A program made the position numbers and the translations under genes. From Zobellia uliginosa (lineage in GTDB: Bacteria; Bacteroidota; Bacteroidia; Flavobacteriales; Flavobacteriaceae): a stretch of DNA of 64,000 nucleotides. Below are positions 1 to 64,000 of the stretch, one piece after another (position 1 is the stretch's first letter; every line of letters begins with the position of its first letter). Under the pieces are notes generated by a model that was given only the letters and a program-made list of their open reading frames with translations, was not told where the DNA came from and made no database searches. The DNA lies in NCBI RefSeq assembly GCF_900156625.1, contig NZ_FTOB01000003.1:496001-560000 (forward strand), written 5' to 3'.

Positions 1-1
1 T

Positions 2-274
2 TCAAAGGCAGGTATGATCGGTTTTACCAAATCCGTTGCTTTGGAGTTGGGCTCAAGAAATATTAGGTGCAATGCCATAGCGCCAGGTTTTATAGAAACC
101 GAAATGACCGCTAAGCTCGATGAAAAAGTAGTTCAGGGCTGGCGAGAAGGTATTCCGCTTAAAAGGGGCGGTTCTCCTGAAGATATTGCAAATGCCTGTC
201 TATTTTTTGCTTCAGACCTATCGGCATATGTTACGGGCCAGGTGCTGAACGTAGATGGTGGCATGCTGACATAG
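2..274 (+). CDS. fabG: 3-oxoacyl-ACP reductase-like SDR, C-terminal part (5' end outside window)
   Basis: This is the C-terminal 90 residues of a short-chain dehydrogenase/reductase, most like FabG, which reduces 3-oxoacyl-ACP with NADPH in fatty-acid synthesis. The frame is open from base 2, so the gene starts outside the window. The first residues read S-K-A-G-M, which is the end of the YxxxK active-site motif. They are followed by the conserved [13 protein letters not shown] loop and the C-terminal [17 protein letters not shown] segment seen in FabG proteins. Other SDR enzymes share these features, so the exact substrate is not certain. The next gene follows after about 65 bases on the same strand. 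Confidence 0.8.
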
Positions 275-338
275 CTTATATGGTCCGGAGAGGCATCAAT
301 GCCCCTCCGGACATTTGGCTTTAAAAGAAACTTCTTTA

Positions 339-2369
339 ATGGATACCCAGACGATTCTCTTTATGATCTTGGCCGCAATTGTTTCGCTGGCGCTGGTGTT
401 ATTTCAATATTTCTACAAAAATAAAGGTGGCGGAAAGCTTATAATAGCTTTGTCGTTTTTGCGTTTCATAGCTTTTTTTGGGTGCTTTTTATTACTTATA
501 AATCCCAAGTTCACCCAAAATACCTATGCTATAGAGAAAGTAGACCTTGTAGTTTTGGTCGATAACTCTTCTTCAATGGCTTCCTCAAAGGAAACCGTGA
601 ATACTATTCTTGAAGCTATTGATGGCAATCAAGCCTTGGCCGAGAAGTTCAATATAGAAAAATACAGGTTCGACAGTAGATTGGGGGCTTTCGATAGTCT
701 GGGTTTAGATGGGCAAAATACCAATATCTCTGGAGGGTTAAAAGGGCTACAGGAGATATATGCATCAAAAAAGGCCGCGGTAGTGTTGCTTTCGGACGGA
801 AACCAGACCCTAGGCCAAGATTATGGCTTCTACGGGCAAAATACTGCTCTTCTCGTATATCCTGTCGCTATCGGCGATACCACAAAGTATGAGGATGTGT
901 CCCTTACCCAGGTAAACGTCAATCGCTATGCGTTTTTAAAGAACAAGTATCCCATTGAGATTTATGTGTCGTATTTCGGGAAGGATGAAATAACGGTCCC
1001 GGTTACGGTTTCTGAGGGAGGAAAAAGGGTTTTTAGGGAAAATATTACCCTTTCGGGGACAAAGAACAGTGCGGTGGTCAAAACCCTTCTCGACGCAAAT
1101 TCGGTCGGGGTAAAGAATCTTCAGTTAAGTGTGGGGAGCTTGGGGAATGAAAGGAATTTGGCCAACAACAAAAGGGAAACGGTCGTAGAGGTCATCGATG
1201 AGAAAACCAAGGTGGCCATTGTGTCTAGTTTGATGCATCCGGATATAGGAACACTGAAAAAATCCATTGAGAGCAACGGGCAACGTAATGTGGTCATTAA
1301 AAAACCTACGGACTCCATGAATTCGTGGGACGATGTAGATCTTTTTATCCTGTATCAGCCCAATGCCTCGTTTAAATCGGTATTTGAATACACCGAGAAG
1401 AAACGGGCGAGTAGACTGTTGGTTACCGGGCCACAGACTGATTTCAATTTCCTCAACCGCGTACAAAAGAGTTTTACAAAAAACAGTTATAATCAAGAGG
1501 AAGAGGTGTTTGCCGTACTTAACCCGGCATTCGCCTTGTTCGGTAGTGGTGGTTTTTCCTTGACCGATTTTCCGCCGCTTAAAAGTAGTTTGGGCGATGT
1601 TGTCTTGCACGGGAAAAACGATGTGTTGTTGACCCAGCGTATCAGGGGGATAGACACCGACCAACCCTTATTGGCTTTCTTTGAAACCGAACAGGCCCAG
1701 CGAGAGGCCGTGTTTTTCGGGGAGCATATATGGAAGTGGAGAATGCAGACCTTTAGGAATGATCGTAATTTTAAGAATTTCGATGATTTTATGGGGCTGG
1801 TGATACGGTATTTGGCCACCCAAAAATCAAGGGAAAGACTGACCTTGCTCTATGAAAACGTATATGAAAATGCCAGTGGAGCCAAGGTAGAGGCAACATA
1901 TTTTGACAAGGCCTTTACTTTCGATGCAAACGCCCAATTGAACCTACGGTTAAAAAATAGCGATACGGGCCAAACCCTTTCTGTACCCATGCTTTTAAAA
2001 GGAATCTACTACGAGGCCGATTTGAGCAACTTAGATGCCGGAAAGTACAGTTTTACGGTTACCGTGGCCAACGAGAACATCTCTAAATCAGGTACCTTTA
2101 CGGTGCTTGATTTTGATGTGGAGAAACAGTTCGTGGCTACTAACGATGAAAAACTCGCCCGTTTGGCAAAAAATACCGGTGCCCGACTTTTTTACCCAAG
2201 TCAGACCGATGATTTGCTAGGTCAACTCACTACCGATGACCGCTATTTACCAATGCAGAAAAACGAACAAAATGTCGTATCTTTGATAGATTACGAGGTG
2301 CTCTTGGCCATTATTGTTTTAGCCTTGACGGCCGATTGGTTTATAAGGAAATATAATGGATTAATTTAA
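339..2369 (+). CDS. Membrane-anchored von Willebrand factor A domain protein
   Basis: This is a protein of about 676 residues. Two hydrophobic helices near the N-terminus (about residues 5-24 and 34-55) are followed by a VWA domain. Its metal-site motif DNSSSM lies near residue 75 and is preceded by the hydrophobic strand VDLVVLV. The middle contains a Rossmann-like stretch resembling the glutamine-amidotransferase-like part of BatA-related Bacteroidota proteins. A final transmembrane helix lies at about residues 650-668. I chose the ATG at 339 because the only earlier start is a TTG at 315. VWA proteins of this type usually mediate protein contacts at the membrane, but no specific role can be read here. 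The prohibitin gene follows after 10 bases, so the two are probably cotranscribed. Confidence 0.8.
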   Translation: MDTQTILFMILAAIVSLALVLFQYFYKNKGGGKLIIALSFLRFIAFFGCFLLLINPKFTQNTYAIEKVDLVVLVDNSSSMASSKETVNTILEAIDGNQALAEKFNIEKYRFDSRLGAFDSLGLDGQNTNISGGLKGLQEIYASKKAAVVLLSDGNQTLGQDYGFYGQNTALLVYPVAIGDTTKYEDVSLTQVNVNRYAFLKNKYPIEIYVSYFGKDEITVPVTVSEGGKRVFRENITLSGTKNSAVVKTLLDANSVGVKNLQLSVGSLGNERNLANNKRETVVEVIDEKTKVAIVSSLMHPDIGTLKKSIESNGQRNVVIKKPTDSMNSWDDVDLFILYQPNASFKSVFEYTEKKRASRLLVTGPQTDFNFLNRVQKSFTKNSYNQEEEVFAVLNPAFALFGSGGFSLTDFPPLKSSLGDVVLHGKNDVLLTQRIRGIDTDQPLLAFFETEQAQREAVFFGEHIWKWRMQTFRNDRNFKNFDDFMGLVIRYLATQKSRERLTLLYENVYENASGAKVEATYFDKAFTFDANAQLNLRLKNSDTGQTLSVPMLLKGIYYEADLSNLDAGKYSFTVTVANENISKSGTFTVLDFDVEKQFVATNDEKLARLAKNTGARLFYPSQTDDLLGQLTTDDRYLPMQKNEQNVVSLIDYEVLLAIIVLALTADWFIRKYNGLI

Positions 2370-2379
2370 TTATACATAA

Positions 2380-3192
2380 ATGGACAAGTTACCAAAAGTT
2401 GCATTACCGGCGATTTTCGCTTTTATTCTTATTATTATATTATTATCAAAATCGGCGGTCACCATTGGGTCCGGTCAGGCAGGTGTGCTTTATAAGACTT
2501 TTGGAGGTGGTGTCGTGACCGATGAACCTCCCTTGGGAGAGGGGTTTCATGTTGTAGCGCCGTGGAACAAGGTTTTTATTTATGAAGTACGGCAACAAGA
2601 GGTTCTTGAACAAATGAATGTATTGTCAAGCAATGGATTGGATATCAAACTAGAAGCATCTGCGTGGTTTGAACCTATACGGAGTGATTTGGGAAAATTG
2701 CACCAAGAAAAAGGAGAGGCTTATGTGCAAAGGGTTTTGTTGCCAACCATTAGGTCGGCCGCCCGTTCCGTGGTAGGGCGTTATACTCCCGAGCAATTGT
2801 ATTCAAGTAAGAGGGATGCCATTCAGCAAGAGATTTTTGACGAGACCGAAAAAATTGTCTCGGGGCAATATATTCAGTTGAACGAAATTTTGGTTAGGGA
2901 CGTTACTTTGCCACCAACGATCAAAGACGCCATTGAGCGTAAGTTAAAACAAGAGCAAGAGTCCTTGGAATATGAGTTTAGGTTGGTTACGGCTAAGAAG
3001 GAAGCGGAAAAAGTAACCATTGAAGCCCAAGGTAAGGCAGATGCCAACCGCATTCTAAGTGCTTCTTTGAATGATCAGATTTTGAAGGATAAAGGAATCG
3101 ATGCTACGCTGAAATTATCGCAATCGGCAAATACAAAGGTGGTAATCGTAGGGGGTAGTGATGGTCTTCCCTTGATTTTAGGCAATAACTAA
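2380..3192 (+). CDS. Prohibitin family (SPFH/Band 7) membrane protein
   Basis: This 270-residue protein has one N-terminal membrane helix (about residues 9-27). An SPFH/Band 7 domain follows, beginning with GSGQAGVLYKTFGG and including the prohibitin-like segment PPLGEGFHVVAPW. A long charged helix at about residues 185-235 (KLKQEQESLEYEFRLVTAKK) is typical of prohibitin coiled coils. Prohibitins form ring-like membrane scaffolds, often with FtsH-type proteases, and that role is inferred by family here. The gene is tightly linked to the upstream VWA membrane protein, which suggests a membrane-organising unit. The length is normal and nothing is missing. Confidence 0.9.
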   Translation: MDKLPKVALPAIFAFILIIILLSKSAVTIGSGQAGVLYKTFGGGVVTDEPPLGEGFHVVAPWNKVFIYEVRQQEVLEQMNVLSSNGLDIKLEASAWFEPIRSDLGKLHQEKGEAYVQRVLLPTIRSAARSVVGRYTPEQLYSSKRDAIQQEIFDETEKIVSGQYIQLNEILVRDVTLPPTIKDAIERKLKQEQESLEYEFRLVTAKKEAEKVTIEAQGKADANRILSASLNDQILKDKGIDATLKLSQSANTKVVIVGGSDGLPLILGNN

Positions 3193-3206
3193 TACACGGA
3201 GTTAAT

Positions 3207-3214
3207 TATTTTTG
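3207..3214 (+). promoter_or_regulatory. Candidate -7 box of the his operon
   Basis: TATTTTTG matches the Bacteroidota -7 consensus TAnnTTTG. It lies about 65 bases ahead of the his leader peptide. No TTG is present 17-23 bases upstream, so only half of the promoter is supported. Confidence 0.4.
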
Positions 3215-3271
3215 TTTCATTTCAAACTTTTGTTTTGTGAAATGGAAAATACCTTTTACTTTTACCGCGTA

Positions 3272-3325
3272 ATGAAAAATAGAAATACACATCATCATTT
3301 TTACACTGGCTCTCAGGCGAGGTAA
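3272..3325 (+). CDS. hisL: Histidine operon leader peptide (attenuation)
   Basis: A 17-codon open frame reads M-K-N-R-N-T-H-H-H-F-Y-T-G-S-Q-A-R and then TAA. It has three consecutive CAT (His) codons. It lies between the prohibitin stop and hisG, about 30 bases ahead of a strong intrinsic terminator and 104 bases ahead of hisG. This is the classic layout of transcription attenuation. When charged tRNA-His is scarce the ribosome stalls at the His codons and the downstream terminator does not form. The His run and the terminator are seen in the sequence and the regulation is inferred. Three His codons are fewer than the seven of the enterobacterial leader. I found no long antiterminator pairing, only a possible 4-base GCTC/GAGC contact between the leader end and the terminator arm. 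Confidence 0.75.
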   Translation: MKNRNTHHHFYTGSQAR

Positions 3326-3353
3326 AGATGTATTGTAGTATTACAAAATATTA

Positions 3354-3389
3354 AAAACCCGTTTGAGCAATCAAGCGGGTTTTATTTTT
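3354..3389 (+). terminator. Attenuator terminator of the his operon
   Basis: The perfect hairpin AAAACCCGTTTGA-GCAA-TCAAGCGGGTTTT (one T.G wobble, GNRA-type GCAA loop) spans 3354-3383. It is followed by ATTTTT. It sits between the His-rich leader peptide and hisG, so it would stop transcription before the operon unless relieved. Confidence 0.85.
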
Positions 3390-3428
3390 AGAACTCTTTT
3401 GGTCGCTTAAACCTAACAAAAGAAGAAA

Positions 3429-4286
3429 ATGACAAAAATTAGAATTGCTATTCAGAAATCGGGTCGGTTGAACGAAGATTCCCTGCAGATTTTAAAAAAT
3501 TGCGGTGTATCTATCGATAATGGTAAAGACCAGTTAAAGGCCTCGGCAAGAAATTTTCCGCTAGAAGCATTTTACCTTCGTAATGGTGATATTCCCCAAT
3601 ATTTAAGAGATGGGGTAGTAGATATTGCTATTATTGGCGAGAACGTACTTATTGAAAAGGGCGAGGATATAGGAATAGCCGAAAAACTTGGTTTTTCAAA
3701 ATGTAAGGTGTCCTTGGCGGTACCCAAATCCGTTAAATACAAATCGGTTCAAGATTTTGAAGGTAAGCGTATTGCGACTTCCTACCCCAATACGGTCAAA
3801 AAGTATTTGAAGGAAAAAGGGGTAAATGCCGATTTGCACATTATTAACGGTTCTGTGGAGATTGCGCCTAACATCGGCCTTGCCGATGGTATCTGTGATA
3901 TTGTTTCCAGTGGAAGTACGCTTTTTAAAAACAATTTAAAAGAAGTTGAAGTGATGTTGACGAGCGAAGCCGTTTTGGCGGTTTCCCCGAAAATATCGGA
4001 AGAAAGAAAAGAGATCTTAAGGAAACTTCAGTTTCGTATCAAGTCGGTTCTTCAGGCACGTCAATCGAAATATGTGCTTTTGAACGCTCCTAACGACAAG
4101 TTGGAAAAGGTATTGCAGCTCTTGCCGGGGATGCGTAGCCCTACCGTTTTGCCCTTGGCGGAAGAAGGGTGGAGTTCGGTTCATACGGTAATCAACAAAG
4201 ATAAGTTCTGGGATGTGATCGATGAGCTGAAGCAGGCCGGGGCAGAGGGTATTTTGGTTTGCCCGATCGAAAAGATGGTGCTTTAA
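3429..4286 (+). CDS. hisG: ATP phosphoribosyltransferase (long form)
   Basis: HisG catalyses the first step of histidine synthesis, joining PRPP and ATP to give phosphoribosyl-ATP. At 285 residues it is the long homohexameric form. The N-terminus reads IRIAIQKSGRLNEDS, and the phosphoribosyl-binding segment is DGICDIVSSGSTL (about residues 150-162). The C-terminal ~75 residues form the ACT-like HisG_C regulatory domain, usually the site of histidine feedback inhibition. No HisZ partner is needed for this form and none is present. It is the first structural gene after the leader/terminator and heads the operon. A GNAT gene begins 11 bases downstream. Confidence 0.97.
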   Translation: MTKIRIAIQKSGRLNEDSLQILKNCGVSIDNGKDQLKASARNFPLEAFYLRNGDIPQYLRDGVVDIAIIGENVLIEKGEDIGIAEKLGFSKCKVSLAVPKSVKYKSVQDFEGKRIATSYPNTVKKYLKEKGVNADLHIINGSVEIAPNIGLADGICDIVSSGSTLFKNNLKEVEVMLTSEAVLAVSPKISEERKEILRKLQFRIKSVLQARQSKYVLLNAPNDKLEKVLQLLPGMRSPTVLPLAEEGWSSVHTVINKDKFWDVIDELKQAGAEGILVCPIEKMVL

Positions 4287-4297
4287 CCGATTCAAGG

Positions 4298-4732
4298 ATG
4301 GGCGATTTAAAACTAGGGTTGATTCCCTATGATAAAATGGAATCGATTCTACCCTTGATCTATAAACTGAATCAGGGGAAGTTTTCCGTAGAAGTGTTGA
4401 AAAGCCGTTTGCAGCCTATGTTGACCATGGGCGGCTATGAGTGTCTAGGGGTCTATGACCGTGATAAACTGATTGCTTGCTGTGGTATTTGGCTTTTGCA
4501 AAAGCTATACAAGGGAAAGCATATTGAACTTGATAATGTGTTCGTTGAAGAAGGGTACCGTAGTAGGGGAGTTGGGGCACTAATGATGAATTGGCTTGCC
4601 GAGTATGGAAAAAGTATAGATTGTGCCAGTTTGGAACTCAATTGCTATTTAGAAAATGAAAAGGGACTCAAGTTTTGGCAGCGCCATGGTTTTGAAGCCC
4701 TAGGATACCATATGATCAAGAATTTAGATTAA
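4298..4732 (+). CDS. GNAT family N-acetyltransferase inside the his operon
   Basis: This protein of about 144 residues has the GNAT fold. The acetyl-CoA pyrophosphate loop is EEGYRSRGVGALMM (about residues 86-99, an R-x-x-G-x-G/A type), preceded by the strand HIELDNVFVE. The C-terminal segment GLKFWQRHGFEALGYHMIK is typical of the family. The ATG at 4298 is preferred because the frame extends into hisG only through a GTG. The gene sits 11 bases after hisG and 5 bases before hisD, so it must be cotranscribed with them. It is not a known histidine enzyme, and its substrate cannot be read from sequence. An amino-acid or intermediate acetylase is only a guess. Confidence 0.85.
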   Translation: MGDLKLGLIPYDKMESILPLIYKLNQGKFSVEVLKSRLQPMLTMGGYECLGVYDRDKLIACCGIWLLQKLYKGKHIELDNVFVEEGYRSRGVGALMMNWLAEYGKSIDCASLELNCYLENEKGLKFWQRHGFEALGYHMIKNLD

Positions 4733-4737
4733 GAAAA

Positions 4738-6027
4738 ATGAAAAAGATTTATAGTCCTGACAGGTCGGAGTGGAACCGTATATTGGAGCGCCCGACCCAG
4801 ACCGTAGCCGATATAGAACAGACCGTAGAGGCTATTTTTAAGGAAGTAAGGGCGAATGGCGATGCCACTTTAAGGAAATACACCGAAAAGTTCGATGGTG
4901 TGGTACTCGAAAATATCGTGGTTTCGAAAGAGGAAATAGCAGCGGCCAACACCTTGGTTTCCGAAGATTTAAAATCGGCCATCCAGCTGGCCAAAAAAAA
5001 TATAGAGGTATTCCATAGGGCCCAAAAAACTCAACGGGTGAGCGTAGAAACCGCCAATGGGGTACAGTGCTGGCAAGAAAAGAGGCCTATTCAAAAGGTA
5101 GGGCTTTATATTCCCGGGGGTACGGCGCCTTTGTTTTCAACAATTCTAATGCTTGCCGTACCAGCTACGATTGCGGGTTGTGAAGAATTGATTCTGTGTT
5201 CGCCCCCGAACAAAGAAGGGAAGATCAATCCTGCGATTCTCTATACGGCCAATTTATGTGGGGTGACGAAAATATTCAAGTCAGGGGGCATACAGGCGAT
5301 TGCTTCCATGACCTTCGGTACGGAAAGCATTCCGCAGGTATATAAAATTTTTGGCCCGGGTAATCAATTCGTTACCGTGGCCAAGCAAATTGCTACCAAG
5401 CATGGGATTTCGATAGACATGCCGGCCGGGCCCAGTGAATTGTTGGTACTTGCCGATGATTCGGCCAAGGCCGCTTTTGTGGCTTCCGATTTATTGAGTC
5501 AGGCAGAGCATGGCGTGGACAGTCAGGTTATTTTGGTTTCCACTTCAAAAGATATGATCGATGCAGTTGAAAAGGAGGTTGAAAAACAACTTCAGAAGCT
5601 GCCGAGAAAAGAGATTGCCGAAAAGGCCATTGCCAATAGTAAGTTGATCTATGTGGAGGATGACCGAACGGCAAATGATTTGATCAATACCTATGGGCCA
5701 GAACATTACATCGTTTGTGTGGAAAACGAAGGTTTCTTTGTGGACAACATTAAGAATGCGGGTTCTGTCTTCATAGGAAATTATACACCGGAAAGTGCTG
5801 GTGATTACGCTTCGGGAACCAATCATACCTTGCCCACCAACGGCTATGCCAAGCAGTATAGTGGTGTGAATTTAGATAGTTTTATGAAGAGTATGACTTT
5901 TCAGAAAATCAGTGAGGCCGGAATTAAGGAAATTGGTGCCGCAATAGAGATTATGGCCGAGGCCGAAGGACTTCAGGCGCACAAAAATGCGGTTACTTTA
6001 CGACTTAATAGCTTGAACAATGAATAA
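4738..6027 (+). CDS. hisD: Histidinol dehydrogenase
   Basis: HisD oxidises histidinol to histidine in two NAD-dependent steps, the last two of the pathway. The 429-residue protein has normal length. Zinc-ligand segments are present: LLSQAEHGVDSQ (Gln and His), GDYASGTNH (Asp) and the C-terminal LQAHKNAV (His). The catalytic Glu-His pair is in YGPEHYIV. The nucleotide-binding GGTAPLF and PAGPSELLVLADD segments are also typical. The end overlaps the hisC start by 8 bases, which indicates translational coupling. Confidence 0.97.
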   Translation: MKKIYSPDRSEWNRILERPTQTVADIEQTVEAIFKEVRANGDATLRKYTEKFDGVVLENIVVSKEEIAAANTLVSEDLKSAIQLAKKNIEVFHRAQKTQRVSVETANGVQCWQEKRPIQKVGLYIPGGTAPLFSTILMLAVPATIAGCEELILCSPPNKEGKINPAILYTANLCGVTKIFKSGGIQAIASMTFGTESIPQVYKIFGPGNQFVTVAKQIATKHGISIDMPAGPSELLVLADDSAKAAFVASDLLSQAEHGVDSQVILVSTSKDMIDAVEKEVEKQLQKLPRKEIAEKAIANSKLIYVEDDRTANDLINTYGPEHYIVCVENEGFFVDNIKNAGSVFIGNYTPESAGDYASGTNHTLPTNGYAKQYSGVNLDSFMKSMTFQKISEAGIKEIGAAIEIMAEAEGLQAHKNAVTLRLNSLNNE

Positions 6028-7069
6028 GGAGTTTAATATACAGAACTTGATAAGGGAGAATGTAAAAGGACTGAGTCCTTATAGTTCCGCCCGTGATGAA
6101 TATGTCTCCGATGGCTCTCGGATGGTGTTTTTAGACGCTAACGAGAACCCGTTCGAGAATGGGGTGAATCGCTATCCCGACCCCCAACAACGCGGATTAA
6201 AGTCCGTTTTGGCCGAACAAAAAGGGATTACTGCCGAGAACATCCTTTTGGGAAACGGGAGTGACGAAGTATTGGATTTGATATTCAGGACTTTCTGTGA
6301 GCCTAAAATTGACAATATTATTTCCTTGCCCCCAACGTATGGGATGTATCAAGTATTGGCAGGTATCAATACTGTCGAAAACCGCGAAGTTCTTTTGACG
6401 GAAGATTTTCAACCTGATGTAGAAGCTATTTTGCAAAGGGTAGATGAACATTCGAAGCTTTTGTTTTTATGTTCGCCGAACAACCCTACGGGGAATGTTT
6501 TTAGTGAGGAAAAGATTGTTCGCTTGTTGAACGCTTTCAAGGGGCTGGTGGTTATCGATGAAGCCTATATCGATTTTGCAAAGAGCGAAAGTTGGGTTTC
6601 CCGTTTAGGGGAGTTTCCCAATCTGGTCATTACCCAAACGCTTTCAAAAGCCTATGGAATGGCAGGTATCCGTTTAGGGATTTGTATCGCATCCAAGGAA
6701 ATAATAGCCGCGGTCAACAAAATAAAACCTCCCTATAACGTCAACGAACTCACACAGCAAAAAGCGCTGAAAAGGGTTCTTGATTTGGCTTCCGTAAAAA
6801 ACGAAGTAACCAATATACTAAATGAAAGGGAGCGATTACTTGAAGTCTTGCGTGAAGTGTCGTTTGTAGAAAAAATATATGCTTCCGATGCCAATTTTGT
6901 ACTGGCAAAAGTAGACGATGCCAATAAACGCTACAAGCAATTATTGGGAGAGGGCGTTGTGGTGCGCAACCGAACCACCCAACCGCTTTGCGAGAATACC
7001 TTGCGGTTTACGGTGGGTACGCCCGATGAGAACAAAAAATTAATAGAAGTGCTTAACAAGCTAACCTAA
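6020..7069 (+). CDS. hisC: Histidinol-phosphate aminotransferase
   Basis: HisC is a PLP-dependent enzyme that transfers an amino group from glutamate to imidazole-acetol phosphate. It has 349 residues and fold type I aminotransferase features: [15 protein letters not shown] near the start, the glycine-rich [12 protein letters not shown], the CSPNNPTGN motif, the PLP-contacting Asp in [10 protein letters not shown], the Schiff-base Lys in [14 protein letters not shown] and the phosphate-binding Arg near the C-terminal [10 protein letters not shown]. The start overlaps hisD by 8 bases, and hisB follows after 19 bases. Confidence 0.96.
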
Positions 7070-7088
7070 AGATCAAGATAGTAATACC

Positions 7089-8225
7089 ATGGCCAAAAAA
7101 GTTTTATTTATAGATAGGGACGGTACCATAATTAAGGAGACCGTTGATGAACAGATCGATGCCTTCGAAAAGATGATTTTTTACCCTAAGGCATTTACCT
7201 TTTTAGGAAAAATAGCCAAGGAACTCGATTATGAATTGGTAATGATCACCAATCAAGATGGCTTGGGTACCGACGTCTTTCCCGAAGACACCTTTTGGCC
7301 TGTTCATAACTTTATATTGAAGTCTTTTGAAAACGAAGGTGTAGTTTTTGACAAGGTCTTTTTAGATCGCACGTTTCCGCATGAAAATGCAAACACTAGA
7401 AAGCCGGGTACCGGTTTGCTGACCGAGTATTTTTCAGAAGATTATGATCTAAGGAATTCTTTCGTTATCGGTGATCGGTTGACCGACATTGAATTGGCCA
7501 AAAATTTAGGGGCCAAGGGCATCTTTATTAATGATGATACCAATTTAGGAACGGGAGAGATCACGGTAAAACGAGATGAATTGAATTCTGTCATTGCCTT
7601 GGAAACCAATGATTGGGAGAAGATATATGAATTTTTGAAATTGGAAGCCCGGGTTTCCGAAACCCATAGAAAAACCAATGAGACCGATATATATATCCAT
7701 CTAAACCTTGATGGTACCGGTAAGAGCGACATCAAAACCGGATTGGCATTCTTTGACCATATGCTGGATCAATTGGCCCGTCATGGTCAAATGGACTTGG
7801 AAATCAAGGTAGATGGTGACCTTGAGGTCGATGAGCACCATACGATAGAAGATACGGCCATTGCCCTAGGAGAGGTTTTTCATACGGCCCTAGGTTCTAA
7901 AATGGGAATTGAGCGCTATGGTTTTTGTCTTCCTATGGATGATTGCTTGGCTCAGGTCGCCATAGATTTTGGTGGTCGTAACTGGCTGGTGTGGGATGCG
8001 GAGTTCAAACGTGAAATGGTGGGAGATATGCCTACCGAAATGTTCTATCACTTCTTTAAATCCTTTACCGATGGGGCTAAAGCGAATTTGAACGTGAAAG
8101 CGGAAGGAATAAATGAACATCATAAAATAGAAGCGATTTTTAAAGCTTTTGCCAAGGCCATTAAAATGGCGGTAAAACGTGATGTGGAAAAAATGGTGCT
8201 GCCTAGTACAAAGGGGGTTCTTTAA
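7089..8225 (+). CDS. hisB: Bifunctional histidinol-phosphatase / imidazoleglycerol-phosphate dehydratase
   Basis: This 378-residue two-domain protein carries pathway steps 6 and 8. The N-terminal HAD phosphatase domain (about residues 1-170) starts with the nucleophile motif [11 protein letters not shown] and has the MITNQDG and [17 protein letters not shown] motifs. The C-terminal dehydratase domain (from about 190) has the two metal-binding His clusters [11 protein letters not shown] and [13 protein letters not shown], plus [13 protein letters not shown]. The N-terminal domain lacks the CxH...C zinc loop seen in E. coli HisB. At the corresponding place it has [15 protein letters not shown], where His is kept but the Cys residues are absent. 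The product is otherwise the expected fused enzyme. Confidence 0.95.
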
Positions 8226-8229
8226 AATG

Positions 8230-8296
8230 GGTAGTGGGTATAAAGTATTAAGTTTTTTAATATTCGCTTTGTACTCATTACTTGACATTCAATACG
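8230..8296. repeat. Inverted heptad array (locus A) between hisB and hisH
   Basis: The hisB-hisH gap is filled by a 7-base periodic pattern. On the left, RGTA-type tetramers begin at 8230, 8237, 8244 and 8251 (GGTA, GGTA, AGTA, AGTT), each separated by three free bases. After a short AT centre the complement appears at 8265, 8272, 8279, 8286 and 8293 (CGCT, TACT, TACT, CATT, TACG). The right arm could fold back on the left arm. Similar arrays lie at 8886-9325 and 13752-13862. Confidence 0.7.
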
Positions 8297-8302
8297 AAAT
8301 AA

Positions 8303-8887
8303 ATGAAAATAGTAATCATAAATTACGGGGCAGGGAATATTCAGAGCATCAAATTCGCTATTCAGCGTTTGGGCTACGAGGCCGTTCTCAGCCACGATGT
8401 TGCAGAAATACAATCTGCCGATAAGATAATCTTTCCAGGAGTGGGCGAGGCCAGTAGTGCCATGGCCAAACTGCGGGCAAGTGGGTTGGACAAACTCATT
8501 CCCGATTTAAAGCAGCCTGTTTTGGGCATCTGTTTGGGAATGCAGCTCATGTGTCACTCGTCAGAAGAGGGGAATACCAAAGGATTGGGTATTTTTGATG
8601 TGGATGTTGTCAAGTTTTCGAATGCGGTGAAAGTACCACAAATAGGTTGGAATCAAATCGCCAATGTAAAATCGGGACTATTTAAAGACATCGAGGAGAA
8701 AGAACACATCTATTTGGTTCATAGTTTTTATGCCCCATTGTGTGATGAAACCATAGCGGAATCGGAGTATGGTATAAAATACAGCGCCGCATTGGCCAAA
8801 GACAATTTTTATGGCACCCAGTTCCATCCGGAAAAGAGCAGTAGCGTAGGAGAGAAGATTCTTAAGAATTTTATCTGTGGTATGTAG
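8303..8887 (+). CDS. hisH: Imidazole glycerol phosphate synthase, glutaminase subunit
   Basis: HisH hydrolyses glutamine and passes ammonia to HisF in the fifth histidine step. The 194-residue class I glutamine amidotransferase has the nucleophile Cys in GICLGMQLM (about residue 76) and the His-Glu pair in FYGTQFHPEKSS (about residues 173-177). The N-terminal KIVIINYGAGNIQSI is typical. The gene lies 77 bases after hisB, with a heptad repeat array between them. Its stop codon abuts another heptad array. Confidence 0.96.
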   Translation: MKIVIINYGAGNIQSIKFAIQRLGYEAVLSHDVAEIQSADKIIFPGVGEASSAMAKLRASGLDKLIPDLKQPVLGICLGMQLMCHSSEEGNTKGLGIFDVDVVKFSNAVKVPQIGWNQIANVKSGLFKDIEEKEHIYLVHSFYAPLCDETIAESEYGIKYSAALAKDNFYGTQFHPEKSSSVGEKILKNFICGM

Positions 8888-8917
8888 TAAATAGGGTGAA
8901 GAGCTTAGTTGTTAAAT
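8886..8917 (+). repeat. Left heptad array bordering the four-helix-bundle remnant
   Basis: Tetramers begin exactly every 7 bases at 8886 (AGTA), 8893 (AGGG), 8900 (AGAG), 8907 (AGTT) and 8914 (AAAT). The array starts within the hisH stop codon. It is in the opposite orientation to the array at 9294-9325, with the pseudogene between them. Confidence 0.6.
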
Positions 8918-8927
8918 TGTATCATAT

Positions 8928-9277
8928 ATGAATAGATGTGAAGATTTAAAAATTTGGAAAAAACGATGGACTTGGAGGAAGATGTTTATCTCTTGATAAA
9001 ACAATTGCCGAATGACGAAAAATTTGCTTTGATTTCGCAAATTAAGAGAAGTAGTATTTCTATTCCGTCTAATATATCCAAGGGAGCAGGAAGAAACTCG
9101 AAAAAGGAAGTCAGGCTCTTTTTAGGTATAGCCAACGGTTCCACATCTGAATTGGAAACACAACCCATATTGGTACATCGATAAAAATTTGTAAAGAAGG
9201 ACGGCGTAAAGCCCTTAATTAAAAAGTGTAATGAAATAATGAAAATGAACTATGCTTTACGGAAAAGCTTGAATTAA
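8928..9277 (+). pseudogene. Decayed four-helix-bundle protein (23S rRNA IVS / Avd-like family)
   Basis: Three frames in succession give one recognisable family member. From 8928 the sequence reads MNRCEDLKIWKK. After a run of six A (8958-8963), where seven are needed, the frame shifts to TMDLEEDVYLLIKQLP, then QIKRSSISIPSNISKGAG and FLGIANGSTSELETQ, with a stop at 9182. Around 9170-9190 the frame must shift again to give YWYIDKNL, and then once more to give KKDGVKPLIKKCNEIMKM and NYALRKSLN before TAA at 9275. The family consists of small four-helix bundles found as intervening-sequence proteins in 23S rRNA genes and as stand-alone genes in Bacteroidota. At least two or three frameshifts make this copy inactive. 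It sits between hisH and hisA in an otherwise tight operon. Confidence 0.85.
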
Positions 9278-9293
9278 TAAAATATAATCCCAG

Positions 9294-9325
9294 AACTAAA
9301 CACTTCGTACTTAACACTAACCCCT
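9294..9325 (-). repeat. Right heptad array bordering the four-helix-bundle remnant
   Basis: AACT, CACT, TACT, CACT and CCCT begin at 9294, 9301, 9308, 9315 and 9322. This is the reverse complement of the AGTN heptads at 8886-8917. With them it brackets the pseudogene as an inverted pair just ahead of hisA. Confidence 0.65.
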
Positions 9326-9335
9326 AATAAATAGA

Positions 9336-10103
9336 ATGAGAATAATCCCTGCAATAGATATTATAGACGGAAAATGTGTTCGCTTGTCAAAAGGCGATTA
9401 CGATACCAAAAAAATATACAACGAGAACCCGCTGGAGGTAGCCAAGGAATTTGAGGCGCACGGAATTCAATACTTGCATTTGGTAGATTTAGACGGCGCA
9501 AAGAGCCATCATATCGTCAATCATAAAATTCTGGAGCAGATTGCATCGAAAACCTCTTTAAAAATCGATTTTGGAGGGGGGCTCAAATCGGACAAAGATT
9601 TGCAAATTGCTTTTGAGAGTGGGGCCGATCAGATTACCGGAGGAAGTATCGCCGTTAAGGATAAACACACTTTTTCGGGATGGATACAGACGTATGGGGC
9701 CGAAAAAATTATTCTGGGTGCCGATGCCAAGGATGAAAAAGTGGCCGTTTCAGGTTGGCAAGAAGAGTCTACGGAAGATTTGATTCCCTTTATAACATCC
9801 TACCAAGAAAAAGGAATCGCCTATGTTATCTGTACCGATATTTCCAAAGACGGTATGCTTGAAGGGCCTTCCTTTGATTTGTATGAGAAGATTTTAGGGC
9901 AATGCAAAGTGAGTATGAGTGATATAGGGGGAAAGGTGACCCAAGGATTGAAATTGATTGCCAGTGGTGGTATTTCTACCTTTGACGAGCTTCCCAGACT
10001 TGCGGAAATGGGTTGTGAAGGAACCATTATAGGAAAGGCCATCTATGAAAATCGGATCAGTTTAAAACAACTGGAAGATTTTATTTTAAAGATTGGCAAT
10101 TAA
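9336..10103 (+). CDS. hisA: Phosphoribosylformimino-5-aminoimidazole carboxamide ribotide isomerase
   Basis: HisA performs the Amadori rearrangement of ProFAR to PRFAR. It is a 255-residue (beta-alpha)8 barrel. The catalytic Asp lies in the N-terminal [19 protein letters not shown], and the second acidic residue in [12 protein letters not shown] (about residue 170). The phosphate-binding segments [10 protein letters not shown] and LIASGGIST are present. The barrel is slightly longer than average because of an insertion around [15 protein letters not shown]. The start follows a 150-base segment with the pseudogene end and a heptad array, so coupling to hisH has been loosened. Confidence 0.96.
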
Positions 10104-10179
10104 GAATAAAGGCAATAACGATAATGAATGGAGAGGAGGGAATTTTTAAAATCCTTTTTTCAAGTTCTAATTTTAAAAT

Positions 10180-10935
10180 ATGTTAGCAAAACGAATCATC
10201 CCTTGTTTGGATATCAAGGACGGACGAACGGTAAAGGGCGTTAATTTTGTCGATTTAAGAGATGCGGGCGATCCCGTGGAGTTAGCGGAGATATACAGTA
10301 GGGAAGGAGCCGATGAGCTCGTTTTTTTAGATATTTCGGCTACCGAACAAAAAAGAAAGACCTTGGCCGAATTGGTATATCACGTAGCGGAAAAGGTGAA
10401 CATTCCTTTTACCGTAGGAGGGGGTATTTCTTCAGTCGAAGATGTAGACATCCTATTGCAGAATGGTGCCGATAAGGTATCCATCAATTCTTCGGCGGTA
10501 AAAAATCCACAGTTGATCAATGACTTGGTGGCCAAGTTCGGTTCACAGTGTATTGTGGTGGCTATTGATGCCAAACAAATCGATGGGGAGTGGATAGTGC
10601 ATTTGGTAGGGGGAAAAGTACCCACGGAACGTAAACTGTTCGAATGGGCCAAAGAGGTGGAAGAAAGGGGCGCCGGTGAAATCCTCTTTACTTCAATGGA
10701 CCATGATGGTACCAAAGATGGTTTTGCTAACGAAGCCTTGAGTAAACTAAGCACGGAATTGAACATTCCGATAATTGCTTCGGGAGGAGCGGGCAATATG
10801 CAACATTTTACCGATACCTTTGTAGAAGGTAAGGCAGATGCGGCCCTTGCGGCCAGTGTTTTTCACTTTAAGGAAATCGGTATTAGAGATTTAAAAGAAG
10901 AATTAAAAGAACACGGTATTCCGGTACGGTTGTAG
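10180..10935 (+). CDS. hisF: Imidazole glycerol phosphate synthase, cyclase subunit
   Basis: HisF is a 251-residue (beta-alpha)8 barrel that uses ammonia from HisH to form imidazole glycerol phosphate and AICAR. The two catalytic Asp residues are in [17 protein letters not shown] and [14 protein letters not shown]. Phosphate-binding loops are in [11 protein letters not shown] and [13 protein letters not shown]. The length is normal. A 76-base gap separates it from hisA. Confidence 0.97.
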
Positions 10936-10994
10936 GTCTCGATTAGACCTGTTCATCAACCTTGACCCATCCGACAGATAAAAAAACATATAAA

Positions 10995-11594
10995 ATGAAA
11001 ATAGATTTCAACAAAAACGAAGACGGACTCGTACCTGCCATTATTCAAGATGCGGTTACCAAGAACGTCTTGATGCTGGGGTATATGAATCAAGAGGCTT
11101 TTGATATAACTCGAGAGACCAAGAAGGTGACCTTCTTCAGCCGTACTAAAAATAGATTGTGGACCAAAGGGGAAGAGAGTGGAAACTTTTTGATTTTGGT
11201 AGACATCAAAAACGATTGTGACAATGATACGCTCTTGGTTTCCGTGAAGCCTGAAGGGCCTACTTGTCATACAGGTACCGACACCTGCTGGAGCCAAGAG
11301 AACACGTCTAATTTCGGTTTTCTTTCACAACTGGAACAAGTTATAGAACAACGCCGTACGGCTTCCGATTCAAGCAAATCGTATGTGGCTTCCTTATTTG
11401 AAAAGGGAATCAATAAAATAGCCCAAAAAGTAGGGGAGGAAGCGGTGGAAACCGTAATAGAGGCCATGGATTCCAATGATGAGCTCTTCTTGTATGAAAG
11501 TGCCGATTTACTTTTCCACTACCTGATCCTACTTCAGGCCAAAGGATTTACCCTAAAAGATATAGAAGCGGAACTGGTAAAACGGCACAAATAG
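10995..11594 (+). CDS. hisI: Bifunctional phosphoribosyl-AMP cyclohydrolase / phosphoribosyl-ATP pyrophosphatase
   Basis: This protein of about 199 residues fuses HisI and HisE (steps 3 and 2). The HisI part includes FFSRTKNRLWTKGEESGN and the zinc-ligand segment DCDNDTLLV...PTCHTGTDTCW with its Cys residues. The HisE part (about residues 110-199) has the acidic metal-binding helix KVGEEAVETVIEA and a DLLFHYLILL helix. The ATG at 10995 is preferred to the in-frame TTG at 10962 because family members start at the M-K-I-D-F-type sequence. This is the last gene of the operon. The convergent GIN-domain gene ends only 7 bases away, so no separate terminator fits between them. Confidence 0.95.
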   Translation: MKIDFNKNEDGLVPAIIQDAVTKNVLMLGYMNQEAFDITRETKKVTFFSRTKNRLWTKGEESGNFLILVDIKNDCDNDTLLVSVKPEGPTCHTGTDTCWSQENTSNFGFLSQLEQVIEQRRTASDSSKSYVASLFEKGINKIAQKVGEEAVETVIEAMDSNDELFLYESADLLFHYLILLQAKGFTLKDIEAELVKRHK

Positions 11595-11601
11595 TCGTTT
11601 G

Positions 11602-12324
11602 CTAGTTTCTGTTTTTTAGTTGTGAGGCTCCCTTTAACCTTTTATGGTTGATGACCGCATCGCCTTTGTAGTTGAGGGTACTGGCGCCCGTGGCATCGAT
11701 ATCGATAGATTCGTTCGCCGTAAGGAAGGCTTCACTCGCACCCGAGAGTTCAATATTCAGGCGTTCGATTTCAAAATCGTAATTCCTAAGGTCACTGCTT
11801 CCTGAAAGGTCGGCATAGACCGATTGTACATTTCCGAAGATATCGGCCTTGGAGGCACCGTTCATATCGATCTCTAATTTGTCGGCTATAACTTCCCCGG
11901 TAAAGTGTGAGGCCCCAGATAGTTCAATCTCGCCTCTTTGAATGTCCCATGGCGTCTCTAAAGTAACGCTTGCGGCTCCCGAAAGGTCAAATTCGTGAAT
12001 GTCTTTGGTAGTGATAAAAGCCTTTAGGGTAACATCTCCACGTACGGTAGTGTACTTTTTTAATTTTATGATGACCTTGTTACCTTCGCGGGCTACCACG
12101 ATACGGTCGTGTAAATTGTCGTTTGCTTCTATACGGATGCGCTCTTCATCGTCTGAAAAGCTAACAAAAACATTAAAGGCATTTGAAACCTTTAATGCGT
12201 CGTAATCGGAAAGGGATAGATCTTTGGTGCTAACTTCATTGGAAGCCCTAACATGTTCGTAATCACAGGAAGTCAAAACTGCACAGGCCAAGGCCATGGC
12301 GACTATTGTTTTTCTTGTTCGCAT
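11602..12324 (-). CDS. Head-GIN domain (DUF2807) lipoprotein
   Basis: This 240-residue protein has a lipoprotein signal peptide ending in the lipobox-like LACAVLTSC (Cys near residue 19). It is followed by repeated beta-helix-like strands such as LSGAASVTLETP, LSGASHFTGEV, MNGASKADIFG and LSGASEAFLTA. This GAS-repeat pattern is typical of the Bacteroidota head-GIN/DUF2807 adhesin-like family. It is probably at the cell envelope, and its function is not defined. It is a minus-strand gene in the same direction as the outer-membrane and anti-sigma genes upstream, about 60 bases after a 64-codon gene. Confidence 0.85.
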   Translation of the reverse strand: MRTRKTIVAMALACAVLTSCDYEHVRASNEVSTKDLSLSDYDALKVSNAFNVFVSFSDDEERIRIEANDNLHDRIVVAREGNKVIIKLKKYTTVRGDVTLKAFITTKDIHEFDLSGAASVTLETPWDIQRGEIELSGASHFTGEVIADKLEIDMNGASKADIFGNVQSVYADLSGSSDLRNYDFEIERLNIELSGASEAFLTANESIDIDATGASTLNYKGDAVINHKRLKGASQLKNRN

Positions 12325-12382
12325 TTTTTTTTGATTGATTTAGTACTTGCCTCTGGCAAGCGGGTTGATGAATTGTAATTGT

Positions 12383-12577
12383 TTAAACGTGGGTTAAACG
12401 TTCTTGCAACTGTACCACAGGAATCCACTGAAAGTTGATGGGCGACCATTCTTCTTCAGCTAAGGAATCGTTGCTGCAGTTGTTCTTCAGAAACACTTGG
12501 TTGTTTTCGCTGAACACATGCTGTGTTTCGATAACGTCATGGCAATGTGAGCAGATTCTTTTTTGAGTTGTTTTCAT
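12383..12577 (-). CDS. Small hypothetical protein with CxxC knuckle
   Basis: This is a 64-residue protein that I do not recognise. Near its start it carries C-S-H-C and a second His (CSHCHDVIETQH), which looks like half of a metal-binding knuckle. A further Cys lies at about residue 34, and the C-terminal half is NFQWIPVVQLQERL. The support for its being real is position: its ATG overlaps the stop codon of the upstream outer-membrane protein gene by four bases (ATGA), the usual sign of translational coupling. Function unknown. Confidence 0.55.
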   Translation of the reverse strand: MKTTQKRICSHCHDVIETQHVFSENNQVFLKNNCSNDSLAEEEWSPINFQWIPVVQLQERLTHV

Positions 12578-13242
12578 TGAATGTTCTTTTTGTAGCGGTT
12601 GCGGCCCATATTGAAGATGCCGACTTTGATTCCCAATCCGGCCGAGAAGCCATTGATACGGGTAGTGCGCGTTGGGGGAAGTTCTATTCTGCTTGAAAGG
12701 CGATATTTTACGCCCGCTTCCAATTGTAGATAGCGGGAGATGTTGAAGAGGGCACTTACGCCAGGTTCGGCAACGAAGACCACATCAAAATCGTCTTCGG
12801 TAAGTTCTTCCTCATAGTAATCGTCATCATAGAAGTTGTTTTCAATATAACCGACTCCCCCGGCCCCTAATAAAAGGGGGAAAGAAAGGTTTACACGTTT
12901 CTTGCTGAAGAAAATGGGTTCTAGATGAAGTCCACCATACACTCCGATCAAATCTTCGTTACGGGAAAGGCTATTGTTAAAGACATCTTGTTCAGAGTAA
13001 AGAAAAGTGGCTGCAAAACCAACCTCAAATTGTTGGTTGGCTACATAGGCGACTTTTAGTCCGCCAGTGTATGAGGGCTCGCCGTCTATTTCCCCAAGGC
13101 CAAGGTCGAGACCTAAATATACCCCGTGTACCACATTGTTACGGTCGTTGAATTCTAGGTATTCATCGGTTTCATCTTGACCAAAACTTGAAAAGGTAGC
13201 CCCTAAAGTTAATAGAAGGAGACTCATTTTAAGTGATTTCAT
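12574..13242 (-). CDS. Outer-membrane beta-barrel protein
   Basis: This 222-residue protein has a signal peptide (LLLLTLGATFSSFGQ) followed by alternating hydrophobic strands such as YLGLDLGLGEIDG, FEVGFAATFLYSE and LEAGVKYRLSS. It ends in a strand-rich GFSAGLGIKVGIF. These features fit a small porin-like or OmpW-type barrel of the kind common in flavobacteria. No ligand can be predicted. Its stop overlaps the start of the 64-codon gene downstream. The 620 bases ahead of its start contain no intact gene. Confidence 0.75.
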   Translation of the reverse strand: MKSLKMSLLLLTLGATFSSFGQDETDEYLEFNDRNNVVHGVYLGLDLGLGEIDGEPSYTGGLKVAYVANQQFEVGFAATFLYSEQDVFNNSLSRNEDLIGVYGGLHLEPIFFSKKRVNLSFPLLLGAGGVGYIENNFYDDDYYEEELTEDDFDVVFVAEPGVSALFNISRYLQLEAGVKYRLSSRIELPPTRTTRINGFSAGLGIKVGIFNMGRNRYKKNIQ

Positions 13243-13567
13243 TACTGTTCGTTTTTCGATTGATTTACCTAATAGACAACGGAAGCCCGAAAAAGTTGCA
13301 TTTAAAATGGTTTTTTTTGAAAAAAAATAATTTTAGCACCCTTTCTAACCATATGTTATTGACCTTATTTCCTTTGTGAATGGTCTTTGGTGTCCCATTT
13401 ATCTAAGCTCCTTAAAATACTTGCAAGTGATTCTCCCTTTCATTTGAATCGTATTCCACCCGTGGTGGCGCAACGGGAAAACTGAACGTTCAACAAGACT
13501 GTCTTTTGGCTGTTCACATACTTTTTTATGTTAAATACAATCTCGTTTGTGCTATAAAATAGAAGTT

Positions 13568-13732
13568 ATGTACACGAATAATCATTGCCCTAAATCATTC
13601 TCATATATTGGAATTATCGCACCTAAAATAGAAGCAGCAGTTAAATTCTATTTTAACGTGATGGGGTGATATAGCATTATTCTCCTTTCCACATGGCGTA
13701 AAAGAAGTTCTACGGGCTTATTTCATTTTTGA
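13568..13732 (+). pseudogene. Remnant of a VOC (glyoxalase-like) gene
   Basis: From the ATG at 13568 the frame reads SFSYIGIIAPKIEAAVKFYF then N-V-M-G and TGA at 13667. If read through, it continues YSIILLSTWRKRSS to a TGA at 13730. Intact flavobacterial VOC proteins begin with a similar SHIG...AVxFYxxVMGWY pattern, so the stop appears to replace the Trp of MGW. Only the first ~55 residues of a domain of at least 120 remain. The rest of the 13243-13861 gap holds no gene that I can see. Confidence 0.6.
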
Positions 13733-13751
13733 ATACCCGTGTTTGGTTTGA

Positions 13752-13862
13752 AGTAAAAAGTGCAAGGAGTCGGGTGTTGCATTTTAAGTGCTGAGCGCTC
13801 ATTACTAATTACTCCATACTTTGTACTCATCGCTACCCACTTTGTACTGAATACTTGGTACT
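13752..13862. repeat. Inverted heptad array (locus C)
   Basis: This is the longest copy of the 7-base periodic repeat. Forward tetramers begin at 13752, 13759, 13766 and 13773 (AGTA, AGTG, GGAG, GGTG). After 12 bases, eleven reverse tetramers begin at 13789, 13796, 13803 and so on every 7 bases to 13859 (mostly TACT, with TGCT, CGCT and CACT). The last unit overlaps the stop codon of the minus-strand DUF4097-like gene. The spacing never slips, although the three bases between tetramers vary freely. Confidence 0.8.
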
Positions 13863-14959
13863 CATAATTCCTTCAACAAAACCACGCCTTTTTTACCTGT
13901 GATAGAAATACGTCCTTCTGGTTTCTTGCCGTAAACGGCCTTGATTTCCCGTAGCTTTTTTCCCTTATCCAGCATATGGGAGTTTACATCGTGGAATGAT
14001 TTCGGCAGGCGTACCAAGCCTTCTTCGAGTACTGCTGTAAATTGATGGGGGAAGTCCGTGATGTTCAGGCTTACCTCCGATGATTCTTGCTCGATGGAGA
14101 TATTGCCTTTAGGTGTTGCTATATGCTCTATGCTAAAATCCGATATTTTTAAAATAAGGTCTATGTCTTTGGTCATGTGACCTAAGCGAAGATTACTGAA
14201 TCGGAGCATGCCGTATAGGGTGCTGACTTCCTCTATATCAACTTCGTCTTTATTCGAGTAGAACTCTAATGATTCCACGGAATGGATGTCGATTTCACTT
14301 CCGGCACTATTGAGTCGCATGCTTTTTGAATCATCCATATCCAATCCACCGTTTTTTAGGTCAAGGTTACCGTAATTGATGTTCTTGGCCCTGAGCTTTC
14401 CGTACTTCAAGTTGATGTCGGCCTTGTTCAGGTTGTCATTGATCCACATGTCGCCATGTTGTACATCCGCCTTTAAAACACCTATCCAATCTTCGATAAA
14501 GACGTCACCGAATTTGTTGGTGATTTCTACTTCGGCCTTTTCGGGCATATACACCTTATAGTCGATCTGCACATTGCTTCGGTCAAAATCGAAGGGATTG
14601 GCCTTGTCGAAAAGGGTCGAAAAGAACCCGGAGCTATTTTCCCCGATTTCATAGCCGACGGAAACAAAGTTCTCGCTATTGCGGAGTATAGGTCGTATGC
14701 GTTCTAAAAGCTCTTGTGCGTTGTCGTGTTTTTTATGGGTGACGGTAATGTTCACTGTAATCGACACCTCATTTTTTGTCCATCCGTAGATATTGATATT
14801 GCCGTATTTGTTGTCTAGATGTAGTTCACCGGCATTGGTGAGCCCGTAAGTCTTGGTCACCTTTTTAGATACCTTTTCCTGCGCCATGACCGGAAGGCCA
14901 AAGACCATCGCTGCAGCAAAAAGGAGCAGTTTTTTATAAAGTGTATCCATAATCATCAT
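13862..14959 (-). CDS. DUF4097-like beta-helical secreted protein
   Basis: This 365-residue protein has a signal peptide (LLLFAAAMVFGLPVMAQ). A right-handed beta-helix-like body follows, with repeated short strands: LHLDNKYGNINIYGW, VEITNKFGDVFIEDW, LKADVQHGDMWIND, INLKYGKLRAKN and YGNLDLKNGG. This resembles the DUF4097/adhesin-like family often encoded next to ECF sigma and anti-sigma factors. It probably acts at the envelope, as an output or sensor of the sigma system. The start could be the first Met or the fourth residue Met (14950), and either overlaps the upstream anti-sigma-like gene, which implies translational coupling. Confidence 0.75.
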   Translation of the reverse strand: MMIMDTLYKKLLLFAAAMVFGLPVMAQEKVSKKVTKTYGLTNAGELHLDNKYGNINIYGWTKNEVSITVNITVTHKKHDNAQELLERIRPILRNSENFVSVGYEIGENSSGFFSTLFDKANPFDFDRSNVQIDYKVYMPEKAEVEITNKFGDVFIEDWIGVLKADVQHGDMWINDNLNKADINLKYGKLRAKNINYGNLDLKNGGLDMDDSKSMRLNSAGSEIDIHSVESLEFYSNKDEVDIEEVSTLYGMLRFSNLRLGHMTKDIDLILKISDFSIEHIATPKGNISIEQESSEVSLNITDFPHQFTAVLEEGLVRLPKSFHDVNSHMLDKGKKLREIKAVYGKKPEGRISITGKKGVVLLKEL

Positions 14960-15473
14960 CTTTTAATTTTGATTCGTTGAGCTGGTGCAATAGCTTCTCA
15001 ATAAGCTCTATGCGCTTTCTGTAGTTCGAAACAATGGCTTCGAGTACCAGTTCGTTATCGAGGTTGTTCTGCATTTCGAGCTTCAGTGTGTCGTATTCGG
15101 CATCGAGCTCGTCCATAAAGGATAGGAATTCGGCCTTGTCGGCCTCTGACAGTTGTTCGTTTTTATGCACCAATTGCACTTGGTAAGCGACCAATCCCTT
15201 ATAGTGCATGTCAATGTCCTGTAGTTCTTTTGATACGAAGCTGTTTTCCTCGGTCGATCCGTTTAAGAACGAAAGGCCTATAAGTCCGGAAATCCCCAAG
15301 ATAATCAGTACACTTGCGGCTATGCGAAGTATAGGCGATTTCCAAAGGGGAATTGTTTTTGGCTTTGATGGGGGCAATTCGGCCTCTATGTTCGCCCAGA
15401 GCTTGGCACGGTCTGCCTTATGGTCGTCGAAGGCGGCCCTGTTCTCCCTTATGTGTTTTTCAAAATTGTCCAT
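14934..15473 (-). CDS. Probable anti-sigma factor (single-pass membrane protein)
   Basis: This 179-residue protein has a charged cytoplasmic N-terminus (about residues 1-45, including DRAKLWANIEAELPP). One transmembrane helix follows (about residues 49-70, ILRIAASVLIILGISGLIGL). The periplasmic part is a helical, coiled-coil-like region. The layout matches anti-sigma factors encoded just after ECF sigma genes. It lacks a recognisable zinc HxxxCxxC motif. It overlaps the sigma gene by one base and the DUF4097-like gene by 26 bases, so the three form one coupled unit. Confidence 0.7.
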   Translation of the reverse strand: MDNFEKHIRENRAAFDDHKADRAKLWANIEAELPPSKPKTIPLWKSPILRIAASVLIILGISGLIGLSFLNGSTEENSFVSKELQDIDMHYKGLVAYQVQLVHKNEQLSEADKAEFLSFMDELDAEYDTLKLEMQNNLDNELVLEAIVSNYRKRIELIEKLLHQLNESKLKDDDYGYTL

Positions 15474-16015
15474 TATAAAGTGTTTATAATTTCAACGAGT
15501 TTCTTTTTTGCCCTGTGGTATTGCGATTTTGAGGTCGAGATGGAAATGCCCAATACCTCGGCTATTTCCATATGGTCGTATCCCTCGAGCAAATACAGGT
15601 TAATAATTTGTTTATAGCCTAGGGGCAGGATATCAATTGCTTTTTTTACTTTTTGAATATCTACGGCCTCTACCGCTTCATTGTTCTCTTCTTCCGTTAA
15701 ATGGTATTCGTGGTCGTCTATTGCTGTAACCGGTAAGCGTTTGACCTTTAAATGGTTAATGCTTTTGTTGATTACGATCCGTTTGAGCCAGGCCCCAAAA
15801 GTCGATTCATACTTAAACTTGTGCAGGTTTTTGAAAGCATCTACAAAACTGTCTTGCACAATGTCTTCCGCATCTTCCTTCACTCCCAAAAAACGCATGC
15901 CGATATTGTACATGGCATCCACGTAGAGCTCGTACAGTTGGTACTGTGAGTTTCTATCGCCCGACTTGCTGCTTTCAACAAGTGACCTATGCGTAAAACG
16001 GATTTCGGTTTCCAA
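15473..16015 (-). CDS. ECF-family RNA polymerase sigma factor
   Basis: This 180-residue sigma-70 family protein belongs to the extracytoplasmic function group. Region 2 includes EDAEDIVQDSFVDAFKNLHKF and the -10-binding helix FGAWLKRIVINKSINHLK. Region 4 has the helix-turn-helix GYDHMEIAEVLGISISTSKS and ends YHRAKKKLVEII. It heads a three-gene unit with a membrane anti-sigma candidate and a secreted DUF4097-like protein, and probably controls envelope genes. Its own promoter could not be recognised. The TonB receptor upstream is divergent, with about 250 bases between starts. Confidence 0.9.
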   Translation of the reverse strand: METEIRFTHRSLVESSKSGDRNSQYQLYELYVDAMYNIGMRFLGVKEDAEDIVQDSFVDAFKNLHKFKYESTFGAWLKRIVINKSINHLKVKRLPVTAIDDHEYHLTEEENNEAVEAVDIQKVKKAIDILPLGYKQIINLYLLEGYDHMEIAEVLGISISTSKSQYHRAKKKLVEIINTL

Positions 16016-16262
16016 TTAATTTAAGAGGGTTGATTGAGCTCTAAATTCGGTTTCAATGATAAAGACAAGCAAATGGCTCTAAGGTTGCATTAGGGAGGGA
16101 ATATTTTTTTGCTAAAGTATGAATAAACAAATCTACTTCTGTTTAGGTCCTAAAAAAACCTCTATAAACCTGGTATTTCAACGAATAATGAAAAATTGTG
16201 CAACCTTCTTGAAGTTTTCTTGTCCATTGGGGTGTTCATTAATCAAAATTAAAAGAAGTAAA

Positions 16263-18671
16263 ATGAGAAGAAAAGTAAATTCTAGTGTTCGACAAAGGTG
16301 GTTAAATGCCTTGGGAGGTCTGTTGGTATTGCTGGTAACGACATCTGGTATAGCACAGGAAAACTTTACCATTAGTGGTAAGATAAGTGATAAGGAGGAC
16401 GGAGAGACCCTTTTTGGGGCCTCTGTTTTTTTAGAGGGAACGACCATCGGTGTGGTTACCAATGAGTATGGATTCTATTCCATTACCGCTCCAAAGGGAA
16501 ACTATCGATTGCTAATTTCCTATATGGGGTATTCGGAAATGTATCAAGAGGTAAGCTTGGACAAAAACCAAAAACTCGATTTTGAGATTTCTGAATATTC
16601 TACCGAGCTTGAAGAAGTGGTCGTCACTGCCGATGAACCGGAAATGGCAGTTTTGAGAAAACCCGAAATGAGCGTTTCAAAATTGAATATCGGAACCGTA
16701 AAACAGATGCCGGTGGTTTTGGGGGAAGTCGATATTTTAAAATCCTTGCAAATGCTTCCTGGGGTCACCAATAATGGTGAAGGTACGGGAGGTTTGCATG
16801 TCCGCGGGGGGGCGCAAGATCAGAACTTGGTACTTTTAGATGAGGCGATTATTTACAATACCTCGCACTTGTTCGGTTTTTTCTCGGTATTCAATGCCGA
16901 TGCCATAAAGGATATCAAATTGTATAAGGGGGGCATACCCGCACGTTTCGGAGGTCGTGTATCATCGGTACTGGATGTCCGTCAAAAAGACGGGAACAAT
17001 AAGAATTTCGCCTTGACCGGTGGAATCGGACTTATTTCGAGCCGACTGGCGGCAGAGGGGCCTATCTTCGGCGATAAAGGATCTTTTTTGGTAGCGGGCA
17101 GAACCTCTTATGCACACCTCTTGCTAAAGGCGGCAGGGGAAAAGAACAGTGCGAGTTTTTACGATCTGAACTTGAAGACCAACTACAGTCTGAACGATAA
17201 GAACAAATTGTATCTGTCGGGATATTTTGGTCGTGATGTGCTCAAATTCGGAAATATCTTTGATAGTAGCTATGGCAATACTTCGGGAAACTTGAGATGG
17301 AACCATATTTTTAATGACCGACTGTTTTCGAACATGTCGGCCATTATCAGTAAATATGACTACGACCTAGGGTTTACCATGGAAGATTTTGTGTGGGTGG
17401 CCTCGATTACCAATTACAATTTAAAGTATGATCTAAAATACTACTTCAGCGATAAGTTTAAACTCGATTTTGGGGCCAGTGGCCTATATTATGATTTTGA
17501 CCCGGGGCAAATAAAGCCGACCAGTGATAGTTCCGATATAAACCCACTGTCATTAGACCGTAAGAAGGCCTTTGAAAGCGGACTCTATATAAACGCAGAA
17601 CATAAGCTTTCAAAAAATCTAACGGCCCAATACGGATTAAGGTATAGTGCTTTCAATAGGCTAGGGGGGCAGCCCATAACCCACTACGCCAACGATTTAC
17701 CCGTGGTTTACAATTCCGTTCTGGGGATTTATGAGAGTGGAAGTCCTATCGGGGAAACCTTTTATGATAAAGGCGAATCGATGAAAACTTTTGGAAATGT
17801 AGAACCGAGGGTCTCACTTGCCTATCAATTGAACGAGGCTTCGTCGGTAAAAGCGGGTTTCTCGCGTTCCGCACAATACGTCCACTTGTTGTCGAATACC
17901 GCGGCAGTGACCCCGGTAGATGTTTGGACGCCAAGCGGTGAGTATGTCGATCCCCAGCTTTCTAACCAATATGCACTGGGTTATTTTAGGAATTTTAAGG
18001 GACAGGCCTATTCCATGGAAGTGGAAACTTACTATAAGACGGTAGACAATCGTATTGATTATATCGATGGCTCCAACCTTATCGGACAGAATACGATCGA
18101 AACCGAAATTTTAAAAGGGGAAAGTAGGGCTTACGGATTGGAAGTGTTGCTCCGTAAAAACGAAGGCAAACTTACCGGATGGTTGGCGTACACCCTTTCC
18201 AAGTCGGAACAACGTACGCCTGGCGGAGCTGCAGGAGGCCTAGGCATCAACAATGGGGAGTGGTACAATACTTCCTATGATCGTACCCATGATGTTTCCG
18301 TGGCCGGGGCCTATCGGTTAAACGAAAAATGGAGTTTTGGAACCAATCTTGTTTTCCAGACCGGAAGGCCCGTAACCTATCCGAACGGCCAATATGAATA
18401 CGAAGGGATTTCGGTGGCGAGTTATGCTGCTAGAAATTCAGACCGTTTGCCATCGTATCACCGTTTGGACGTTTCCGTAAACTATAAGCCGAACCGCAAA
18501 CCTGAAAATCGTTGGAAAGGTGAATGGGTCCTCGGTATCTATAACGTGTACAACCGTAAGAATGCGGCTTCTGTTTCCTTTGGGCAGAACCGGGAAACCG
18601 GGGCCAATGAAGCTACCCGAACCGCCATTTTCGGTATTGTACCCTCAATTACGTATAATTTCAAATTCTAA
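16263..18671 (+). CDS. TonB-dependent receptor with N-terminal carboxypeptidase-regulatory-like domain
   Basis: This outer-membrane receptor of about 802 residues imports a ligand with energy from TonB-ExbBD. The ATG at 16263 is chosen because the signal peptide (LLVLLVTTSGIAQ) follows it closely. Residues about 35-110 form the CarboxypepD_reg-like domain (GKISDKEDGETLFGASVF). The plug domain follows, with LQMLPGVTNNGEGTGGLHVR and the segment KLYKGGIPARFGGRVSSV. The C-terminal 600 residues are barrel strands ending in the aromatic ITYNFKF. It lies 6 bases upstream of a DUF4249 lipoprotein, the usual partner of this receptor class. The substrate is unknown; peptides, metals or oligosaccharides are all possible. 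Confidence 0.93.
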   Translation: MRRKVNSSVRQRWLNALGGLLVLLVTTSGIAQENFTISGKISDKEDGETLFGASVFLEGTTIGVVTNEYGFYSITAPKGNYRLLISYMGYSEMYQEVSLDKNQKLDFEISEYSTELEEVVVTADEPEMAVLRKPEMSVSKLNIGTVKQMPVVLGEVDILKSLQMLPGVTNNGEGTGGLHVRGGAQDQNLVLLDEAIIYNTSHLFGFFSVFNADAIKDIKLYKGGIPARFGGRVSSVLDVRQKDGNNKNFALTGGIGLISSRLAAEGPIFGDKGSFLVAGRTSYAHLLLKAAGEKNSASFYDLNLKTNYSLNDKNKLYLSGYFGRDVLKFGNIFDSSYGNTSGNLRWNHIFNDRLFSNMSAIISKYDYDLGFTMEDFVWVASITNYNLKYDLKYYFSDKFKLDFGASGLYYDFDPGQIKPTSDSSDINPLSLDRKKAFESGLYINAEHKLSKNLTAQYGLRYSAFNRLGGQPITHYANDLPVVYNSVLGIYESGSPIGETFYDKGESMKTFGNVEPRVSLAYQLNEASSVKAGFSRSAQYVHLLSNTAAVTPVDVWTPSGEYVDPQLSNQYALGYFRNFKGQAYSMEVETYYKTVDNRIDYIDGSNLIGQNTIETEILKGESRAYGLEVLLRKNEGKLTGWLAYTLSKSEQRTPGGAAGGLGINNGEWYNTSYDRTHDVSVAGAYRLNEKWSFGTNLVFQTGRPVTYPNGQYEYEGISVASYAARNSDRLPSYHRLDVSVNYKPNRKPENRWKGEWVLGIYNVYNRKNAASVSFGQNRETGANEATRTAIFGIVPSITYNFKF

Positions 18672-18677
18672 AATATT

Positions 18678-19526
18678 ATGAAAAAACACATAAAAATCAT
18701 AAGCCTTTTATCTTTGGCGGTATTGGCCTTTTCCTGTACCGATGTCATCGATGTAGACGTACAATCGGCACCGACAAGGTTAACGGTCGAGGCTTCCCTT
18801 GATTGGGAAAAGGGGACTTTAGGAAATGAGCAGACCATACGGTTAAGAACTTCTACCGAATTTTTCGATACCACCTCCAATACGGAGGTCACAGGGGCGT
18901 CTGTAAAAGTGATAAATGATAGCAATGGGACCGAATTTATATTTGAGGACCAAAACGATGGTACATATACCACCAATGCCTTCGAGCCAATTGTGGGGCA
19001 ATCGTATTCTTTGGAAATTATTTATAATGGGGAAACCTATTCGGCCCAAGAAACCCTGAACGCCGTACCCGACCTTACCATTCTAGGGCAATCGAGAGAT
19101 GATGGTTTTAGTGAAGATGACCTAGAGGTCAACATGGTCTTTAAAGACCCGGAGGAAGAGGGGAATAGCTATTTTTTTAAGTTTCAAAAGCAAGATGAAC
19201 TGTTGCCGGTTTTTGAAGAATTCGACGATGAGTTCGTAAACGGAAATGAAATTGACTGGTATTACGAGAGCGAGGAAGACGATGATACGGAAGAAACGGA
19301 GGCCTTTGAACCTGGTGATGTGCTTCATATAGAATTTTATGCCATTTCACAGGCCTATAGGAGCTACTTGCAAATTCTTGTCAATCAAATCGGGGGTATG
19401 GGTATGTTCGATGCTACACCTGTTGCCGTCAAAGGAAACTGTGTAAACCTTAGCAACCCCGAAAACTATGCCTATGGTTATTTTAGGGTGACCCAAGTAG
19501 TGAAGGTCGACTATACTTTCGAATAG
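18678..19526 (+). CDS. DUF4249 family lipoprotein
   Basis: This 282-residue lipoprotein has the signal peptide SLLSLAVLAFSC (lipobox Cys at about residue 20). Its start reads TDVIDVDVQSAPTRLTVEAS, a hallmark of DUF4249 proteins, which often open with a C-x-D-V-I-x-V-D pattern. Acidic runs such as YESEEDDDTEETEAFEPGD are notable. The family is found with TonB receptors in Bacteroidota and is presumed to be the surface-exposed partner, comparable to SusD, but its function is not established. It shares an operon with the receptor upstream and is followed by a strong bidirectional terminator. Confidence 0.85.
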   Translation: MKKHIKIISLLSLAVLAFSCTDVIDVDVQSAPTRLTVEASLDWEKGTLGNEQTIRLRTSTEFFDTTSNTEVTGASVKVINDSNGTEFIFEDQNDGTYTTNAFEPIVGQSYSLEIIYNGETYSAQETLNAVPDLTILGQSRDDGFSEDDLEVNMVFKDPEEEGNSYFFKFQKQDELLPVFEEFDDEFVNGNEIDWYYESEEDDDTEETEAFEPGDVLHIEFYAISQAYRSYLQILVNQIGGMGMFDATPVAVKGNCVNLSNPENYAYGYFRVTQVVKVDYTFE

Positions 19527-19572
19527 GGTTTCCTGCCGTTTGCACGGCAAAGTTTGAAACTACAGGGCATAA

Positions 19573-19602
19573 AAAAACCGCAACCCTAGGGTTGCGGTTT
19601 TT
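19573..19602. terminator. Bidirectional intrinsic terminator
   Basis: A perfect palindrome, AAAAACCGCAACCC followed by TA and GGGTTGCGGTTTTT in the fold, has A and T tracts on its two sides. It lies between the convergent DUF4249 and OmpA-family genes, so it can end both transcripts. A smaller hairpin TGCCGT-TTGC-ACGGCA lies just upstream at 19534-19549. Confidence 0.9.
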
Positions 19603-19623
19603 ATTTATACCGTTCAAACCAAC

Positions 19624-20472
19624 TTAGTTGATCGCAGGGTCTTTCATACCCTCTTCGATCATACTGTAGAATTGATCGATTTTTGGAAGAACAACGATAC
19701 GGGTTCTTCTGTTTTTCGATTTTTCGGTTTGTGAAACAGGAATGAACTCAGCTCTACCTGCTGCGGTCATACGCTTGGGATCAACATTGTAATCGTTCTG
19801 TAAAATTCGAACTACTGCAGTAGCACGTTTTACACTCAAATCCCAGTTGTCTAAAAGAACACCGCTTCTGTAAGGTACGTCATCGGTATGACCTTCTACC
19901 ATGAATTCGAAATCAGGCTTGTTGTTCACTACTTGAGCAACTTTACCAAGAATTTCCTTAGCTCTTCTTGTTACGTTGTAGCTTCCGCTGCTGAAAAGCA
20001 ATTTGTCGGAAATAGAAACGAAAACAACACCTTTTTCAACACTGATTTCAATGTCTTCGTCGTCTAGGTTACCCAACACTCCTTTTAAGCTCTGTACCAA
20101 AGAAAGGTTTACGGAGTCCCTTCTTGTAATGGCATCTTGAAGCTTGCGGATAGTAAGGTCTTTTTCCTTTAAACTTTCCAAAGACTTTTCAAGGTTCTCG
20201 GCACCCTTGGTAGTTAAGGTGGTCAAGTTACCCATATTGTTTATCAACTCTTGATTGTTCGCCTTCAAGAATGCATTTTGATCTTGTAGGGTTTTTAGTC
20301 TAGAACTGGCGGTTGCCTTTTCTTCTAAACAATCGTTCAATTTTACTGTGGCCGAATTCAACAGATCCTGCGCTTCTTTATGTTTTGCCTCCAAATCGGA
20401 ATACTTCTTTTGAGATACACAAGAAGACAACAACATGGTCACTCCTAAACAGCCTAAAATTAATTTTTTCAT
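19624..20472 (-). CDS. OmpA-family peptidoglycan-binding lipoprotein
   Basis: The protein of about 282 residues starts at the ATG at 20472, just before the lipoprotein signal peptide LGVTMLLSSCVSQKK. A coiled coil (about residues 25-135, with heptads such as LEAKHKEAQDLLNS and SLESLKEKDLTIRKL) leads to a C-terminal OmpA domain. That domain carries the peptidoglycan contacts VEGHTDDVPYR, NWDLSVKRATAVVRIL and NRRTRIVV. It likely tethers the outer membrane to the wall. It ends at the shared terminator at 19573-19602. Confidence 0.9.
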   Translation of the reverse strand: MKKLILGCLGVTMLLSSCVSQKKYSDLEAKHKEAQDLLNSATVKLNDCLEEKATASSRLKTLQDQNAFLKANNQELINNMGNLTTLTTKGAENLEKSLESLKEKDLTIRKLQDAITRRDSVNLSLVQSLKGVLGNLDDEDIEISVEKGVVFVSISDKLLFSSGSYNVTRRAKEILGKVAQVVNNKPDFEFMVEGHTDDVPYRSGVLLDNWDLSVKRATAVVRILQNDYNVDPKRMTAAGRAEFIPVSQTEKSKNRRTRIVVLPKIDQFYSMIEEGMKDPAIN

Positions 20473-20535
20473 AATGAGAGTTACTAAGTATTTAATGATT
20501 GTTATTTGATTTTTTTTGATAACCGTAATAAGGGA

Positions 20536-20543
20536 CAAAATTA
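20536..20543 (-). promoter_or_regulatory. -7 box of the OmpA-family gene
   Basis: Read on the minus strand, TAATTTTG matches TAnnTTTG and lies about 64 bases ahead of the ATG at 20472. No clear -33 TTG is present at normal spacing. Confidence 0.5.
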
Positions 20544-20576
20544 TATAATCGCCAAATCTACCATTTGTAAAATTAG

Positions 20577-21578
20577 TTAATCTTTTACTAAATTGTTAAA
20601 ATTACTTATATGATGTACGAAATGCTGCCATACAATGGATTTTATTAGGTAGTATTTTGGGATAAAATTAGCCTTTTCACGTTTTTTGTACATTTTTCTA
20701 AATTGGCGGTAAAAGCTGAGATGCGCTCTTAAAATGGCAAAACAGTGGTTGAATTTCAATTGAAATACAAAGCGTAAAGCCGCTACGGCATCTAGTAACA
20801 ATCGTATAAAAATCAAAACGAAGGCCTGCTTTCTAGGTAGGTTTTTGGTAATGGAGAAGAGCGAGTTCCTAAAATTCAAGTAGGTTTTCTTGGGGTTCAT
20901 GTTGCTCAGGGTCGACCCTCCTAAGTGATATACCTTAGCGGCGCCAACGTACAAGACTTTATGGCCTTGGTTCTTGGCCCGCCAACACAGGTCGACTTCT
21001 TCCTGATGGGCAAAGTAGCTTTCGTCAAAACCGTTTAGGTCCCAAAACACTTCTTTCTTGATGAACATACAGGCCCCTGTAGCCCAAAAAATTTCTATGG
21101 TATCGTCGTATTGGCCTTGGTCTTTTTCAAGTTCCTGAAAAATACGTCCCCTACAAAAAGGGTAGCCCAATTGGTCGATAAAACCACCTGCGGCACCGGC
21201 ATACTCAAAATGGTCTTGACGCATGAGGTCTAGGATCTTGGGTTGTATGATGGCGACTTCTTGATGGTCGTTAAAGGCTTTTTCTATAGGGGCCAGCCAG
21301 CCTTCGGTAACCTCTACATCTGAGTTCAACAGGCAGTATACATCGGCGTCTATAGTTTTGAGGCCGTCGTTGTACCCTTTGGCAAATCCGCCGTTTTCGG
21401 TATTTTGAATCACCTTTACAGTGGGGTAGTTCTCGGCAATAAAGGCTACGGAAGCATCGGTAGAGGCATTGTCCACTACGTAAATATCGGCACCTTCCGA
21501 ATATTGTATAACAGAGGGCAGGTATCTTTCAAGAAGCACCTCTCCGTTCCAATTAAGTATGACTATGGCTATACGCAA
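20577..21578 (-). CDS. Family 2 glycosyltransferase (rhamnosyltransferase-like)
   Basis: This 333-residue GT-A fold transferase starts with VILNWNGEVLLERYLPSVI. The nucleotide-sugar site includes VDNASTDASVAFI, and CLLNSDVEV is the DxD-like motif. An acceptor-side segment ANEED-like pattern appears as FAHQEEVDLCWRAKNQG. The C-terminal region is amphipathic and basic, suggesting a peripheral membrane association. Such enzymes extend cell-surface glycans or lipids, but no glycan operon surrounds this one. It is followed by the OmpA-family gene and preceded 12 bases upstream by the HsdR_N-domain gene, so the two may be cotranscribed. Confidence 0.88.
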   Translation of the reverse strand: MRIAIVILNWNGEVLLERYLPSVIQYSEGADIYVVDNASTDASVAFIAENYPTVKVIQNTENGGFAKGYNDGLKTIDADVYCLLNSDVEVTEGWLAPIEKAFNDHQEVAIIQPKILDLMRQDHFEYAGAAGGFIDQLGYPFCRGRIFQELEKDQGQYDDTIEIFWATGACMFIKKEVFWDLNGFDESYFAHQEEVDLCWRAKNQGHKVLYVGAAKVYHLGGSTLSNMNPKKTYLNFRNSLFSITKNLPRKQAFVLIFIRLLLDAVAALRFVFQLKFNHCFAILRAHLSFYRQFRKMYKKREKANFIPKYYLIKSIVWQHFVHHISNFNNLVKD

Positions 21579-21590
21579 AACGATGGCAAA

Positions 21591-22037
21591 TTAACGGCTA
21601 AAATCAGGAATATTCCTTAGAAACGTATATTTTTCTGATTCAAAATCCATTCTACAATAAAAATGGTCCAGTCCATTGGTCACCATAAGGTAATCGGCCT
21701 TGAGTTCAAGGTTGTATCGGGCAATCTGGTCAAAGGTGGTCTGGTCAATGGTAATTTCGGGAGCCTTGCATTCTACCAGGATACGGATACTTCCATCGGA
21801 GTTGAACACCACGACATCATATCGCTTTTTTATATTGTTTACAACCAATTGTTTTTCAACGTTTACCAAGCTCAATGGGTAGTTCTTTTCAAAGGTCAAA
21901 AAGTTCACCACGTGTTGCCTTACCCATTCCTCGGGTTGCAATACCACAAACTTTTTACGTATGCGGTCAAAAATGCGCACGTTATTTTCGCTATTTTTGA
22001 AGCGGAAATTATACTCTGGAAAATTAAGGGGTACCAT
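21591..22037 (-). CDS. Small protein with HsdR_N (type I restriction N-terminal nuclease) domain
   Basis: This protein of about 148 residues holds only the PD-(D/E)xK-type HsdR_N domain. The conserved core is YDVVVFNSDGSIRILVECKA, where the Asp and E-x-K form the nuclease site, followed by TIDQTTFDQIARYNLELKA. I prefer the ATG at 22037, which gives the conserved start M-V-P-L-N-F-P. An earlier ATG at 22076 would overlap divergent holA. Stand-alone HsdR_N proteins of this size are common in Bacteroidota without type I restriction partners, and none is nearby. The function is unproven and may be nucleic-acid binding or repair. Confidence 0.85.
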   Translation of the reverse strand: MVPLNFPEYNFRFKNSENNVRIFDRIRKKFVVLQPEEWVRQHVVNFLTFEKNYPLSLVNVEKQLVVNNIKKRYDVVVFNSDGSIRILVECKAPEITIDQTTFDQIARYNLELKADYLMVTNGLDHFYCRMDFESEKYTFLRNIPDFSR

Positions 22038-22063
22038 TCCGCAAATTTGATGATTTTTTTTGG

Positions 22064-23065
22064 ATGGATGAAGCAAAACGCATAGTTACCGATATTAAAA
22101 ACGGCACCATTAAACCCATTTATTTTTTATTTGGGGAAGAGCCCTATTATATTGATGCCATTTCAAGTTATATTGAGAAAAACGTACTTGCCGACGAAGA
22201 AAAAGGCTTCAATCAGGTCGTGCTTTATGGAAAGGACGTGACCATAGACGATATTGTAGCCAATGCCAAACGCTACCCCATGATGGCCGAACGTCAGGTC
22301 GTGGTAGTCAAGGAGGCGCAGCATTTGGTCCGAACCATTGAAAATTTGACCACCTATGTTGAGAATCCGCAAATGACCACGGTCTTGGTCGTGTGTTACA
22401 AATACAAAAAGCTAGATAAACGAAAGAAACTCTACAAGGCCGTTCAAAAGGCCGGGGTGTTGTTTGAGAGCAAAAAACTCTATGAAAACCAGGTTTCGGA
22501 TTGGATCAGGAAAAACCTGCACGGCAGGGGATATAGTATTTCCCACAAGGCCGCTATTTTGCTTACCGAATATTTGGGTACCGATTTGAGTCGCATCAAC
22601 AACGAACTCCAGAAATTAGAATTGGTATTGCCTAAGGAGAGTGAGATTACCCCGGCAGATATTGAAGAGCATATCGGAATCAGTAAAGATTACAATAACT
22701 TTGAACTTAAAAAAGCCATTGGGGAAAGGAACATACTCAAGGCAACGCGTATTATCACCTATTTTGCCCAGAATCCGAAGGACAACCCTTTTGTGTTGAC
22801 CATAACCTTATTGAATACGTTTTTCACCCAATTATTGCAGTATCATGGCCTAAAGGACCATTCGCCCAAGAGCGTTGCGAGTGCCCTACGTATCAACCCA
22901 TATTTCGTGGGGGAATTTCAGACGGCCGCACGTAACTATCCTATGAAAAAAGTAAGTGCCGTAATCTCTGCTTTGCGCGAGATGGACATGCAGGGAAAGG
23001 GTGTTGGAGCCAACGTTCCGTCCCAAGCAGACTTACTTAAGGAGTTATTGGTGAAAATTATATAA
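22064..23065 (+). CDS. holA: DNA polymerase III delta subunit
   Basis: This 333-residue protein matches HolA, the clamp-loader subunit that opens the beta sliding clamp. The N-terminal segment PIYFLFGEEPYYIDAISSYIE is typical. The middle has the LSRINNELQKLELVL segment, and the C-terminal domain begins SKDYNNFELKKAIGERN. The start is close to and divergent from the HsdR_N gene. The gene ends 7 bases from convergent DoxX. Confidence 0.93.
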   Translation: MDEAKRIVTDIKNGTIKPIYFLFGEEPYYIDAISSYIEKNVLADEEKGFNQVVLYGKDVTIDDIVANAKRYPMMAERQVVVVKEAQHLVRTIENLTTYVENPQMTTVLVVCYKYKKLDKRKKLYKAVQKAGVLFESKKLYENQVSDWIRKNLHGRGYSISHKAAILLTEYLGTDLSRINNELQKLELVLPKESEITPADIEEHIGISKDYNNFELKKAIGERNILKATRIITYFAQNPKDNPFVLTITLLNTFFTQLLQYHGLKDHSPKSVASALRINPYFVGEFQTAARNYPMKKVSAVISALREMDMQGKGVGANVPSQADLLKELLVKII

Positions 23066-23072
23066 AGGGGAC

Positions 23073-23447
23073 TTACCTTTTGTCTACGCTGTATTTACCG
23101 GGGCCAACAAGCATTATGGTTATGAATATGGTCAAGTAAACCAAGGCCATTTCTTTCTTTTGAAAAGGGTCTGCACCATGAGCAATAAAGGCAGCTACGG
23201 CCATAGTGATTGCTGTAGGTATTGCCGCCCATCTTGTCTTAAATCCGAAAATGATTAAAATAGGGCAAACCAATTCTGCCAATACGGCTAAAAATAGTGA
23301 GGGGGTGGAACCAATACCTATCGGGTCGGCAAAGTCAGCGCCATTGATCAACATTTGTAATTTTCCATACCCGTGAACGGCCATCATTGAAGATGCGGCA
23401 ATACGTAAGAAAGCAAGGCCGATATCCTTTAAAAGTGTGTTAGACAT
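23073..23447 (-). CDS. DoxX family membrane protein
   Basis: This protein of about 124 residues has four hydrophobic helices: LAFLRIAASSMMAVHGYGKL, SLFLAVLAELVCPILIIFGF, AAIPTAITMAVAAFIAHG and ALVYLTIFITIMLVG. The order and the HGxGK segment near the first helix are typical of the DoxX/DoxD-like family. I chose the ATG at 23447; the longer frame has no membrane or family match. DoxX proteins are linked to redox or thiol stress, with no precise reaction known. Confidence 0.85.
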   Translation of the reverse strand: MSNTLLKDIGLAFLRIAASSMMAVHGYGKLQMLINGADFADPIGIGSTPSLFLAVLAELVCPILIIFGFKTRWAAIPTAITMAVAAFIAHGADPFQKKEMALVYLTIFITIMLVGPGKYSVDKR

Positions 23448-23592
23448 AGTAGATTTCAATTTATAATAAAGATAAAAGTATTCTTTTTTACGAATTGGGC
23501 AAAATGCATTCCGACAAATGCCATACAAATATGGGGCAGGCAGGGCCTAGCCCATAGGGCGTAGTATGTCAATTGGGTTGATACTTAAAGTG

Positions 23593-26004
23593 TTAGCGTA
23601 ATTTTGGGTAATTTTGAGGGTCGGCCTCGCTCATAATGGCATATACCTTTTCAAAAACATCTTCGGCATTGGGTTTTGAAAAATAGTCGCCATCGGTACC
23701 GTACGCAGGCCTATGTGCTTTGGAGCTCAAGGTTTGCGGAGCGGAATCCAAATAGGCGTAGGCCCCTTGTTTTTCGATGATTTCGTTTAGCAAATAAGCG
23801 GAACAGCCTCCGGGTACGTCCTCGTCTATGACCAATATTCGATTTGTTTTTTGTACGCTCTTTACCGTGTCTTCGTACACGTCAAAGGGCAATAGGGTCT
23901 GTGCGTCGATTACCTCTGCATCGATACCTACTTCTTTTAGCTCGTCTGCCGCTTGCATAACGATCCTAAGGGTAGAGCCGTAAGACACCAATGTAATATC
24001 GCTACCCTCTTTTAAGGTCTCGACCTTTCCTATGGGCGTGCAAAATTCACCTAGGTTGGTAGGTTTGTCCTCCTTTAACCGATAACCGTTCAGGCTTTCT
24101 ATGACCAGGGCGGGTTCGTCGGTTTTTAGAAGGGTGTTGTAAAAACCTGCAGCTTGGGTCATGTTTCTAGGGGATAGGATATACATACCGCGCAAGGCGT
24201 GTATCAGGGCCGCCATAGGCGAACCGGAGTGCCATATACCCTCAAGACGGTGTCCTCTTGTCCGTACGATAAGGGGTGCTTTTTGCTTTCCGAAGGTACG
24301 GTAGCGCAGGCAGGCAACATCGTCGGTCAAAGTGGCCAAGGCATAAAAGATATAATCGAGATATTGAATTTCGGCAATGGGTCGGAGACCGCGTAAGGCC
24401 ATACCTGTGCCTTGTCCGATAATAGTAGTTTCGCGAATGCCCGTATCGGAAACGCGAAATTTGCCAAACTTGTCCTGTAGGCCTTCAAGCCCTTGGTTTA
24501 CATCACCGATGGTCCCACTGTCTTCCCCGAATACCAAGGTGTTCGGGTATTGTTCAAATATCTTGTCGAAATTGTCACGAAGTATGATACGGCCATCTAC
24601 TTTTTCCGTATTGGCGGGATAGTGTGGTTTTACCTCTTTTACACTCAAGGCGCCTGTGGGGCCATCATTGTATAAATCGGCACTGTATTTTGGTTGGGTT
24701 TCCTCTAAAAAGGTATTCGTCCATTTTAGAAGGGCTTCCTTTTCGGGAAAGGACTCGCCCAAAACATATCGTAAGGCTTTTCTGGAACTAACGGCCAAAT
24801 CTTTTTTAATCGGCTCCTCTATGGCTATCAGATCGTTTTTGACCTTGGCTATGAAATTTTTGTTTTGACTTTTTGCAGCCACTTGGTCCAAGAGGACCAC
24901 CAATTCCTTTTTTAGGGTTTTGTGTTCGGAAAGGTATTCCGACCAAGCTTCCCTTTTTGCCGAACGCACTTCTCGTATAATGCTTTTTTCCAGGGCTTTG
25001 AGTTCCTCGTCGGTCGTGATTCCGGTTTCGAGTATCCATTCGCGAAAACGCTTGTTGCAATCGTTATCCTTTTCCCACTCCAGTCGCTCCTTACTCTTGT
25101 AGCGCTCGTGTGAACCCGATGAGGAATGTCCTTGGGGTTGGGTGAGTTCGGTAACATGTATGATTACGGGTACGTGTTCTTCGCGAGCAATGTCGGAAGC
25201 ATTCTCGTAAGCGTGCATCAGGGCGGTATAGTCCCATCCTTTGACCTTGAACATTTCAAAGCCGGGTTTTTCGTCGGTGCGTTTAAAGCCGCTTAGCATT
25301 TCGGAAATATCTTCTTTGGTGGTATGGTATTCGGCAGGTACCGATATACCGTAATCGTCGTCCCAAATACTGATGACCATGGGAACTTGTAGTACTCCCG
25401 CGGCATTGATGGTCTCTAGGAACATCCCTTCACTGGTACTGGCATTACCAATAGTTCCCCAAGCTACTTCGTTACCGTTTTTGGAAAATTTCGAAGCATC
25501 TATATTGTTCAGGTTGCGATACATTTTGGAAGCCTGTGCAAGGCCAAGAAGGCGAGGCATTTGACCTGCGGTACACGAAATATCGCCACTGCTGTTCTTT
25601 TGTTCGGTAAGGTTTTTCCAGCTGCCGTCTTCGTTTAGGCTATGGGTGACATAATGCCCTCCCATCTGACGGCCTGCACTCATAGGCTCCTTTTCTATAT
25701 CGGTAGTGGCGTAAAGACCGTGAAATAAATCCTTCGGGGTCATTAGGCCCAAGGCCATCATAAAAGTCTGGTCGCGATAATAACCACTTCTGAAGTCCCC
25801 GTCCTTGAACGATCGGGCCATGGCCAATTGCGGTAGTTCTTTGCCGTCTCCGAAAATGCCGAATTTTGCCTTACCGGTCAAGACCTCTTTTCTACCCAAT
25901 AAACTGCAGGTCCTGCTAAGCACCGCAATTTTATAATCGTTTAAAATTTGGGTTTTAAAATCATCAAACGAAATGTCATTACTAGTTTTAGGCGAAATAT
26001 CCAT
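23593..26004 (-). CDS. Branched-chain 2-oxoacid dehydrogenase E1, fused alpha and beta subunits
   Basis: This protein of about 803 residues joins both E1 subunits. The alpha part (about residues 1-440) has the ThDP-binding segment GNASTSEGMFLETINAAGV with IWDDDYGIS. The beta part (about 450-803) has FGEDSGTIGDVNQGLEGLQ, the EIQYLDYIF segment and the C-terminal transketolase-like domain with VLVIDEDVPGGC. E1 decarboxylates 2-oxo acids and transfers the acyl group to E2 lipoyl domains. The likely substrates are the valine, leucine and isoleucine oxo acids, which supply branched fatty-acid starters. The ATG at 26004 is chosen over an earlier one. E2 and E3 are not in this window. Confidence 0.9.
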   Translation of the reverse strand: MDISPKTSNDISFDDFKTQILNDYKIAVLSRTCSLLGRKEVLTGKAKFGIFGDGKELPQLAMARSFKDGDFRSGYYRDQTFMMALGLMTPKDLFHGLYATTDIEKEPMSAGRQMGGHYVTHSLNEDGSWKNLTEQKNSSGDISCTAGQMPRLLGLAQASKMYRNLNNIDASKFSKNGNEVAWGTIGNASTSEGMFLETINAAGVLQVPMVISIWDDDYGISVPAEYHTTKEDISEMLSGFKRTDEKPGFEMFKVKGWDYTALMHAYENASDIAREEHVPVIIHVTELTQPQGHSSSGSHERYKSKERLEWEKDNDCNKRFREWILETGITTDEELKALEKSIIREVRSAKREAWSEYLSEHKTLKKELVVLLDQVAAKSQNKNFIAKVKNDLIAIEEPIKKDLAVSSRKALRYVLGESFPEKEALLKWTNTFLEETQPKYSADLYNDGPTGALSVKEVKPHYPANTEKVDGRIILRDNFDKIFEQYPNTLVFGEDSGTIGDVNQGLEGLQDKFGKFRVSDTGIRETTIIGQGTGMALRGLRPIAEIQYLDYIFYALATLTDDVACLRYRTFGKQKAPLIVRTRGHRLEGIWHSGSPMAALIHALRGMYILSPRNMTQAAGFYNTLLKTDEPALVIESLNGYRLKEDKPTNLGEFCTPIGKVETLKEGSDITLVSYGSTLRIVMQAADELKEVGIDAEVIDAQTLLPFDVYEDTVKSVQKTNRILVIDEDVPGGCSAYLLNEIIEKQGAYAYLDSAPQTLSSKAHRPAYGTDGDYFSKPNAEDVFEKVYAIMSEADPQNYPKLR

Positions 26005-26023
26005 TAAGCAAATCGAGTTTCTA

Positions 26024-26054
26024 CAAAAATAACAAACTGAAAGCATTTTTACAA
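26024..26054 (-). promoter_or_regulatory. Promoter of the fused E1 gene
   Basis: On the minus strand TTG (26052-26054) is followed after exactly 20 bases by TATTTTTG (26024-26031). This is a full match to the Bacteroidota -33/-7 promoter. The start codon lies 20 bases downstream. Confidence 0.75.
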
Positions 26055-26166
26055 TGCCAATTTATCATAGTTGATTAAAAAATAATTAATAATATACCTT
26101 TAGAAATGATCTTTTGGTAATTTTAAATCCGTATTTCGATTTTTTTTTAGAGATTCTTTGATCGGG

Positions 26167-29031
26167 TCAGAACCACTTTCTGGTAAACAGACCAATAAGG
26201 GTTTTTGGGCTTACGGTAACGATAAAGCGAATTTTTTCTCCGTATTGGGGCTGGGCGACTTCCCATCCATTATTGGAATACATCGGAAAATAAAGTTCAA
26301 AATAGTCGGTCAGTAGATTGAGGCGGACCCCCGCATCGTAAACGAACTTGCCACTTACCCCTTTGTTCTTTACATAACCTAGGTCACTGTATACTTCAAT
26401 CCATCGCCAAAGGTTGACACTGGTATTTATGGTCGTTAGGTAGTCGTTGGCGAATCGATATTCTTGGGGAAGAAAAGACTTAAAACCACCTTCCGCTATT
26501 ATGATCTGCTGACTGTAAATGCCGGAATCTTCAGATCGTCCGAGGTAGCCGTAGTCGAACAGATAATCGGTAGGTCGGTCAAGGGCAAAGCTGAAGTAGT
26601 TCGGGTCTTTGTACTCGGTAGTCTTGTTTCTGATAAACTTACCCGCGTAGAAGCGGAAGTTGAATTGACGGTTGTTCTCGAAAAGTTTACGATATTCAAG
26701 TTCAAAGGCCACCTTACTGAAATCACTGGCGTGTTGTGCGTCGGCAAACCAAGAGATATAGTTGATGATTCCCGGATTGCGATTGGTGTATCTTAGGTTC
26801 AGTACGCTGTAATCGGGAGGCGTTTCAAAATCGCCGAGATTTTCGGCCTTGTCCCTTAGTACGTTAACGTACCTTAAGTTTAAAAACTCCCTTTTGTTCG
26901 AAATCAGATTGGAGGGTCTCCAGCCGAAGGTGACAGAAGGGGTTATGGTAGAGTAGCGCGAATTGGCCTGAAAGTGATAGGTAGAACCGGCTACACTGTA
27001 ATTGGCCACGTAAAGTCCGCTCTTGCTCAGGTATTTTCTATAGGTAACCCTTCCCGAGCCCACAAAGGCTTTTTCACGAAAGGAGTAGGAGGGGGCAAAA
27101 TCGTAAACGAAGGGGCGCTCTAATAAGGTTTTGTTGTAGAGGCGCATACCGGGCGTCCATCCGTCGTAAATATTGAAATTTAAAATCGGTACGTAAAAGA
27201 CCTGATTGTAGTAGGGGTTTTCGGAATCGCGAAAGAACGTAAATTTCAACTTTTTGTTTCCGGAAAAGAAGCCGCCTAAAGATTTCCAGTTGTCCCTTTG
27301 GTTGAATTCGGGTATTTTCTGGTCGTAGTTCAATACCAGACGTTTTTCACCGTTCTTCGGAATGGTCACCGTCTTGATCGTATTGATGTCCGAAAACCAA
27401 TATTTAGATACTACCGAATCGTTCTTGAGCCCGAATAGGGAAATGGGAACATTGGTTCCTTTTTTGTTCTTTATGGTCACCCGAAGTGAATCTTCGGTCT
27501 TTTCTACCTTTTTGATCTTAAAGTCTATTTTTCTATCGGTGGAGACGTATTCGTTAAAGAACCAGTCGATGTCAATATTGGTTTCCCTTTTTAAAATAGA
27601 CTCAAAATCGAGGGTCTTGACTTGACTTAGTTTATAATGTTTGTAAAAGGTTTTTATGCTTTTGTCGACCTTTTCCTTACCGATATAACTGGCGAGGTAG
27701 GAGAGACCGAGTCCGGCCTTATACTTGTTGGCTATTTTTTGGTTGAACTTGATGAGTGAGTCGTTACTGGTATTCAGCGGTTGGTCTAAATTGGTACGTG
27801 CAGTAAGCATATAGAGGAAGGGATACTGCTCGTTAAAGTCCATTTTAGCCAGATTGAAACTGCGAATACCCCAGATCCTTGATAGTTTTCCCAATAGTTT
27901 TTGATCGGGATAGTATTTTTCAACATAGGCAATCATCAGGTAATTGGCGATGGCATCGCTTAGCCATTGTTCTTTTCGAGGGTCGAGAAATAAGGTTTCT
28001 TCAAGAATATTGATCAGTGCTGTCTTTAAAAACTTCATTTCAAATTGAAACTGTTCTTCGTAGGGCCTGATGAAGGAGGGCAATTGGTTGATGCCGTACA
28101 AGGGATTTTTTTCATAGTCCAATTGGCTGACCAAGAGCTGGGAATGGGGAAATTTGCCTAGGTTGTTCTCGATAAACTCCGTTACCCGATTGATGGAAAT
28201 GCCCTTGCCGATTTCGTCATATTTTGAGGCTTCAATATCGGTTATGACCGTCATCTGTGGTGTTACGTGGGTAACGAAGCGCTTTTGGGGGCTCAGTAAG
28301 ATCTCGCAGTTTTTTTGTTGTGTAGCCGAAAGTTGGGCCATTTGACCGTTCGGGAAATTACTATTGCCCAATATGGTAAAGTTGGAGGCCAAGTATAAGT
28401 GGGGCGGGTAGACGAAATTGACCACCGTTTCCGTCACTCCGGTATAAAGGTCTTCAAGGTTTTTGTTAGAGTACAGATGCCACGTGCCGTCAAAGTAGGC
28501 GGGGGTCAGGTACCAATCCTTTAGATAGAAACTGTTCTTTTTCTTGTCGTAACCATAAGGCGTAAACTTGTTTTCAGGAAGCTTTATAGTATAGGTAAGG
28601 AAGAGCTTGGTCGATTCACCTGGCGGTAAGGGACTGTTCAATTCTACCTTCAAGATGTCCAGTTCCTTGGTACGCCGCCAAAAGAGGCCCCTATACTCAT
28701 CGTCAACGGCACTTATGATCGTGGTATATCCGCGTTCTTCGTTCTTTGCGAGGTGCAAACTCTTTTTGAATTCCTCTGAAAACCGCTTGGCCAACCCCGT
28801 GTTTTTACTGGCGTAGGCATGGGCCCAATCATTGAAATAAAGGGTGCTAAGGGTGACGTTCGAATTGTTGTGATAGGTGAATTCCTGTTGAATACGTATT
28901 TCCTTGCTTTCCCCGTCGAGGTTGGCCGTGAGTACGTTCTGGTGCTGCGCCGAAAGTACCCCGATACCGGATATCGATACAGCACCTAGAAAAAAACAAT
29001 ATATGAGGGATTTTAATTTCAAGGAAGGCAT
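26167..29031 (-). CDS. Peptidase M1-like protein with outer-membrane barrel domain, catalytic motif lost
   Basis: This 954-residue protein has a signal peptide, then an M1 (gluzincin)-like N-terminal beta domain (LSTLYFNDWAHAYA, LPPGESTKLFLTYTIKLP). A helical middle and a C-terminal ~400 residues of long alternating strands typical of an outer-membrane barrel follow (SGRVTYRKYLSKSGLYV; ends FIVTVSPKTLIGLFTRKWF). The expected zinc motif HExxH and the later Glu helix of the M1 family are missing. At the matching place it reads NILEETLFLDPRKEQWLSDA, where neither His is present and the NEG of the last helix is replaced. It is therefore probably not a working peptidase. Its start overlaps the LOG-like gene by one base, so the two are coupled. 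Confidence 0.75.
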   Translation of the reverse strand: MPSLKLKSLIYCFFLGAVSISGIGVLSAQHQNVLTANLDGESKEIRIQQEFTYHNNSNVTLSTLYFNDWAHAYASKNTGLAKRFSEEFKKSLHLAKNEERGYTTIISAVDDEYRGLFWRRTKELDILKVELNSPLPPGESTKLFLTYTIKLPENKFTPYGYDKKKNSFYLKDWYLTPAYFDGTWHLYSNKNLEDLYTGVTETVVNFVYPPHLYLASNFTILGNSNFPNGQMAQLSATQQKNCEILLSPQKRFVTHVTPQMTVITDIEASKYDEIGKGISINRVTEFIENNLGKFPHSQLLVSQLDYEKNPLYGINQLPSFIRPYEEQFQFEMKFLKTALINILEETLFLDPRKEQWLSDAIANYLMIAYVEKYYPDQKLLGKLSRIWGIRSFNLAKMDFNEQYPFLYMLTARTNLDQPLNTSNDSLIKFNQKIANKYKAGLGLSYLASYIGKEKVDKSIKTFYKHYKLSQVKTLDFESILKRETNIDIDWFFNEYVSTDRKIDFKIKKVEKTEDSLRVTIKNKKGTNVPISLFGLKNDSVVSKYWFSDINTIKTVTIPKNGEKRLVLNYDQKIPEFNQRDNWKSLGGFFSGNKKLKFTFFRDSENPYYNQVFYVPILNFNIYDGWTPGMRLYNKTLLERPFVYDFAPSYSFREKAFVGSGRVTYRKYLSKSGLYVANYSVAGSTYHFQANSRYSTITPSVTFGWRPSNLISNKREFLNLRYVNVLRDKAENLGDFETPPDYSVLNLRYTNRNPGIINYISWFADAQHASDFSKVAFELEYRKLFENNRQFNFRFYAGKFIRNKTTEYKDPNYFSFALDRPTDYLFDYGYLGRSEDSGIYSQQIIIAEGGFKSFLPQEYRFANDYLTTINTSVNLWRWIEVYSDLGYVKNKGVSGKFVYDAGVRLNLLTDYFELYFPMYSNNGWEVAQPQYGEKIRFIVTVSPKTLIGLFTRKWF

Positions 29032-29717
29032 TAAAAATTAGGACTCAGATTTCGGCCTTTGTAGAAAGCATCGATAATATCGACCACTTCATCTTCGGTG
29101 TCCGCAATCTTAATAAGGTCTAGGTCATTGGGACTAATATTTTTTACGCCGAGCATGGTATTCTTTATCCAATCTATCAACCCGGACCAGAATTCGCTGC
29201 CGACCAAGATGATGGGAAACTTTTCTATTTTATTGGTTTGGATAAGGGTAATGGCTTCAAAGAGTTCGTCAAGGGTGCCAAAACCACCGGGCATTACGAC
29301 AAAACCTTGGGAGTATTTTACGAACATGACCTTTCTGACGAAAAAGTAATCGAAGTCCAAGCTCTTATCCGAATCGATATAGGGGTTGTCGTGTTGTTCA
29401 AAGGGCAGGTCTATATTCAGTCCTACCGACGTACCATCGGCAAGGTGGGCCCCTTTGTTACCAGCTTCCATAATGCCTGGCCCTCCACCGGTAATGACAC
29501 CGTAGCCTGCTTCTGCAATACTTTTGGCAATGCTTACGGCCAACTCGTAATACCTTTCACCCTCCTTGGTACGGGCCGAACCGAAAATAGAAACACAGGG
29601 GCCAATGGTACCCATCTTTTCAAATCCCATTACAAACTCGCCCATTATTTTAAAAATGGCCCAAGAATCGTTCGTTTTTATTTCGTTCCAACCTTTGTGG
29701 TGTTGTTCTTTTCTCAT
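29031..29717 (-). CDS. LOG-family nucleotide 5'-monophosphate phosphoribohydrolase (TIGR00730-like)
   Basis: This 228-residue Rossmann-fold protein has the LOG signature: GPCVSIFGSARTKEG near residue 38, VITGGGPGIMEAGNKGAH and the active-site motif VMPGGFGTLDELFEAI. LOG-type enzymes cleave nucleoside monophosphates to a base and ribose 5-phosphate. Plant and some bacterial members act on cytokinins, but ordinary bacteria probably use them in nucleotide salvage. The stop codon overlaps the next gene's start by one base. The start lies in a 183-base gap with no other recognisable feature. Confidence 0.9.
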   Translation of the reverse strand: MRKEQHHKGWNEIKTNDSWAIFKIMGEFVMGFEKMGTIGPCVSIFGSARTKEGERYYELAVSIAKSIAEAGYGVITGGGPGIMEAGNKGAHLADGTSVGLNIDLPFEQHDNPYIDSDKSLDFDYFFVRKVMFVKYSQGFVVMPGGFGTLDELFEAITLIQTNKIEKFPIILVGSEFWSGLIDWIKNTMLGVKNISPNDLDLIKIADTEDEVVDIIDAFYKGRNLSPNF

Positions 29718-29900
29718 GTATGCTAATTCATTTATTCGTGGGTTGTTTACCCGACTAACAGTATTGACTATGGCTTGGATAAGGGCGGGGTGCTAGCTCC
29801 CGTCACTTAAAATCAGCCAATGAATTTATTACTTTTATTTTAGAGTGGCACAAAACTCGTTTAAATTTTAAGCTATAAGTAAAACTCCCTGTGCCCGTAT

Positions 29901-30449
29901 TTAGTATTCGGTTACCGAACTCCAGTTTTCACCTGTTTTAATGCGGTGCAACTGCATTTCCGAAATGCCGAATTGTTTTGCGATCATTTTTAAACGTGTC
30001 CTGCGGTTGGGGTCGTTTAGTTTTCTCTTGATCAATTTGACCTTGGTTTCCGTAAGCTTGGAGTAGGTAATTCGCCTTGGTTTGTTCTTCCATTTAGGGC
30101 TACTGAACTGGTGCTCCTCCTTTTCTTTTTTTGTTGCCCATTTCAGGTTGTCCACATGGTTGTTCGTCTTGTCGTAATCGAGATGAATGACGAAAACGCC
30201 ATCTTTTTGTTCTAAAAAATGTTCGGCTACCAATTTGTGAACGTACCTACTGGTCGATTTTCCGTTCCGTTTTTGCTTTAAGGGCAAGTTTTGGTATCCA
30301 TTTATGAAGGATTCGGTAACCAAGAACTCTTCAGGGCCTTTACAATTGAGTATCCGGCCGTAATTTGATATTTTAAACTTTTCGTTTTCCGCTATCTTAT
30401 CATCGAATTCAATTTCTTTCCATTCTTCGTTCCAATAGTTTCGCGTCAT
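29901..30449 (-). CDS. NUMOD4/HNH endonuclease-like protein
   Basis: This 182-residue basic protein has three parts. A NUMOD4-like N-terminus (about residues 6-40) has EEWKEIEFDD and FKISNYGRILNCKG. A central HNH part is VIHLDYDKTNNHVDNLKW, carrying the His and the Asn-rich N-N-x-x-D-N-L motif. A C-terminal helix-turn-helix resembles NUMOD1 (RLKMIAKQFGISEMQLHRIK). This is the layout of homing-type endonucleases free of an intron. No intron or intein is visible around it. It lies 42 bases after the uvrA stop on the same strand and may be read from the uvrA transcript. Confidence 0.85.
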   Translation of the reverse strand: MTRNYWNEEWKEIEFDDKIAENEKFKISNYGRILNCKGPEEFLVTESFINGYQNLPLKQKRNGKSTSRYVHKLVAEHFLEQKDGVFVIHLDYDKTNNHVDNLKWATKKEKEEHQFSSPKWKNKPRRITYSKLTETKVKLIKRKLNDPNRRTRLKMIAKQFGISEMQLHRIKTGENWSSVTEY

Positions 30450-30491
30450 TTTCTATGTTCTTTTTCAAATACATATAATATTTCTTTCTTT

Positions 30492-33332
30492 TCAGTCCGG
30501 TATGTTCAGCTCAGGTCTCAAATATTTGGCCGTATAACTTTTTTTGTCCTGGGCCACTTCTTCGGGTGTTCCTTGGGCAACGACCTTGCCGCCGCCACGC
30601 CCCCCCTCATAGCCGATATCGATAATATAGTCGACCATTTTAATAACATCCATATTGTGCTCAATGACCAATATGGTATTTCCTTTGTCTACCAATCGGG
30701 TCAAAACTTCCATTAAAACACGAATATCTTCAAAGTGGAGTCCTGTTGTGGGTTCGTCCAAGATATAAAAAGTATTGCCCGTATCCCGTTTAGAAAGTTC
30801 CGTGGCCAGCTTAATGCGCTGGGCTTCACCTCCGGAAAGGGTAGTGGACTGCTGTCCTAGGGAAATATATCCCAATCCGACATCTTGTATGGTCTTTAAC
30901 TTACGATAAATTTTGGGGATAAGCTCAAAAAAATCAACCGCTTCGTTGATCGTCATCTCCAAAACGTCTGCAATAGATTTGCCCTTATATCGTATTTCAA
31001 GGGTTTCACGGTTAAAACGCTTGCCATTACAGGTTTCACATTCTACGTATACATCGGGTAAAAAATTCATTTCTATGACCCGGAGTCCCCCACCTTGGCA
31101 AGTTTCACATCGGCCGCCTTTGACGTTGAAACTAAATCGGCCGGGTTTGTACCCCCTAATGGCGGCTTCCGGGGTTTTGGCAAAAAGCGAACGGATTTCG
31201 CCGAAAACACCGGTATAGGTGGCCGGGTTGGAACGTGGGGTTCTTCCTATAGGCGACTGGTTGATGTCTATTACCTTGTCAATATGTTCTAGGCCCGTAA
31301 TTTTTTTATAGGGCATAGGTTTTTTTACGCCATTGAAATAATGGGCGTTCATAATAGGGTAGAGGGTTTCGTTGATCAAGGTCGATTTTCCACTGCCTGA
31401 AACTCCAGTAACACCGATCATCTGTCCTAAAGGAAAAGAGACCGTAACGTTTTTCAGGTTGTTTCCGGTAGAGCCGGAAAGCGTTATTTTCTTGCCATTG
31501 CCCTTTCTGCGCTTTTTGGGAACTGCAATTTCCTTTTTGCCCGTAATGTAATCGGCCGTAAGGGTATTTTCGTTTTTTAGCTCATCGGGATGCCCTTGGG
31601 AAATAATTTCACCGCCGTGTTTACCGGCCCTAGGTCCGATATCGATCACATGGTCGGCGCATTCGATCATATCGCGGTCGTGTTCTACTACGATAACGGA
31701 GTTTCCGATGTCTCTTAGGGCCTCCAAAGATTTGATCAGGCGGGTGTTGTCCCTTTGGTGAAGGCCAATGCTAGGCTCATCGAGAATGTAAAGTACCCCG
31801 ACCAATTGAGAACCGATCTGGGTGGCCAGGCGAATACGCTGGGCTTCCCCTCCCGAAAGGGATTTAGAGCTTCGGTTCAAGGAGAGGTAATCAAGGCCTA
31901 CATCCAAGAGGAATTGAATACGGGTCTTGATCTCTTTAATGATCTCTTCGGCAATCTTAAGCTGGTTGCCTTCCAGTTTCTTCTCAAGCCCCTTGAAGAA
32001 TTCGGCCAATTCCGCAATATCCAAATGGGCCAATTCCGCGATGTTCCTTTCGTCTATTTTAAAGTAGAGGGACTCTTTTCGCAGGCGGGCGCCTTCGCAT
32101 TCGGGACAAGTGATTCTGTCCATATATTCCTTGGCCCAGCGCTTTAATGCCGTTGTTCCTGCTTCCTCGTATTGGCTTTTGATAAAGTTGGCAATACCTT
32201 CGTAGTCGATTTTATAGTTGCGCTTTACGCCTAGGGTCTTCGAATCTACCTCAAAGGTTTCGTGTCCGCCGTTGAGTAGCACATCGATGGCCTCTTCGGA
32301 AATGCTGGAGATGGGATCGGTGAGCTCAAAGTTGTAGCGTTGGCCAATGGTCTCTATCTGCTTGAACGCCCACGATTTTTTATAATCGCCCAAGGGAGCG
32401 ATCCCCCCGGATTTTATGGATAATTTTTTATTGGGAAAAATCTTTTTTTCGTTTACCTCGTATACATGGCCCAACCCGTTACAATTGGGGCACATGCCCT
32501 TGGGTGAATTAAAGGAAAAGGTATTGGGTTCGGGTACGGGGTAGGAGATGCCCGTTGAGGGACACATCAGGTCTCGGCTAAAATACCGCGCCACGGTCTG
32601 CCCTTCTTCCAAGACCATGAGTACGTTTTCACCACTGTACATGGCGGTATTTATGGTTTCGGAAAGACGCTTGTCCATGTCCTCGGTATCGGAAACTTTA
32701 AGGCGGTCGATAACGATTTCAATGTCGTGGGTCTTGTAGCGGTCTACTTTCATGCCCTTGACGATATCCTTCACTTCGCCATCGATCCGTACTTTTACGA
32801 AGCCTTGTTTGGCAATTTGCTCAAAAAGCTCGCGATAATGCCCTTTTCTTGATTTGATGACCGGGGCGAGTACGTTTATCTTTTTTCCGTTATAGTCTTT
32901 CTTAATAAGTTCCTTGATCTGGTCGTCGCTATAACTCACCATTTTTTCGCCCGTATTGTAACTGTAGGCATCGCCGGCACGGGCAAAAAGTAAGCGGAGG
33001 AAGTCGTATATCTCCGTAATGGTGCCCACGGTCGAACGCGGTGATTTGGATGTGGTCTTCTGTTCTATGGCAATCACCGGTGAAAGTCCATCGATCTTGT
33101 CTACATCGGGTCTTTCCAATCCCCCTAAAAACTGACGGGCATAGGCCGAGAAGGTTTCGATGTAACGACGTTGGCCTTCGGCATAGATCGTGTCGAAGGC
33201 AAGGGAAGATTTCCCACTTCCTGAAAGTCCGGTTATAACCACCAGCTTTTCCCGGGGTATGGTAACATCTATATTTTTAAGGTTATGGACACGGGCGCCC
33301 TGAACCTCAATATTTTCTTCGTAATTTATCAT
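30492..33332 (-). CDS. uvrA: Excinuclease ABC subunit A
   Basis: This 946-residue UvrA is the damage-recognition ATPase of nucleotide-excision repair. Both ABC modules are present: Walker A motifs [14 protein letters not shown] and [14 protein letters not shown], signature motifs [12 protein letters not shown] and [12 protein letters not shown], and Walker [11 protein letters not shown] and [10 protein letters not shown]. The zinc-binding CxxC pairs are at [18 protein letters not shown] and [17 protein letters not shown]. The length is normal. Confidence 0.97.
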
Positions 33333-33349
33333 TTTCTATAGCAAAGTGG

Positions 33350-33357
33350 CAAAGGTA
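33350..33357 (-). promoter_or_regulatory. -7 box of uvrA
   Basis: TACCTTTG on the minus strand fits TAnnTTTG and sits 18 bases ahead of the uvrA start. No TTG is present at -33. The rest of the 33333-33523 gap shows only a short hairpin (AACACC/GGTGTT at 33420-33441). Confidence 0.4.
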
Positions 33358-33523
33358 CGTTTTTGACCCTTAAGAAAGAAGCGACCTTTACTTATATCTA
33401 TGTTAAGGTAATTAGGGCCAACACCCTAAATAAAAGGTGTTTCGAACGATATGGGCACACATTTAACGCGATAAAAGCCCTCTCTTTGCGCAGTATTTTC
33501 AAAGCGGGCGTTAAGCGGTGGGG

Positions 33524-34297
33524 CTAAACCGCTTTTTTTTCGCTTAAATATTTCCAATACCGCTTGGGTACATGTTGTTTGTGAAGCTTTAAATTAATGC
33601 GCGATTTTATATTGGTGCTTTTAAAGTAATTGTTCCAGAGGTCTTGATAGTTGTATTCCTCATCGGTAAAATGGGCACTTTTGTTTATGCTGTTGGTATG
33701 GATGTCATCAAGGTCTAGGGATACGATTTCCACTCGGTTCAAATCGTAAAAAATTCCGTATTTCCGTTTGATATCGTAAATCAGCCATTGCTGGTCGGCA
33801 TATCTTGAGCGAAAGTGTTTTGAAATAAGGGGAAGCACATTGAAATCAGGCTCTATGTTGGCGAAATAGATTTCGTCTTTGGTCAATTGAAACCTTACAA
33901 AGGCTTCCATACGATGCTTTTCACGACCCACGGAACGAGCGAGTTGACTGATCTTTAGCACGAGGCCGTCCGAGTAATCGGAGGCAATGGAAGTATCGGA
34001 GGCGAACATTTTCCGAATAAAGCGGTAGAGCAAGATCTCAATGCCCTTATGCTCGCTTAAAAATGCAAAGTAGATGTCCTTTATGGCGCTGTGGCTCTTC
34101 TTATGAATTCCGTTCCAGACCCTTTTGGCCTTGTCCATTTGGGTGAAAATGGTTTCCGTTTCCGAGAATAGTCCGTTTTGGCAGACCGAGTGTTTCTGAA
34201 TATCGGACACCACTGCCTTTTCTTCAAAGGCCACAAATATGGCCGTAAGAAATCCGTTGAAACTACCGTCGTAAATAAGGGTCTTAGTCGAATTCAT
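33524..34297 (-). CDS. DUF4130 / TIGR03915 family putative DNA repair protein
   Basis: This 257-residue protein begins TKTLIYDGSFNGFLTAIFV, the conserved start of the TIGR03915/DUF4130 family. The body has VGREKHRMEAFVRFQLTKDE and FADQ-like DQQWLIYDIKRKYGIFYD segments, and a C-terminal WNNYFKSTNIKSRINLKLH. Family members are nearly always next to the radical SAM protein of family TIGR03916, as here (46 bases downstream of it). They are thought to take part in DNA repair or modification, with no proven chemistry. Both lie divergent from a LexA-like repressor. Confidence 0.88.
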   Translation of the reverse strand: MNSTKTLIYDGSFNGFLTAIFVAFEEKAVVSDIQKHSVCQNGLFSETETIFTQMDKAKRVWNGIHKKSHSAIKDIYFAFLSEHKGIEILLYRFIRKMFASDTSIASDYSDGLVLKISQLARSVGREKHRMEAFVRFQLTKDEIYFANIEPDFNVLPLISKHFRSRYADQQWLIYDIKRKYGIFYDLNRVEIVSLDLDDIHTNSINKSAHFTDEEYNYQDLWNNYFKSTNIKSRINLKLHKQHVPKRYWKYLSEKKAV

Positions 34298-34343
34298 AAT
34301 ACATGCTTTTTTTCGGTTACTACTTTAGCTTATGTGCATTCCA

Positions 34344-35609
34344 TTAAAACAATTGCAATTGGTTACTATATTCCTTTCTAAACTTTCCTGTCGAATTCTG
34401 AAGGATCAATCCCTTTATCTTGGCGCCTTCCATATCCCTATGTTCCCATTTGCTGGAATCACAGACAATGAAATACTTGGCACGGTTCAAGGCCACGCCA
34501 ATTTTTTTAAGGTGCTCCCAGTTGAGTTTTCTAAAGCGCCGGGCACTAATGATTTTATGGACGCTTTTCATACCGAGGCCCGGTATGCGCGCCAATACGC
34601 TTTTATCGGCTTTATTGATGTCTATGGGGAAGTATTGCATGTTCCGAAGGGCCCAGCCTAATTTAGGGTCTACGTCCATATCGAGGTTGGGGTGGTCGTT
34701 GTTTAGAAGTTCTTGGACCCCAAAGCCGTAGAAGCGCAAGAGCCAATCGGTCTGGTAGAGTCTATTTTCCCTGAGCATGGGCACTTGGGTCCCGATGGCA
34801 GGTAATCGGCTATCGTCCGCTACCGGTACATAGCCCGAATAATAGACCCGCTTCATATGGTAGGTTTTGTAATAGTATGTGGCCGAGTACATAATATCTT
34901 TGTCCGATTCCCCGGTTGCGCCTACGATCATTTGGGTGCTTTGCCCGGCAGGGGCGTATTTAGGGGTGCTTTTAATGATTTTTTTCTCCGATTTATATTG
35001 AATGATTTCGTTTTTCACCTTTAGCATAGGCTTGGTAAAATCTTCGTGTTTTTTGTCGGGGGCCAAAAGTTTGAGCTCTGAAATTGTGGGCACCTCGATG
35101 TTGACCGATAATCGATCGGCGTAGAGTCCCGCTTCACGCATAAGCTCGTCACTTGCCCCGGGAATGGATTTTAAATGGATGTAACCGTTGAAATTCTCTT
35201 CCAAACGGAGTTTTTTGGCAACGGCCACTAAGCGCTCCATGGTGTAATCGGGACTTTTAAAAATGCCCGAGCTGAGAAATAGGCCTTCGATATAGTTACG
35301 GCGATAAAAATTGATGGTCAGGTCTACTACCTCTTGGATCTTGAATGCGGCCCGTTGCACGTCGTTACTCTTGCGGGTTACACAGTAGGCACAGTCAAAA
35401 ATGCAGTGGTTGGTCAAGAGGATCTTGAGCAGGGAAACACACCTGCCGTCTTCCGTATAGCTGTGGCAGATACCCATGCCGCTACTGTCGCCTAGCCCAT
35501 TTGTGTTGTTCTTGCGAACGCTTCCGCTGCTGGAGCACGAAACGTCGTACTTGGCGGCATCGGCCAAGATGTTCAATTTTTCCTTTATTCTATCAAATGA
35601 CAATGACAT
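34344..35609 (-). CDS. TIGR03916-type putative DNA modification/repair radical SAM protein
   Basis: This protein of about 421 residues has the radical SAM cluster motif CIFDCAYC (C-x3-C-x2-C) near residue 75, preceded by SLLKILLTNH. The C-terminal end is a helix-hairpin-helix DNA-binding domain (DKSVLARIPGLGMKSVHKII). I chose the ATG at 35609 because family members start near M-x-x-x-FDRIKEKLNILADAAK and the upstream 20 residues would lie in the operator region. It is expected to use S-adenosylmethionine radical chemistry on DNA. It is followed by the DUF4130 partner and preceded by a palindrome-rich operator. Confidence 0.9.
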   Translation of the reverse strand: MSLSFDRIKEKLNILADAAKYDVSCSSSGSVRKNNTNGLGDSSGMGICHSYTEDGRCVSLLKILLTNHCIFDCAYCVTRKSNDVQRAAFKIQEVVDLTINFYRRNYIEGLFLSSGIFKSPDYTMERLVAVAKKLRLEENFNGYIHLKSIPGASDELMREAGLYADRLSVNIEVPTISELKLLAPDKKHEDFTKPMLKVKNEIIQYKSEKKIIKSTPKYAPAGQSTQMIVGATGESDKDIMYSATYYYKTYHMKRVYYSGYVPVADDSRLPAIGTQVPMLRENRLYQTDWLLRFYGFGVQELLNNDHPNLDMDVDPKLGWALRNMQYFPIDINKADKSVLARIPGLGMKSVHKIISARRFRKLNWEHLKKIGVALNRAKYFIVCDSSKWEHRDMEGAKIKGLILQNSTGKFRKEYSNQLQLF

Positions 35610-35626
35610 AGGTGGGTTTGTATTTA

Positions 35627-35694
35627 TTCCAAAATTATGGAAAAAATCCATATTATGGATATAATCCAAATAATATTTTGGATATATTCCAAAA
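35627..35694. promoter_or_regulatory. Dense operator array between the radical SAM gene and the S24 repressor
   Basis: Seven alternating half-sites TCCA/TGGA lie at 35628, 35638, 35647, 35656, 35665, 35679 and 35688, mostly 9-10 bases apart. They build nested palindromes: TTCCA-n6-TGGAA (35627-35642), the perfect ATCCATA-T-TATGGAT (35646-35660), ATCCAAA-n6-TTTGGAT (35664-35683) and TTTTGGA-TATAT-TCCAAAA (35676-35694). This is the expected binding region of the HTH-S24 protein encoded on the right. It would repress both divergent genes until DNA damage. Confidence 0.75.
35630..35637 (-). promoter_or_regulatory. -7 box of the radical SAM gene, inside the operator
   Basis: TAATTTTG on the minus strand matches TAnnTTTG and overlaps the leftmost palindrome. 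It is about 20 bases ahead of the ATG at 35609. No good -33 element is seen. Confidence 0.5.
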
Positions 35695-35706
35695 TGTGTA
35701 TATTTG
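35676..35706 (+). promoter_or_regulatory. Promoter of the HTH-S24 repressor gene
   Basis: TTTTG (35676-35680) is followed after 18 bases by TATATTTG (35699-35706), a full Bacteroidota promoter. The -33 element lies inside the rightmost palindrome TTTTGGA-TATAT-TCCAAAA, so a bound repressor would block polymerase. Transcription would start near 35712, which makes the ATG at 35776 the likely translation start. Confidence 0.7.
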
Positions 35707-35775
35707 AAAATGAAAGGGTGGTGGAAACTTCAAGCCCTCGACAGTTTTGAACAAGAGACCCAATGCAAGAGTTCT

Positions 35776-36540
35776 ATGGAAAATGAAATCACATTAAAAC
35801 GATTTATCGAGGTACGCCGAGACTTGGGCTATACCCAAGCCGAATTTGCAAAATTATTAGGGCTGTCGAGTACTACGGCCGATATTGAAAGGGGGAGGAC
35901 CAAACTTTCGGGAAAGGTGGTAATGGAGCTGTTGAAGCAGTTTAAGATCAATCCCCTATGGCTATTTGGAAGTAGCGACAATCAGTACTTGGAGACTTCG
36001 AAGACCAGCGTTATCCCAAAAGTCGTAACGGTCGATAACTCGGGAAATGAAAATATGGTCTTGGTGAATGCCAAGGCAGCGGCTGGCTATCCGCAAAACA
36101 TTCAGGATACAAGCTGGTACGAACAGTTGCCGGCCTTCGACCTTCCGATACCGGAATTCAGGAATGCTACCTATCGGGGGTTTCAGGTAGAAGGGGATAG
36201 TATGCTCCCGAATTTAAAACCGGGCGAATGGGTCTTGGCCAGGGCCGTAGAGCATATCGACGATGTGAGTCCCAATAAAATGTACGTAGTGGTTTTGGAA
36301 GATGCGGTATTGGTCAAAAAAGTGGAAAAGCGCCCGAATTCGAACAACATTACCCTGGTTTCATTGAACGAGACCTATCCTCCCTATGAAATCAAACCGT
36401 ATCAAATACAGGAAATTTGGCAGGTAAGTAGTAGGATTACCTTCGGGGAAGACGCTACTACGGAGAAAGGGCTTTTAAAACAATTGAAAGAGTCTATGGA
36501 CGAACTCAAAAGTCAGTTACGCCACGTAAAGAAGGTCTAG
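35776..36540 (+). CDS. LexA-like HTH-S24 repressor
   Basis: This protein of about 254 residues has an N-terminal XRE-type helix-turn-helix (LGYTQAEFAKLLGLSSTTAD). The C-terminal S24 peptidase domain carries the catalytic Ser in VEGDSMLPNLKPGEWV and the Lys in DAVLVKKVEKRP, and the cleavage-site-like dipeptide is in VNAKAAAGYP (Ala-Gly). Such repressors cleave themselves when RecA is activated by DNA damage, or they respond to other stress signals. The start is set by the promoter at 35676-35706, which leaves a ~60-base leader. The gene is divergent from the radical SAM/DUF4130 repair pair, so it is the probable regulator of both. Confidence 0.88.
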   Translation: MENEITLKRFIEVRRDLGYTQAEFAKLLGLSSTTADIERGRTKLSGKVVMELLKQFKINPLWLFGSSDNQYLETSKTSVIPKVVTVDNSGNENMVLVNAKAAAGYPQNIQDTSWYEQLPAFDLPIPEFRNATYRGFQVEGDSMLPNLKPGEWVLARAVEHIDDVSPNKMYVVVLEDAVLVKKVEKRPNSNNITLVSLNETYPPYEIKPYQIQEIWQVSSRITFGEDATTEKGLLKQLKESMDELKSQLRHVKKV

Positions 36541-36547
36541 ACCTACT

Positions 36548-36982
36548 TCATGACCTTGGTACTTTTAGATTGTAGACCCCGCTTTCACGCAGGGTAAAAC
36601 CTAGGCTTTTGTACAGGGCGATCGCCTTGGTTCTATGGTGGCCCGAAAATAAAAGGATATCATCTATATTCTTGTGTTGGGCCTCTTGCAAGAGTTTCTC
36701 CATTAATTTTCTACCGATTCCCTTACCTCGATGGTCGGCATCGACGACGACATCCTCCACCAGTCCCCGATAACCTGAAATCACTTTATAGGTAGCCAAT
36801 AAGGCCATGCCAACGATTTGCCCTTCTTCTTTACAAACCACAAAGATAACTTGGTTGTCATCTTGAAGTATTTGATGCAAAGGTCGCTGTTCATTCTTGT
36901 CGTTCAGTTGTTTATATAGATTTTTTATCTGTAACTGAATGTCGTCGTTCAGGTCGTATTTGTGTAAAATTTCAATAGTCAT
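36548..36982 (-). CDS. GNAT family N-acetyltransferase
   Basis: This protein of about 144 residues has the GNAT acetyl-CoA site VEDVVVDADHRGKGIGRKLM (R/Q-x-x-G-x-G/A). A preceding strand EEGQIVGMALLATYKVI and the C-terminal helix TKAIALYKSLGFTLRESGVYN complete the fold. The ATG at 36982 (M-T-I-E-I) is chosen as the family-like start. It ends 7 bases from the convergent S24 gene. The substrate is unknown. Confidence 0.82.
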   Translation of the reverse strand: MTIEILHKYDLNDDIQLQIKNLYKQLNDKNEQRPLHQILQDDNQVIFVVCKEEGQIVGMALLATYKVISGYRGLVEDVVVDADHRGKGIGRKLMEKLLQEAQHKNIDDILLFSGHHRTKAIALYKSLGFTLRESGVYNLKVPRS

Positions 36983-37080
36983 ACCAGGTGATTTGTCGTC
37001 TTTAAAGGCCATAAAACTAAGCATATATTGGATGCGAACATCTTCGTTTTTCTTAAATTGATCCTAAAATATAGAAGGGG

Positions 37081-37458
37081 TCAGTACATGGTATTTGGGT
37101 TTGCCGATGTTTTAGGAATCTGTTGAATGGAGTCCCAGTGTTCGCATATTTTCCCCTCCGTGTCAAAGCGGAAAAAATCCATGGTGATATATTGGTCGTT
37201 ATCTGGCCAGATTTGGTGCGTGTGCAGGGCCACTAAATCACCCTCGGCAACGGCCCGAACGAATTTAATGGACTTTTCGGGATATTCCCTTTGCATTCTC
37301 TCAAAGTAATCGATAAAGCCTTTAGGGCCATTGGCCACATGGGGGTTGTGTTGAATATAGGTCCCGCCACAATACTTTTCTATGGCCGCCTTGGGCTTGC
37401 CTTCGTAGGCCATTCGGTAAAAGTCAATGGCATTTTTCTTGTTTTCCTTGATATTCAT
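37081..37458 (-). CDS. SnoaL/NTF2-like domain protein
   Basis: This 125-residue single-domain protein belongs to the SnoaL-like group. The hallmark segments are ENKKNAIDFYRMAYEG, YIQHNPHVANGPKGFIDYF and the C-terminal FRFDTEGKICEHWDSIQQ. It may bind or isomerise a small ligand, but no substrate can be told. It resembles both halves of the lipoprotein at 49686-50546. It is a lone gene 26 bases ahead (in transcription order) of no clear partner. Confidence 0.85.
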   Translation of the reverse strand: MNIKENKKNAIDFYRMAYEGKPKAAIEKYCGGTYIQHNPHVANGPKGFIDYFERMQREYPEKSIKFVRAVAEGDLVALHTHQIWPDNDQYITMDFFRFDTEGKICEHWDSIQQIPKTSANPNTMY

Positions 37459-37484
37459 ATATCTAAATTTTTAATGGACTTGGG

Positions 37485-38105
37485 TTAGCTGGATAGGGTG
37501 AAGGATATTTTGATACCCTGTATGATCATGTCGGTTCCTATAATGGCGATGATCAATCCCATGATTTTCCCGATTACCGATATGACGTTATGCCCGATTT
37601 TTTTGATAAAGAGTTCACTTAACATAAACGAGATATAGGTCATCCAGCACAAGAGGCCGAAAATCACGATGACCATTATGATTTTGAGGTATCCGGCGTT
37701 TGAAACAAAGTTCATTCCGGTAACAATGGTTCCCGGTCCCGCCAAAATAGGAATGGCTAGGGGCGATATGGCAATATCCTCATCAATATGGGTTTCCTTT
37801 AAATGCTTTACGTTAGACTTTTTAGACTGGAGCATATCAAAACCTACTACGAAGATTAAAATCCCCCCTGTAATCTTAAAAGCGGGTATGGTAATACCGA
37901 AAAGGAGGAAGATGAATTTCCCTAGAACGAGGAAGAGCGTAACTATGATAAAGGCCGTAAGTGTTGCTTTTTTACTGATGTTCCGTTGGGTGGTTCTATC
38001 GGCCCCACCTGCCAAGGATAGAAAGACGGGTATGTTCGACAGCGGATTCATTATAGCAAAAAATCCGGTGAACACGGTAATGGAAAAGGTCATAAGGTTA
38101 TCCAT
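37485..38105 (-). CDS. MarC family integral membrane protein
   Basis: This 206-residue protein has six hydrophobic helices and the MarC signature: FFAIMNPLSNIPVFLSLAGG at the start and PLAIPILAGPGTIVTGM in the middle. These segments are near-repeats with the N-P-x-x-N/PG pattern of the family. The family sits in the inner membrane. Despite the name, a role in multidrug resistance is not established. Confidence 0.9.
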   Translation of the reverse strand: MDNLMTFSITVFTGFFAIMNPLSNIPVFLSLAGGADRTTQRNISKKATLTAFIIVTLFLVLGKFIFLLFGITIPAFKITGGILIFVVGFDMLQSKKSNVKHLKETHIDEDIAISPLAIPILAGPGTIVTGMNFVSNAGYLKIIMVIVIFGLLCWMTYISFMLSELFIKKIGHNVISVIGKIMGLIIAIIGTDMIIQGIKISFTLSS

Positions 38106-38220
38106 GTAAAAACAATTTTCCTTTATTGAAAAACCAAAACTGAATTCCGTTTTTCGCGAGGGTTAGCATTTCTTTTTCATCTTTTTTCCAAGGGGAAGGG
38201 ATGTGATTTACAAGATAGCC

Positions 38221-38268
38221 AAAAAAACCGTATGACCGGGTAGGGGGGGTACCTGCCCAGACATACGG
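38221..38268 (-). terminator. Terminator of the stress operon
   Basis: CCGTATG (38228-38234) pairs with CATACGG (38262-38268), and inside them GGGTAGG pairs with CCTGCCC with one wobble. The seven A at 38221-38227 become a U-tract on the minus strand. It lies just downstream of the aldehyde dehydrogenase gene and ends the six-gene operon. Confidence 0.85.
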
Positions 38269-38293
38269 GAATGTTACATATAGGGGACAGTTT

Positions 38294-39784
38294 TTATTGA
38301 AAATCCGCTGCCCTAAACGGATACTTTCTCGGTTCTTTCTGAATGGTAATCCAATGGGCAACGGTAAACGACTTGACGCCCCATTGTCCGTTAAACCTAC
38401 CTAAACCGGAATTTTTAACACCACCAAAGGGAGCATAGGCGCTATCGTTGACGGGTTGGTCGTTAATGTGTGTCATACCAGCTTCGATTCCTTGTGCAAA
38501 TTGCATGCCTTTGGCTTCGTCTCTAGTAAATACAGAACTAGATAAGCCATAATCTGTTGCATTTGCCAATCGTAAAGCATCATCCATATCCTTGGCACGG
38601 GCAATGGATACAGCTGGGCCAAAAATTTCATTTTTAAATAGGGGGCAATTTTCATCAACATCCACAAAAACATGTGGAGGCATGTGCCAACCTTCGGCTT
38701 CGCCACCAAGGGCCATTTTGTAGCCTTGGGCCTTTGCTTCGTCTATTAAATTTTTAACCGTGTCAAACTGTGCTTGATCAATGATCGGTCCGATAAAGGT
38801 GTCGGGGTCGTTCATGTCCAATCTTTTTAGGGTCTTAACCTTGGCTATGAATTTTTCGGTGAATTCATCATAGACTTTGTCTTCTACGATAATTCTGTTT
38901 ATCGCCATACAAATCTGACCTTGGTTCATAAATTTACCCCATGCGGCAGCTTCAACCGCTTGATCAATATCTGCATCTTCTAAAACAACAAACGGACTGT
39001 TGCCACCTAGTTCTAACTCGATGTTTTTTATAACTTCTGCACTCAATGCATTTTGGCCCACTTGACGTCCCACCGGTGTAGATCCTGTAAAAGAAATCAG
39101 TTTTGAAATGGGGTGCTTGGTAATGGCCGTACCAATGGTACCTCCACCACCGGGCAATACGCTCAATAATCCTTTTGGAAATCCGGCTTCCTCTAGAAAT
39201 GAAGCAAATAATAATCCTCCCGTAACTATTGATGTCGATGCTGGTTTTAGAACCACAGCATTACCAACGGCCAATGCCGGACCTAAAGTACGTGCCGTTA
39301 ATTGCCCAGGAAAGTTCCAAGGCGATATTAAGCCAATGACGCCCAGAGGTTGTCTAACGGCAAGCGATTCTTTTCCGTCAATATCACGAGGTAATATTTT
39401 GCCTTCGACCAAGAGGGGCAAATGCACTGAACTTTCAAATACACTGGCGACCAATTCGGCTTCAAATAGGCCTTTGGCCAATGTTGCACCGACTTCCTTT
39501 CTTGCCCACTCTGCAAATTCTTGCTTCCGGTTTCTTACCACTTCGGCCAATCTTTGCATCATCCTACTTTTCTCGGGAGGTAATACCGCGGCCCATTTTT
39601 TCTGTGCTACCGCTGCTATTTCAAAAGCCTCGTCTACATCTTCGGTTGTTGCACTTTTTAACGTAAACAACTCCTCTTGGTTCCAAGGGTTGATATCTTT
39701 TATTGCCGGGCCTTTTCCGTCTTTCCATTCGCCTCCAACAAATATTTTTTGCGTGTAATTGGGTAATTGTTCTTGTGTTTTCAT
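38294..39784 (-). CDS. NAD(P)-dependent aldehyde dehydrogenase
   Basis: This 496-residue enzyme oxidises an aldehyde to an acid. The catalytic Cys is in FMNQGQICMAINRIIV (about residue 295), the general base Glu in LELGGNSPFV (about residue 262), and the cofactor segment is FTGSTPVGRQVGQ. The N-terminal WNFPGQL motif is typical. I chose the ATG at 39784 (M-K-T-Q-E-Q). It is the last gene of the minus-strand operon that begins at 44846, and could detoxify an aldehyde formed by the upstream enzymes. Confidence 0.92.
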   Translation of the reverse strand: MKTQEQLPNYTQKIFVGGEWKDGKGPAIKDINPWNQEELFTLKSATTEDVDEAFEIAAVAQKKWAAVLPPEKSRMMQRLAEVVRNRKQEFAEWARKEVGATLAKGLFEAELVASVFESSVHLPLLVEGKILPRDIDGKESLAVRQPLGVIGLISPWNFPGQLTARTLGPALAVGNAVVLKPASTSIVTGGLLFASFLEEAGFPKGLLSVLPGGGGTIGTAITKHPISKLISFTGSTPVGRQVGQNALSAEVIKNIELELGGNSPFVVLEDADIDQAVEAAAWGKFMNQGQICMAINRIIVEDKVYDEFTEKFIAKVKTLKRLDMNDPDTFIGPIIDQAQFDTVKNLIDEAKAQGYKMALGGEAEGWHMPPHVFVDVDENCPLFKNEIFGPAVSIARAKDMDDALRLANATDYGLSSSVFTRDEAKGMQFAQGIEAGMTHINDQPVNDSAYAPFGGVKNSGLGRFNGQWGVKSFTVAHWITIQKEPRKYPFRAADFQ

Positions 39785-39821
39785 TTTCAATATGTTTAAT
39801 ATGTTCTTATTTATAGTCCTT

Positions 39822-41669
39822 CTAATTTTCAATTGGGTTCACAAAAAACTCTTGCAGCGAAGATTCTACAATAGCCACTTTCATTAATTTACCTGTAAGC
39901 TGTGTGTAAGATTGTTTTCTGTGGATAATGCCGGCTTCATTATTCTTCCAATGTTCTTGTATTACAAAAGAATTTTCTTTTCCCTTTATACTGTAAAATT
40001 CAAAGCGAATATTGCCTTCTTCTTGTCTAGTAAGTTCTGTATGCTTAATTAGTTGTTTTAAAAACCTTTCTTTATAACCTTCTTTTATTTCAAATATGAA
40101 AAACGATAACACTTCGTTTTTGTCTATTTTGATCCGGCTAAAATCATTCGTTGGTAATGGTTTTTCGTTATTTAGAAATAGGGTTTTAGGCGCTTCTATC
40201 AGAGCCGGTTTTACGCGATCTGCAATTCCTCTTTTGTCTACTGCTTCAGAATGTTCATCTAAAGTATTCTGACCTTCATTTATTCCGAAGACCAAAAAAT
40301 TCCCTGGATTGTTCTTATCTTGAAACAACTTCATTTCTAAAGTGCCTGCCTCCTTACGAACTACATCTTGGTTGGATAGCATTTCTTTTTTAAACAAATC
40401 GATCTTATCCGATTTTACTTTAAAGGTTGATAAAATTGTGATTTCCGGGTCGTTCTTTTTATCATAAACCACAGACATTCCTGTGCCCTTATTTAAAATT
40501 AAACGCATTTTAGAGTCTGTAACATCAATCTGAATGCAGTCTGTCCCTAAATCCATAGTTCCTAGGGTGCTTGTTCTACAGAAATATTCATCTCGCCAAT
40601 CCCAAGTGCCTTTAAGTTCTTGTCCTCCAAAATTTCCTTTAATAATTCCGGTACTTGTAGCAATAGATGTTCCGTCTTCATCACCATAATAATTATCAGC
40701 TCCTTTTTCTATGTATTCGGATTTAGTAGTGATTCTGTCCCAAGCAGTAGGTTGATAAGCAATTAGTTTATCACCAAAAATATAAGGCGCATAAATGATT
40801 TCACCATCTGTATTAATGTCTGCAATACCTTTTGAAGATGTATCAATCAAGTAACTTTTATCGCCATCAAAAGTGAATAATTGCCCAGTAGGATTACTGC
40901 TTGCTAACAAAACACCATTTATAGAGGTGACTCCATCAAATACTCCTTTTTTGTTGGAAGAAGCTATTAATTCTATCTTTTTAGAAGTGATATCAATGTT
41001 GTATAAAGCTCCAAAATCTTCAGGTTTCCATTCTTTTCGCATTAATCCTTCACCGTTTTCTAATCCGTAATTAGCAACAATTAAGGTGTTGTTTTCTACA
41101 AAAACACCATTTGGAAACGGGATTTTATCAGATTGTAACCACACTACTAATTTGTCATTTTCAATGGTGTAAATTTTACCACCTGGCACATCGGAAATGA
41201 AAATTTGACCAGTTTTCTGATTAATTGCTAAATCATTTAAAGAACCAGCTTCGTTAGCAGAATAACTCTTTATAATGCTTCCATCGTCTAGATTTATTAG
41301 ATGCACTTGTTTTTGGTCTGCAACATACAAGGTGTTTTTATAAACATCAGAACCAGTTGGAGATGTTAACCCCGTTGTCCAGTATAGGTTGTCAACTACC
41401 CCGTCTTTAGAAACCCGACTTATAAAACCTGGTGCCGCACCGTTAGTATTAGAAACATATAACCATTTATGATTTGGCGATGCGTATACAGATTCTGGCA
41501 TTTTAAAACCGTCTAATTCCCATTTTACAGCTACAGCAAAATCATTTGTAATTACATCTTTATTTTCTTGTTTTTCAGTAGCTTCTGAAACTTTGGCTGT
41601 TGTTCTGTCTTTGCAGCCGGAAAGAATCATTACAAAAAGAAGGGCTGTAATTTTGATAGAATTTTTCAT
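39822..41669 (-). CDS. Beta-propeller lipoprotein fused to two antibiotic-biosynthesis-monooxygenase (ABM) domains
   Basis: This protein of about 615 residues has four parts. First is a lipoprotein signal peptide (ITALLFVMILSGC). Second is an SMP-30/gluconolactonase-like beta-propeller (PESVYASPNHKWLYVSNTNG, FPNGVFVENNTLIVANYG). Third is a short middle domain with paired Cys residues (WDWRDEYFCRTSTLG and MDLGTDCIQID). The C-terminal ~210 residues hold two ABM domains, the first beginning TILSTFKVKSDKIDLFKKEM and the second FFIFEIKEGYKERFLKQL. The two ABM domains are collinear with those of the stand-alone gene at 43539-44162. It follows the oxidoreductase gene by 10 bases. Acting at the envelope on a small cyclic or quinone-like substrate is inferred. 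Confidence 0.8.
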   Translation of the reverse strand: MKNSIKITALLFVMILSGCKDRTTAKVSEATEKQENKDVITNDFAVAVKWELDGFKMPESVYASPNHKWLYVSNTNGAAPGFISRVSKDGVVDNLYWTTGLTSPTGSDVYKNTLYVADQKQVHLINLDDGSIIKSYSANEAGSLNDLAINQKTGQIFISDVPGGKIYTIENDKLVVWLQSDKIPFPNGVFVENNTLIVANYGLENGEGLMRKEWKPEDFGALYNIDITSKKIELIASSNKKGVFDGVTSINGVLLASSNPTGQLFTFDGDKSYLIDTSSKGIADINTDGEIIYAPYIFGDKLIAYQPTAWDRITTKSEYIEKGADNYYGDEDGTSIATSTGIIKGNFGGQELKGTWDWRDEYFCRTSTLGTMDLGTDCIQIDVTDSKMRLILNKGTGMSVVYDKKNDPEITILSTFKVKSDKIDLFKKEMLSNQDVVRKEAGTLEMKLFQDKNNPGNFLVFGINEGQNTLDEHSEAVDKRGIADRVKPALIEAPKTLFLNNEKPLPTNDFSRIKIDKNEVLSFFIFEIKEGYKERFLKQLIKHTELTRQEEGNIRFEFYSIKGKENSFVIQEHWKNNEAGIIHRKQSYTQLTGKLMKVAIVESSLQEFFVNPIEN

Positions 41670-41679
41670 AATCTTGTAT

Positions 41680-42621
41680 TTAAACAGATACAATAACCTT
41701 TCCTACCGTTCTACCTTTTTCAACTTCTCTGTGGGCGTCTGCCATAGCCTCAAAAGCAAAGGTCTTATAGATGTTGGGTTTAATAGCTCCGCTTTCTAAC
41801 ATACCTTTTAAAGTGTTCATATCATCGCTATCAGATTTCACAAGCATACTAGAAAGATTTACTTTGTTTGCTTTTGCTATGTCTTGAGCTTCCTTGGGAA
41901 AATCTGGTCCAGTAGTTGTGAAAACGTGTCCATTTTCCTTAACCACTTTTACAGAATTGGTAAATACTTTTCCGCCTTGGGTATCCAGAACAAAATCAAT
42001 ATCGGACAATACATCTTCAAAATTTTGCGTGCGATAATCGATGGCTTCATCGGCACCAATGGACAATACAAAATCTTTGTTTTTTGCTGAAGCCGTAGTA
42101 ATTACATAAGCTCCGAAGCTTTTTGCTATTTGGATCGCAAAGTGACCAACACCACCGGAACCTGCTTGAATCAACACTTTATCGCCTTTATTAATTTTTC
42201 CGGATAAGATTTGCAATGCTGTTAAGGCCGCCAAAGTGGTGGCTGCCGCTTCTTCAAAAGAAGTATGGTCTGGCATCTTGGCTAAATGCGCTTCTGGAGC
42301 TGCAACAAATTCCGCGTAAGCCTTACCCACACCGGGAAAGTTTACCATTCCGAATACCTTATCGCCTAATTTAAAATCACTTACCTCTGCTCCAACTTCG
42401 CTTACTGTACCGGCAATATCCCAACCTAAAATCACAGGTCGCTCTTTACCGTACATCATACCTAACATTTCGTCGTTGTATTTTGGTTTTACATCTGCGG
42501 GGTTCAGGGAGATCGCCTTTACGGCAACCAGTACTTCGTTCTTTTTTATGTTAGGTTTTTGTACTTCAGCCAAATGAAGGTTTTCTGGTCCTCCTGCTTT
42601 TTCTAATACGATTGCTTTCAT
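41680..42621 (-). CDS. NADPH-dependent quinone oxidoreductase-like MDR protein
   Basis: This 313-residue medium-chain dehydrogenase is of the zinc-free quinone reductase type. It has the start MKAIVLEKAGGPENLHLAEV, the substrate-side WDIAGTVSEVGAEVSDFKLG and the nucleotide-binding loop IQAGSGGVGHFAIQIAK followed by a YR-type basic NADPH signature. It lacks the structural zinc Cys cluster. It reduces enones or quinones in related enzymes. It sits in the middle of the HxlR-linked operon. Confidence 0.9.
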   Translation of the reverse strand: MKAIVLEKAGGPENLHLAEVQKPNIKKNEVLVAVKAISLNPADVKPKYNDEMLGMMYGKERPVILGWDIAGTVSEVGAEVSDFKLGDKVFGMVNFPGVGKAYAEFVAAPEAHLAKMPDHTSFEEAAATTLAALTALQILSGKINKGDKVLIQAGSGGVGHFAIQIAKSFGAYVITTASAKNKDFVLSIGADEAIDYRTQNFEDVLSDIDFVLDTQGGKVFTNSVKVVKENGHVFTTTGPDFPKEAQDIAKANKVNLSSMLVKSDSDDMNTLKGMLESGAIKPNIYKTFAFEAMADAHREVEKGRTVGKVIVSV

Positions 42622-42644
42622 TTTTATATGTTTTTTTGATTGAT

Positions 42645-43505
42645 TTATTTCCCGTTTTGTTTAGCCGTAGCCTTTGGAGCTGCACCTTGTTTTAAGTCTT
42701 TATTTCTGAATTTTTCTGTTTCTGGAAGTTGTAAATTCACTTGATTTACTTCTTGGACTTCAATAGAAAGCTTGTCAAATTTGATGTCTTCTAGATGTCC
42801 CCCAATTTTTTTATCCTTCGATAAAAAGTGAAAGTGCATGCCGGGAATAACAATATTCCCTAAATAATCCGGAGTAAATAAACCTACTAGTGTCCCCTTA
42901 ATGTTTTCCCTGGTATACATTACCCGCGTGTCTAAATATTCAAATAACGATACATCTTCATTTTCTACTTTATGGGCCGATGCCATTTTCAGGTACTTAA
43001 ATTCACCTTTAATTCTATATGCATAAAAGCTATTTTTAGAAGTTGAATATTTTTGAAGCTCTCTGGTTAAATCTTCATAGGACTCAATATTTTCAACAGT
43101 TACGGTTTGTTTTGGTTGAAAATTTATCATCGTCATATTCGGAGATTCTAAATCATTTGGTGCTTCCGCTATACCACCTTCTGCATCAATCGTATAGACA
43201 ACACCGTCTACAGCAACCAATTCGCCAGCTAAATGATTTACGGTGCCAATACCAATGTTACCTTGTTGGACCATCTGTTGGGGAGTGATATCGCCTTCGT
43301 AAATGCTATTTAATAAGGCAACGGTTGGTGCGTATTGATGAATAGTATTTTCGGTATGTGGTGCTAGGCCATGTTCATCTGTGCTATGCGAATGTGGATG
43401 CCCATGCTGGTGCTCGTGTTTTTCTGAAGAAGAAAGCCCTTCTTTTGTCTGATTTCCACAGCTTGCTAAAAGCGCCAAGGAAAATAATAGAATTATTTTT
43501 TTCAT
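42645..43505 (-). CDS. budA: Acetolactate decarboxylase-like lipoprotein with His-rich N-terminus
   Basis: This 286-residue protein has a lipoprotein signal peptide (LFSLALLASCGNQ) and then a His-rich stretch HEHQHGHPHSHSTDEHG. The catalytic part, from about residue 55 (HQYAPTVALLNSIYEGD), follows the acetolactate decarboxylase fold. It has GTVNHLAGELVAVDG, YRIKGEFKYLKM and the metal-binding GMHFHFLSKDKKIGGH motif (His-x-His and a later His). Cytoplasmic enzymes convert acetolactate to acetoin. This copy is lipid-anchored and carries an extra metal-chelating segment, which is unusual. No acetolactate synthase is nearby, so the substrate may differ. Confidence 0.8.
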   Translation of the reverse strand: MKKIILLFSLALLASCGNQTKEGLSSSEKHEHQHGHPHSHSTDEHGLAPHTENTIHQYAPTVALLNSIYEGDITPQQMVQQGNIGIGTVNHLAGELVAVDGVVYTIDAEGGIAEAPNDLESPNMTMINFQPKQTVTVENIESYEDLTRELQKYSTSKNSFYAYRIKGEFKYLKMASAHKVENEDVSLFEYLDTRVMYTRENIKGTLVGLFTPDYLGNIVIPGMHFHFLSKDKKIGGHLEDIKFDKLSIEVQEVNQVNLQLPETEKFRNKDLKQGAAPKATAKQNGK

Positions 43506-43538
43506 GATAGTGGTTCTTAGTTGAATTTGATGCTGTGT

Positions 43539-44162
43539 TTAGATTTCTGTCACAAAATTCATGTATTGCTTTAAATCGCCTATCACAGCTTTTTCCATTA
43601 GTTCGCCGGTTTTTACAGCGTACGGTTGATTGAAGTGAACGTCCCAAACATCGGATTCTGTTCTCCAATGCTCATAAACAGCCAAGGTATCTTCTTGCCC
43701 ATCAACCGTGTATAAATCAAAGAGGATGTTCCCTTCTTCTTCTTTTCTAGTGTGGGTAATATGGTCTTCAAATTGATTTAAAAGTTCGTTTCTGTAGACC
43801 GTTTTTATTTTGAATATGAAGAAAATAACGAATACCTCATCTTCGGGGTTTGGTGATTTTGAGTGATCCGGTAGGGGATGGGTATCACCTAAAAAGTAAA
43901 AGTCTGGCGCGGTTTGCAAAGCAGTTTGTCCCACTTCCATTAACTTTTTGGTGTGGGGTTCATTGTCGTGAGACCCAATTGCCGCCTTATCTGTCCAACG
44001 TTCGTAAACAAAAAACTCATTGGGATCTGATTTGGATACAAATACCCTGATTTCTTTGTTGCCCGCTTCTTTTCTTGTGGCGACCTGTGCTTCTTTTAAG
44101 GTTGCCGCAAACATGTCTCTGTGTTCTGGTTTTGTTGTAAATTTTACAATGGTACTTTTCAT
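43539..44162 (-). CDS. Tandem antibiotic-biosynthesis-monooxygenase (ABM) domain protein
   Basis: This 207-residue protein holds two ABM/quinol-monooxygenase-type domains. The first is about residues 1-95 (STIVKFTTKPEHRDMFAATL, NEFFVYERWTDKAAI) and the second about 108-207 (FFIFKIKTVYRNELLNQFED, TLAVYEHWRTESDVWDVHF). The E-x-W-x-x and H-x-x-x-H type positions match YgiN-like quinol monooxygenases. It is likely cytoplasmic and works on aromatic or quinol compounds. It is a paralogue of the C-terminal part of the propeller protein in the same operon. Confidence 0.85.
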   Translation of the reverse strand: MKSTIVKFTTKPEHRDMFAATLKEAQVATRKEAGNKEIRVFVSKSDPNEFFVYERWTDKAAIGSHDNEPHTKKLMEVGQTALQTAPDFYFLGDTHPLPDHSKSPNPEDEVFVIFFIFKIKTVYRNELLNQFEDHITHTRKEEEGNILFDLYTVDGQEDTLAVYEHWRTESDVWDVHFNQPYAVKTGELMEKAVIGDLKQYMNFVTEI

Positions 44163-44192
44163 TTCTATTTAGATTTTGACTATAAAGTCTAT

Positions 44193-44846
44193 TTACAATT
44201 GTGTGATTATTGTTTCTTCTGGAAATCTTGATTTTGGAAGCTTAGCATTAAAATCGGTGTCCTTTCTATAACCTAAAGAGACAACTGCCAATGCTGTATA
44301 TCCTTTTTTGCGTAGACCAAACTCTTCATCCAAGGCTTTTACATCTACACCTTCCATAGGTACGGCGTCTATACCCAAGGCTGCAACCCCCAATAATAAA
44401 GACCCCATATTTAAGTATACCTGTTTTTCCATCCAATGTGGAAGGTCTTTGAGGTCGTATTTGTGTATGTCGGCAAACAACATACGTCCACCGTGCATTT
44501 GGTCTTTGAATTCTTGGGCCGCAAATCGGCCATCTTTATCTTCTTGTTCCAAAATACTTCTCATATAGGCTTCATCAGCATTTGTTCTTGCGGCGATGAC
44601 GATAACATGGGATGCATCCAAAATCTTGGGAGTGTTGAATTGAAAAAAACCTTGCGTAGCCTTTGTAATTCGTTCTTTGCCTTCTTGGGTATCGGCGATC
44701 AGAAAATGCCAGGGCTGTAGGTTTACACTTGAAGGACTCAAACGCAACAAAGCCTTTACTTGCTCAAAGTCTGAATCTGAGATTTTTTTAGCAGCATCGA
44801 ATTCTTTTACGGAGTAACGATTGTTTAAAATTTCTGTGATGTTCAT
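44193..44846 (-). CDS. NAD(P)H-dependent nitroreductase
   Basis: This 217-residue flavin enzyme belongs to the NfsB-like nitroreductase family. The FMN-contacting start is NRYSVKEFDAAKKISDSDFE. The middle has LLRLSPSSVNLQPWHFLI, the family's SSxNxQPW motif, and the C-terminal part is LGLRKKGYTALAVVSLGYRK. It reduces nitroaromatics or quinones with NAD(P)H. It is the first gene of the minus-strand operon. The -7 box of its promoter lies 22 bases upstream, inside a 17-base palindrome. Confidence 0.9.
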   Translation of the reverse strand: MNITEILNNRYSVKEFDAAKKISDSDFEQVKALLRLSPSSVNLQPWHFLIADTQEGKERITKATQGFFQFNTPKILDASHVIVIAARTNADEAYMRSILEQEDKDGRFAAQEFKDQMHGGRMLFADIHKYDLKDLPHWMEKQVYLNMGSLLLGVAALGIDAVPMEGVDVKALDEEFGLRKKGYTALAVVSLGYRKDTDFNAKLPKSRFPEETIITQL

Positions 44847-44862
44847 TTTATTAAATTTTATA

Positions 44863-44879
44863 CTATCAAAATTATAGCA
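44863..44879. promoter_or_regulatory. Operator copy 1 on the nitroreductase promoter
   Basis: ACTATCAAAATTATAGC differs in two positions from operator copy 2 at 44987-45003. It overlaps the TAATTTTG -7 box (44868-44875 on the minus strand) and sits 17 bases from the nitroreductase start. It is probably bound by the HxlR regulator encoded on the other side. Confidence 0.6.
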
Positions 44880-44986
44880 GCAAAAGTATGTATAGTAGCT
44901 TTTTCATGCAATAACGGTCAAAGTTGATAGTATGAATTTAATTTTTTAATTTATTGATAATCAATATTTTATGATGTAAAATTTTT

Positions 44987-45003
44987 ACTATAAAAATTAT
45001 AGT
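44987..45003. promoter_or_regulatory. Operator copy 2 on the hxlR promoter
   Basis: ACTATAA-AAA-TTATAGT is a perfect 17-base palindrome. It touches the -33 TTG of the hxlR promoter. A further palindrome, GTAGTACTAC, lies at 45047-45056. Confidence 0.7.
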
Positions 45004-45033
45004 TGTATGCTAAAGTATAGTTGCGTAAATTTG
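45003..45033 (+). promoter_or_regulatory. Promoter of the HxlR regulator gene
   Basis: TTG (45003-45005) is followed after 20 bases by TAAATTTG (45026-45033), matching the Bacteroidota promoter. The -33 element abuts the palindrome at 44987-45003, which suggests autoregulation. The start codon is 52 bases downstream. Confidence 0.75.
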
Positions 45034-45085
45034 CATTACTATATATGTAGTACTACCTAGGATAGGTTTTTAAATAAATTGATAT

Positions 45086-45469
45086 ATGGATAGAAAAGAA
45101 TTGTTTGAAAAAAAACCGAAGATTAAGATAAACGGAAAGGTTTCTTCCTGTCCGACCAGTGCAGCAATGGAGTTGATCGGAGGAAAATGGAAGAGTGTTA
45201 TATTGATCCATTTGGCGGATGACAAGAAGCGCTATAATGAGTTGCGAAAGGAAATAGAGGGAATTACGGAACGTACCCTGAGCTTACAGTTAAAGCAGTT
45301 GGAAGCCGATGGTTTGGTGACGCGAAAGGTCTTTTCGAAGAAGCCACCGTTAAAAGTGGTATATGCCTTGACCGAATTCGGCCAAAGTTTGGTGCCCATT
45401 CTTCAGAGCATACGCGATTGGGGACTTTTCGCCGCGGAAACCAAGGGCGAATTCTTACTGGAAGATTAG
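45086..45469 (+). CDS. HxlR family transcriptional regulator
   Basis: This 127-residue winged-helix regulator has the HxlR/YodB core: a conserved Cys in VSSCPTSAAMELIGGKWKSV (near residue 21) followed by KRYNELRKEIEGITERTLSL and the wing VTRKVFSKKPPLKVVYALTE. In the YodB/HypR-type members the Cys senses quinones, diamide or other electrophiles. It is divergent from the six-gene reductase/ABM/ALDH operon, which it most likely controls by binding the paired palindromes in the intergenic region. Confidence 0.88.
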   Translation: MDRKELFEKKPKIKINGKVSSCPTSAAMELIGGKWKSVILIHLADDKKRYNELRKEIEGITERTLSLQLKQLEADGLVTRKVFSKKPPLKVVYALTEFGQSLVPILQSIRDWGLFAAETKGEFLLED

Positions 45470-45511
45470 GCCGCATAAGGCATATAGGCCTCCTTACCTT
45501 TAGCATCAAGT

Positions 45512-46408
45512 CTAGGCCATAGGGGTTACGATACCATCACGATTTTTATTCAGTTTCATTTTTACCAAGACCTCGTGCAGGGTTTCGGCCGCCAGGCCAT
45601 GTAATACCAACCTATAGGCTACACTGTACGTGGTAGCGGGCACCATGGGGTGTTTGTTGTTCACTAGGCCCAAATGCCCCGGGGTGTTAATGATTTGCGA
45701 AGTGTAAATGGCTATGGTCTCGTCCAATTGCAATGAATTGGATGCCCGTATAAAGTCGTTCGAGGTCAAAAACAATTGATAATAGGGGGTAAACAACTCT
45801 ATGGCCGACCTAAGATCAAGAAAATTCGTCCATTTTCTCGGAAATTCGATATGGTCGAACTGATCTTCGGTAATCATGTCTAAGTTTATTTTTTCAGGAG
45901 GTTGTATTTTTGTGCCTTTCTGTTTCAACTGATTGTTCAATTGGATCACGAAATTGTACAGGTTCAAGTCGTGCTGTAAAAACAGGTCATCCTTGACATC
46001 TTCAAAGTCCTTTGGTTTTAAAGGATTTCCCACGATTTCTGCTTCGGGAGTGTTCGCCGCTATAAATTGTAAGATCTCGGTTCCAATATGAAAATGCCGA
46101 AAAACGAGCAAATTGGCATCTGGGCTAACGAAGTTTTTGAGTCCCCATGCCAAAATTCGGTGCAATACTTTAGAAGAATTGATAAGGTTGGGAAAGAAGA
46201 ACTTAAAAATGTGGATAAAAAACATAGTTACTTTCGACCACAGGTGTATAATGGGCAATAGGTATCTGGCCGACTTTGAAGCGTTGTCCCGCATTAAGGC
46301 CAACTTCGTAGTTTGGTTTATAGGGATACTTTCATCTAAAAACAGAGCCAACCAGGGGTTGGGATCCCTTTCGTCATGCTTTGATATATCCAAGTTTTCG
46401 TCTATCAT
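45512..46408 (-). CDS. Unrecognised protein in the ketosynthase/HDO operon
   Basis: This is a 298-residue protein that I cannot assign. It has no signal peptide. A long hydrophobic stretch at about residues 50-75 (LPIIHLWSKVTMFFIHIFKF) may be a membrane-associated helix. The rest is mostly helical, with DANLLVFRHFHIGTEILQF and DLFLQHDLNLYNFVIQLNNQ. The His and Glu/Asp residues in these helices could be metal ligands, but no known motif is clear. It is the third gene of a minus-strand operon, 9 bases after the ketosynthase-HDO fusion, so it probably works in the same pathway. Confidence 0.7.
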   Translation of the reverse strand: MIDENLDISKHDERDPNPWLALFLDESIPINQTTKLALMRDNASKSARYLLPIIHLWSKVTMFFIHIFKFFFPNLINSSKVLHRILAWGLKNFVSPDANLLVFRHFHIGTEILQFIAANTPEAEIVGNPLKPKDFEDVKDDLFLQHDLNLYNFVIQLNNQLKQKGTKIQPPEKINLDMITEDQFDHIEFPRKWTNFLDLRSAIELFTPYYQLFLTSNDFIRASNSLQLDETIAIYTSQIINTPGHLGLVNNKHPMVPATTYSVAYRLVLHGLAAETLHEVLVKMKLNKNRDGIVTPMA

Positions 46409-46417
46409 ATCCTCAAT

Positions 46418-48268
46418 TTAATAATTACCTAATTCGTTTAACTGCATGGTGTACAATTTACCTGTAATCTTTGCGGTCTTTACTATTCTCTCGGCTACCT
46501 CCATATGCATTTCCGGGTGGTTCAACGCTTCTTCCAAGTTGTGGAAATGGTTTTCATCGGCCACTCCGTGATAGGTGAAAAAAGAGACCTGATGCTCTTT
46601 CAAATTTAATTGATCCTTGATCATTTCGCCCCAATATCCCGCTAAACGCTTGCCAATACCCTCAATGATAAACATAGACCCCAGTAAATCGACCGGATTG
46701 GGTTTACTGGCCTGTTGAAACATAAAGGAGGTTAGGGCCACGGTACCGATATTCTTTTCCGCTTTCTGGATTGTTTCCAGGTCTTCGCCCAAGGCCACAT
46801 AGTTTCGCTCCAACATTTGATAATCTTTATGCTCGGTGGCGGTGTGTTTTATAAAGGCCGACCGTAGGTCGAAAAGATGGATGTCGATATTTGATGCCGC
46901 CCTTGATATCCATTGGGAACCATCGATTACCTGCTGTCTGAGGTCGGTCAATAATAGTTTGTAATCTGACATGCTAAGGGTGCCTTCGTGTATTTTCTCG
47001 ACTATGGGCACTTTAAGTAAGGCCGTCTCGAAATCTATCCATACTTGGGTGAGGTTCCGGATCAACCATTCGGAAGTCTCACTCTTGTTAATAACCAGTT
47101 CTGGGGATTCAATTTTTCGCAAGGGATACCGTTTGGTGTCGGTATTGTTGTCGCCAACTACGGTGAGTTGCATAAATGAGGTGATAAATCGGCCGCTTTC
47201 AGGCACCATGCACAGGATTTTGTTTCCCGGCACCAACTTTCCGGAGCGCATTAATTCGTCTAACATGATAAAAATGGAGGCAGAGCCTGTATTCCCCTTA
47301 GACGTAAGGTTGCTGAACCATTTCTTATCGGCAATTTCGCCCCCTCCCTTGAGCATGAGCTCTTTAATGGGAGCTTTGAACATTTCCGAAGAATAGTGGC
47401 AGCATAGCCAATCGATTTCCTTCCTGTTTATTCTTCCTTGGTCGATGAGTTCAAAGTAGTGGGCGACCCCGGTTTTTATTACTTTGTCCAACAACCTGGT
47501 GTCTTGTTTTAAGTTAATGGCACCAGCCTTTGAAGCTTCTTCGTAACTCGGGTAGTCCAACCATGTTTTTTCCGTTTCATTTTTGTTGTCCGTCTTCCCG
47601 GTATACATACACACGGGAAATTCGTTGGCATGTGATTTTAAGTCGATCCAATCTATTTTTAAGGAGAGGCCGTTTTCGTTTTTCTTGTTTTGAAGTACAA
47701 AGGCACCTGCACCGTCAGAAAGCATCCATCTTAAGAATTCGGCGTCAAAGGGCAGGTCATCTACACCCTGGGCTTCAAATCGAGGGGCCTTGAACAATCT
47801 ACTGGCCAATTCACTTCCCACACAAACGGCATTCTTTTTTTCATCGCTTTTTATTTGTGCATAGGCATTTTTCAGGGCCATTATACCACTAGCGCATACA
47901 CTTTGAAAATTGGCCACTTCACATCTGTTGAAATCCAATCCCGCATGTACCATACTGGCAAAACCGGGTATGGGGAGGTCGCCTTGGGTCGTTCCTGTGC
48001 ACAACAATTCAACATCACTGCTTCTTAAACCGCTTTTTTGTATGGCATCGTTTATGGCGCTAACGGCCAATTGCGCATTGGAGTGGGTGCTTTCTTGGTT
48101 TTTATCGATTGCATAATGCCTGGTTTTGATTCCGTTTTGTTTCAGTACACGGCTTTTTGCACGGCTATCCTTACCGTTTATTCGGCCTAGGTAATCTTCT
48201 ATTTCGTCATTGGAAATCGCCTTGTTGGGTAAAAAGGAACCTGTACTTGTTATATATACCTCACTCAT
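46418..48268 (-). CDS. Ketosynthase III fused to a heme-oxygenase-like diiron (HDO) domain
   Basis: This 616-residue two-domain protein has a thiolase-fold ketosynthase III-like part in residues about 1-385. Its Cys-His-Asn triad is Cys125 in NFQSVCASGIMAL, His291 in WLCCHYSSEMFKAP and Asn326 in LTSKGNTGSASIF. Residues about 405-616 are an all-helical heme-oxygenase-like domain. Candidate iron ligands are Asp468 (or Glu479) with His475, Glu536 in MFIIEGIGKRLAG, and His567, Asp571 and His574 in YHGVADENHFHNL. The H-x3-D-x2-H spacing matches the HDO proteins such as CADD as I recall them. KAS III enzymes load and condense acyl groups and HDO enzymes do oxidative C-C or C-N chemistry, so the fusion points to a modified acyl product. 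The start is 3 bases after the membrane desaturase gene. Confidence 0.8.
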   Translation of the reverse strand: MSEVYITSTGSFLPNKAISNDEIEDYLGRINGKDSRAKSRVLKQNGIKTRHYAIDKNQESTHSNAQLAVSAINDAIQKSGLRSSDVELLCTGTTQGDLPIPGFASMVHAGLDFNRCEVANFQSVCASGIMALKNAYAQIKSDEKKNAVCVGSELASRLFKAPRFEAQGVDDLPFDAEFLRWMLSDGAGAFVLQNKKNENGLSLKIDWIDLKSHANEFPVCMYTGKTDNKNETEKTWLDYPSYEEASKAGAINLKQDTRLLDKVIKTGVAHYFELIDQGRINRKEIDWLCCHYSSEMFKAPIKELMLKGGGEIADKKWFSNLTSKGNTGSASIFIMLDELMRSGKLVPGNKILCMVPESGRFITSFMQLTVVGDNNTDTKRYPLRKIESPELVINKSETSEWLIRNLTQVWIDFETALLKVPIVEKIHEGTLSMSDYKLLLTDLRQQVIDGSQWISRAASNIDIHLFDLRSAFIKHTATEHKDYQMLERNYVALGEDLETIQKAEKNIGTVALTSFMFQQASKPNPVDLLGSMFIIEGIGKRLAGYWGEMIKDQLNLKEHQVSFFTYHGVADENHFHNLEEALNHPEMHMEVAERIVKTAKITGKLYTMQLNELGNY

Positions 48269-48271
48269 ATA

Positions 48272-48997
48272 TTATTTGTTATGTCTTGAAAATATTTTAT
48301 CTAAAAGGTGTAGGGCAAATCCGTAGTTTTGTCGGCCTCTGCTATGGTGTTCATTATGATGGGTGCCAAAAAGTTTCCAGCCTTTCCCTTTTCCGCTTCC
48401 AAAGCGATAGTTGCAATGTCCCGCAAAATTCAACAAGATGCTTATCAGGGGATAAATAAATATGGCGATTATCGAAAAAGGGATGAAAGGAGCAATGGTT
48501 ACGGGGACCGTGCTTAGTAGAAGGGCCTCTACCCAATGAAAACTGAATACGGAATATACCGTCGGAATCCTAGATTTGTGGTGTACGAAATGTACGTGCC
48601 TCATCATGAATTTTTGATGCATTAACCGGTGTACCAAATAAAAATGAACCTCATTCCACAGGGAAAGGATTACGATTCCGATCAATATATTTGACCACGT
48701 ATTGGGCAAGAGCTCAATTACTCCTTTCCGAATAAGAAAGACGATGGGGATGATGGAAAAACCAAAAATTACAATCGATTTTACGGAGTGCCTGATTTCA
48801 AAGGTGATTTGATCTTTTGAAACGGTTATGGGTTTGATCTTATTGAGGATGCCCCTGCCCTCCAACACCTTGCAAACGAATAAAAACAGCGAGCCTACGC
48901 CAAAGTACAAGGTTATAAAGTAGCCGAAGGTAAGGCCGTATAGTGCTGTATAACTATAATTTAAAATAATGTCTTCAATCAGAGACTCCAAGGGCAA
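48272..48997 (-). CDS. Sterol desaturase / fatty-acid hydroxylase family membrane enzyme
   Basis: This 241-residue integral membrane protein has the His boxes of the family: HFYLVHRLMHQKF, RHVHFVHHKSR and the C-terminal GTHHNEHHSRGRQNYG, with a further H in GHCNYRFGSGKG. These bind a diiron centre that hydroxylates or desaturates acyl chains or sterols. Several hydrophobic helices precede and separate the boxes. It is the first gene of the operon with the ketosynthase-HDO fusion (3 bases between them), so its substrate may be the acyl product of that enzyme. No Bacteroidota promoter was clearly seen ahead of it. Confidence 0.88.
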   Translation of the reverse strand: MPLESLIEDIILNYSYTALYGLTFGYFITLYFGVGSLFLFVCKVLEGRGILNKIKPITVSKDQITFEIRHSVKSIVIFGFSIIPIVFLIRKGVIELLPNTWSNILIGIVILSLWNEVHFYLVHRLMHQKFMMRHVHFVHHKSRIPTVYSVFSFHWVEALLLSTVPVTIAPFIPFSIIAIFIYPLISILLNFAGHCNYRFGSGKGKGWKLFGTHHNEHHSRGRQNYGFALHLLDKIFSRHNK

Positions 48998-49264
48998 TGG
49001 TCTAATTTATATGTGAGACGAATGTCAACTCCTAAAATACAGTAAAGATTTATATCTAACAGAATTAATCTTGATAACGTATGTCTTTAGGTGTTTTATT
49101 GCCTTTGAAAAAGCATGTGTGCTTTCTTACTTGAAATTCATTGGCTTACAAAAAAGCGACTCACTAAGGAGTCACGGTTGAATATGGTGTACTTTATGCG
49201 AATTGGGTCAATTTGTCTAAAACATAAGAAAATTTTGGGTTAGGAGGGGGCTAGGGTAAAATAA
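48998..49264. other. Intergenic stretch without a gene
   Basis: These ~270 bases hold no credible gene and no clear promoter for the desaturase operon. The only structure I see is a short hairpin, GACTC-ACTAAG-GAGTC, around 49150-49180. Confidence 0.5.
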
Positions 49265-49292
49265 GAAAAGGCCGCCCCAGGGCAGCCTTTTC
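49265..49292 (-). terminator. Intrinsic terminator of the SnoaL-like gene and pseudogene unit
   Basis: GAAAAGGC-c-GCCC pairs with GGGC-a-GCCTTTTC, with the minus-strand transcript followed by a T-rich TTCTTATTTT. It lies downstream of the pseudogene at 49341-49679. Confidence 0.8.
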
Positions 49293-49340
49293 CAAATCGG
49301 AGTGCAAACTTATGCATCACTTTACATTGTACCTCATCAT

Positions 49341-49679
49341 CTACATGGTACTTCCATGGATCATTCCCGCATAAGTGGCTACCGATGTATCCTTCATAAA
49401 CTTGTTCATAGAAGCTTCGGCGTCTGCCTCTGGCTTCCACCGTACGACCACTAAAACCTTTTTTTCTTGGTTATAGGCGCTTTCCCTACTGACAAAGCCG
49501 GGTTGATTGCTGGTGTACGTTTCTTGTATCTTGGCGTCTTCCTTCCAAAAATCATCGGGGTTGACCGTGTCTTTGTATTATAAACTTGTGATTTTCAGAA
49601 TGTAGGAATCCCTTGGTTCTTCTTTTGGGTTCCAACTTGCCAAACTGAAACAAGTGATGATTATAATTAGATGTTTTAT
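49341..49679 (-). pseudogene. Inactivated small secreted protein gene (lost start and internal stop)
   Basis: Read on the minus strand, the frame begins at ATA (49677-49679) where ATG is expected. It gives a signal-like I-K-H-L-I-I-I-I-T-C-F-S-L-A-S-W, then PKEEPRDSYILKITSL. A TAA follows at 49578-49580. The same frame continues YKDTVNPDDFWKEDAKIQET, SYNQ-like and VVRWKPEADAEASMNKFMKD, ending at a TAG at 49341-49343. The continuous sense-like reading on both sides of the stop, plus the degenerate start, marks a recent pseudogene. The family is not one I recognise. It lies 6 bases after the SnoaL-like lipoprotein. Confidence 0.7.
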
Positions 49680-49685
49680 GGTGGA

Positions 49686-50546
49686 TTAATTTGGGAAGTT
49701 AAACTTACCGTTAGTGTTCTTTCTGTCGGCTTCGGGGGTAATTGTTTCGATAACGTCCCAGTGTTCGGCTATTTTTCCGTTCTCTACCCGAAATAGATCG
49801 TAGTAAGAGGTATGTGCCCCTCCAAAATGACCTTCGCTGATGCTCAGAACGAAATTACCTTGCCCCAATATTTTGTGTATTACGGAGAATTCCATGGTAA
49901 CTCCTTGTTCGGCCATGGCAGCCAAGGCGCTTCCTAGACCCGATAGGCCGTCTGCAATGCTCGGATTGTGCTGGATGTATTGGTCGCCTTCAAAATAATT
50001 TCCAATTTTATCCATATCCCCGTTTATCAAAATATCGGTAATGAAATTTCTTACCAAGGTCTTGTTCTCTTCGGTTTTGTCAAGATCGGTGATTTCGGTA
50101 GTGCCATCGATCATGGTATGGCCGCTTGGGTTGGGCTGTTCGGGTTTTACTTGTAGGTTGTCCCAGTGTTCCACGATCAAGCCGTTTTCGAACCTAAAAA
50201 CATCGAAACCTATCTTTGGACCAAAAAAGTTGTAGTCTGTATGCGTAAATATATAGTCGCCATCTTCAAAGGCCCTTATTGTATTTACCTTAGCGGAATT
50301 TGGGGGCAAGGCCTGTAAAATTTCACCAAAACCGGCCAGACCGTCGGCCACCCCTAAATTGTGTTGTGTATATGATTCGGGATTGATGTAGGAGGCGGGT
50401 TCTTGTGCCCCTGTCTCTATCGATTTGAGTACTTCAATGACTTTTTCCTTGTTCGATACTTCCGGTGTTGCCGCATCATCATCCTGCCCGTTACAAGATG
50501 AAATCAAGGTCGAAATAAAAATTACTGTTAAGAATGTGCTTTTCAT
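49686..50546 (-). CDS. Lipoprotein with two SnoaL/NTF2-like domains
   Basis: This protein of about 286 residues has a lipoprotein signal peptide (LTVIFISTLISSC) and two tandem SnoaL-like domains. The first is about residues 35-150 (YTQHNLGVADGLAGFGEIL, VFRFENGLIVEHWDNLQ) and the second about 160-286 (YIQHNPSIADGLSGLGSAL, LFRVENGKIAEHWDVIE). They resemble each other and the lone domain at 37081-37458, so they probably arose by duplication. The ATG at 50546 is chosen since the upstream extension contains only an unusual hydrophobic prelude. The ligand is unknown. Confidence 0.82.
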   Translation of the reverse strand: MKSTFLTVIFISTLISSCNGQDDDAATPEVSNKEKVIEVLKSIETGAQEPASYINPESYTQHNLGVADGLAGFGEILQALPPNSAKVNTIRAFEDGDYIFTHTDYNFFGPKIGFDVFRFENGLIVEHWDNLQVKPEQPNPSGHTMIDGTTEITDLDKTEENKTLVRNFITDILINGDMDKIGNYFEGDQYIQHNPSIADGLSGLGSALAAMAEQGVTMEFSVIHKILGQGNFVLSISEGHFGGAHTSYYDLFRVENGKIAEHWDVIETITPEADRKNTNGKFNFPN

Positions 50547-50577
50547 TTTTCTAAGTTTATAGGAATTAAATTCGGGG

Positions 50578-50585
50578 CAAAAATA
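50578..50585 (-). promoter_or_regulatory. -7 box of the double-SnoaL gene
   Basis: TATTTTTG on the minus strand, 31 bases ahead of the ATG at 50546. It fits TAnnTTTG. No -33 TTG is seen. Confidence 0.45.
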
Positions 50586-50795
50586 CGCTGGGTATCCATC
50601 CTGTTTGGGATAAAAAAATGCCTTTGAACTGTAAAAAAGGGAAAGTTGTGAATTGGCGATGCAAATGTACAAGGCTGTAATGCACATATTTCCTCTAATC
50701 GCTAAACATTAGTGGATTATAATGCGTAATGAAAAAGGGGGTGCCGATTTGTATACCTACAAACAGCCCCCCCCTTTTACGAACAATCAATGGGT

Positions 50796-51647
50796 TTACG
50801 CAATGCTGGCCGCTATGGAGCGGGATAATGGGGTAGTATGTCTGCCTAGTAAGAGCGATAGTTGATGACCGTCGTCAAAGAGGTCGCCTTTTTCTGTAGA
50901 TACGTCAGAGCTGGCCAAGAATCCGGCAATAGGGGCGGGCATTCCCGCTTCTTGTAAGGCTTTGGCGTATTCGGCTTCCGGAAGGTTTACATAGGGAATG
51001 GCTTTTTGGGCCTGTCTCGAAACCTCGAGGGCATAATCGGTCATGGTAAACGCTTGGTCACCGGCCAATTCATAGGTTTTCCCTTCGTGGCCCTCGGTAG
51101 TCAATACAAGGGCGGCCGCCTCGGCATAGTCTTCGCGACTGGCGGAAGAAATTTTACCTTCGCCCGCGCTACCGTATATGGTACCCTTGGCGATAACGTC
51201 TTTTAGGGTGTCGGTGTAGTTTTCGGTATACCATCCGTTTCTTAAAAGGGTATGTGGAATTCCTGATTCGGCCAAGGCCTTTTCGGTGCCCAAGTGTTCG
51301 GGAACCAAGGAGGAACTAGATTTGTCTACATGTAAAAGACTGGTATAGGCCATGGCTTTTACCCCTGCGTTTTTGGCCGCGTTTATTACATTGGCGTGCT
51401 GGACCAAACGTTGCCCCAACTCACTTCCTGAAATCAACAAAAGCTTATCGACCCCCGCCAATGATTCCGTCATTTGCGCAAGGTTTCCATAGTCGAACGG
51501 ACGTACTTCAACCCCTAGGTCCTTTCCTTTTTGTGGGGTTCTGGCCAATGCGACAATATTGGCTTCAGCGGTTCTTTCCTTTAGTTTTTCAATCACAAGT
51601 CTGCCTAATTTTCCGGTGGCACCGGTTACAGCTATTTTCATCTTCAT
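50796..51647 (-). CDS. NmrA-like SDR / quinone oxidoreductase 2-type reductase
   Basis: This atypical short-chain dehydrogenase of 283 residues starts IAVTGATGKLGRLVIEKLK, the NAD(P)-binding G-x-x-G-x-x-G motif. Segments KLLLISGSELGQRLVQHANV and YTSLLHVDKSSSSLVPEHL resemble E. coli QorB. It may reduce quinones or act as a redox-sensing regulator. The start could be Met1 or Met3. It follows the AraC regulator gene at a distance of 107 bases, so it may be that regulator's target. Confidence 0.88.
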   Translation of the reverse strand: MKMKIAVTGATGKLGRLVIEKLKERTAEANIVALARTPQKGKDLGVEVRPFDYGNLAQMTESLAGVDKLLLISGSELGQRLVQHANVINAAKNAGVKAMAYTSLLHVDKSSSSLVPEHLGTEKALAESGIPHTLLRNGWYTENYTDTLKDVIAKGTIYGSAGEGKISSASREDYAEAAALVLTTEGHEGKTYELAGDQAFTMTDYALEVSRQAQKAIPYVNLPEAEYAKALQEAGMPAPIAGFLASSDVSTEKGDLFDDGHQLSLLLGRHTTPLSRSIAASIA

Positions 51648-51682
51648 TATATGTTTTAATCGATGTATAAAAATTTATAGGA

Positions 51683-51690
51683 CAAATGTA
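51683..51690 (-). promoter_or_regulatory. -7 box of the NmrA-like gene
   Basis: TACATTTG on the minus strand fits TAnnTTTG, about 36 bases ahead of the start. Confidence 0.4.
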
Positions 51691-51754
51691 GTTCGCTCCT
51701 TTGCGGGAAGGACTATATAAAAATGAAGTTATACTGTAGAAAACGGAAACTAGG

Positions 51755-52627
51755 TTAGGAGTGGAGTTGGCGGAAAACTTCAGGGGTGGTCTCGGTATTT
51801 TTTTTAAAATACTTATACATATTGGTAGGTTCGTCAAAACCGGAAGTATAGGCAATTTCGGTAACGGACATGGAGGTGTTGATCAACAAACGTTTGATTT
51901 GGGTCACAAGAATGTCATCTATGATCGCCTTGGCCGATTTCCCTACGATCGTCTTGCATATATTGTTGAGGGTTTTGGGGGTACAGCCCATTAAACTGGC
52001 ATAGTCTAGGGTCTTTTTAGTGTCGAAGCAGCGTTTTTCTACCAACTGTTGAAAGGTGATAAAATCGCTTACATATTTATGCTGGGTAAAACTGACTCCT
52101 TGCTTTAGCTTGACGCGGAAGAGTTTAAAGATCAAGATATGGAGTAGGTTCCTGATAATACCACTTGAGAATTCGTCGTAATTCTCGTTGTATTCTACCT
52201 CTATTTCCTTAATGAGGTCATGGATGCCCTTAAAATCCGTATCGCTGGTGTTGATGTAGGGCGTGGTCAAAAACTCGTTGAAGAGTTCGTGTGAACGGGC
52301 AACTTCCTTTTGGCTCAACAGGCTGGCCAAAAAGTCTTCGGTAAAGATTAAAGCGTATCCCCTCGTGTCCGGATTTTTAAAGAACTTATGGATTTGGTCC
52401 TTCCTTATGGTAAAAATGGTTTTGGGACGGTAGTCATAGTCGGTAAAATCAATGGTGTGTTTCGATTCCCCTTGGGTAATGATCATAATTTGGTAAAATT
52501 CCACCTTATGGGGCAAAGTAATATCCTGCTCGATATCGCGTGAAAAAAGTTCTTCCAATTTAAGAAGCTCAAAGCCCGAATCGGGCCTGGTTTCATTGTT
52601 GAATTTTACATTCTGTATTTCGATCAT
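51755..52627 (-). CDS. AraC family transcriptional regulator
   Basis: This 290-residue protein has a cupin-like N-terminal ligand domain (YQIMIITQGESKHTIDFTDY) and a C-terminal AraC helix-turn-helix pair. The pair is AIIDDILVTQIKRLLINTSM followed by SVTEIAYTSGFDEPTNMYKY and FKKNTETTPEVFRQLHS, the canonical second-helix signature. It sits upstream of the NmrA/QorB-like reductase on the same strand and probably responds to a compound that the reductase acts on. Confidence 0.92.
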   Translation of the reverse strand: MIEIQNVKFNNETRPDSGFELLKLEELFSRDIEQDITLPHKVEFYQIMIITQGESKHTIDFTDYDYRPKTIFTIRKDQIHKFFKNPDTRGYALIFTEDFLASLLSQKEVARSHELFNEFLTTPYINTSDTDFKGIHDLIKEIEVEYNENYDEFSSGIIRNLLHILIFKLFRVKLKQGVSFTQHKYVSDFITFQQLVEKRCFDTKKTLDYASLMGCTPKTLNNICKTIVGKSAKAIIDDILVTQIKRLLINTSMSVTEIAYTSGFDEPTNMYKYFKKNTETTPEVFRQLHS

Positions 52628-52660
52628 CTCCAGTCTTTGTTTGGACGATTAAAAAGTCGG

Positions 52661-52668
52661 CAAAACTA
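52661..52668 (-). promoter_or_regulatory. -7 box of the AraC-family gene
   Basis: TAGTTTTG on the minus strand fits TAnnTTTG, 33 bases ahead of the ATG at 52627. No TTG at -33. Confidence 0.4.
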
Positions 52669-52701
52669 TGCTTTTTTAGCCGCATACATGGTGTGTAGGC
52701 G

Positions 52702-53109
52702 TTAATCTTCGGGGCCAATCCAAGCGAAGGGATTGTGGGCCACTTCCCATAAATATCCGTCAAGGTCTTTAAAATAGCCGTGAAAACCGCCCCAATCGGC
52801 CTTTTGCGGTGGCTTTACCAAAATGGCCCCGGCGTGTATGGCTTCGTTCAATACCGAAATCACCTCTTCTTCGCTAGAGACATTATGGGCGAGGGCCATA
52901 CCTGAAAAACCGCTTCCTTCCGAAGAAATTCCCGCGTCTTTTGCCAAGTGTTCCTTCTCGGTGATCCCGAGCCAAGTTCCTTTCAAATCGAAAAAGGCCA
53001 CGCCGGGAGGGGATTCGAGAAGGGGGAGGCCCATGCCTTCTTTGTAAAACCGGATCGAAGCTTTTAAATTTTTTACCCCTAAAGAAATCATACTTATTCT
53101 TGGCTTCAT
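52702..53109 (-). CDS. VOC family (glyoxalase-like) protein
   Basis: This 135-residue protein follows the vicinal-oxygen-chelate fold. It has RISMISLGVKNLKASIRFYK at the start, MGLPLLESPPGVAFFDLKGT and the C-terminal YFKDLDGYLWEVAHNPF. The metal-binding His/Glu pairs are partly replaced, since I see Asp and Glu in the last strand and no clear first His, so it may not be a metal enzyme. It may be a resistance or isomerase-type protein. It lies between the AraC-regulated genes and the YcaQ-like gene, with 47 bases between starts and ends. Confidence 0.85.
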   Translation of the reverse strand: MKPRISMISLGVKNLKASIRFYKEGMGLPLLESPPGVAFFDLKGTWLGITEKEHLAKDAGISSEGSGFSGMALAHNVSSEEEVISVLNEAIHAGAILVKPPQKADWGGFHGYFKDLDGYLWEVAHNPFAWIGPED

Positions 53110-53156
53110 AGCATTGAGCGTTTATGTTGTACCAGACTAAATTTCGCTTGTTTTAT

Positions 53157-54362
53157 TTAAACCACCAAATCGGGGTTGATATTGAGGAACTGTGGTTTGT
53201 AATTTGCGGGAACGGTGGTGTGCAGATAGAGCCCCTTACAGCCATTGAACCGAACAAAGGCTTTAAGTTCCTTCCCTAGGGCGGCCGAAAATGCGTCCCA
53301 TTTCGTTAAGCTGGGTTCTAGGCTTAGTCGATGGATGTGCAAAATTCCCGTCTTTCGGTCGGCCTTACTGTCCATACGGGCCACAAGTTTTCCATCCCAT
53401 AAGATAGGCAGGGTAAAATAACCGTGTTGGCGCTTGTGTTGCGGTACATAACACTCCAAAAGATAATCGAAACCAAAGAGTTCCTGTGTCCGTTTTCGCT
53501 GTATGAGCAGATTGTCAAAAGGCGATAAGATCTTGGCTTTTTTTCGCAAGGGCCGGTCCAATAGTTCAAGGGATTCGGGCAAAAGGTAATAGGGGGCTCC
53601 GGAAACTTTGATAGGCAATACTTCACCCTCGGCCAACATATGGTCAAGCGCCTTTGAGACTAGGGGTTTTACGTTTTTGAGCAGGTAGGTCATTTCTGAA
53701 AGCTTGCCCGGCCCATTGGCGCGCAAGTATTTTTTTACCAAAAACCTTGCGTATTCCGCGTCGGTCGGGGCCGTGGTGTTTACGGAATCGGGAAGCACCC
53801 TTTCGGTAAGGTCGTATACCTTATGGAAATTAATGCGCTTACAGATCATCAGGTCGCCCTGTATGAACAAATTTTCAAGGGCCTGTTTGGTGGGCGCGGT
53901 TTTCCATTCGCCCGGTTTACTTCCCTTTTTATCAAAATCCCTGGCCATTAAAGGGCCTTCGCTCTTTATGCGTTCCTTGACGGCATTCATAAGTTTTAGG
54001 TCCCGCTTAAACCAATGTTTCATTTGGCCCGTGGCAATAGCGTGTTTGCGTGGAAGGCTGAAGCGATAATCGGACATGGGCAAATACGAGGCGGCGTGTG
54101 ACCAGTATTCAAAAATTTTCTTGTCGGCTATCAACTGGTCTATGTGGGAAGCTTTATAGTTCGGGTTTCGGTTATACAGGGTGTGGTGATGTGCCCGTTC
54201 GATTACGGAAATGGTATCGATTTGAATATATCCCAAATGTTCAATGGCGGAAAGGGTGGTAGCCTGGGCGGGACCTGTACGGGCGGCAGGGGGTAGACCT
54301 TGCGACAACAAGGCCAGTTTTTGGGCTTCACGGAGCGAAAGGTTTTTGGGTTTTGAACTCAT
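53157..54362 (-). CDS. YcaQ-like DNA glycosylase / winged-helix (HTH_42) protein
   Basis: This 401-residue protein belongs to the HTH_42/YcaQ family, some members of which unhook interstrand crosslinks or excise alkylated bases. Typical segments are SLREAQKLALLSQGLP at the start, LGYIQIDTISVIERAHHHTL with the conserved catalytic-type residues, EYWSHAASYLPMSDYRF, and the DNA-facing SPFDNLLIQRKRTQELFGFD near residue 285. The full length is normal. It belongs to no clear operon. Confidence 0.88.
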   Translation of the reverse strand: MSSKPKNLSLREAQKLALLSQGLPPAARTGPAQATTLSAIEHLGYIQIDTISVIERAHHHTLYNRNPNYKASHIDQLIADKKIFEYWSHAASYLPMSDYRFSLPRKHAIATGQMKHWFKRDLKLMNAVKERIKSEGPLMARDFDKKGSKPGEWKTAPTKQALENLFIQGDLMICKRINFHKVYDLTERVLPDSVNTTAPTDAEYARFLVKKYLRANGPGKLSEMTYLLKNVKPLVSKALDHMLAEGEVLPIKVSGAPYYLLPESLELLDRPLRKKAKILSPFDNLLIQRKRTQELFGFDYLLECYVPQHKRQHGYFTLPILWDGKLVARMDSKADRKTGILHIHRLSLEPSLTKWDAFSAALGKELKAFVRFNGCKGLYLHTTVPANYKPQFLNINPDLVV

Positions 54363-54396
54363 AAGAAGAAATTAAGGAATTGCTGTGCAAAGGGAA

Positions 54397-54404
54397 CAAA
54401 AGTA
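54397..54404 (-). promoter_or_regulatory. -7 box of the YcaQ-like gene
   Basis: TACTTTTG on the minus strand fits TAnnTTTG, 35 bases ahead of the ATG at 54362. No TTG at -33. Confidence 0.4.
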
Positions 54405-54550
54405 AGGACATCGGCCATCATTATAAGGTGAAAATATGCAAGTTGATATCGAACAAGGGGTGTAATGGTTCAAAATGTTAAAAACAATATAAAAAAGGGG
54501 GGAATTTATAAGAAAAAGTGCATTTTATCCGTTATTTAAGCAATTCATCC

Positions 54551-54558
54551 TATTTTTG
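54551..54558 (+). promoter_or_regulatory. -7 box of the serine hydrolase gene
   Basis: TATTTTTG fits TAnnTTTG and lies 33 bases before the ATG at 54592. No clear -33 TTG. Confidence 0.45.
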
Positions 54559-54591
54559 TGCATCTCAACCTACCAAAAGAATAGCTTATCA

Positions 54592-55872
54592 ATGCAGAGA
54601 TATAAAATTTTGATCGCATCTGCGTTCGTCGTTTTCACCCTATCCGCACTTATTTCACGTGCATTCAACAGCGAATCTACCGAAGCCCCCAAAAAGGCGG
54701 TAACGGCCTCGACAATTGAAAAAGACCCTAAAATCGATAAGGAAGTCCTTCTTTACGCTTCCCGACAAAAGAAATTACAGGCTGCCCTGAATGCCTATTT
54801 CAAGAAGGCCATTGCCAATGGCGATGTCGTTGGGGCAGGGGTGAGCATCGTTAAGGGCGATTCCATTGTGATATCCGACGGTTTTGGAACAAAGAAAAGT
54901 ACCGATAACAGTCCCGTAAACGGTGAGACGGTTTTTAGGTTGGGTTCCTTATCAAAAGGTTTTGCCGGCATGTTGGCCGCCAACATAAAGCACGAGGGAA
55001 AACTGAATTGGACGGATCGGGTAAGCGACTATCTTCCCGAATTTCAATTGGGCGATGGCTCCAATACCAAAAGCATCACCCTGGCCAATATTCTATCGCA
55101 CACTTCGGGTACGCCCTATCACAGTTATACCAATTTAGTGGAAGCCGGTCTTCCCCTAAAGGATATAGCCAAGCGTTTTAAGGAGGTAATGCCCATTAGC
55201 AAGCCGGGAATCATGTACAGCTATCAAAACGCCATGTTCGCCCTTTGTGGGGAAATGATGAAGAAGGCCACCGGTAAAAAGATAAATACCCTTTTAGACG
55301 ATCGTTTTTTCAAGCCCTTGGAAATGTGTACCACAACTACCGACTTCGAGACCCTGACCCATGAGGTCAATATTGCCATGCCGCACGTAAAAGCGCGAAA
55401 CGGTTGGAGGGCGTCGCACTTGAGGGACAATTACTACAATGCGGTAGCTGCGGGGGGAGTCAGTTCCAATGCCCACGATATGGGAAGGTGGATGCGTTTT
55501 TTATTGGGGCACAACCCTGATATTATGGATAGTTCGGCCATAGGGGAAGCCTTTAATCCCTTTATCGAGATTTCAGGACATAGAAAATATTATCAGCGAT
55601 GGCCAGGCCACACCCGTTCTTATTACGGCTTTGGGTGGAGGATCCACAAGTTCACCGAAGGGCAGGCCAATGTAGAAAAAACGATCTGGCACCATGGCGG
55701 AAGCGTCAATAACTACAGAAACGAGATTGCCGTATATCCGGAATCGGATTTGGGTATCTGTGTGCTCTTGAACAACAATTCGCCCATAGCCAAGACCGTA
55801 ATTCCAGACCTGTACGAAATCGTAAAAAAGGTCTATAAAGAAGAAGAGGCCACCACCAGCAAAAGGATGTAG
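54592..55872 (+). CDS. Serine beta-lactamase-like hydrolase (class C / DD-peptidase fold)
   Basis: This protein of about 426 residues has a membrane-spanning or signal N-terminus (LIASAFVVFTLSALISRAF). A catalytic domain with the three serine-hydrolase motifs follows: S-L-S-K in FRLGSLSKGFAGM (SxxK), Y-Q-N in MYSYQNAMFAL (YxN) and H-G-G in WHHGGSVNNYRN (the KTG equivalent, HxG as in class C relatives). The start at 54592 follows the promoter. It is probably periplasmic and may act as an esterase, a peptidase or a penicillin-interacting enzyme. Beta-lactam resistance cannot be concluded. Confidence 0.9.
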   Translation: MQRYKILIASAFVVFTLSALISRAFNSESTEAPKKAVTASTIEKDPKIDKEVLLYASRQKKLQAALNAYFKKAIANGDVVGAGVSIVKGDSIVISDGFGTKKSTDNSPVNGETVFRLGSLSKGFAGMLAANIKHEGKLNWTDRVSDYLPEFQLGDGSNTKSITLANILSHTSGTPYHSYTNLVEAGLPLKDIAKRFKEVMPISKPGIMYSYQNAMFALCGEMMKKATGKKINTLLDDRFFKPLEMCTTTTDFETLTHEVNIAMPHVKARNGWRASHLRDNYYNAVAAGGVSSNAHDMGRWMRFLLGHNPDIMDSSAIGEAFNPFIEISGHRKYYQRWPGHTRSYYGFGWRIHKFTEGQANVEKTIWHHGGSVNNYRNEIAVYPESDLGICVLLNNNSPIAKTVIPDLYEIVKKVYKEEEATTSKRM

Positions 55873-55950
55873 CCTCTAATTCCGTATGAGGAGGTAGAGA
55901 ACCCCTTAGTTATTTTCTTCAAACAAGCATTTGGTTTTTGTCACTCGGCC

Positions 55951-56949
55951 TTACTCCTTTAGAAAGGAGGTCAGGGGTGCGATAAAGCGGTCAAAACTCT
56001 CAATATGGGGCAGGTGTCCGATATTCGCCAATTCTACCAACTCCGCATCGGGTATGCGCTCTTGGGTCTTTTTGCCCAGTTGGTTATAGAGTCCCATAGT
56101 CTTTCTCACCTTCTCCGTAACCAAAGGTTTTCCCAAGGCCGTGCGGTCTCGGGTACCGATGATCAAGAGGGTCTTGGCCTTGATGTTTTCAAACTCATAG
56201 ACTACGGGCTGGGTAAAGATCATATCGTAGGTAAGGGCCGCGTTCCAAGCGATGCGTTCGTAATCGGAATTTAGCGTCCAACCCGCCAAAAGGTTCACCC
56301 ATTGATCGTACTCGGGCTTCCATTGGTTGTCGTAATAGCTTTCGAGCTGGTATTTCCGTATGCCCTCATAGCTTTTCTTTAATTCGTTTTGGTACCACCA
56401 TTCCACCGGTTGGTAGGGTACCTTAAGTTTCCAGTCCTCTAAACCGATAGGGTTCTCCAAAATCAGTTTTTCGGTAGTTTCCGGATACATCAGGGCGAAG
56501 CGGGCGGCGATCATTCCTCCCATGGAATGTCCTAAGACGGCCGTTTGGGAAATTCCCAAGGTATCCAAAAGGCTTTTGGTGTTTTGGGCCAATTGCTGAA
56601 AGGTATAGTGAAAATGGGCCGGTTTAGATGATTTTCCGAAGCCGATCTGATCGGGGGCAATGACCCTAAAGCCTTCCTTGGCCAAGGCCTCGATGGTAGT
56701 CTTCCAATAGGCACCGTTAAAATTTTTACCGTGGAGCAAAACAATGTTCTTGCCGTTGTAGTTCTCGGGCTTTACGTCCATATAGGCCATTTTCAGTTGT
56801 TGCTCCTGATTGTTGACGGTCAGGATCGACACGGGAAAGGGATACTCGTAATTGGATAGTTCTATATCGAGCCATTCGAGTTTTTCCGCTTGTGCACGGG
56901 CCACTTGAAAAGCGATCAGGGCAAGGAGGACGGGAATAATTTTTCTCAT
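55951..56949 (-). CDS. Secreted alpha/beta hydrolase
   Basis: This 332-residue protein has a signal peptide (IIPVLLALIAFQVARAQ) and an alpha/beta hydrolase core. The oxyanion segment is NIVLLHGKNFNGAYW, the nucleophile elbow VLGHSMGGMIAARF (Ser near residue 143), and the catalytic His in LANIGHLPHIESF near the C-terminus. The predicted Asp lies in IIGTRDRTALGK. The family includes esterases, epoxide hydrolases and haloalkane dehalogenases. The substrate is unknown. It ends 79 bases from the convergent serine hydrolase. Confidence 0.9.
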   Translation of the reverse strand: MRKIIPVLLALIAFQVARAQAEKLEWLDIELSNYEYPFPVSILTVNNQEQQLKMAYMDVKPENYNGKNIVLLHGKNFNGAYWKTTIEALAKEGFRVIAPDQIGFGKSSKPAHFHYTFQQLAQNTKSLLDTLGISQTAVLGHSMGGMIAARFALMYPETTEKLILENPIGLEDWKLKVPYQPVEWWYQNELKKSYEGIRKYQLESYYDNQWKPEYDQWVNLLAGWTLNSDYERIAWNAALTYDMIFTQPVVYEFENIKAKTLLIIGTRDRTALGKPLVTEKVRKTMGLYNQLGKKTQERIPDAELVELANIGHLPHIESFDRFIAPLTSFLKE

Positions 56950-57319
56950 GATTTTGACTTTGTGTTTTTCGTTTTTATTAGGAGTTTACTGTTAGTCCGT
57001 AGCAACACAAGGGGCAACAAAGCCTTTGGGGACTATAGATTAGGGCCGGCCCCGCCCATACTGATCGGCATCCCCAAGGTAATTGCTAGGGAGACCCTGA
57101 CCGATATAAGGTCGTTCTATGAGCCTTAGGTTATTACAGGCGGCAAAATTAAATCATCGGGATAGAGGGCGGCGATAATGTTTTGTTAATCGGAGGGACG
57201 ATTGCGGTAATTTTTTGTTAAGATCAAATCGAAGGTGCGAAAGTGAAAGGTAGGGGCGTAACAAGTGTAACGGCCTACCACTAGGGTCCGTTTTCGTGTG
57301 ACTTTGTGGGTAGGGAGGA
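56950..57319. other. Intergenic stretch (370 bases) without a recognised gene
   Basis: No gene, promoter consensus or terminator is clear. A possible hairpin, GGTAGG (57249-57254) with CCTACC (57274-57279), has no U-tract. A GC-rich GGGCCGGCCCC core lies near 57042. Confidence 0.5.
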
Positions 57320-57769
57320 TTAACGTTGGTCGGTGGCCGAGGCTTCTTTCTTGGGTTTAAAGCGCATCATGGGCACCTCGTTCATCAACAGCTCTAGTTT
57401 ACCGTCGGCATCGATTTGGTATCCGTTGATTTTCTTCATGGTGTTGAGAAAAAAGCCTTCCCCTTGGCCGCAGAACATCATGGTGGTAGGGCCGGGTTCG
57501 CCAAAGGAAATTTGCTTTCCGTCGAGGGTGAAATCGGCCGAATACCCATTGCAGCTATTGTCGCCTTCCACACGGGAGTTTTCTTGGTTAAAACGGATGA
57601 CCGGCTTGCGATTGGGGTAGAGTCCGGAAAAGGCAATGCGCGGACCTGACAGGTATTCCAGTTCCCATGCGGAACTAAAGAGTGGGGTGTCCGCTGCTTT
57701 TTTGGTCGAGGAACAAGAGCCGAGTACTAAGGCAAGAAGCAAGAGACAGAGGGAAGTAGTGGTTTTCAT
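57320..57769 (-). CDS. META domain lipoprotein
   Basis: This 149-residue lipoprotein has the signal peptide LLLLALVLGSCSSTKK and a META/HslJ-like domain. It begins SAWELEYLSGPRIAFSGLYP, with RFNQENSRVEGDNSCNGYSA, the hallmark D/G-N-S-C-N-x-Y loop, and the MMFCGQGEGFFLNTMKKING segment. The domain is found in stress-related envelope proteins such as HslJ. Function is unproven. Confidence 0.88.
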   Translation of the reverse strand: MKTTTSLCLLLLALVLGSCSSTKKAADTPLFSSAWELEYLSGPRIAFSGLYPNRKPVIRFNQENSRVEGDNSCNGYSADFTLDGKQISFGEPGPTTMMFCGQGEGFFLNTMKKINGYQIDADGKLELLMNEVPMMRFKPKKEASATDQR

Positions 57770-58002
57770 AGTGATTTTTTTAAGGGTACGATCACCGCAA
57801 GCACTGGCTTGGGCGAAGTTTTTTAGGGCGAAAAATAACTTATTTTATGGAAAGCACAGGAAGGTAGGGCGCAAAGACTTTGTTAATTTTTCGCCCCCTT
57901 TCTAAGGAAGTCATGTTAAAAAATTTGCTGAAAACCTTACTGAAATCTGTAAGGAGGTTTGTTAAACTGCTGTAAATTAGCGGGGTAAATTAAAAGATGG
58001 GC

Positions 58003-58065
58003 GGGGATGTCCTCTCTAAGCCGAAGAGGGGCAATCCGGCAGAATGTGAAATCCATGGCCTGCCG
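58003..58065. repeat. Structured intergenic repeat, copy 1
   Basis: GGGATGTCCTCT begins at 58004. CCTCT (58011-58015) pairs with AGAGG (58025-58029). A second stem is CGGCAG (58037-58042) with CTGCCG (58060-58065), around a loop AATGTGAAATC-rich of 17 bases. Copies with the same order of parts lie at 61942-61992 and 63186-63218. The rest of the 57770-58215 gap has no gene that I can see. Confidence 0.55.
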
Positions 58066-58215
58066 AACAAAGTACGATATAATAGGCACAAGCATGATGC
58101 CTAGGCGGGTCGGGATAGGTATTTGGGAAATTCTTACTTTTATGGAATAAACAGGGTAGCGTCAATGGCTATATCTAGGTTTAGTTGTTGGCGGTCATAG
58201 AAAAAAGTACGATTC

Positions 58216-58833
58216 ATGGAAATCACAAAAAACCAAAACAAGGCCGTTGACGACATCGTTGAGATGGTGGTCTCGGTAATCGGAAAGGGATCAAGGGAAA
58301 TGGATGTTACGGAAGCTATTTCAAGCACGGCGAGACTGGCCGGCAGTTTTTTGTTCCGGTCCTTTGGTTTTAAGGTAGCGGATGCAAAGCCGGGTTCTGC
58401 CATGTTATCCGAAGAGGCCAATACCAAAGGTCCCCAGCTCGTTCAAATTACCCACGCCGTACTGCAAAATTTTGGGATACAGATCGACAATGACAAGATG
58501 TCGGGCAGCAACCGAAAGCGGGCCGAAAGCGATTTTGTAGATGCCATTGCCAAGGTTCAGGACCCGGCCTTGGTAATCATGAAAAAAAATGATTTAAGCT
58601 ACGAACAAATGGCCCAATCGGCTGCCATTGCCACGGCCTTCATTATCCAACAAAGTGCGAACATCGCCCCTGAAGAGGGTTTTGGAACGGCCATTTACCA
58701 TTATATTGAAGGCACAAAAACCTTTCCTCCCGAATTTTCCGACACATCGGAAAAACCGACCGACACCAAGGCTCCTGCAAAGGAAAAGACGGAGTCCAAA
58801 GGCGGTTCAAAATCTTGGTGGAAGTTTTGGTAA
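58216..58833 (+). CDS. Unrecognised cytoplasmic protein with charged C-terminal tail
   Basis: This is a 205-residue protein without signal peptide or membrane helix. The body is mostly helical (NKAVDDIVEMVVSVIGKGSR, GPQLVQITHAVLQNFGIQID, YEQMAQSAAIATAFIIQQSA). The tail is rich in Lys, Thr, Pro and Ser (about residues 175-198) and ends in W-W-K-F-W. I do not recognise a family. The gene stands alone, with about 270 bases to the next start. Codon use and length suggest a real gene. Confidence 0.65.
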   Translation: MEITKNQNKAVDDIVEMVVSVIGKGSREMDVTEAISSTARLAGSFLFRSFGFKVADAKPGSAMLSEEANTKGPQLVQITHAVLQNFGIQIDNDKMSGSNRKRAESDFVDAIAKVQDPALVIMKKNDLSYEQMAQSAAIATAFIIQQSANIAPEEGFGTAIYHYIEGTKTFPPEFSDTSEKPTDTKAPAKEKTESKGGSKSWWKFW

Positions 58834-59100
58834 TCGATTTTCCGTTCCAATAAGGCTATATCCGCAGTTCGGGGGAGAATCCAATAAGTTTTCAAAACTA
58901 CTCGGTGATAGCAAAGTTAAATACGAATCAAGTTTAATGTAGACAGAACAATCGTTTGAAATAATCCCTTTCCCCACTCGACAAGTCCATCTCATTTTTC
59001 CTTATAAGGCAAAAAACCAACCGTGCAACCATTTTTCTGCTGGCACCTTATCAATTTTATTTACCTTGGCAAAAAACACTAATAAACCATACCGTACTTT

Positions 59101-59766
59101 ATGAGACGCCTATTCTTATTGCTTGTCTTACTTTCTGTTGCAACCTCTTTTGGGCAAGCGCCACAAAAAGTAAACCTTACCGAATACATCAGGGAGATCC
59201 AAATATGGCACAAAGAAAACAACCAGATGTCCCTCGCTTTTTGGATTCCCACAGGCTATTGGAAAATCGCTACGGAGGGCAATGCCCAAATATCCGGTGA
59301 AACGGTAGACCAAATCGTTTCGGCCTTCGACGATTATGTCTTGGTATGTGGTCTCGATGTAGATATCCATACCAATGGCACGGCATCGTTCACCGACGAG
59401 GCCACTTTGTGCCAATCGATTTCCCTTATAGACGAACAAGGGGAGGTCTACCTGCCCCTAGTGGACGAAGAGGTAAGTCCCGAGGCTTCGGGCTTTTTGG
59501 AAGCCATGAAGCCCATGTTCCGCCAAATGCTAGGTCAGATGGGTGAGGGCATGCATTTTTTCTTCTTTAAGGTGCAGGACGAAAACGGGAAGACGGCCAT
59601 AGACGAATACCAAGAGGGTAGCTTTACCATAAAACACTCCGATAGGGAGTTTAATTACACCTTGCCGTTGGTCGCCCTAATGCCGGGTAAAACATGCCCC
59701 GTGGACCATGCCGAAATGAAAGGAAACTGGAAGTACTGTCCTTTTCACGGTAACCTACTTAAATAA
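59101..59766 (+). CDS. Secreted hypothetical protein with C-terminal Cys/His metal-site-like motif
   Basis: This 221-residue protein has a signal peptide (LLLVLLSVATSFGQ). The body is unremarkable and acidic. It ends in a compact motif CPVDHAEMKGNWKYCPFHG, with C-x-x-D-H and C-x-x-H pairs about 11 residues apart, like a small zinc ribbon or heavy-metal site. I do not recognise the family. The motif suggests a metal-bound or thiol-sensing role, which is only an inference. No neighbour on the same operon. Confidence 0.6.
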   Translation: MRRLFLLLVLLSVATSFGQAPQKVNLTEYIREIQIWHKENNQMSLAFWIPTGYWKIATEGNAQISGETVDQIVSAFDDYVLVCGLDVDIHTNGTASFTDEATLCQSISLIDEQGEVYLPLVDEEVSPEASGFLEAMKPMFRQMLGQMGEGMHFFFFKVQDENGKTAIDEYQEGSFTIKHSDREFNYTLPLVALMPGKTCPVDHAEMKGNWKYCPFHGNLLK

Positions 59767-59893
59767 TAACAGGCAGAAAAAGGCCTATGACCATATTAGT
59801 TGCCTAGGTGCAAATACAATAAGGGAGTTGTATTTCCGATTTTTAATTCTCCCTAAAATCGATGTTTGTCCCTTCTAACCTAGGTCAAAAAAG

Positions 59894-59901
59894 TATCTTT
59901 G
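59894..59901 (+). promoter_or_regulatory. -7 box of the transporter gene
   Basis: TATCTTTG fits TAnnTTTG and is 58 bases before the ATG. A TTTG lies 25 bases upstream, longer than the usual 17-23, so the -33 is doubtful. Confidence 0.4.
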
Positions 59902-59959
59902 TCCCTTTTATAAATATCATGAAGGTTTTTAGGCCTTTGATGTTACATATCTAAAAAAT

Positions 59960-60928
59960 ATGAAACTAAAGATCGACCGGTTTGTGCTATCCGTAATGGT
60001 GGTCATTGCCCTGGCCTACCTATTTCCCCAGTGGGGAATACCGGAAAGTAAGATTCCTATCGATAGCATAAGTGCGATAGGAATTTCGCTTATATTCTTT
60101 TTCTACGGACTCAAATTGAGTCCCTCTAAACTAAAGGACGGCCTTAAAAACTGGAGATTGCACCTTTTGGTACAGTCCTCCACCTTTTTAATTTTCCCCC
60201 TATTGGTCTTACTATTTTACCCCCTTATCCAGAACGAGGGGCAGGAAATTATCTGGTTGGCCTTTTTCTTCTTGGCCGCGCTTCCCTCTACCGTATCCTC
60301 ATCGGTAGTTATGGTCTCCATAGCCAAGGGCAATATCCCGGCCGCCATTTTTAACGCCAGTATTTCGGGTATTATCGGGGTAATTCTCACTCCTTTATGG
60401 ATGGGACTCTTTGTCAAGAACGCCCAAACGGAGTTTGACTTTGCCGAGATCTATCTACAACTTATCGTACAGATCATTTTACCAGTATTGCTCGGGGTGG
60501 GGCTTCAACGTTTTTGGGGAGCATATGCGCAGAAATACGGCAAGCAATTGACCCTCTTCGATAAATCGATCATTCTGCTTATCATTTACAAGAGTTTTGC
60601 AAGGTCTTTTGACGAGAACATTTTCAATGCTATTTCCTTTTTAGACCTGCTCCTACTTTTTGTAGCGGTTTTGGCTTTGTTCGGCTTCCTGTATGTCTTA
60701 ACGGGCTTCTTGGCCAAGAAGTTGAAGTTCAATACCGAAGACCGGATTACCGCCCAGTTTTGCGGAACCAAAAAATCATTGGTACACGGTACCGTATTCG
60801 CTAAAATCATCTTTGGCAATGCCGCTACGATCGGCATTATTCTTTTGCCCCTTATGCTCTTCCACGCCTTGCAGTTATTGATCATAAGTGTGTTGGCCTC
60901 AAAAATGGGGGCTAAAAACCGGGCATAA
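59960..60928 (+). CDS. Bile acid:sodium symporter family (SBF-like) transporter
   Basis: This 322-residue membrane protein has about ten hydrophobic helices. Family marks are FFFYGLKLSPSKLKDGL, the ALPSTVSSSVVMVSIAKGN loop (helix 4-5 region with T/S and V-S repeats) and QFCGTKKSLVHGTVFAKI near the C-terminus. This is the DUF4137/PF13593 branch, typical of bacteria. The substrate is unknown; related proteins move organic anions with sodium. Confidence 0.9.
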   Translation: MKLKIDRFVLSVMVVIALAYLFPQWGIPESKIPIDSISAIGISLIFFFYGLKLSPSKLKDGLKNWRLHLLVQSSTFLIFPLLVLLFYPLIQNEGQEIIWLAFFFLAALPSTVSSSVVMVSIAKGNIPAAIFNASISGIIGVILTPLWMGLFVKNAQTEFDFAEIYLQLIVQIILPVLLGVGLQRFWGAYAQKYGKQLTLFDKSIILLIIYKSFARSFDENIFNAISFLDLLLLFVAVLALFGFLYVLTGFLAKKLKFNTEDRITAQFCGTKKSLVHGTVFAKIIFGNAATIGIILLPLMLFHALQLLIISVLASKMGAKNRA

Positions 60929-61062
60929 ATCTTATGAAGGATAAGAAGGGGGCTCTAGACCTCAGATTTGGGCGGTAGGCTTGTAAAATTACTTTCTGTA
61001 ACCTAGGTAACTGTAGGGGTTTAACTTATCAAATACCTTGTTGCCATTAGTAATCGTAAATA

Positions 61063-61788
61063 ATGGAAGTAATGGAACAAAATCAAGAAAATGAAGTAAT
61101 CAGCATGCCAAGAATAGGCGATGCAGCCCCTAAATTTAAAGCGGTAACCACTCAGGGAGATATTAATTTTCCGGCGGACTATGAGGGAAGTTGGGTCATA
61201 CTTTTTAGTCACCCTGCCGACTTTACCCCTGTTTGCACCTCGGAGTTTATGACCTTCGCCTCTATGGAGGAGAAGTTTGCCGAGGCCAACTGTAAGCTTG
61301 TGGGCCTTTCCATTGACGGTCTGTACAGCCATATTGCCTGGTTGCGCACCATCAAGGAAAAAATCGAATACAAGGGAATGAAAAACATTGAGGTCAACTT
61401 CCCCTTGATCGAGGACATCACCATGGAAGTGGCGAAAAAATACGGAATGATCCAGCCTAACGAAGATACTACCAAGGCGGTCAGGGCCGTGTTTTTTATC
61501 GACCCGAAGGGTATGATCAGAACCATCATCTACTATCCCTTGAGCTTGGGCAGAAACTTTGATGAATTGTACCGCGTGATTATCGCCTTGCAAGCCGCCG
61601 ATGAATTCGATGTGGCCACCCCTGCCGATTGGCGTCCGGGAGATGATGTGATTGTCGGCCCTGCGGGTTCCTGTGGTACGGCAAAAGACCGAATGGAAGA
61701 TGGTGATATCGATTGTAAGGATTGGTTTTTCTGTACCAAAAAACTCGATAAGGACACGGTATTGGACCGTGTGCTGAGAAAGAAATAA
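61063..61788 (+). CDS. 1-Cys peroxiredoxin (Prx6 family)
   Basis: This 241-residue peroxiredoxin reduces hydroperoxides. The peroxidatic Cys is in HPADFTPVCTSEFMTFA (about residue 58). The C-terminal domain reads GRNFDELYRVIIALQAADEF, as in Prx6 enzymes. The extra Cys residues near the C-terminus (GSCGTAKD, DIDCKDWFFCTKK) could be resolving or metal sites but do not sit in a typical 2-Cys position. The start could be the first Met or Met4. It is followed by a strong terminator. Confidence 0.93.
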   Translation: MEVMEQNQENEVISMPRIGDAAPKFKAVTTQGDINFPADYEGSWVILFSHPADFTPVCTSEFMTFASMEEKFAEANCKLVGLSIDGLYSHIAWLRTIKEKIEYKGMKNIEVNFPLIEDITMEVAKKYGMIQPNEDTTKAVRAVFFIDPKGMIRTIIYYPLSLGRNFDELYRVIIALQAADEFDVATPADWRPGDDVIVGPAGSCGTAKDRMEDGDIDCKDWFFCTKKLDKDTVLDRVLRKK

Positions 61789-61810
61789 GAAAGGGTGATG
61801 GAGATATAGG

Positions 61811-61849
61811 GCGGATGCCGGTTTTTACGACTGGCATCCGCTTCTTTTT
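61811..61849 (+). terminator. Intrinsic terminator after the peroxiredoxin gene
   Basis: GCGGATGCCGGT (61811-61822) pairs with ACTGGCATCCGC (61830-61841) with one G.T pair and a 7-base loop, followed by TTCTTTTTTT. Confidence 0.9.
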
Positions 61850-61941
61850 TTGAACAAGGGTGTTCCCAGCTGGTACGGGCGTCCTGCCTATACCAAGTAT
61901 AAAAAGGGTAATACAAAAAAATGAAGCGAGCGCAGAGGGGA

Positions 61942-61992
61942 GGGATGTCCTCTAGTAAGCGAAGGGGAGGTATCGGGGGGCAATGTCAAATC
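61942..61992. repeat. Structured intergenic repeat, copy 2
   Basis: GGGATGTCCTCT with AGTAAGCGAAGGGG, followed by GCAATGTCAAATC. CCTCT (61949-61953) pairs with AGGGG (61963-61967) with a wobble pair. It matches the first half of copy 1 in order and loop sequence (TAAGC.GA), but the second stem is worn. Confidence 0.45.
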
Positions 61993-62072
61993 ACGTACTA
62001 GGGCCTCATTTATAGAAGTATTGTAACAATTGATTTTTTCCTTACTCTTTAGGGTGAGCGAAAAAACAAGAC

Positions 62073-63110
62073 ATGAAAACCCTATCGTTAATTGCCGTAT
62101 TCCTATTGGTTTCCTGCGGCGGCCCGCAGAAAGAAAAAAACTTTGGAATAGGACAAAAATCAGTAAGCTTTGTAGACGAATCGCGGAACCGGCCCTTGCC
62201 AACGGAAATATGGTATCCGACCCTGGACACCTTGATCACACAGGAAGCGAAGGAAGGTAAAAAGAAGCTTTTTAAAAGCATGGAAACCATTCCGAACGCA
62301 ACTCTTCCGAATAAAAAATTCCCCTTGCTACTGATCTCGCATGGTACGGGAGGGAATCGATTTTCGTTGACTTGGTTTATAGAAAGAATGGTAAAGGAAG
62401 GATATATAGTGGTTTCCCTGGATCACTATGGAAATTCCACTTTTAACAAGGTGCCCCGTGAATTCGTAAAATGGTGGGAAAGGGCCATTGACGTTCAATA
62501 TGTTTTGACCCAAGTACTGAAAGACAATAACATCGGTGCTAAAATAGATACATCTAGAATTGGCGGTGTCGGATTTTCCTTGGGAGGCTATACCAATATA
62601 GCCTTGGCAGGCGGTTATGTTGATAGAAGTATAGGGGAAAATGATAATATGGAGGACAGGAAAGTGCCAGCTGAATTTCCCCATACGGACGAAATTATAG
62701 ATTTTGAAAACGACAGTCTTATCGTTTCATCGTACAAGCGGTATAAAGACCGTGTAAAGGACGATAGGATCAAGGCATTTTTCGTTATGGCACCGGCAAT
62801 AGGATTTGGATTCCATTCCAAGGGGCAAACGGAGAAAATAACCGCACCGATTTTTATTGTGGCAGGAAAAGGGGATGATGTAGCACCTGTCAAAACCAAC
62901 GCGGAAAAGTACCATACACTTATCAAAACCAGTGAAATCTATCTTTTTGATGAGCATGTAGGGCACTACGTGTTTCTGAACGAAGCCACAGCTTTCGGAA
63001 AGGAAATAGCACCTGAAATAACGACCGATCATCCAAAGGTCGACAGAAAGGAAATTCACTTAAAAACATTGGAACTGGCATTGCATTTTTTTCAAGAAAA
63101 ACTGAGGTGA
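62073..63110 (+). CDS. Lipoprotein alpha/beta hydrolase (dienelactone hydrolase / PAF-AH-like)
   Basis: This 345-residue protein has a lipoprotein signal peptide (LSLIAVFLLVSCGG). The alpha/beta hydrolase core has LLLISHGTGGNRFSLTWFIE near residue 90 (oxyanion region), the nucleophile elbow GGVGFSLGGYTNIA (Ser near residue 170), the Asp in VVAGKGDDVAPVK and the His in DEHVGHYVFL near residue 293. The family covers PAF-acetylhydrolase-like and chlorophyllase-like enzymes, so a lipase or esterase role at the envelope is likely. Confidence 0.88.
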   Translation: MKTLSLIAVFLLVSCGGPQKEKNFGIGQKSVSFVDESRNRPLPTEIWYPTLDTLITQEAKEGKKKLFKSMETIPNATLPNKKFPLLLISHGTGGNRFSLTWFIERMVKEGYIVVSLDHYGNSTFNKVPREFVKWWERAIDVQYVLTQVLKDNNIGAKIDTSRIGGVGFSLGGYTNIALAGGYVDRSIGENDNMEDRKVPAEFPHTDEIIDFENDSLIVSSYKRYKDRVKDDRIKAFFVMAPAIGFGFHSKGQTEKITAPIFIVAGKGDDVAPVKTNAEKYHTLIKTSEIYLFDEHVGHYVFLNEATAFGKEIAPEITTDHPKVDRKEIHLKTLELALHFFQEKLR

Positions 63111-63486
63111 AACGGGGCTCTTCCTTAGAGTGCAAATCCCCTTTTGAGGAGGGGGTGCCGGGCGGGGCTCGATGACGGGCCGACCCAATCAGGTAGAATG
63201 TTGAATCTAAGCTTCCTGTCCAATCGAAAAAAACACGAAGGGCAAGCCCGATAAAACGCGCTAAGGCGCAAACGAATAATTCTCGCGATAAGGGGGGTGG
63301 CTAGCCCATTTCTTTTAAGAAAACCCCTTTCCGTTCCCTCAAAAGCAGGGGCGGGCCTGCAATCTATGTATAGGGTATGATAGGGGGAAAGGGGATTATT
63401 TATATATTAGGGGGAGGTAAAGGAAATATCTGGGGAATAGGGTCTATAGGGCTGTTGTTCGAAATTTCCGAAAAACCAAAGGCAAT
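63111..63486. other. Repeat-rich intergenic stretch (376 bases) without a gene
   Basis: This stretch contains the third copy of the structured repeat at 63186-63218. It also contains a 9-base perfect inverted repeat CCCCTTTCC (63324-63332) and GGAAAGGGG (63386-63394), 53 bases apart. Base composition is G-rich on the plus strand. No credible coding frame is present. Confidence 0.55.
63186..63218. repeat. Structured intergenic repeat, copy 3
   Basis: CAATCAGGTAGAATGTTGAAT parallels the CAATCCGGCAGAATGTGAAAT of copy 1. CAGGTAG (63190-63196) pairs with CTTCCTG (63212-63218) with one mismatch, keeping the stem of copy 1 even though its bases changed. Confidence 0.55.
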
Positions 63487-64000
63487 ATGAAAGCAGTTAT
63501 TTACGAAGCGTATGGTCCCCCAAATGTCCTTACACTAAAGCAGGTAGAAAAACCGATACCGAAAGACGATGAGATTTTGGTGAAAATACACGCAGCCACG
63601 GTTACTTCAGGAGATGCACGGCTTCGAAGTTCCGATTTCCCCCCTTTGTTTTGGCTTCCTGCCCGATTGATATTCGGACTTTTTAAACCGAAAAAGAAAA
63701 TTCTAGGCCATGAATTGGCCGGAGTCGTAGAAGAAATAGGAAAGGGAGTCACGCGATTTAATGTGGGGGACAGCGTATTCGGTACGACAACTATGCTGAG
63801 TACAGGCTCGTATGCCGAATATATATGCTTGCCGCAAAAATGGAAAAGTGGCGTTATTGCCTTAAAACCTAAAAACCTGAGTTACCAAGAGGCCGCGGCC
63901 TTACCGATCGGGGCTATGACGGCCATCTACCTTTTGGAGAAAGCCCAATTGAAAAAGGGGCAGAACGTATTGGTCTATGGGGCTTCCGGAAGCGTGGGAA
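63487..64000 (+). CDS. MDR superfamily alcohol dehydrogenase / quinone reductase, N-terminal part
   Basis: The first 171 residues of an NAD(P)-dependent medium-chain dehydrogenase are present, and the 3' end runs off the window. The start reads MKAVIYEAYGPPNVLTLKQV. The GroES-like domain follows with ILGHELAGVVEEIGKGVTRF and VGDSVFGTTTMLSTGSYAEY. The dinucleotide-binding motif QNVLVYGASGSVG is reached at the window's edge. The catalytic zinc Cys is absent at the first position, so the quinone reductase branch is more likely. It resembles the gene at 41680-42621. Confidence 0.88.
   Translation, partial: MKAVIYEAYGPPNVLTLKQVEKPIPKDDEILVKIHAATVTSGDARLRSSDFPPLFWLPARLIFGLFKPKKKILGHELAGVVEEIGKGVTRFNVGDSVFGTTTMLSTGSYAEYICLPQKWKSGVIALKPKNLSYQEAAALPIGAMTAIYLLEKAQLKKGQNVLVYGASGSVG

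What the first reader, a model, noticed from the sequence alone, without database searches (positions are those of the whole stretch)
46418..48997. Ketosynthase III fused to an HDO-type diiron domain, with a membrane desaturase
One protein joins a KAS III with an intact Cys125-His291-Asn326 triad to an all-helical domain whose H567-x3-D571-x2-H574 pattern and Glu536 match heme-oxygenase-like diiron oxidases. HDO enzymes make terminal alkenes, cleave side chains or rebuild small molecules. Fused to an acyl-condensing domain and encoded with a sterol-desaturase-type enzyme and an unknown protein, it suggests an unreported acyl-derived product such as an alkene, a shortened acid or a modified lipid.
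Basis: partly seen in the sequence, partly recalled or inferred. Interest (0 to 1): 0.8.

Follow-up and report, generated by a model that had tools for sequence, protein, structure and literature searches.

The report
Ketosynthase fused to diiron-oxidase-like domain
This bacterium carries a small, widely conserved but apparently unstudied gene set in which one protein joins a carbon-ring-building enzyme half to an oxidase-like half, so it probably makes an unknown lipid-like ring compound.

Summary
The minus-strand ORF 46418-48268 (616 aa) joins a ketosynthase with Cys125, His291 and Asn326 to a heme-oxygenase-like domain with Glu536 and His567-x3-Asp571-x2-His574. Two points change. The ketosynthase is not a plain KAS III: its nearest solved relative is StlD, a cyclohexanedione-forming enzyme. 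The diiron reading is partial: the usual Glu...His ligand pair is not seen; an invariant His475-x3-Glu479-x2-Asp482 stands there.

The fusion is not unique. Of 403 confirmed GTDB relatives the best 80 were kept; 78 of these 80 hold both halves in one ORF (two start at contig ends), 78 are followed by a DUF6999 gene, and 60 have a fatty-acid-hydroxylase-type gene directly before. Pseudoalteromonas keeps the three parts as separate adjacent genes. A DarA-like gene, found beside all 9 canonical DarB tested, lies near none of 86 fusion-type sources. Ten paper searches gave no description of the set.

Best reading: a bifunctional synthase whose ketosynthase builds an alkylated ring and whose oxidase half oxidises it, perhaps by decarboxylative aromatisation. 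Product and metal centre are unproven.

The parts
46418..48268 (-). fusion gene: StlD/DarB-like ketosynthase + heme-oxygenase-like domain, 616 aa
47153..48268 (-). ketosynthase half, residues 1-372 (C125 at 47894-47896, H291 at 47396-47398, N326 at 47291-47293, E153)
46421..47113 (-). heme-oxygenase-like half, residues 386-616
46823..46846 (-). H475-x3-E479-x2-D482, invariant in 56 of 56; stands where other HDOs have a Glu...His pair
   Evidence: anchored pattern in 80 of 80 loci
46661..46663 (-). Glu536, candidate metal ligand
46547..46570 (-). H567-x3-D571-x2-H574, candidate metal ligands
   Evidence: spacing kept in 75 of 80 loci
48272..48997 (-). FA_hydroxylase (PF04116) membrane enzyme with HRLMH, HFVHH and HHNEHH boxes; start uncertain (TTG 48997, or TTG 48991 where many relatives begin to align)
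45512..46408 (-). DUF6999 (PF22523) protein, 298 aa, helical model, function unknown

Best explanation
A bifunctional synthase in a compact lipid-type pathway. Shown: the architecture, the conserved residues, the operon. Inferred: the StlD/DarB-like ketosynthase condenses two activated fatty acyl chains from primary metabolism (a beta-ketoacyl and a 2-enoyl thioester) into a 2,5-dialkyl-cyclohexane-1,3-dione, probably still carrying the 4-carboxylate, and hands it to the fused oxidase domain, which uses O2 and a metal centre to oxidise it. The most specific version: the domain does on the ring what UndA does on a fatty acid, removing CO2 and the neighbouring hydrogen together, which turns the 4-carboxy-cyclohexanedione straight into a 2,5-dialkylresorcinol and so replaces DarA. 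The PF04116 enzyme (and in some species an extra PF00487 desaturase) tailors the chains before or after; DUF6999, possibly membrane-associated, does a step that is nearly always kept but unknown. The confidence below is for the general statement (ring-forming ketosynthase plus oxidation of its product); I give the decarboxylative-aromatisation version about 0.2.
Against: The ketosynthase falls below the StlD/DarB cut-off (430.7 against 450) and well below DarB (393.2 against 550), and nine canonical DarB form a separate clade, 100/98 support, so its substrates or product may differ. The HDO ligand set is not the usual one, five relatives have an insertion in the ligand helix, and the fold match of this half is weak where it could be seen (viral library, E 1.3e-3 at best), so metal binding is not shown. 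The FMO case is one genome, 347 bases from the ketosynthase, with a weak DUF6999 match (32.2 bits read across a stop; 21.5 as the ORF, below the cut-off of 27). No substrate, product or phenotype is known. The genome already has a DarB with a DarA-like neighbour, so a second resorcinol route is not needed for flexirubin.
Confidence: 0.45

Rival explanations
1. Alkene or ketone route: the ketosynthase makes a linear, OleA- or FabH-like condensation product and the oxidase domain cleaves or decarboxylates it to an alkene, shortened acid or ketone.
Against: StlD stands far above OleA and FabH by sequence and by fold; beta-keto acids lose CO2 without an oxidase (general chemistry, recalled).
Confidence: 0.2
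2. The oxidase half is an oxygenase that hydroxylates the ring made by the ketosynthase, giving a hydroxy-resorcinol or quinone-like membrane lipid.
For: Possible replacement by an FMO-type monooxygenase in one genome; HDOs include oxygenases (PMC13108848 section 4).
Against: Rests on one genome with a weak DUF6999 match; no product known.
Confidence: 0.15
3. The helical domain is not an oxidising catalyst here: it binds no dinuclear centre and serves as a docking, product-binding or peroxide-protecting module.
For: The usual Glu...His pair is not seen; 2-residue insertion in the ligand helix of 5 of 80 loci; an HDO-like protein, DtpC, acts in peroxide protection (PMC13232832 abstract and the section on its HDO domain).
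Against: E414, H475, E479, D482, E536, H567, D571 and H574 are each invariant in 56 of 56, and all eight also stand in the unfused Pseudoalteromonas protein (alignment).
Confidence: 0.15

Closest known systems
StlD (bacterial ketosynthase; PDB 5gk0, 5gk2) and DarB (dialkylresorcinol biosynthesis)
   Same: Closest by sequence and fold to the N-terminal half; catalytic Cys, His (StlD H302 = H291 here) and Asn kept; Glu at StlD 154 kept
   Different: Here fused to an oxidase-like domain, no DarA-like gene near, separate clade from nine DarB, below the curated cut-offs
Heme-oxygenase-like dimetal oxidases (UndA, CADD/4-aminobenzoate synthase, BesC, SznF)
   Same: PF14518 over cut-off; Glu536 and H-x3-D-x2-H; profile match to CADD-like proteins of this phylum (hhalign 97.7% global, 96.5% local)
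   Different: No Glu...His pair found on the first ligand helix, H475-x3-E479-x2-D482 instead; fused to a ketosynthase
DUF6999 (PF22523)
   Same: 298-aa protein matches the whole profile at 399.6 bits; the 56 relatives aligned (window included) match it too, 56 of 56 at E 0.001
   Different: The family has no known function; no paper in the library holds the name
PF04116 fatty acid hydroxylase / sterol desaturase family
   Same: 79.1 bits against 31; three His boxes
   Different: Matches no specific NCBIfam function over cut-off (OlsE 31.6 bits against 475)

Membership tests
StlD/DarB family beta-ketosynthase (NF005293) | score over the curated cut-off of 450 bits | tested here: not met
   430.7 bits for the fusion, 372.1 for the unfused Pseudoalteromonas protein
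StlD/DarB family beta-ketosynthase (NF005293) | catalytic Cys-His-Asn and StlD-like fold | tested here: met
DarB (NF053539) | score over 550 bits and grouping with canonical DarB | tested here: not met
   393.2 bits; 9 of 9 DarB form a clade of their own, 100/98; control: this genome's own DarB scores 653.8
DarA/DarB dialkylresorcinol pathway | DarA-like partner gene nearby | tested here: not met
   0 of 86 fusion-type sources against 10 of 10 canonical DarB records (9 loci) by tblastn at E 1e-3; the query is named DarA by its place beside DarB, it matches no NCBIfam model at 1e-5
DarA/DarB dialkylresorcinol pathway | cyclohexanedione-forming activity | not testable with these tools
   needs purified enzyme
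Heme-oxygenase-like dimetal oxidase (HDO) | heme-oxygenase-like sequence and fold | tested here: met
   PF14518 30.9 bits against 28.9, 55 of 56 fusions at E 0.001; PDB 3dde 2.9e-6; hhalign 96.5-97.7% with CADD-like proteins. By fold only weakly seen: heme-oxygenase-like viral models rank 5-7 at E 1.3e-3 to 1.3e-2
Heme-oxygenase-like dimetal oxidase (HDO) | Glu and H-x3-D-x2-H on the core helices | tested here: met
   window protein and 75 of 80 loci; 5 of 80 have a 2-residue insertion
Heme-oxygenase-like dimetal oxidase (HDO) | third His paired with Glu on the first ligand helix (3H/3C set) | tested here: not met
   H475-x3-E479-x2-D482 there in 56 of 56; positions +3, +7, +10 from E479 are D, L, N. 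Whether H475 stands in cannot be told without coordinates
Heme-oxygenase-like dimetal oxidase (HDO) | bound dinuclear metal and O2 use | not testable with these tools
   needs protein
DUF6999 (PF22523) | score over the cut-off of 27 bits | tested here: met
   399.6 bits, whole profile
PF04116 FA_hydroxylase | score over 31 bits and His boxes | tested here: met
   79.1 bits; HRLMH, HFVHH, HHNEHH

The most novel reading that the evidence does not exclude
KS-HDO plus DUF6999 defines an undescribed class of bacterial lipid-like ring metabolites, spread over several phyla, in which one protein both closes the ring and aromatises it by an UndA-like oxidative decarboxylation, using an HDO centre whose first ligand helix has His and carboxylate in changed positions (H-x3-E-x2-D), with DUF6999 as a second new, possibly metal-binding enzyme.
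Probability: 0.18. Interest if true: 0.82.

Novelty: new variant of a known kind. Interest (0 to 1): 0.62.

Why it matters
The HDO field has about a dozen characterised enzymes and calls for ways to find substrates of the rest (PMC13108848 sections 4 and 11). Here the fusion narrows that problem: the ketosynthase product should be the HDO substrate, and StlD/DarB chemistry says what to try first. The operon is short, occurs in cultured species (record titles) and would also give a first handle on DUF6999.

Tried and rejected
Plain FabH-type KAS III: rejected, FabH 94 bits against 430.7 for StlD/DarB. Unique or accidental fusion: rejected. Viral origin: the HDO-half scan of viral contigs gave no relative (60 pattern matches, none confirmed). 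Plasmids: DUF6999 in 1 of 72,556 records. The HDO half is in 2 of 196 genomes of the order, own included, so it is patchy among close relatives.

More DUF6999 loci in two classes: 3 of 244 and 1 of 98 genomes, all but one already known, the exception 19.7 bits with four stops inside. Caulobacter vibrioides rings as a control for PF22523 and PF14518, but its locus could not be opened. FabH outgroup for the tree: five rows came out empty or short and were dropped before building; the tree has 28 rows (17 fused ketosynthases) and is unrooted, one row (G389) is very long, and it does not show that the fused ones form one clade. My ORF caller used a minimum of 90 aa, so acyl carrier protein genes near the operon were not tested. 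Literature: ten searches; no listed paper was, by title and start of abstract, on a ketosynthase-HDO fusion or DUF6999, but one search listed 25 of 40 and one search listed 20 of 106 papers. The survey PMC9248904 does not hold the word resorcinol (passages only). Rfam, promoter and tRNA scans were not run.

Full report
Observation. On the minus strand of the window lie three tightly packed genes: a PF04116 membrane enzyme (48272-48997), the fusion (46418-48268, 616 aa) and a DUF6999 protein (45512-46408), with gaps of 3 and 9 bases. Pfam finds both halves over their cut-offs in one protein, and AlphaFold2 models the whole at mean pLDDT 89.8 (pTM 0.67, so the placing of the halves is less sure), with strands and helices to residue 372 and helices only from 397 to 611.

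Oxidase half. PF14518 scores 30.9 against a cut-off of 28.9, and 55 of 56 aligned fusions match it at E 0.001. The PDB profile hit is 3dde, a heme-oxygenase-like structure. hhalign against 13 PF14518 proteins from the phylum (13 of 29 extracted, chosen for an H-x3-D/E-x2-H motif) gives 96.5-97.7%; one of the 13 matches 4-aminobenzoate synthase at 1e-33 and CADD (1rcw) at 9e-33. Over 56 aligned fusions (the window's and 55 of 76 long ones) E414, H475, E479, D482, E536, H567, D571 and H574 are invariant. Other HDOs pair a Glu with a His on the first ligand helix (E143 and H153 in DtpC; an E-E-x5-H stretch in the CADD-like proteins). Here that helix holds H475-x3-E479-x2-D482, in 80 of 80 loci by an anchored pattern, and +3, +7 and +10 from E479 are D, L and N. 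So either H475 stands in for the missing His, or the centre has only two. Five loci (L088, L092, L093, L095, L096) carry two extra residues between D571 and H574. Metal binding is therefore likely but unproven.

Spread and operon. A scan of GTDB contigs with the HDO half found 481 pattern matches, 403 of them confirmed relatives; the best 80 were kept, by their titles mostly Bacteroidota, with two Paenibacillus and one each of Neomarinimicrobiota, Kapaibacterium and Chlorobiales. Both halves lie in one ORF in 78 of 80 (76 of 600 aa or more); L066 and L085 start inside the gene. An ORF of the DUF6999 cluster lies within the next two ORFs on the same strand in 78 of 80; the two others end 784 and 458 bases downstream. 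All 56 of those aligned match PF22523. An ORF of the PF04116 cluster is directly upstream in 60 of 80 (family checked for the window and L092 only); of the 20 others four have under 700 bases upstream, and L084 has it a few genes away. In 11 of 80 a further ORF follows the fusion, before DUF6999 where the contig goes on; three of the 11, sent to Pfam, are PF00487 fatty acid desaturases. Beyond these four clusters the most frequent ORF family occurs in 9 of 85 sources (the 85 include duplicates, e.g. L008/L056 and L015/L094). Taken the other way, DUF6999 was found in 4 of 395 genomes of the phylum, and all four lie beside a StlD/DarB-like ketosynthase, fused to the HDO half in three.

DarA. Beside this genome's own canonical DarB (653.8 bits, over cut-off) lies a DarA-like gene, named so by its place; no NCBIfam model matches it at 1e-5. 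By tblastn it finds a relative in 10 of 10 canonical DarB records (nine loci; flanks of 1.5 kb in nine of the records) and in 0 of 86 fusion-type sources.

Variants that inform. On a Pseudoalteromonas plasmid the three parts are separate neighbours in the same order: ketosynthase, iron-containing redox enzyme (record annotation) and DUF6999 (321.9 bits), preceded by a small His-rich membrane protein without a Pfam match. Its oxidase-like protein does not reach PF14518 at E 0.1 but keeps all eight conserved residues. In genome G389 a DUF6999-like gene (32.2 bits read across a stop, 21.5 as the ORF) and an unfused ketosynthase (279.6 bits to StlD/DarB) are followed by an FMO-like monooxygenase and no HDO. 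One weak case is only a lead, but it fits an oxidation step after the ketosynthase.

DUF6999. The model is confident (pLDDT 84.5, pTM 0.85) and almost all helical, without a PDB match by Foldseek or VIA that stands out. R104, H105, H146, D147, D198, D229, E230, H253, H270 and E275 are among the residues invariant in 56 of 56; one stretch from residue 50 is hydrophobic (1.56 over 19 residues), so membrane association is possible. A metal site is speculation.

Mechanism. DarB condenses a beta-ketoacyl with a 2-enoyl unit to a 4-carboxy-2,5-dialkylcyclohexane-1,3-dione (PMC5515871, passages), and DarA is listed as the aromatase (PMC3949708, passages); darA mutants of Pseudomonas chlororaphis make no alkylresorcinol (PMC6403133, passages). 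Here the DarA-like gene is absent and an oxidase domain is fused on. UndA turns fatty acids into 1-alkenes and CO2 (PMC13108848 section 7). Applied to C4-carboxylate and C5-H of the DarB-type acid, the same reaction gives the ring double bond that makes a resorcinol. This is my inference; neither substrate nor product was tested.

Verdict. Its parts lie near known kinds; their combination and its product are undescribed in the papers searched.

Noticed in passing
L009 9488-11554 (own genome, contig C7): The same genome holds a canonical DarB (653.8 bits, over cut-off) beside a DarA-like gene, in a cluster whose ORFs look like aryl-polyene/flexirubin synthesis (my reading of the ORFs).
   Followed up: partly
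L016 1404-5132: DUF6999-like gene, unfused StlD/DarB-like ketosynthase and FMO-like monooxygenase on one strand, no HDO: possible swap of oxidase type.
   Followed up: partly
L097 7612-8178: Small membrane protein with many His (HEVVAH, EMHAH) ahead of the unfused Pseudoalteromonas set, where most Bacteroidota loci have the PF04116 enzyme; no Pfam match.
   Followed up: partly
L055 and L060: One strain, Flagellimonas algicola AsT0115, has two fusion loci.
   Followed up: no
L088, L092, L093, L095, L096: Two-residue insertion between D571 and H574 in the ligand helix of five relatives.
   Followed up: partly
L025 8705-9600: DUF6999 of Cyclobacterium qasimii appears split into two ORFs (175 and 125 aa), a frameshift or sequencing error.
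   Followed up: no
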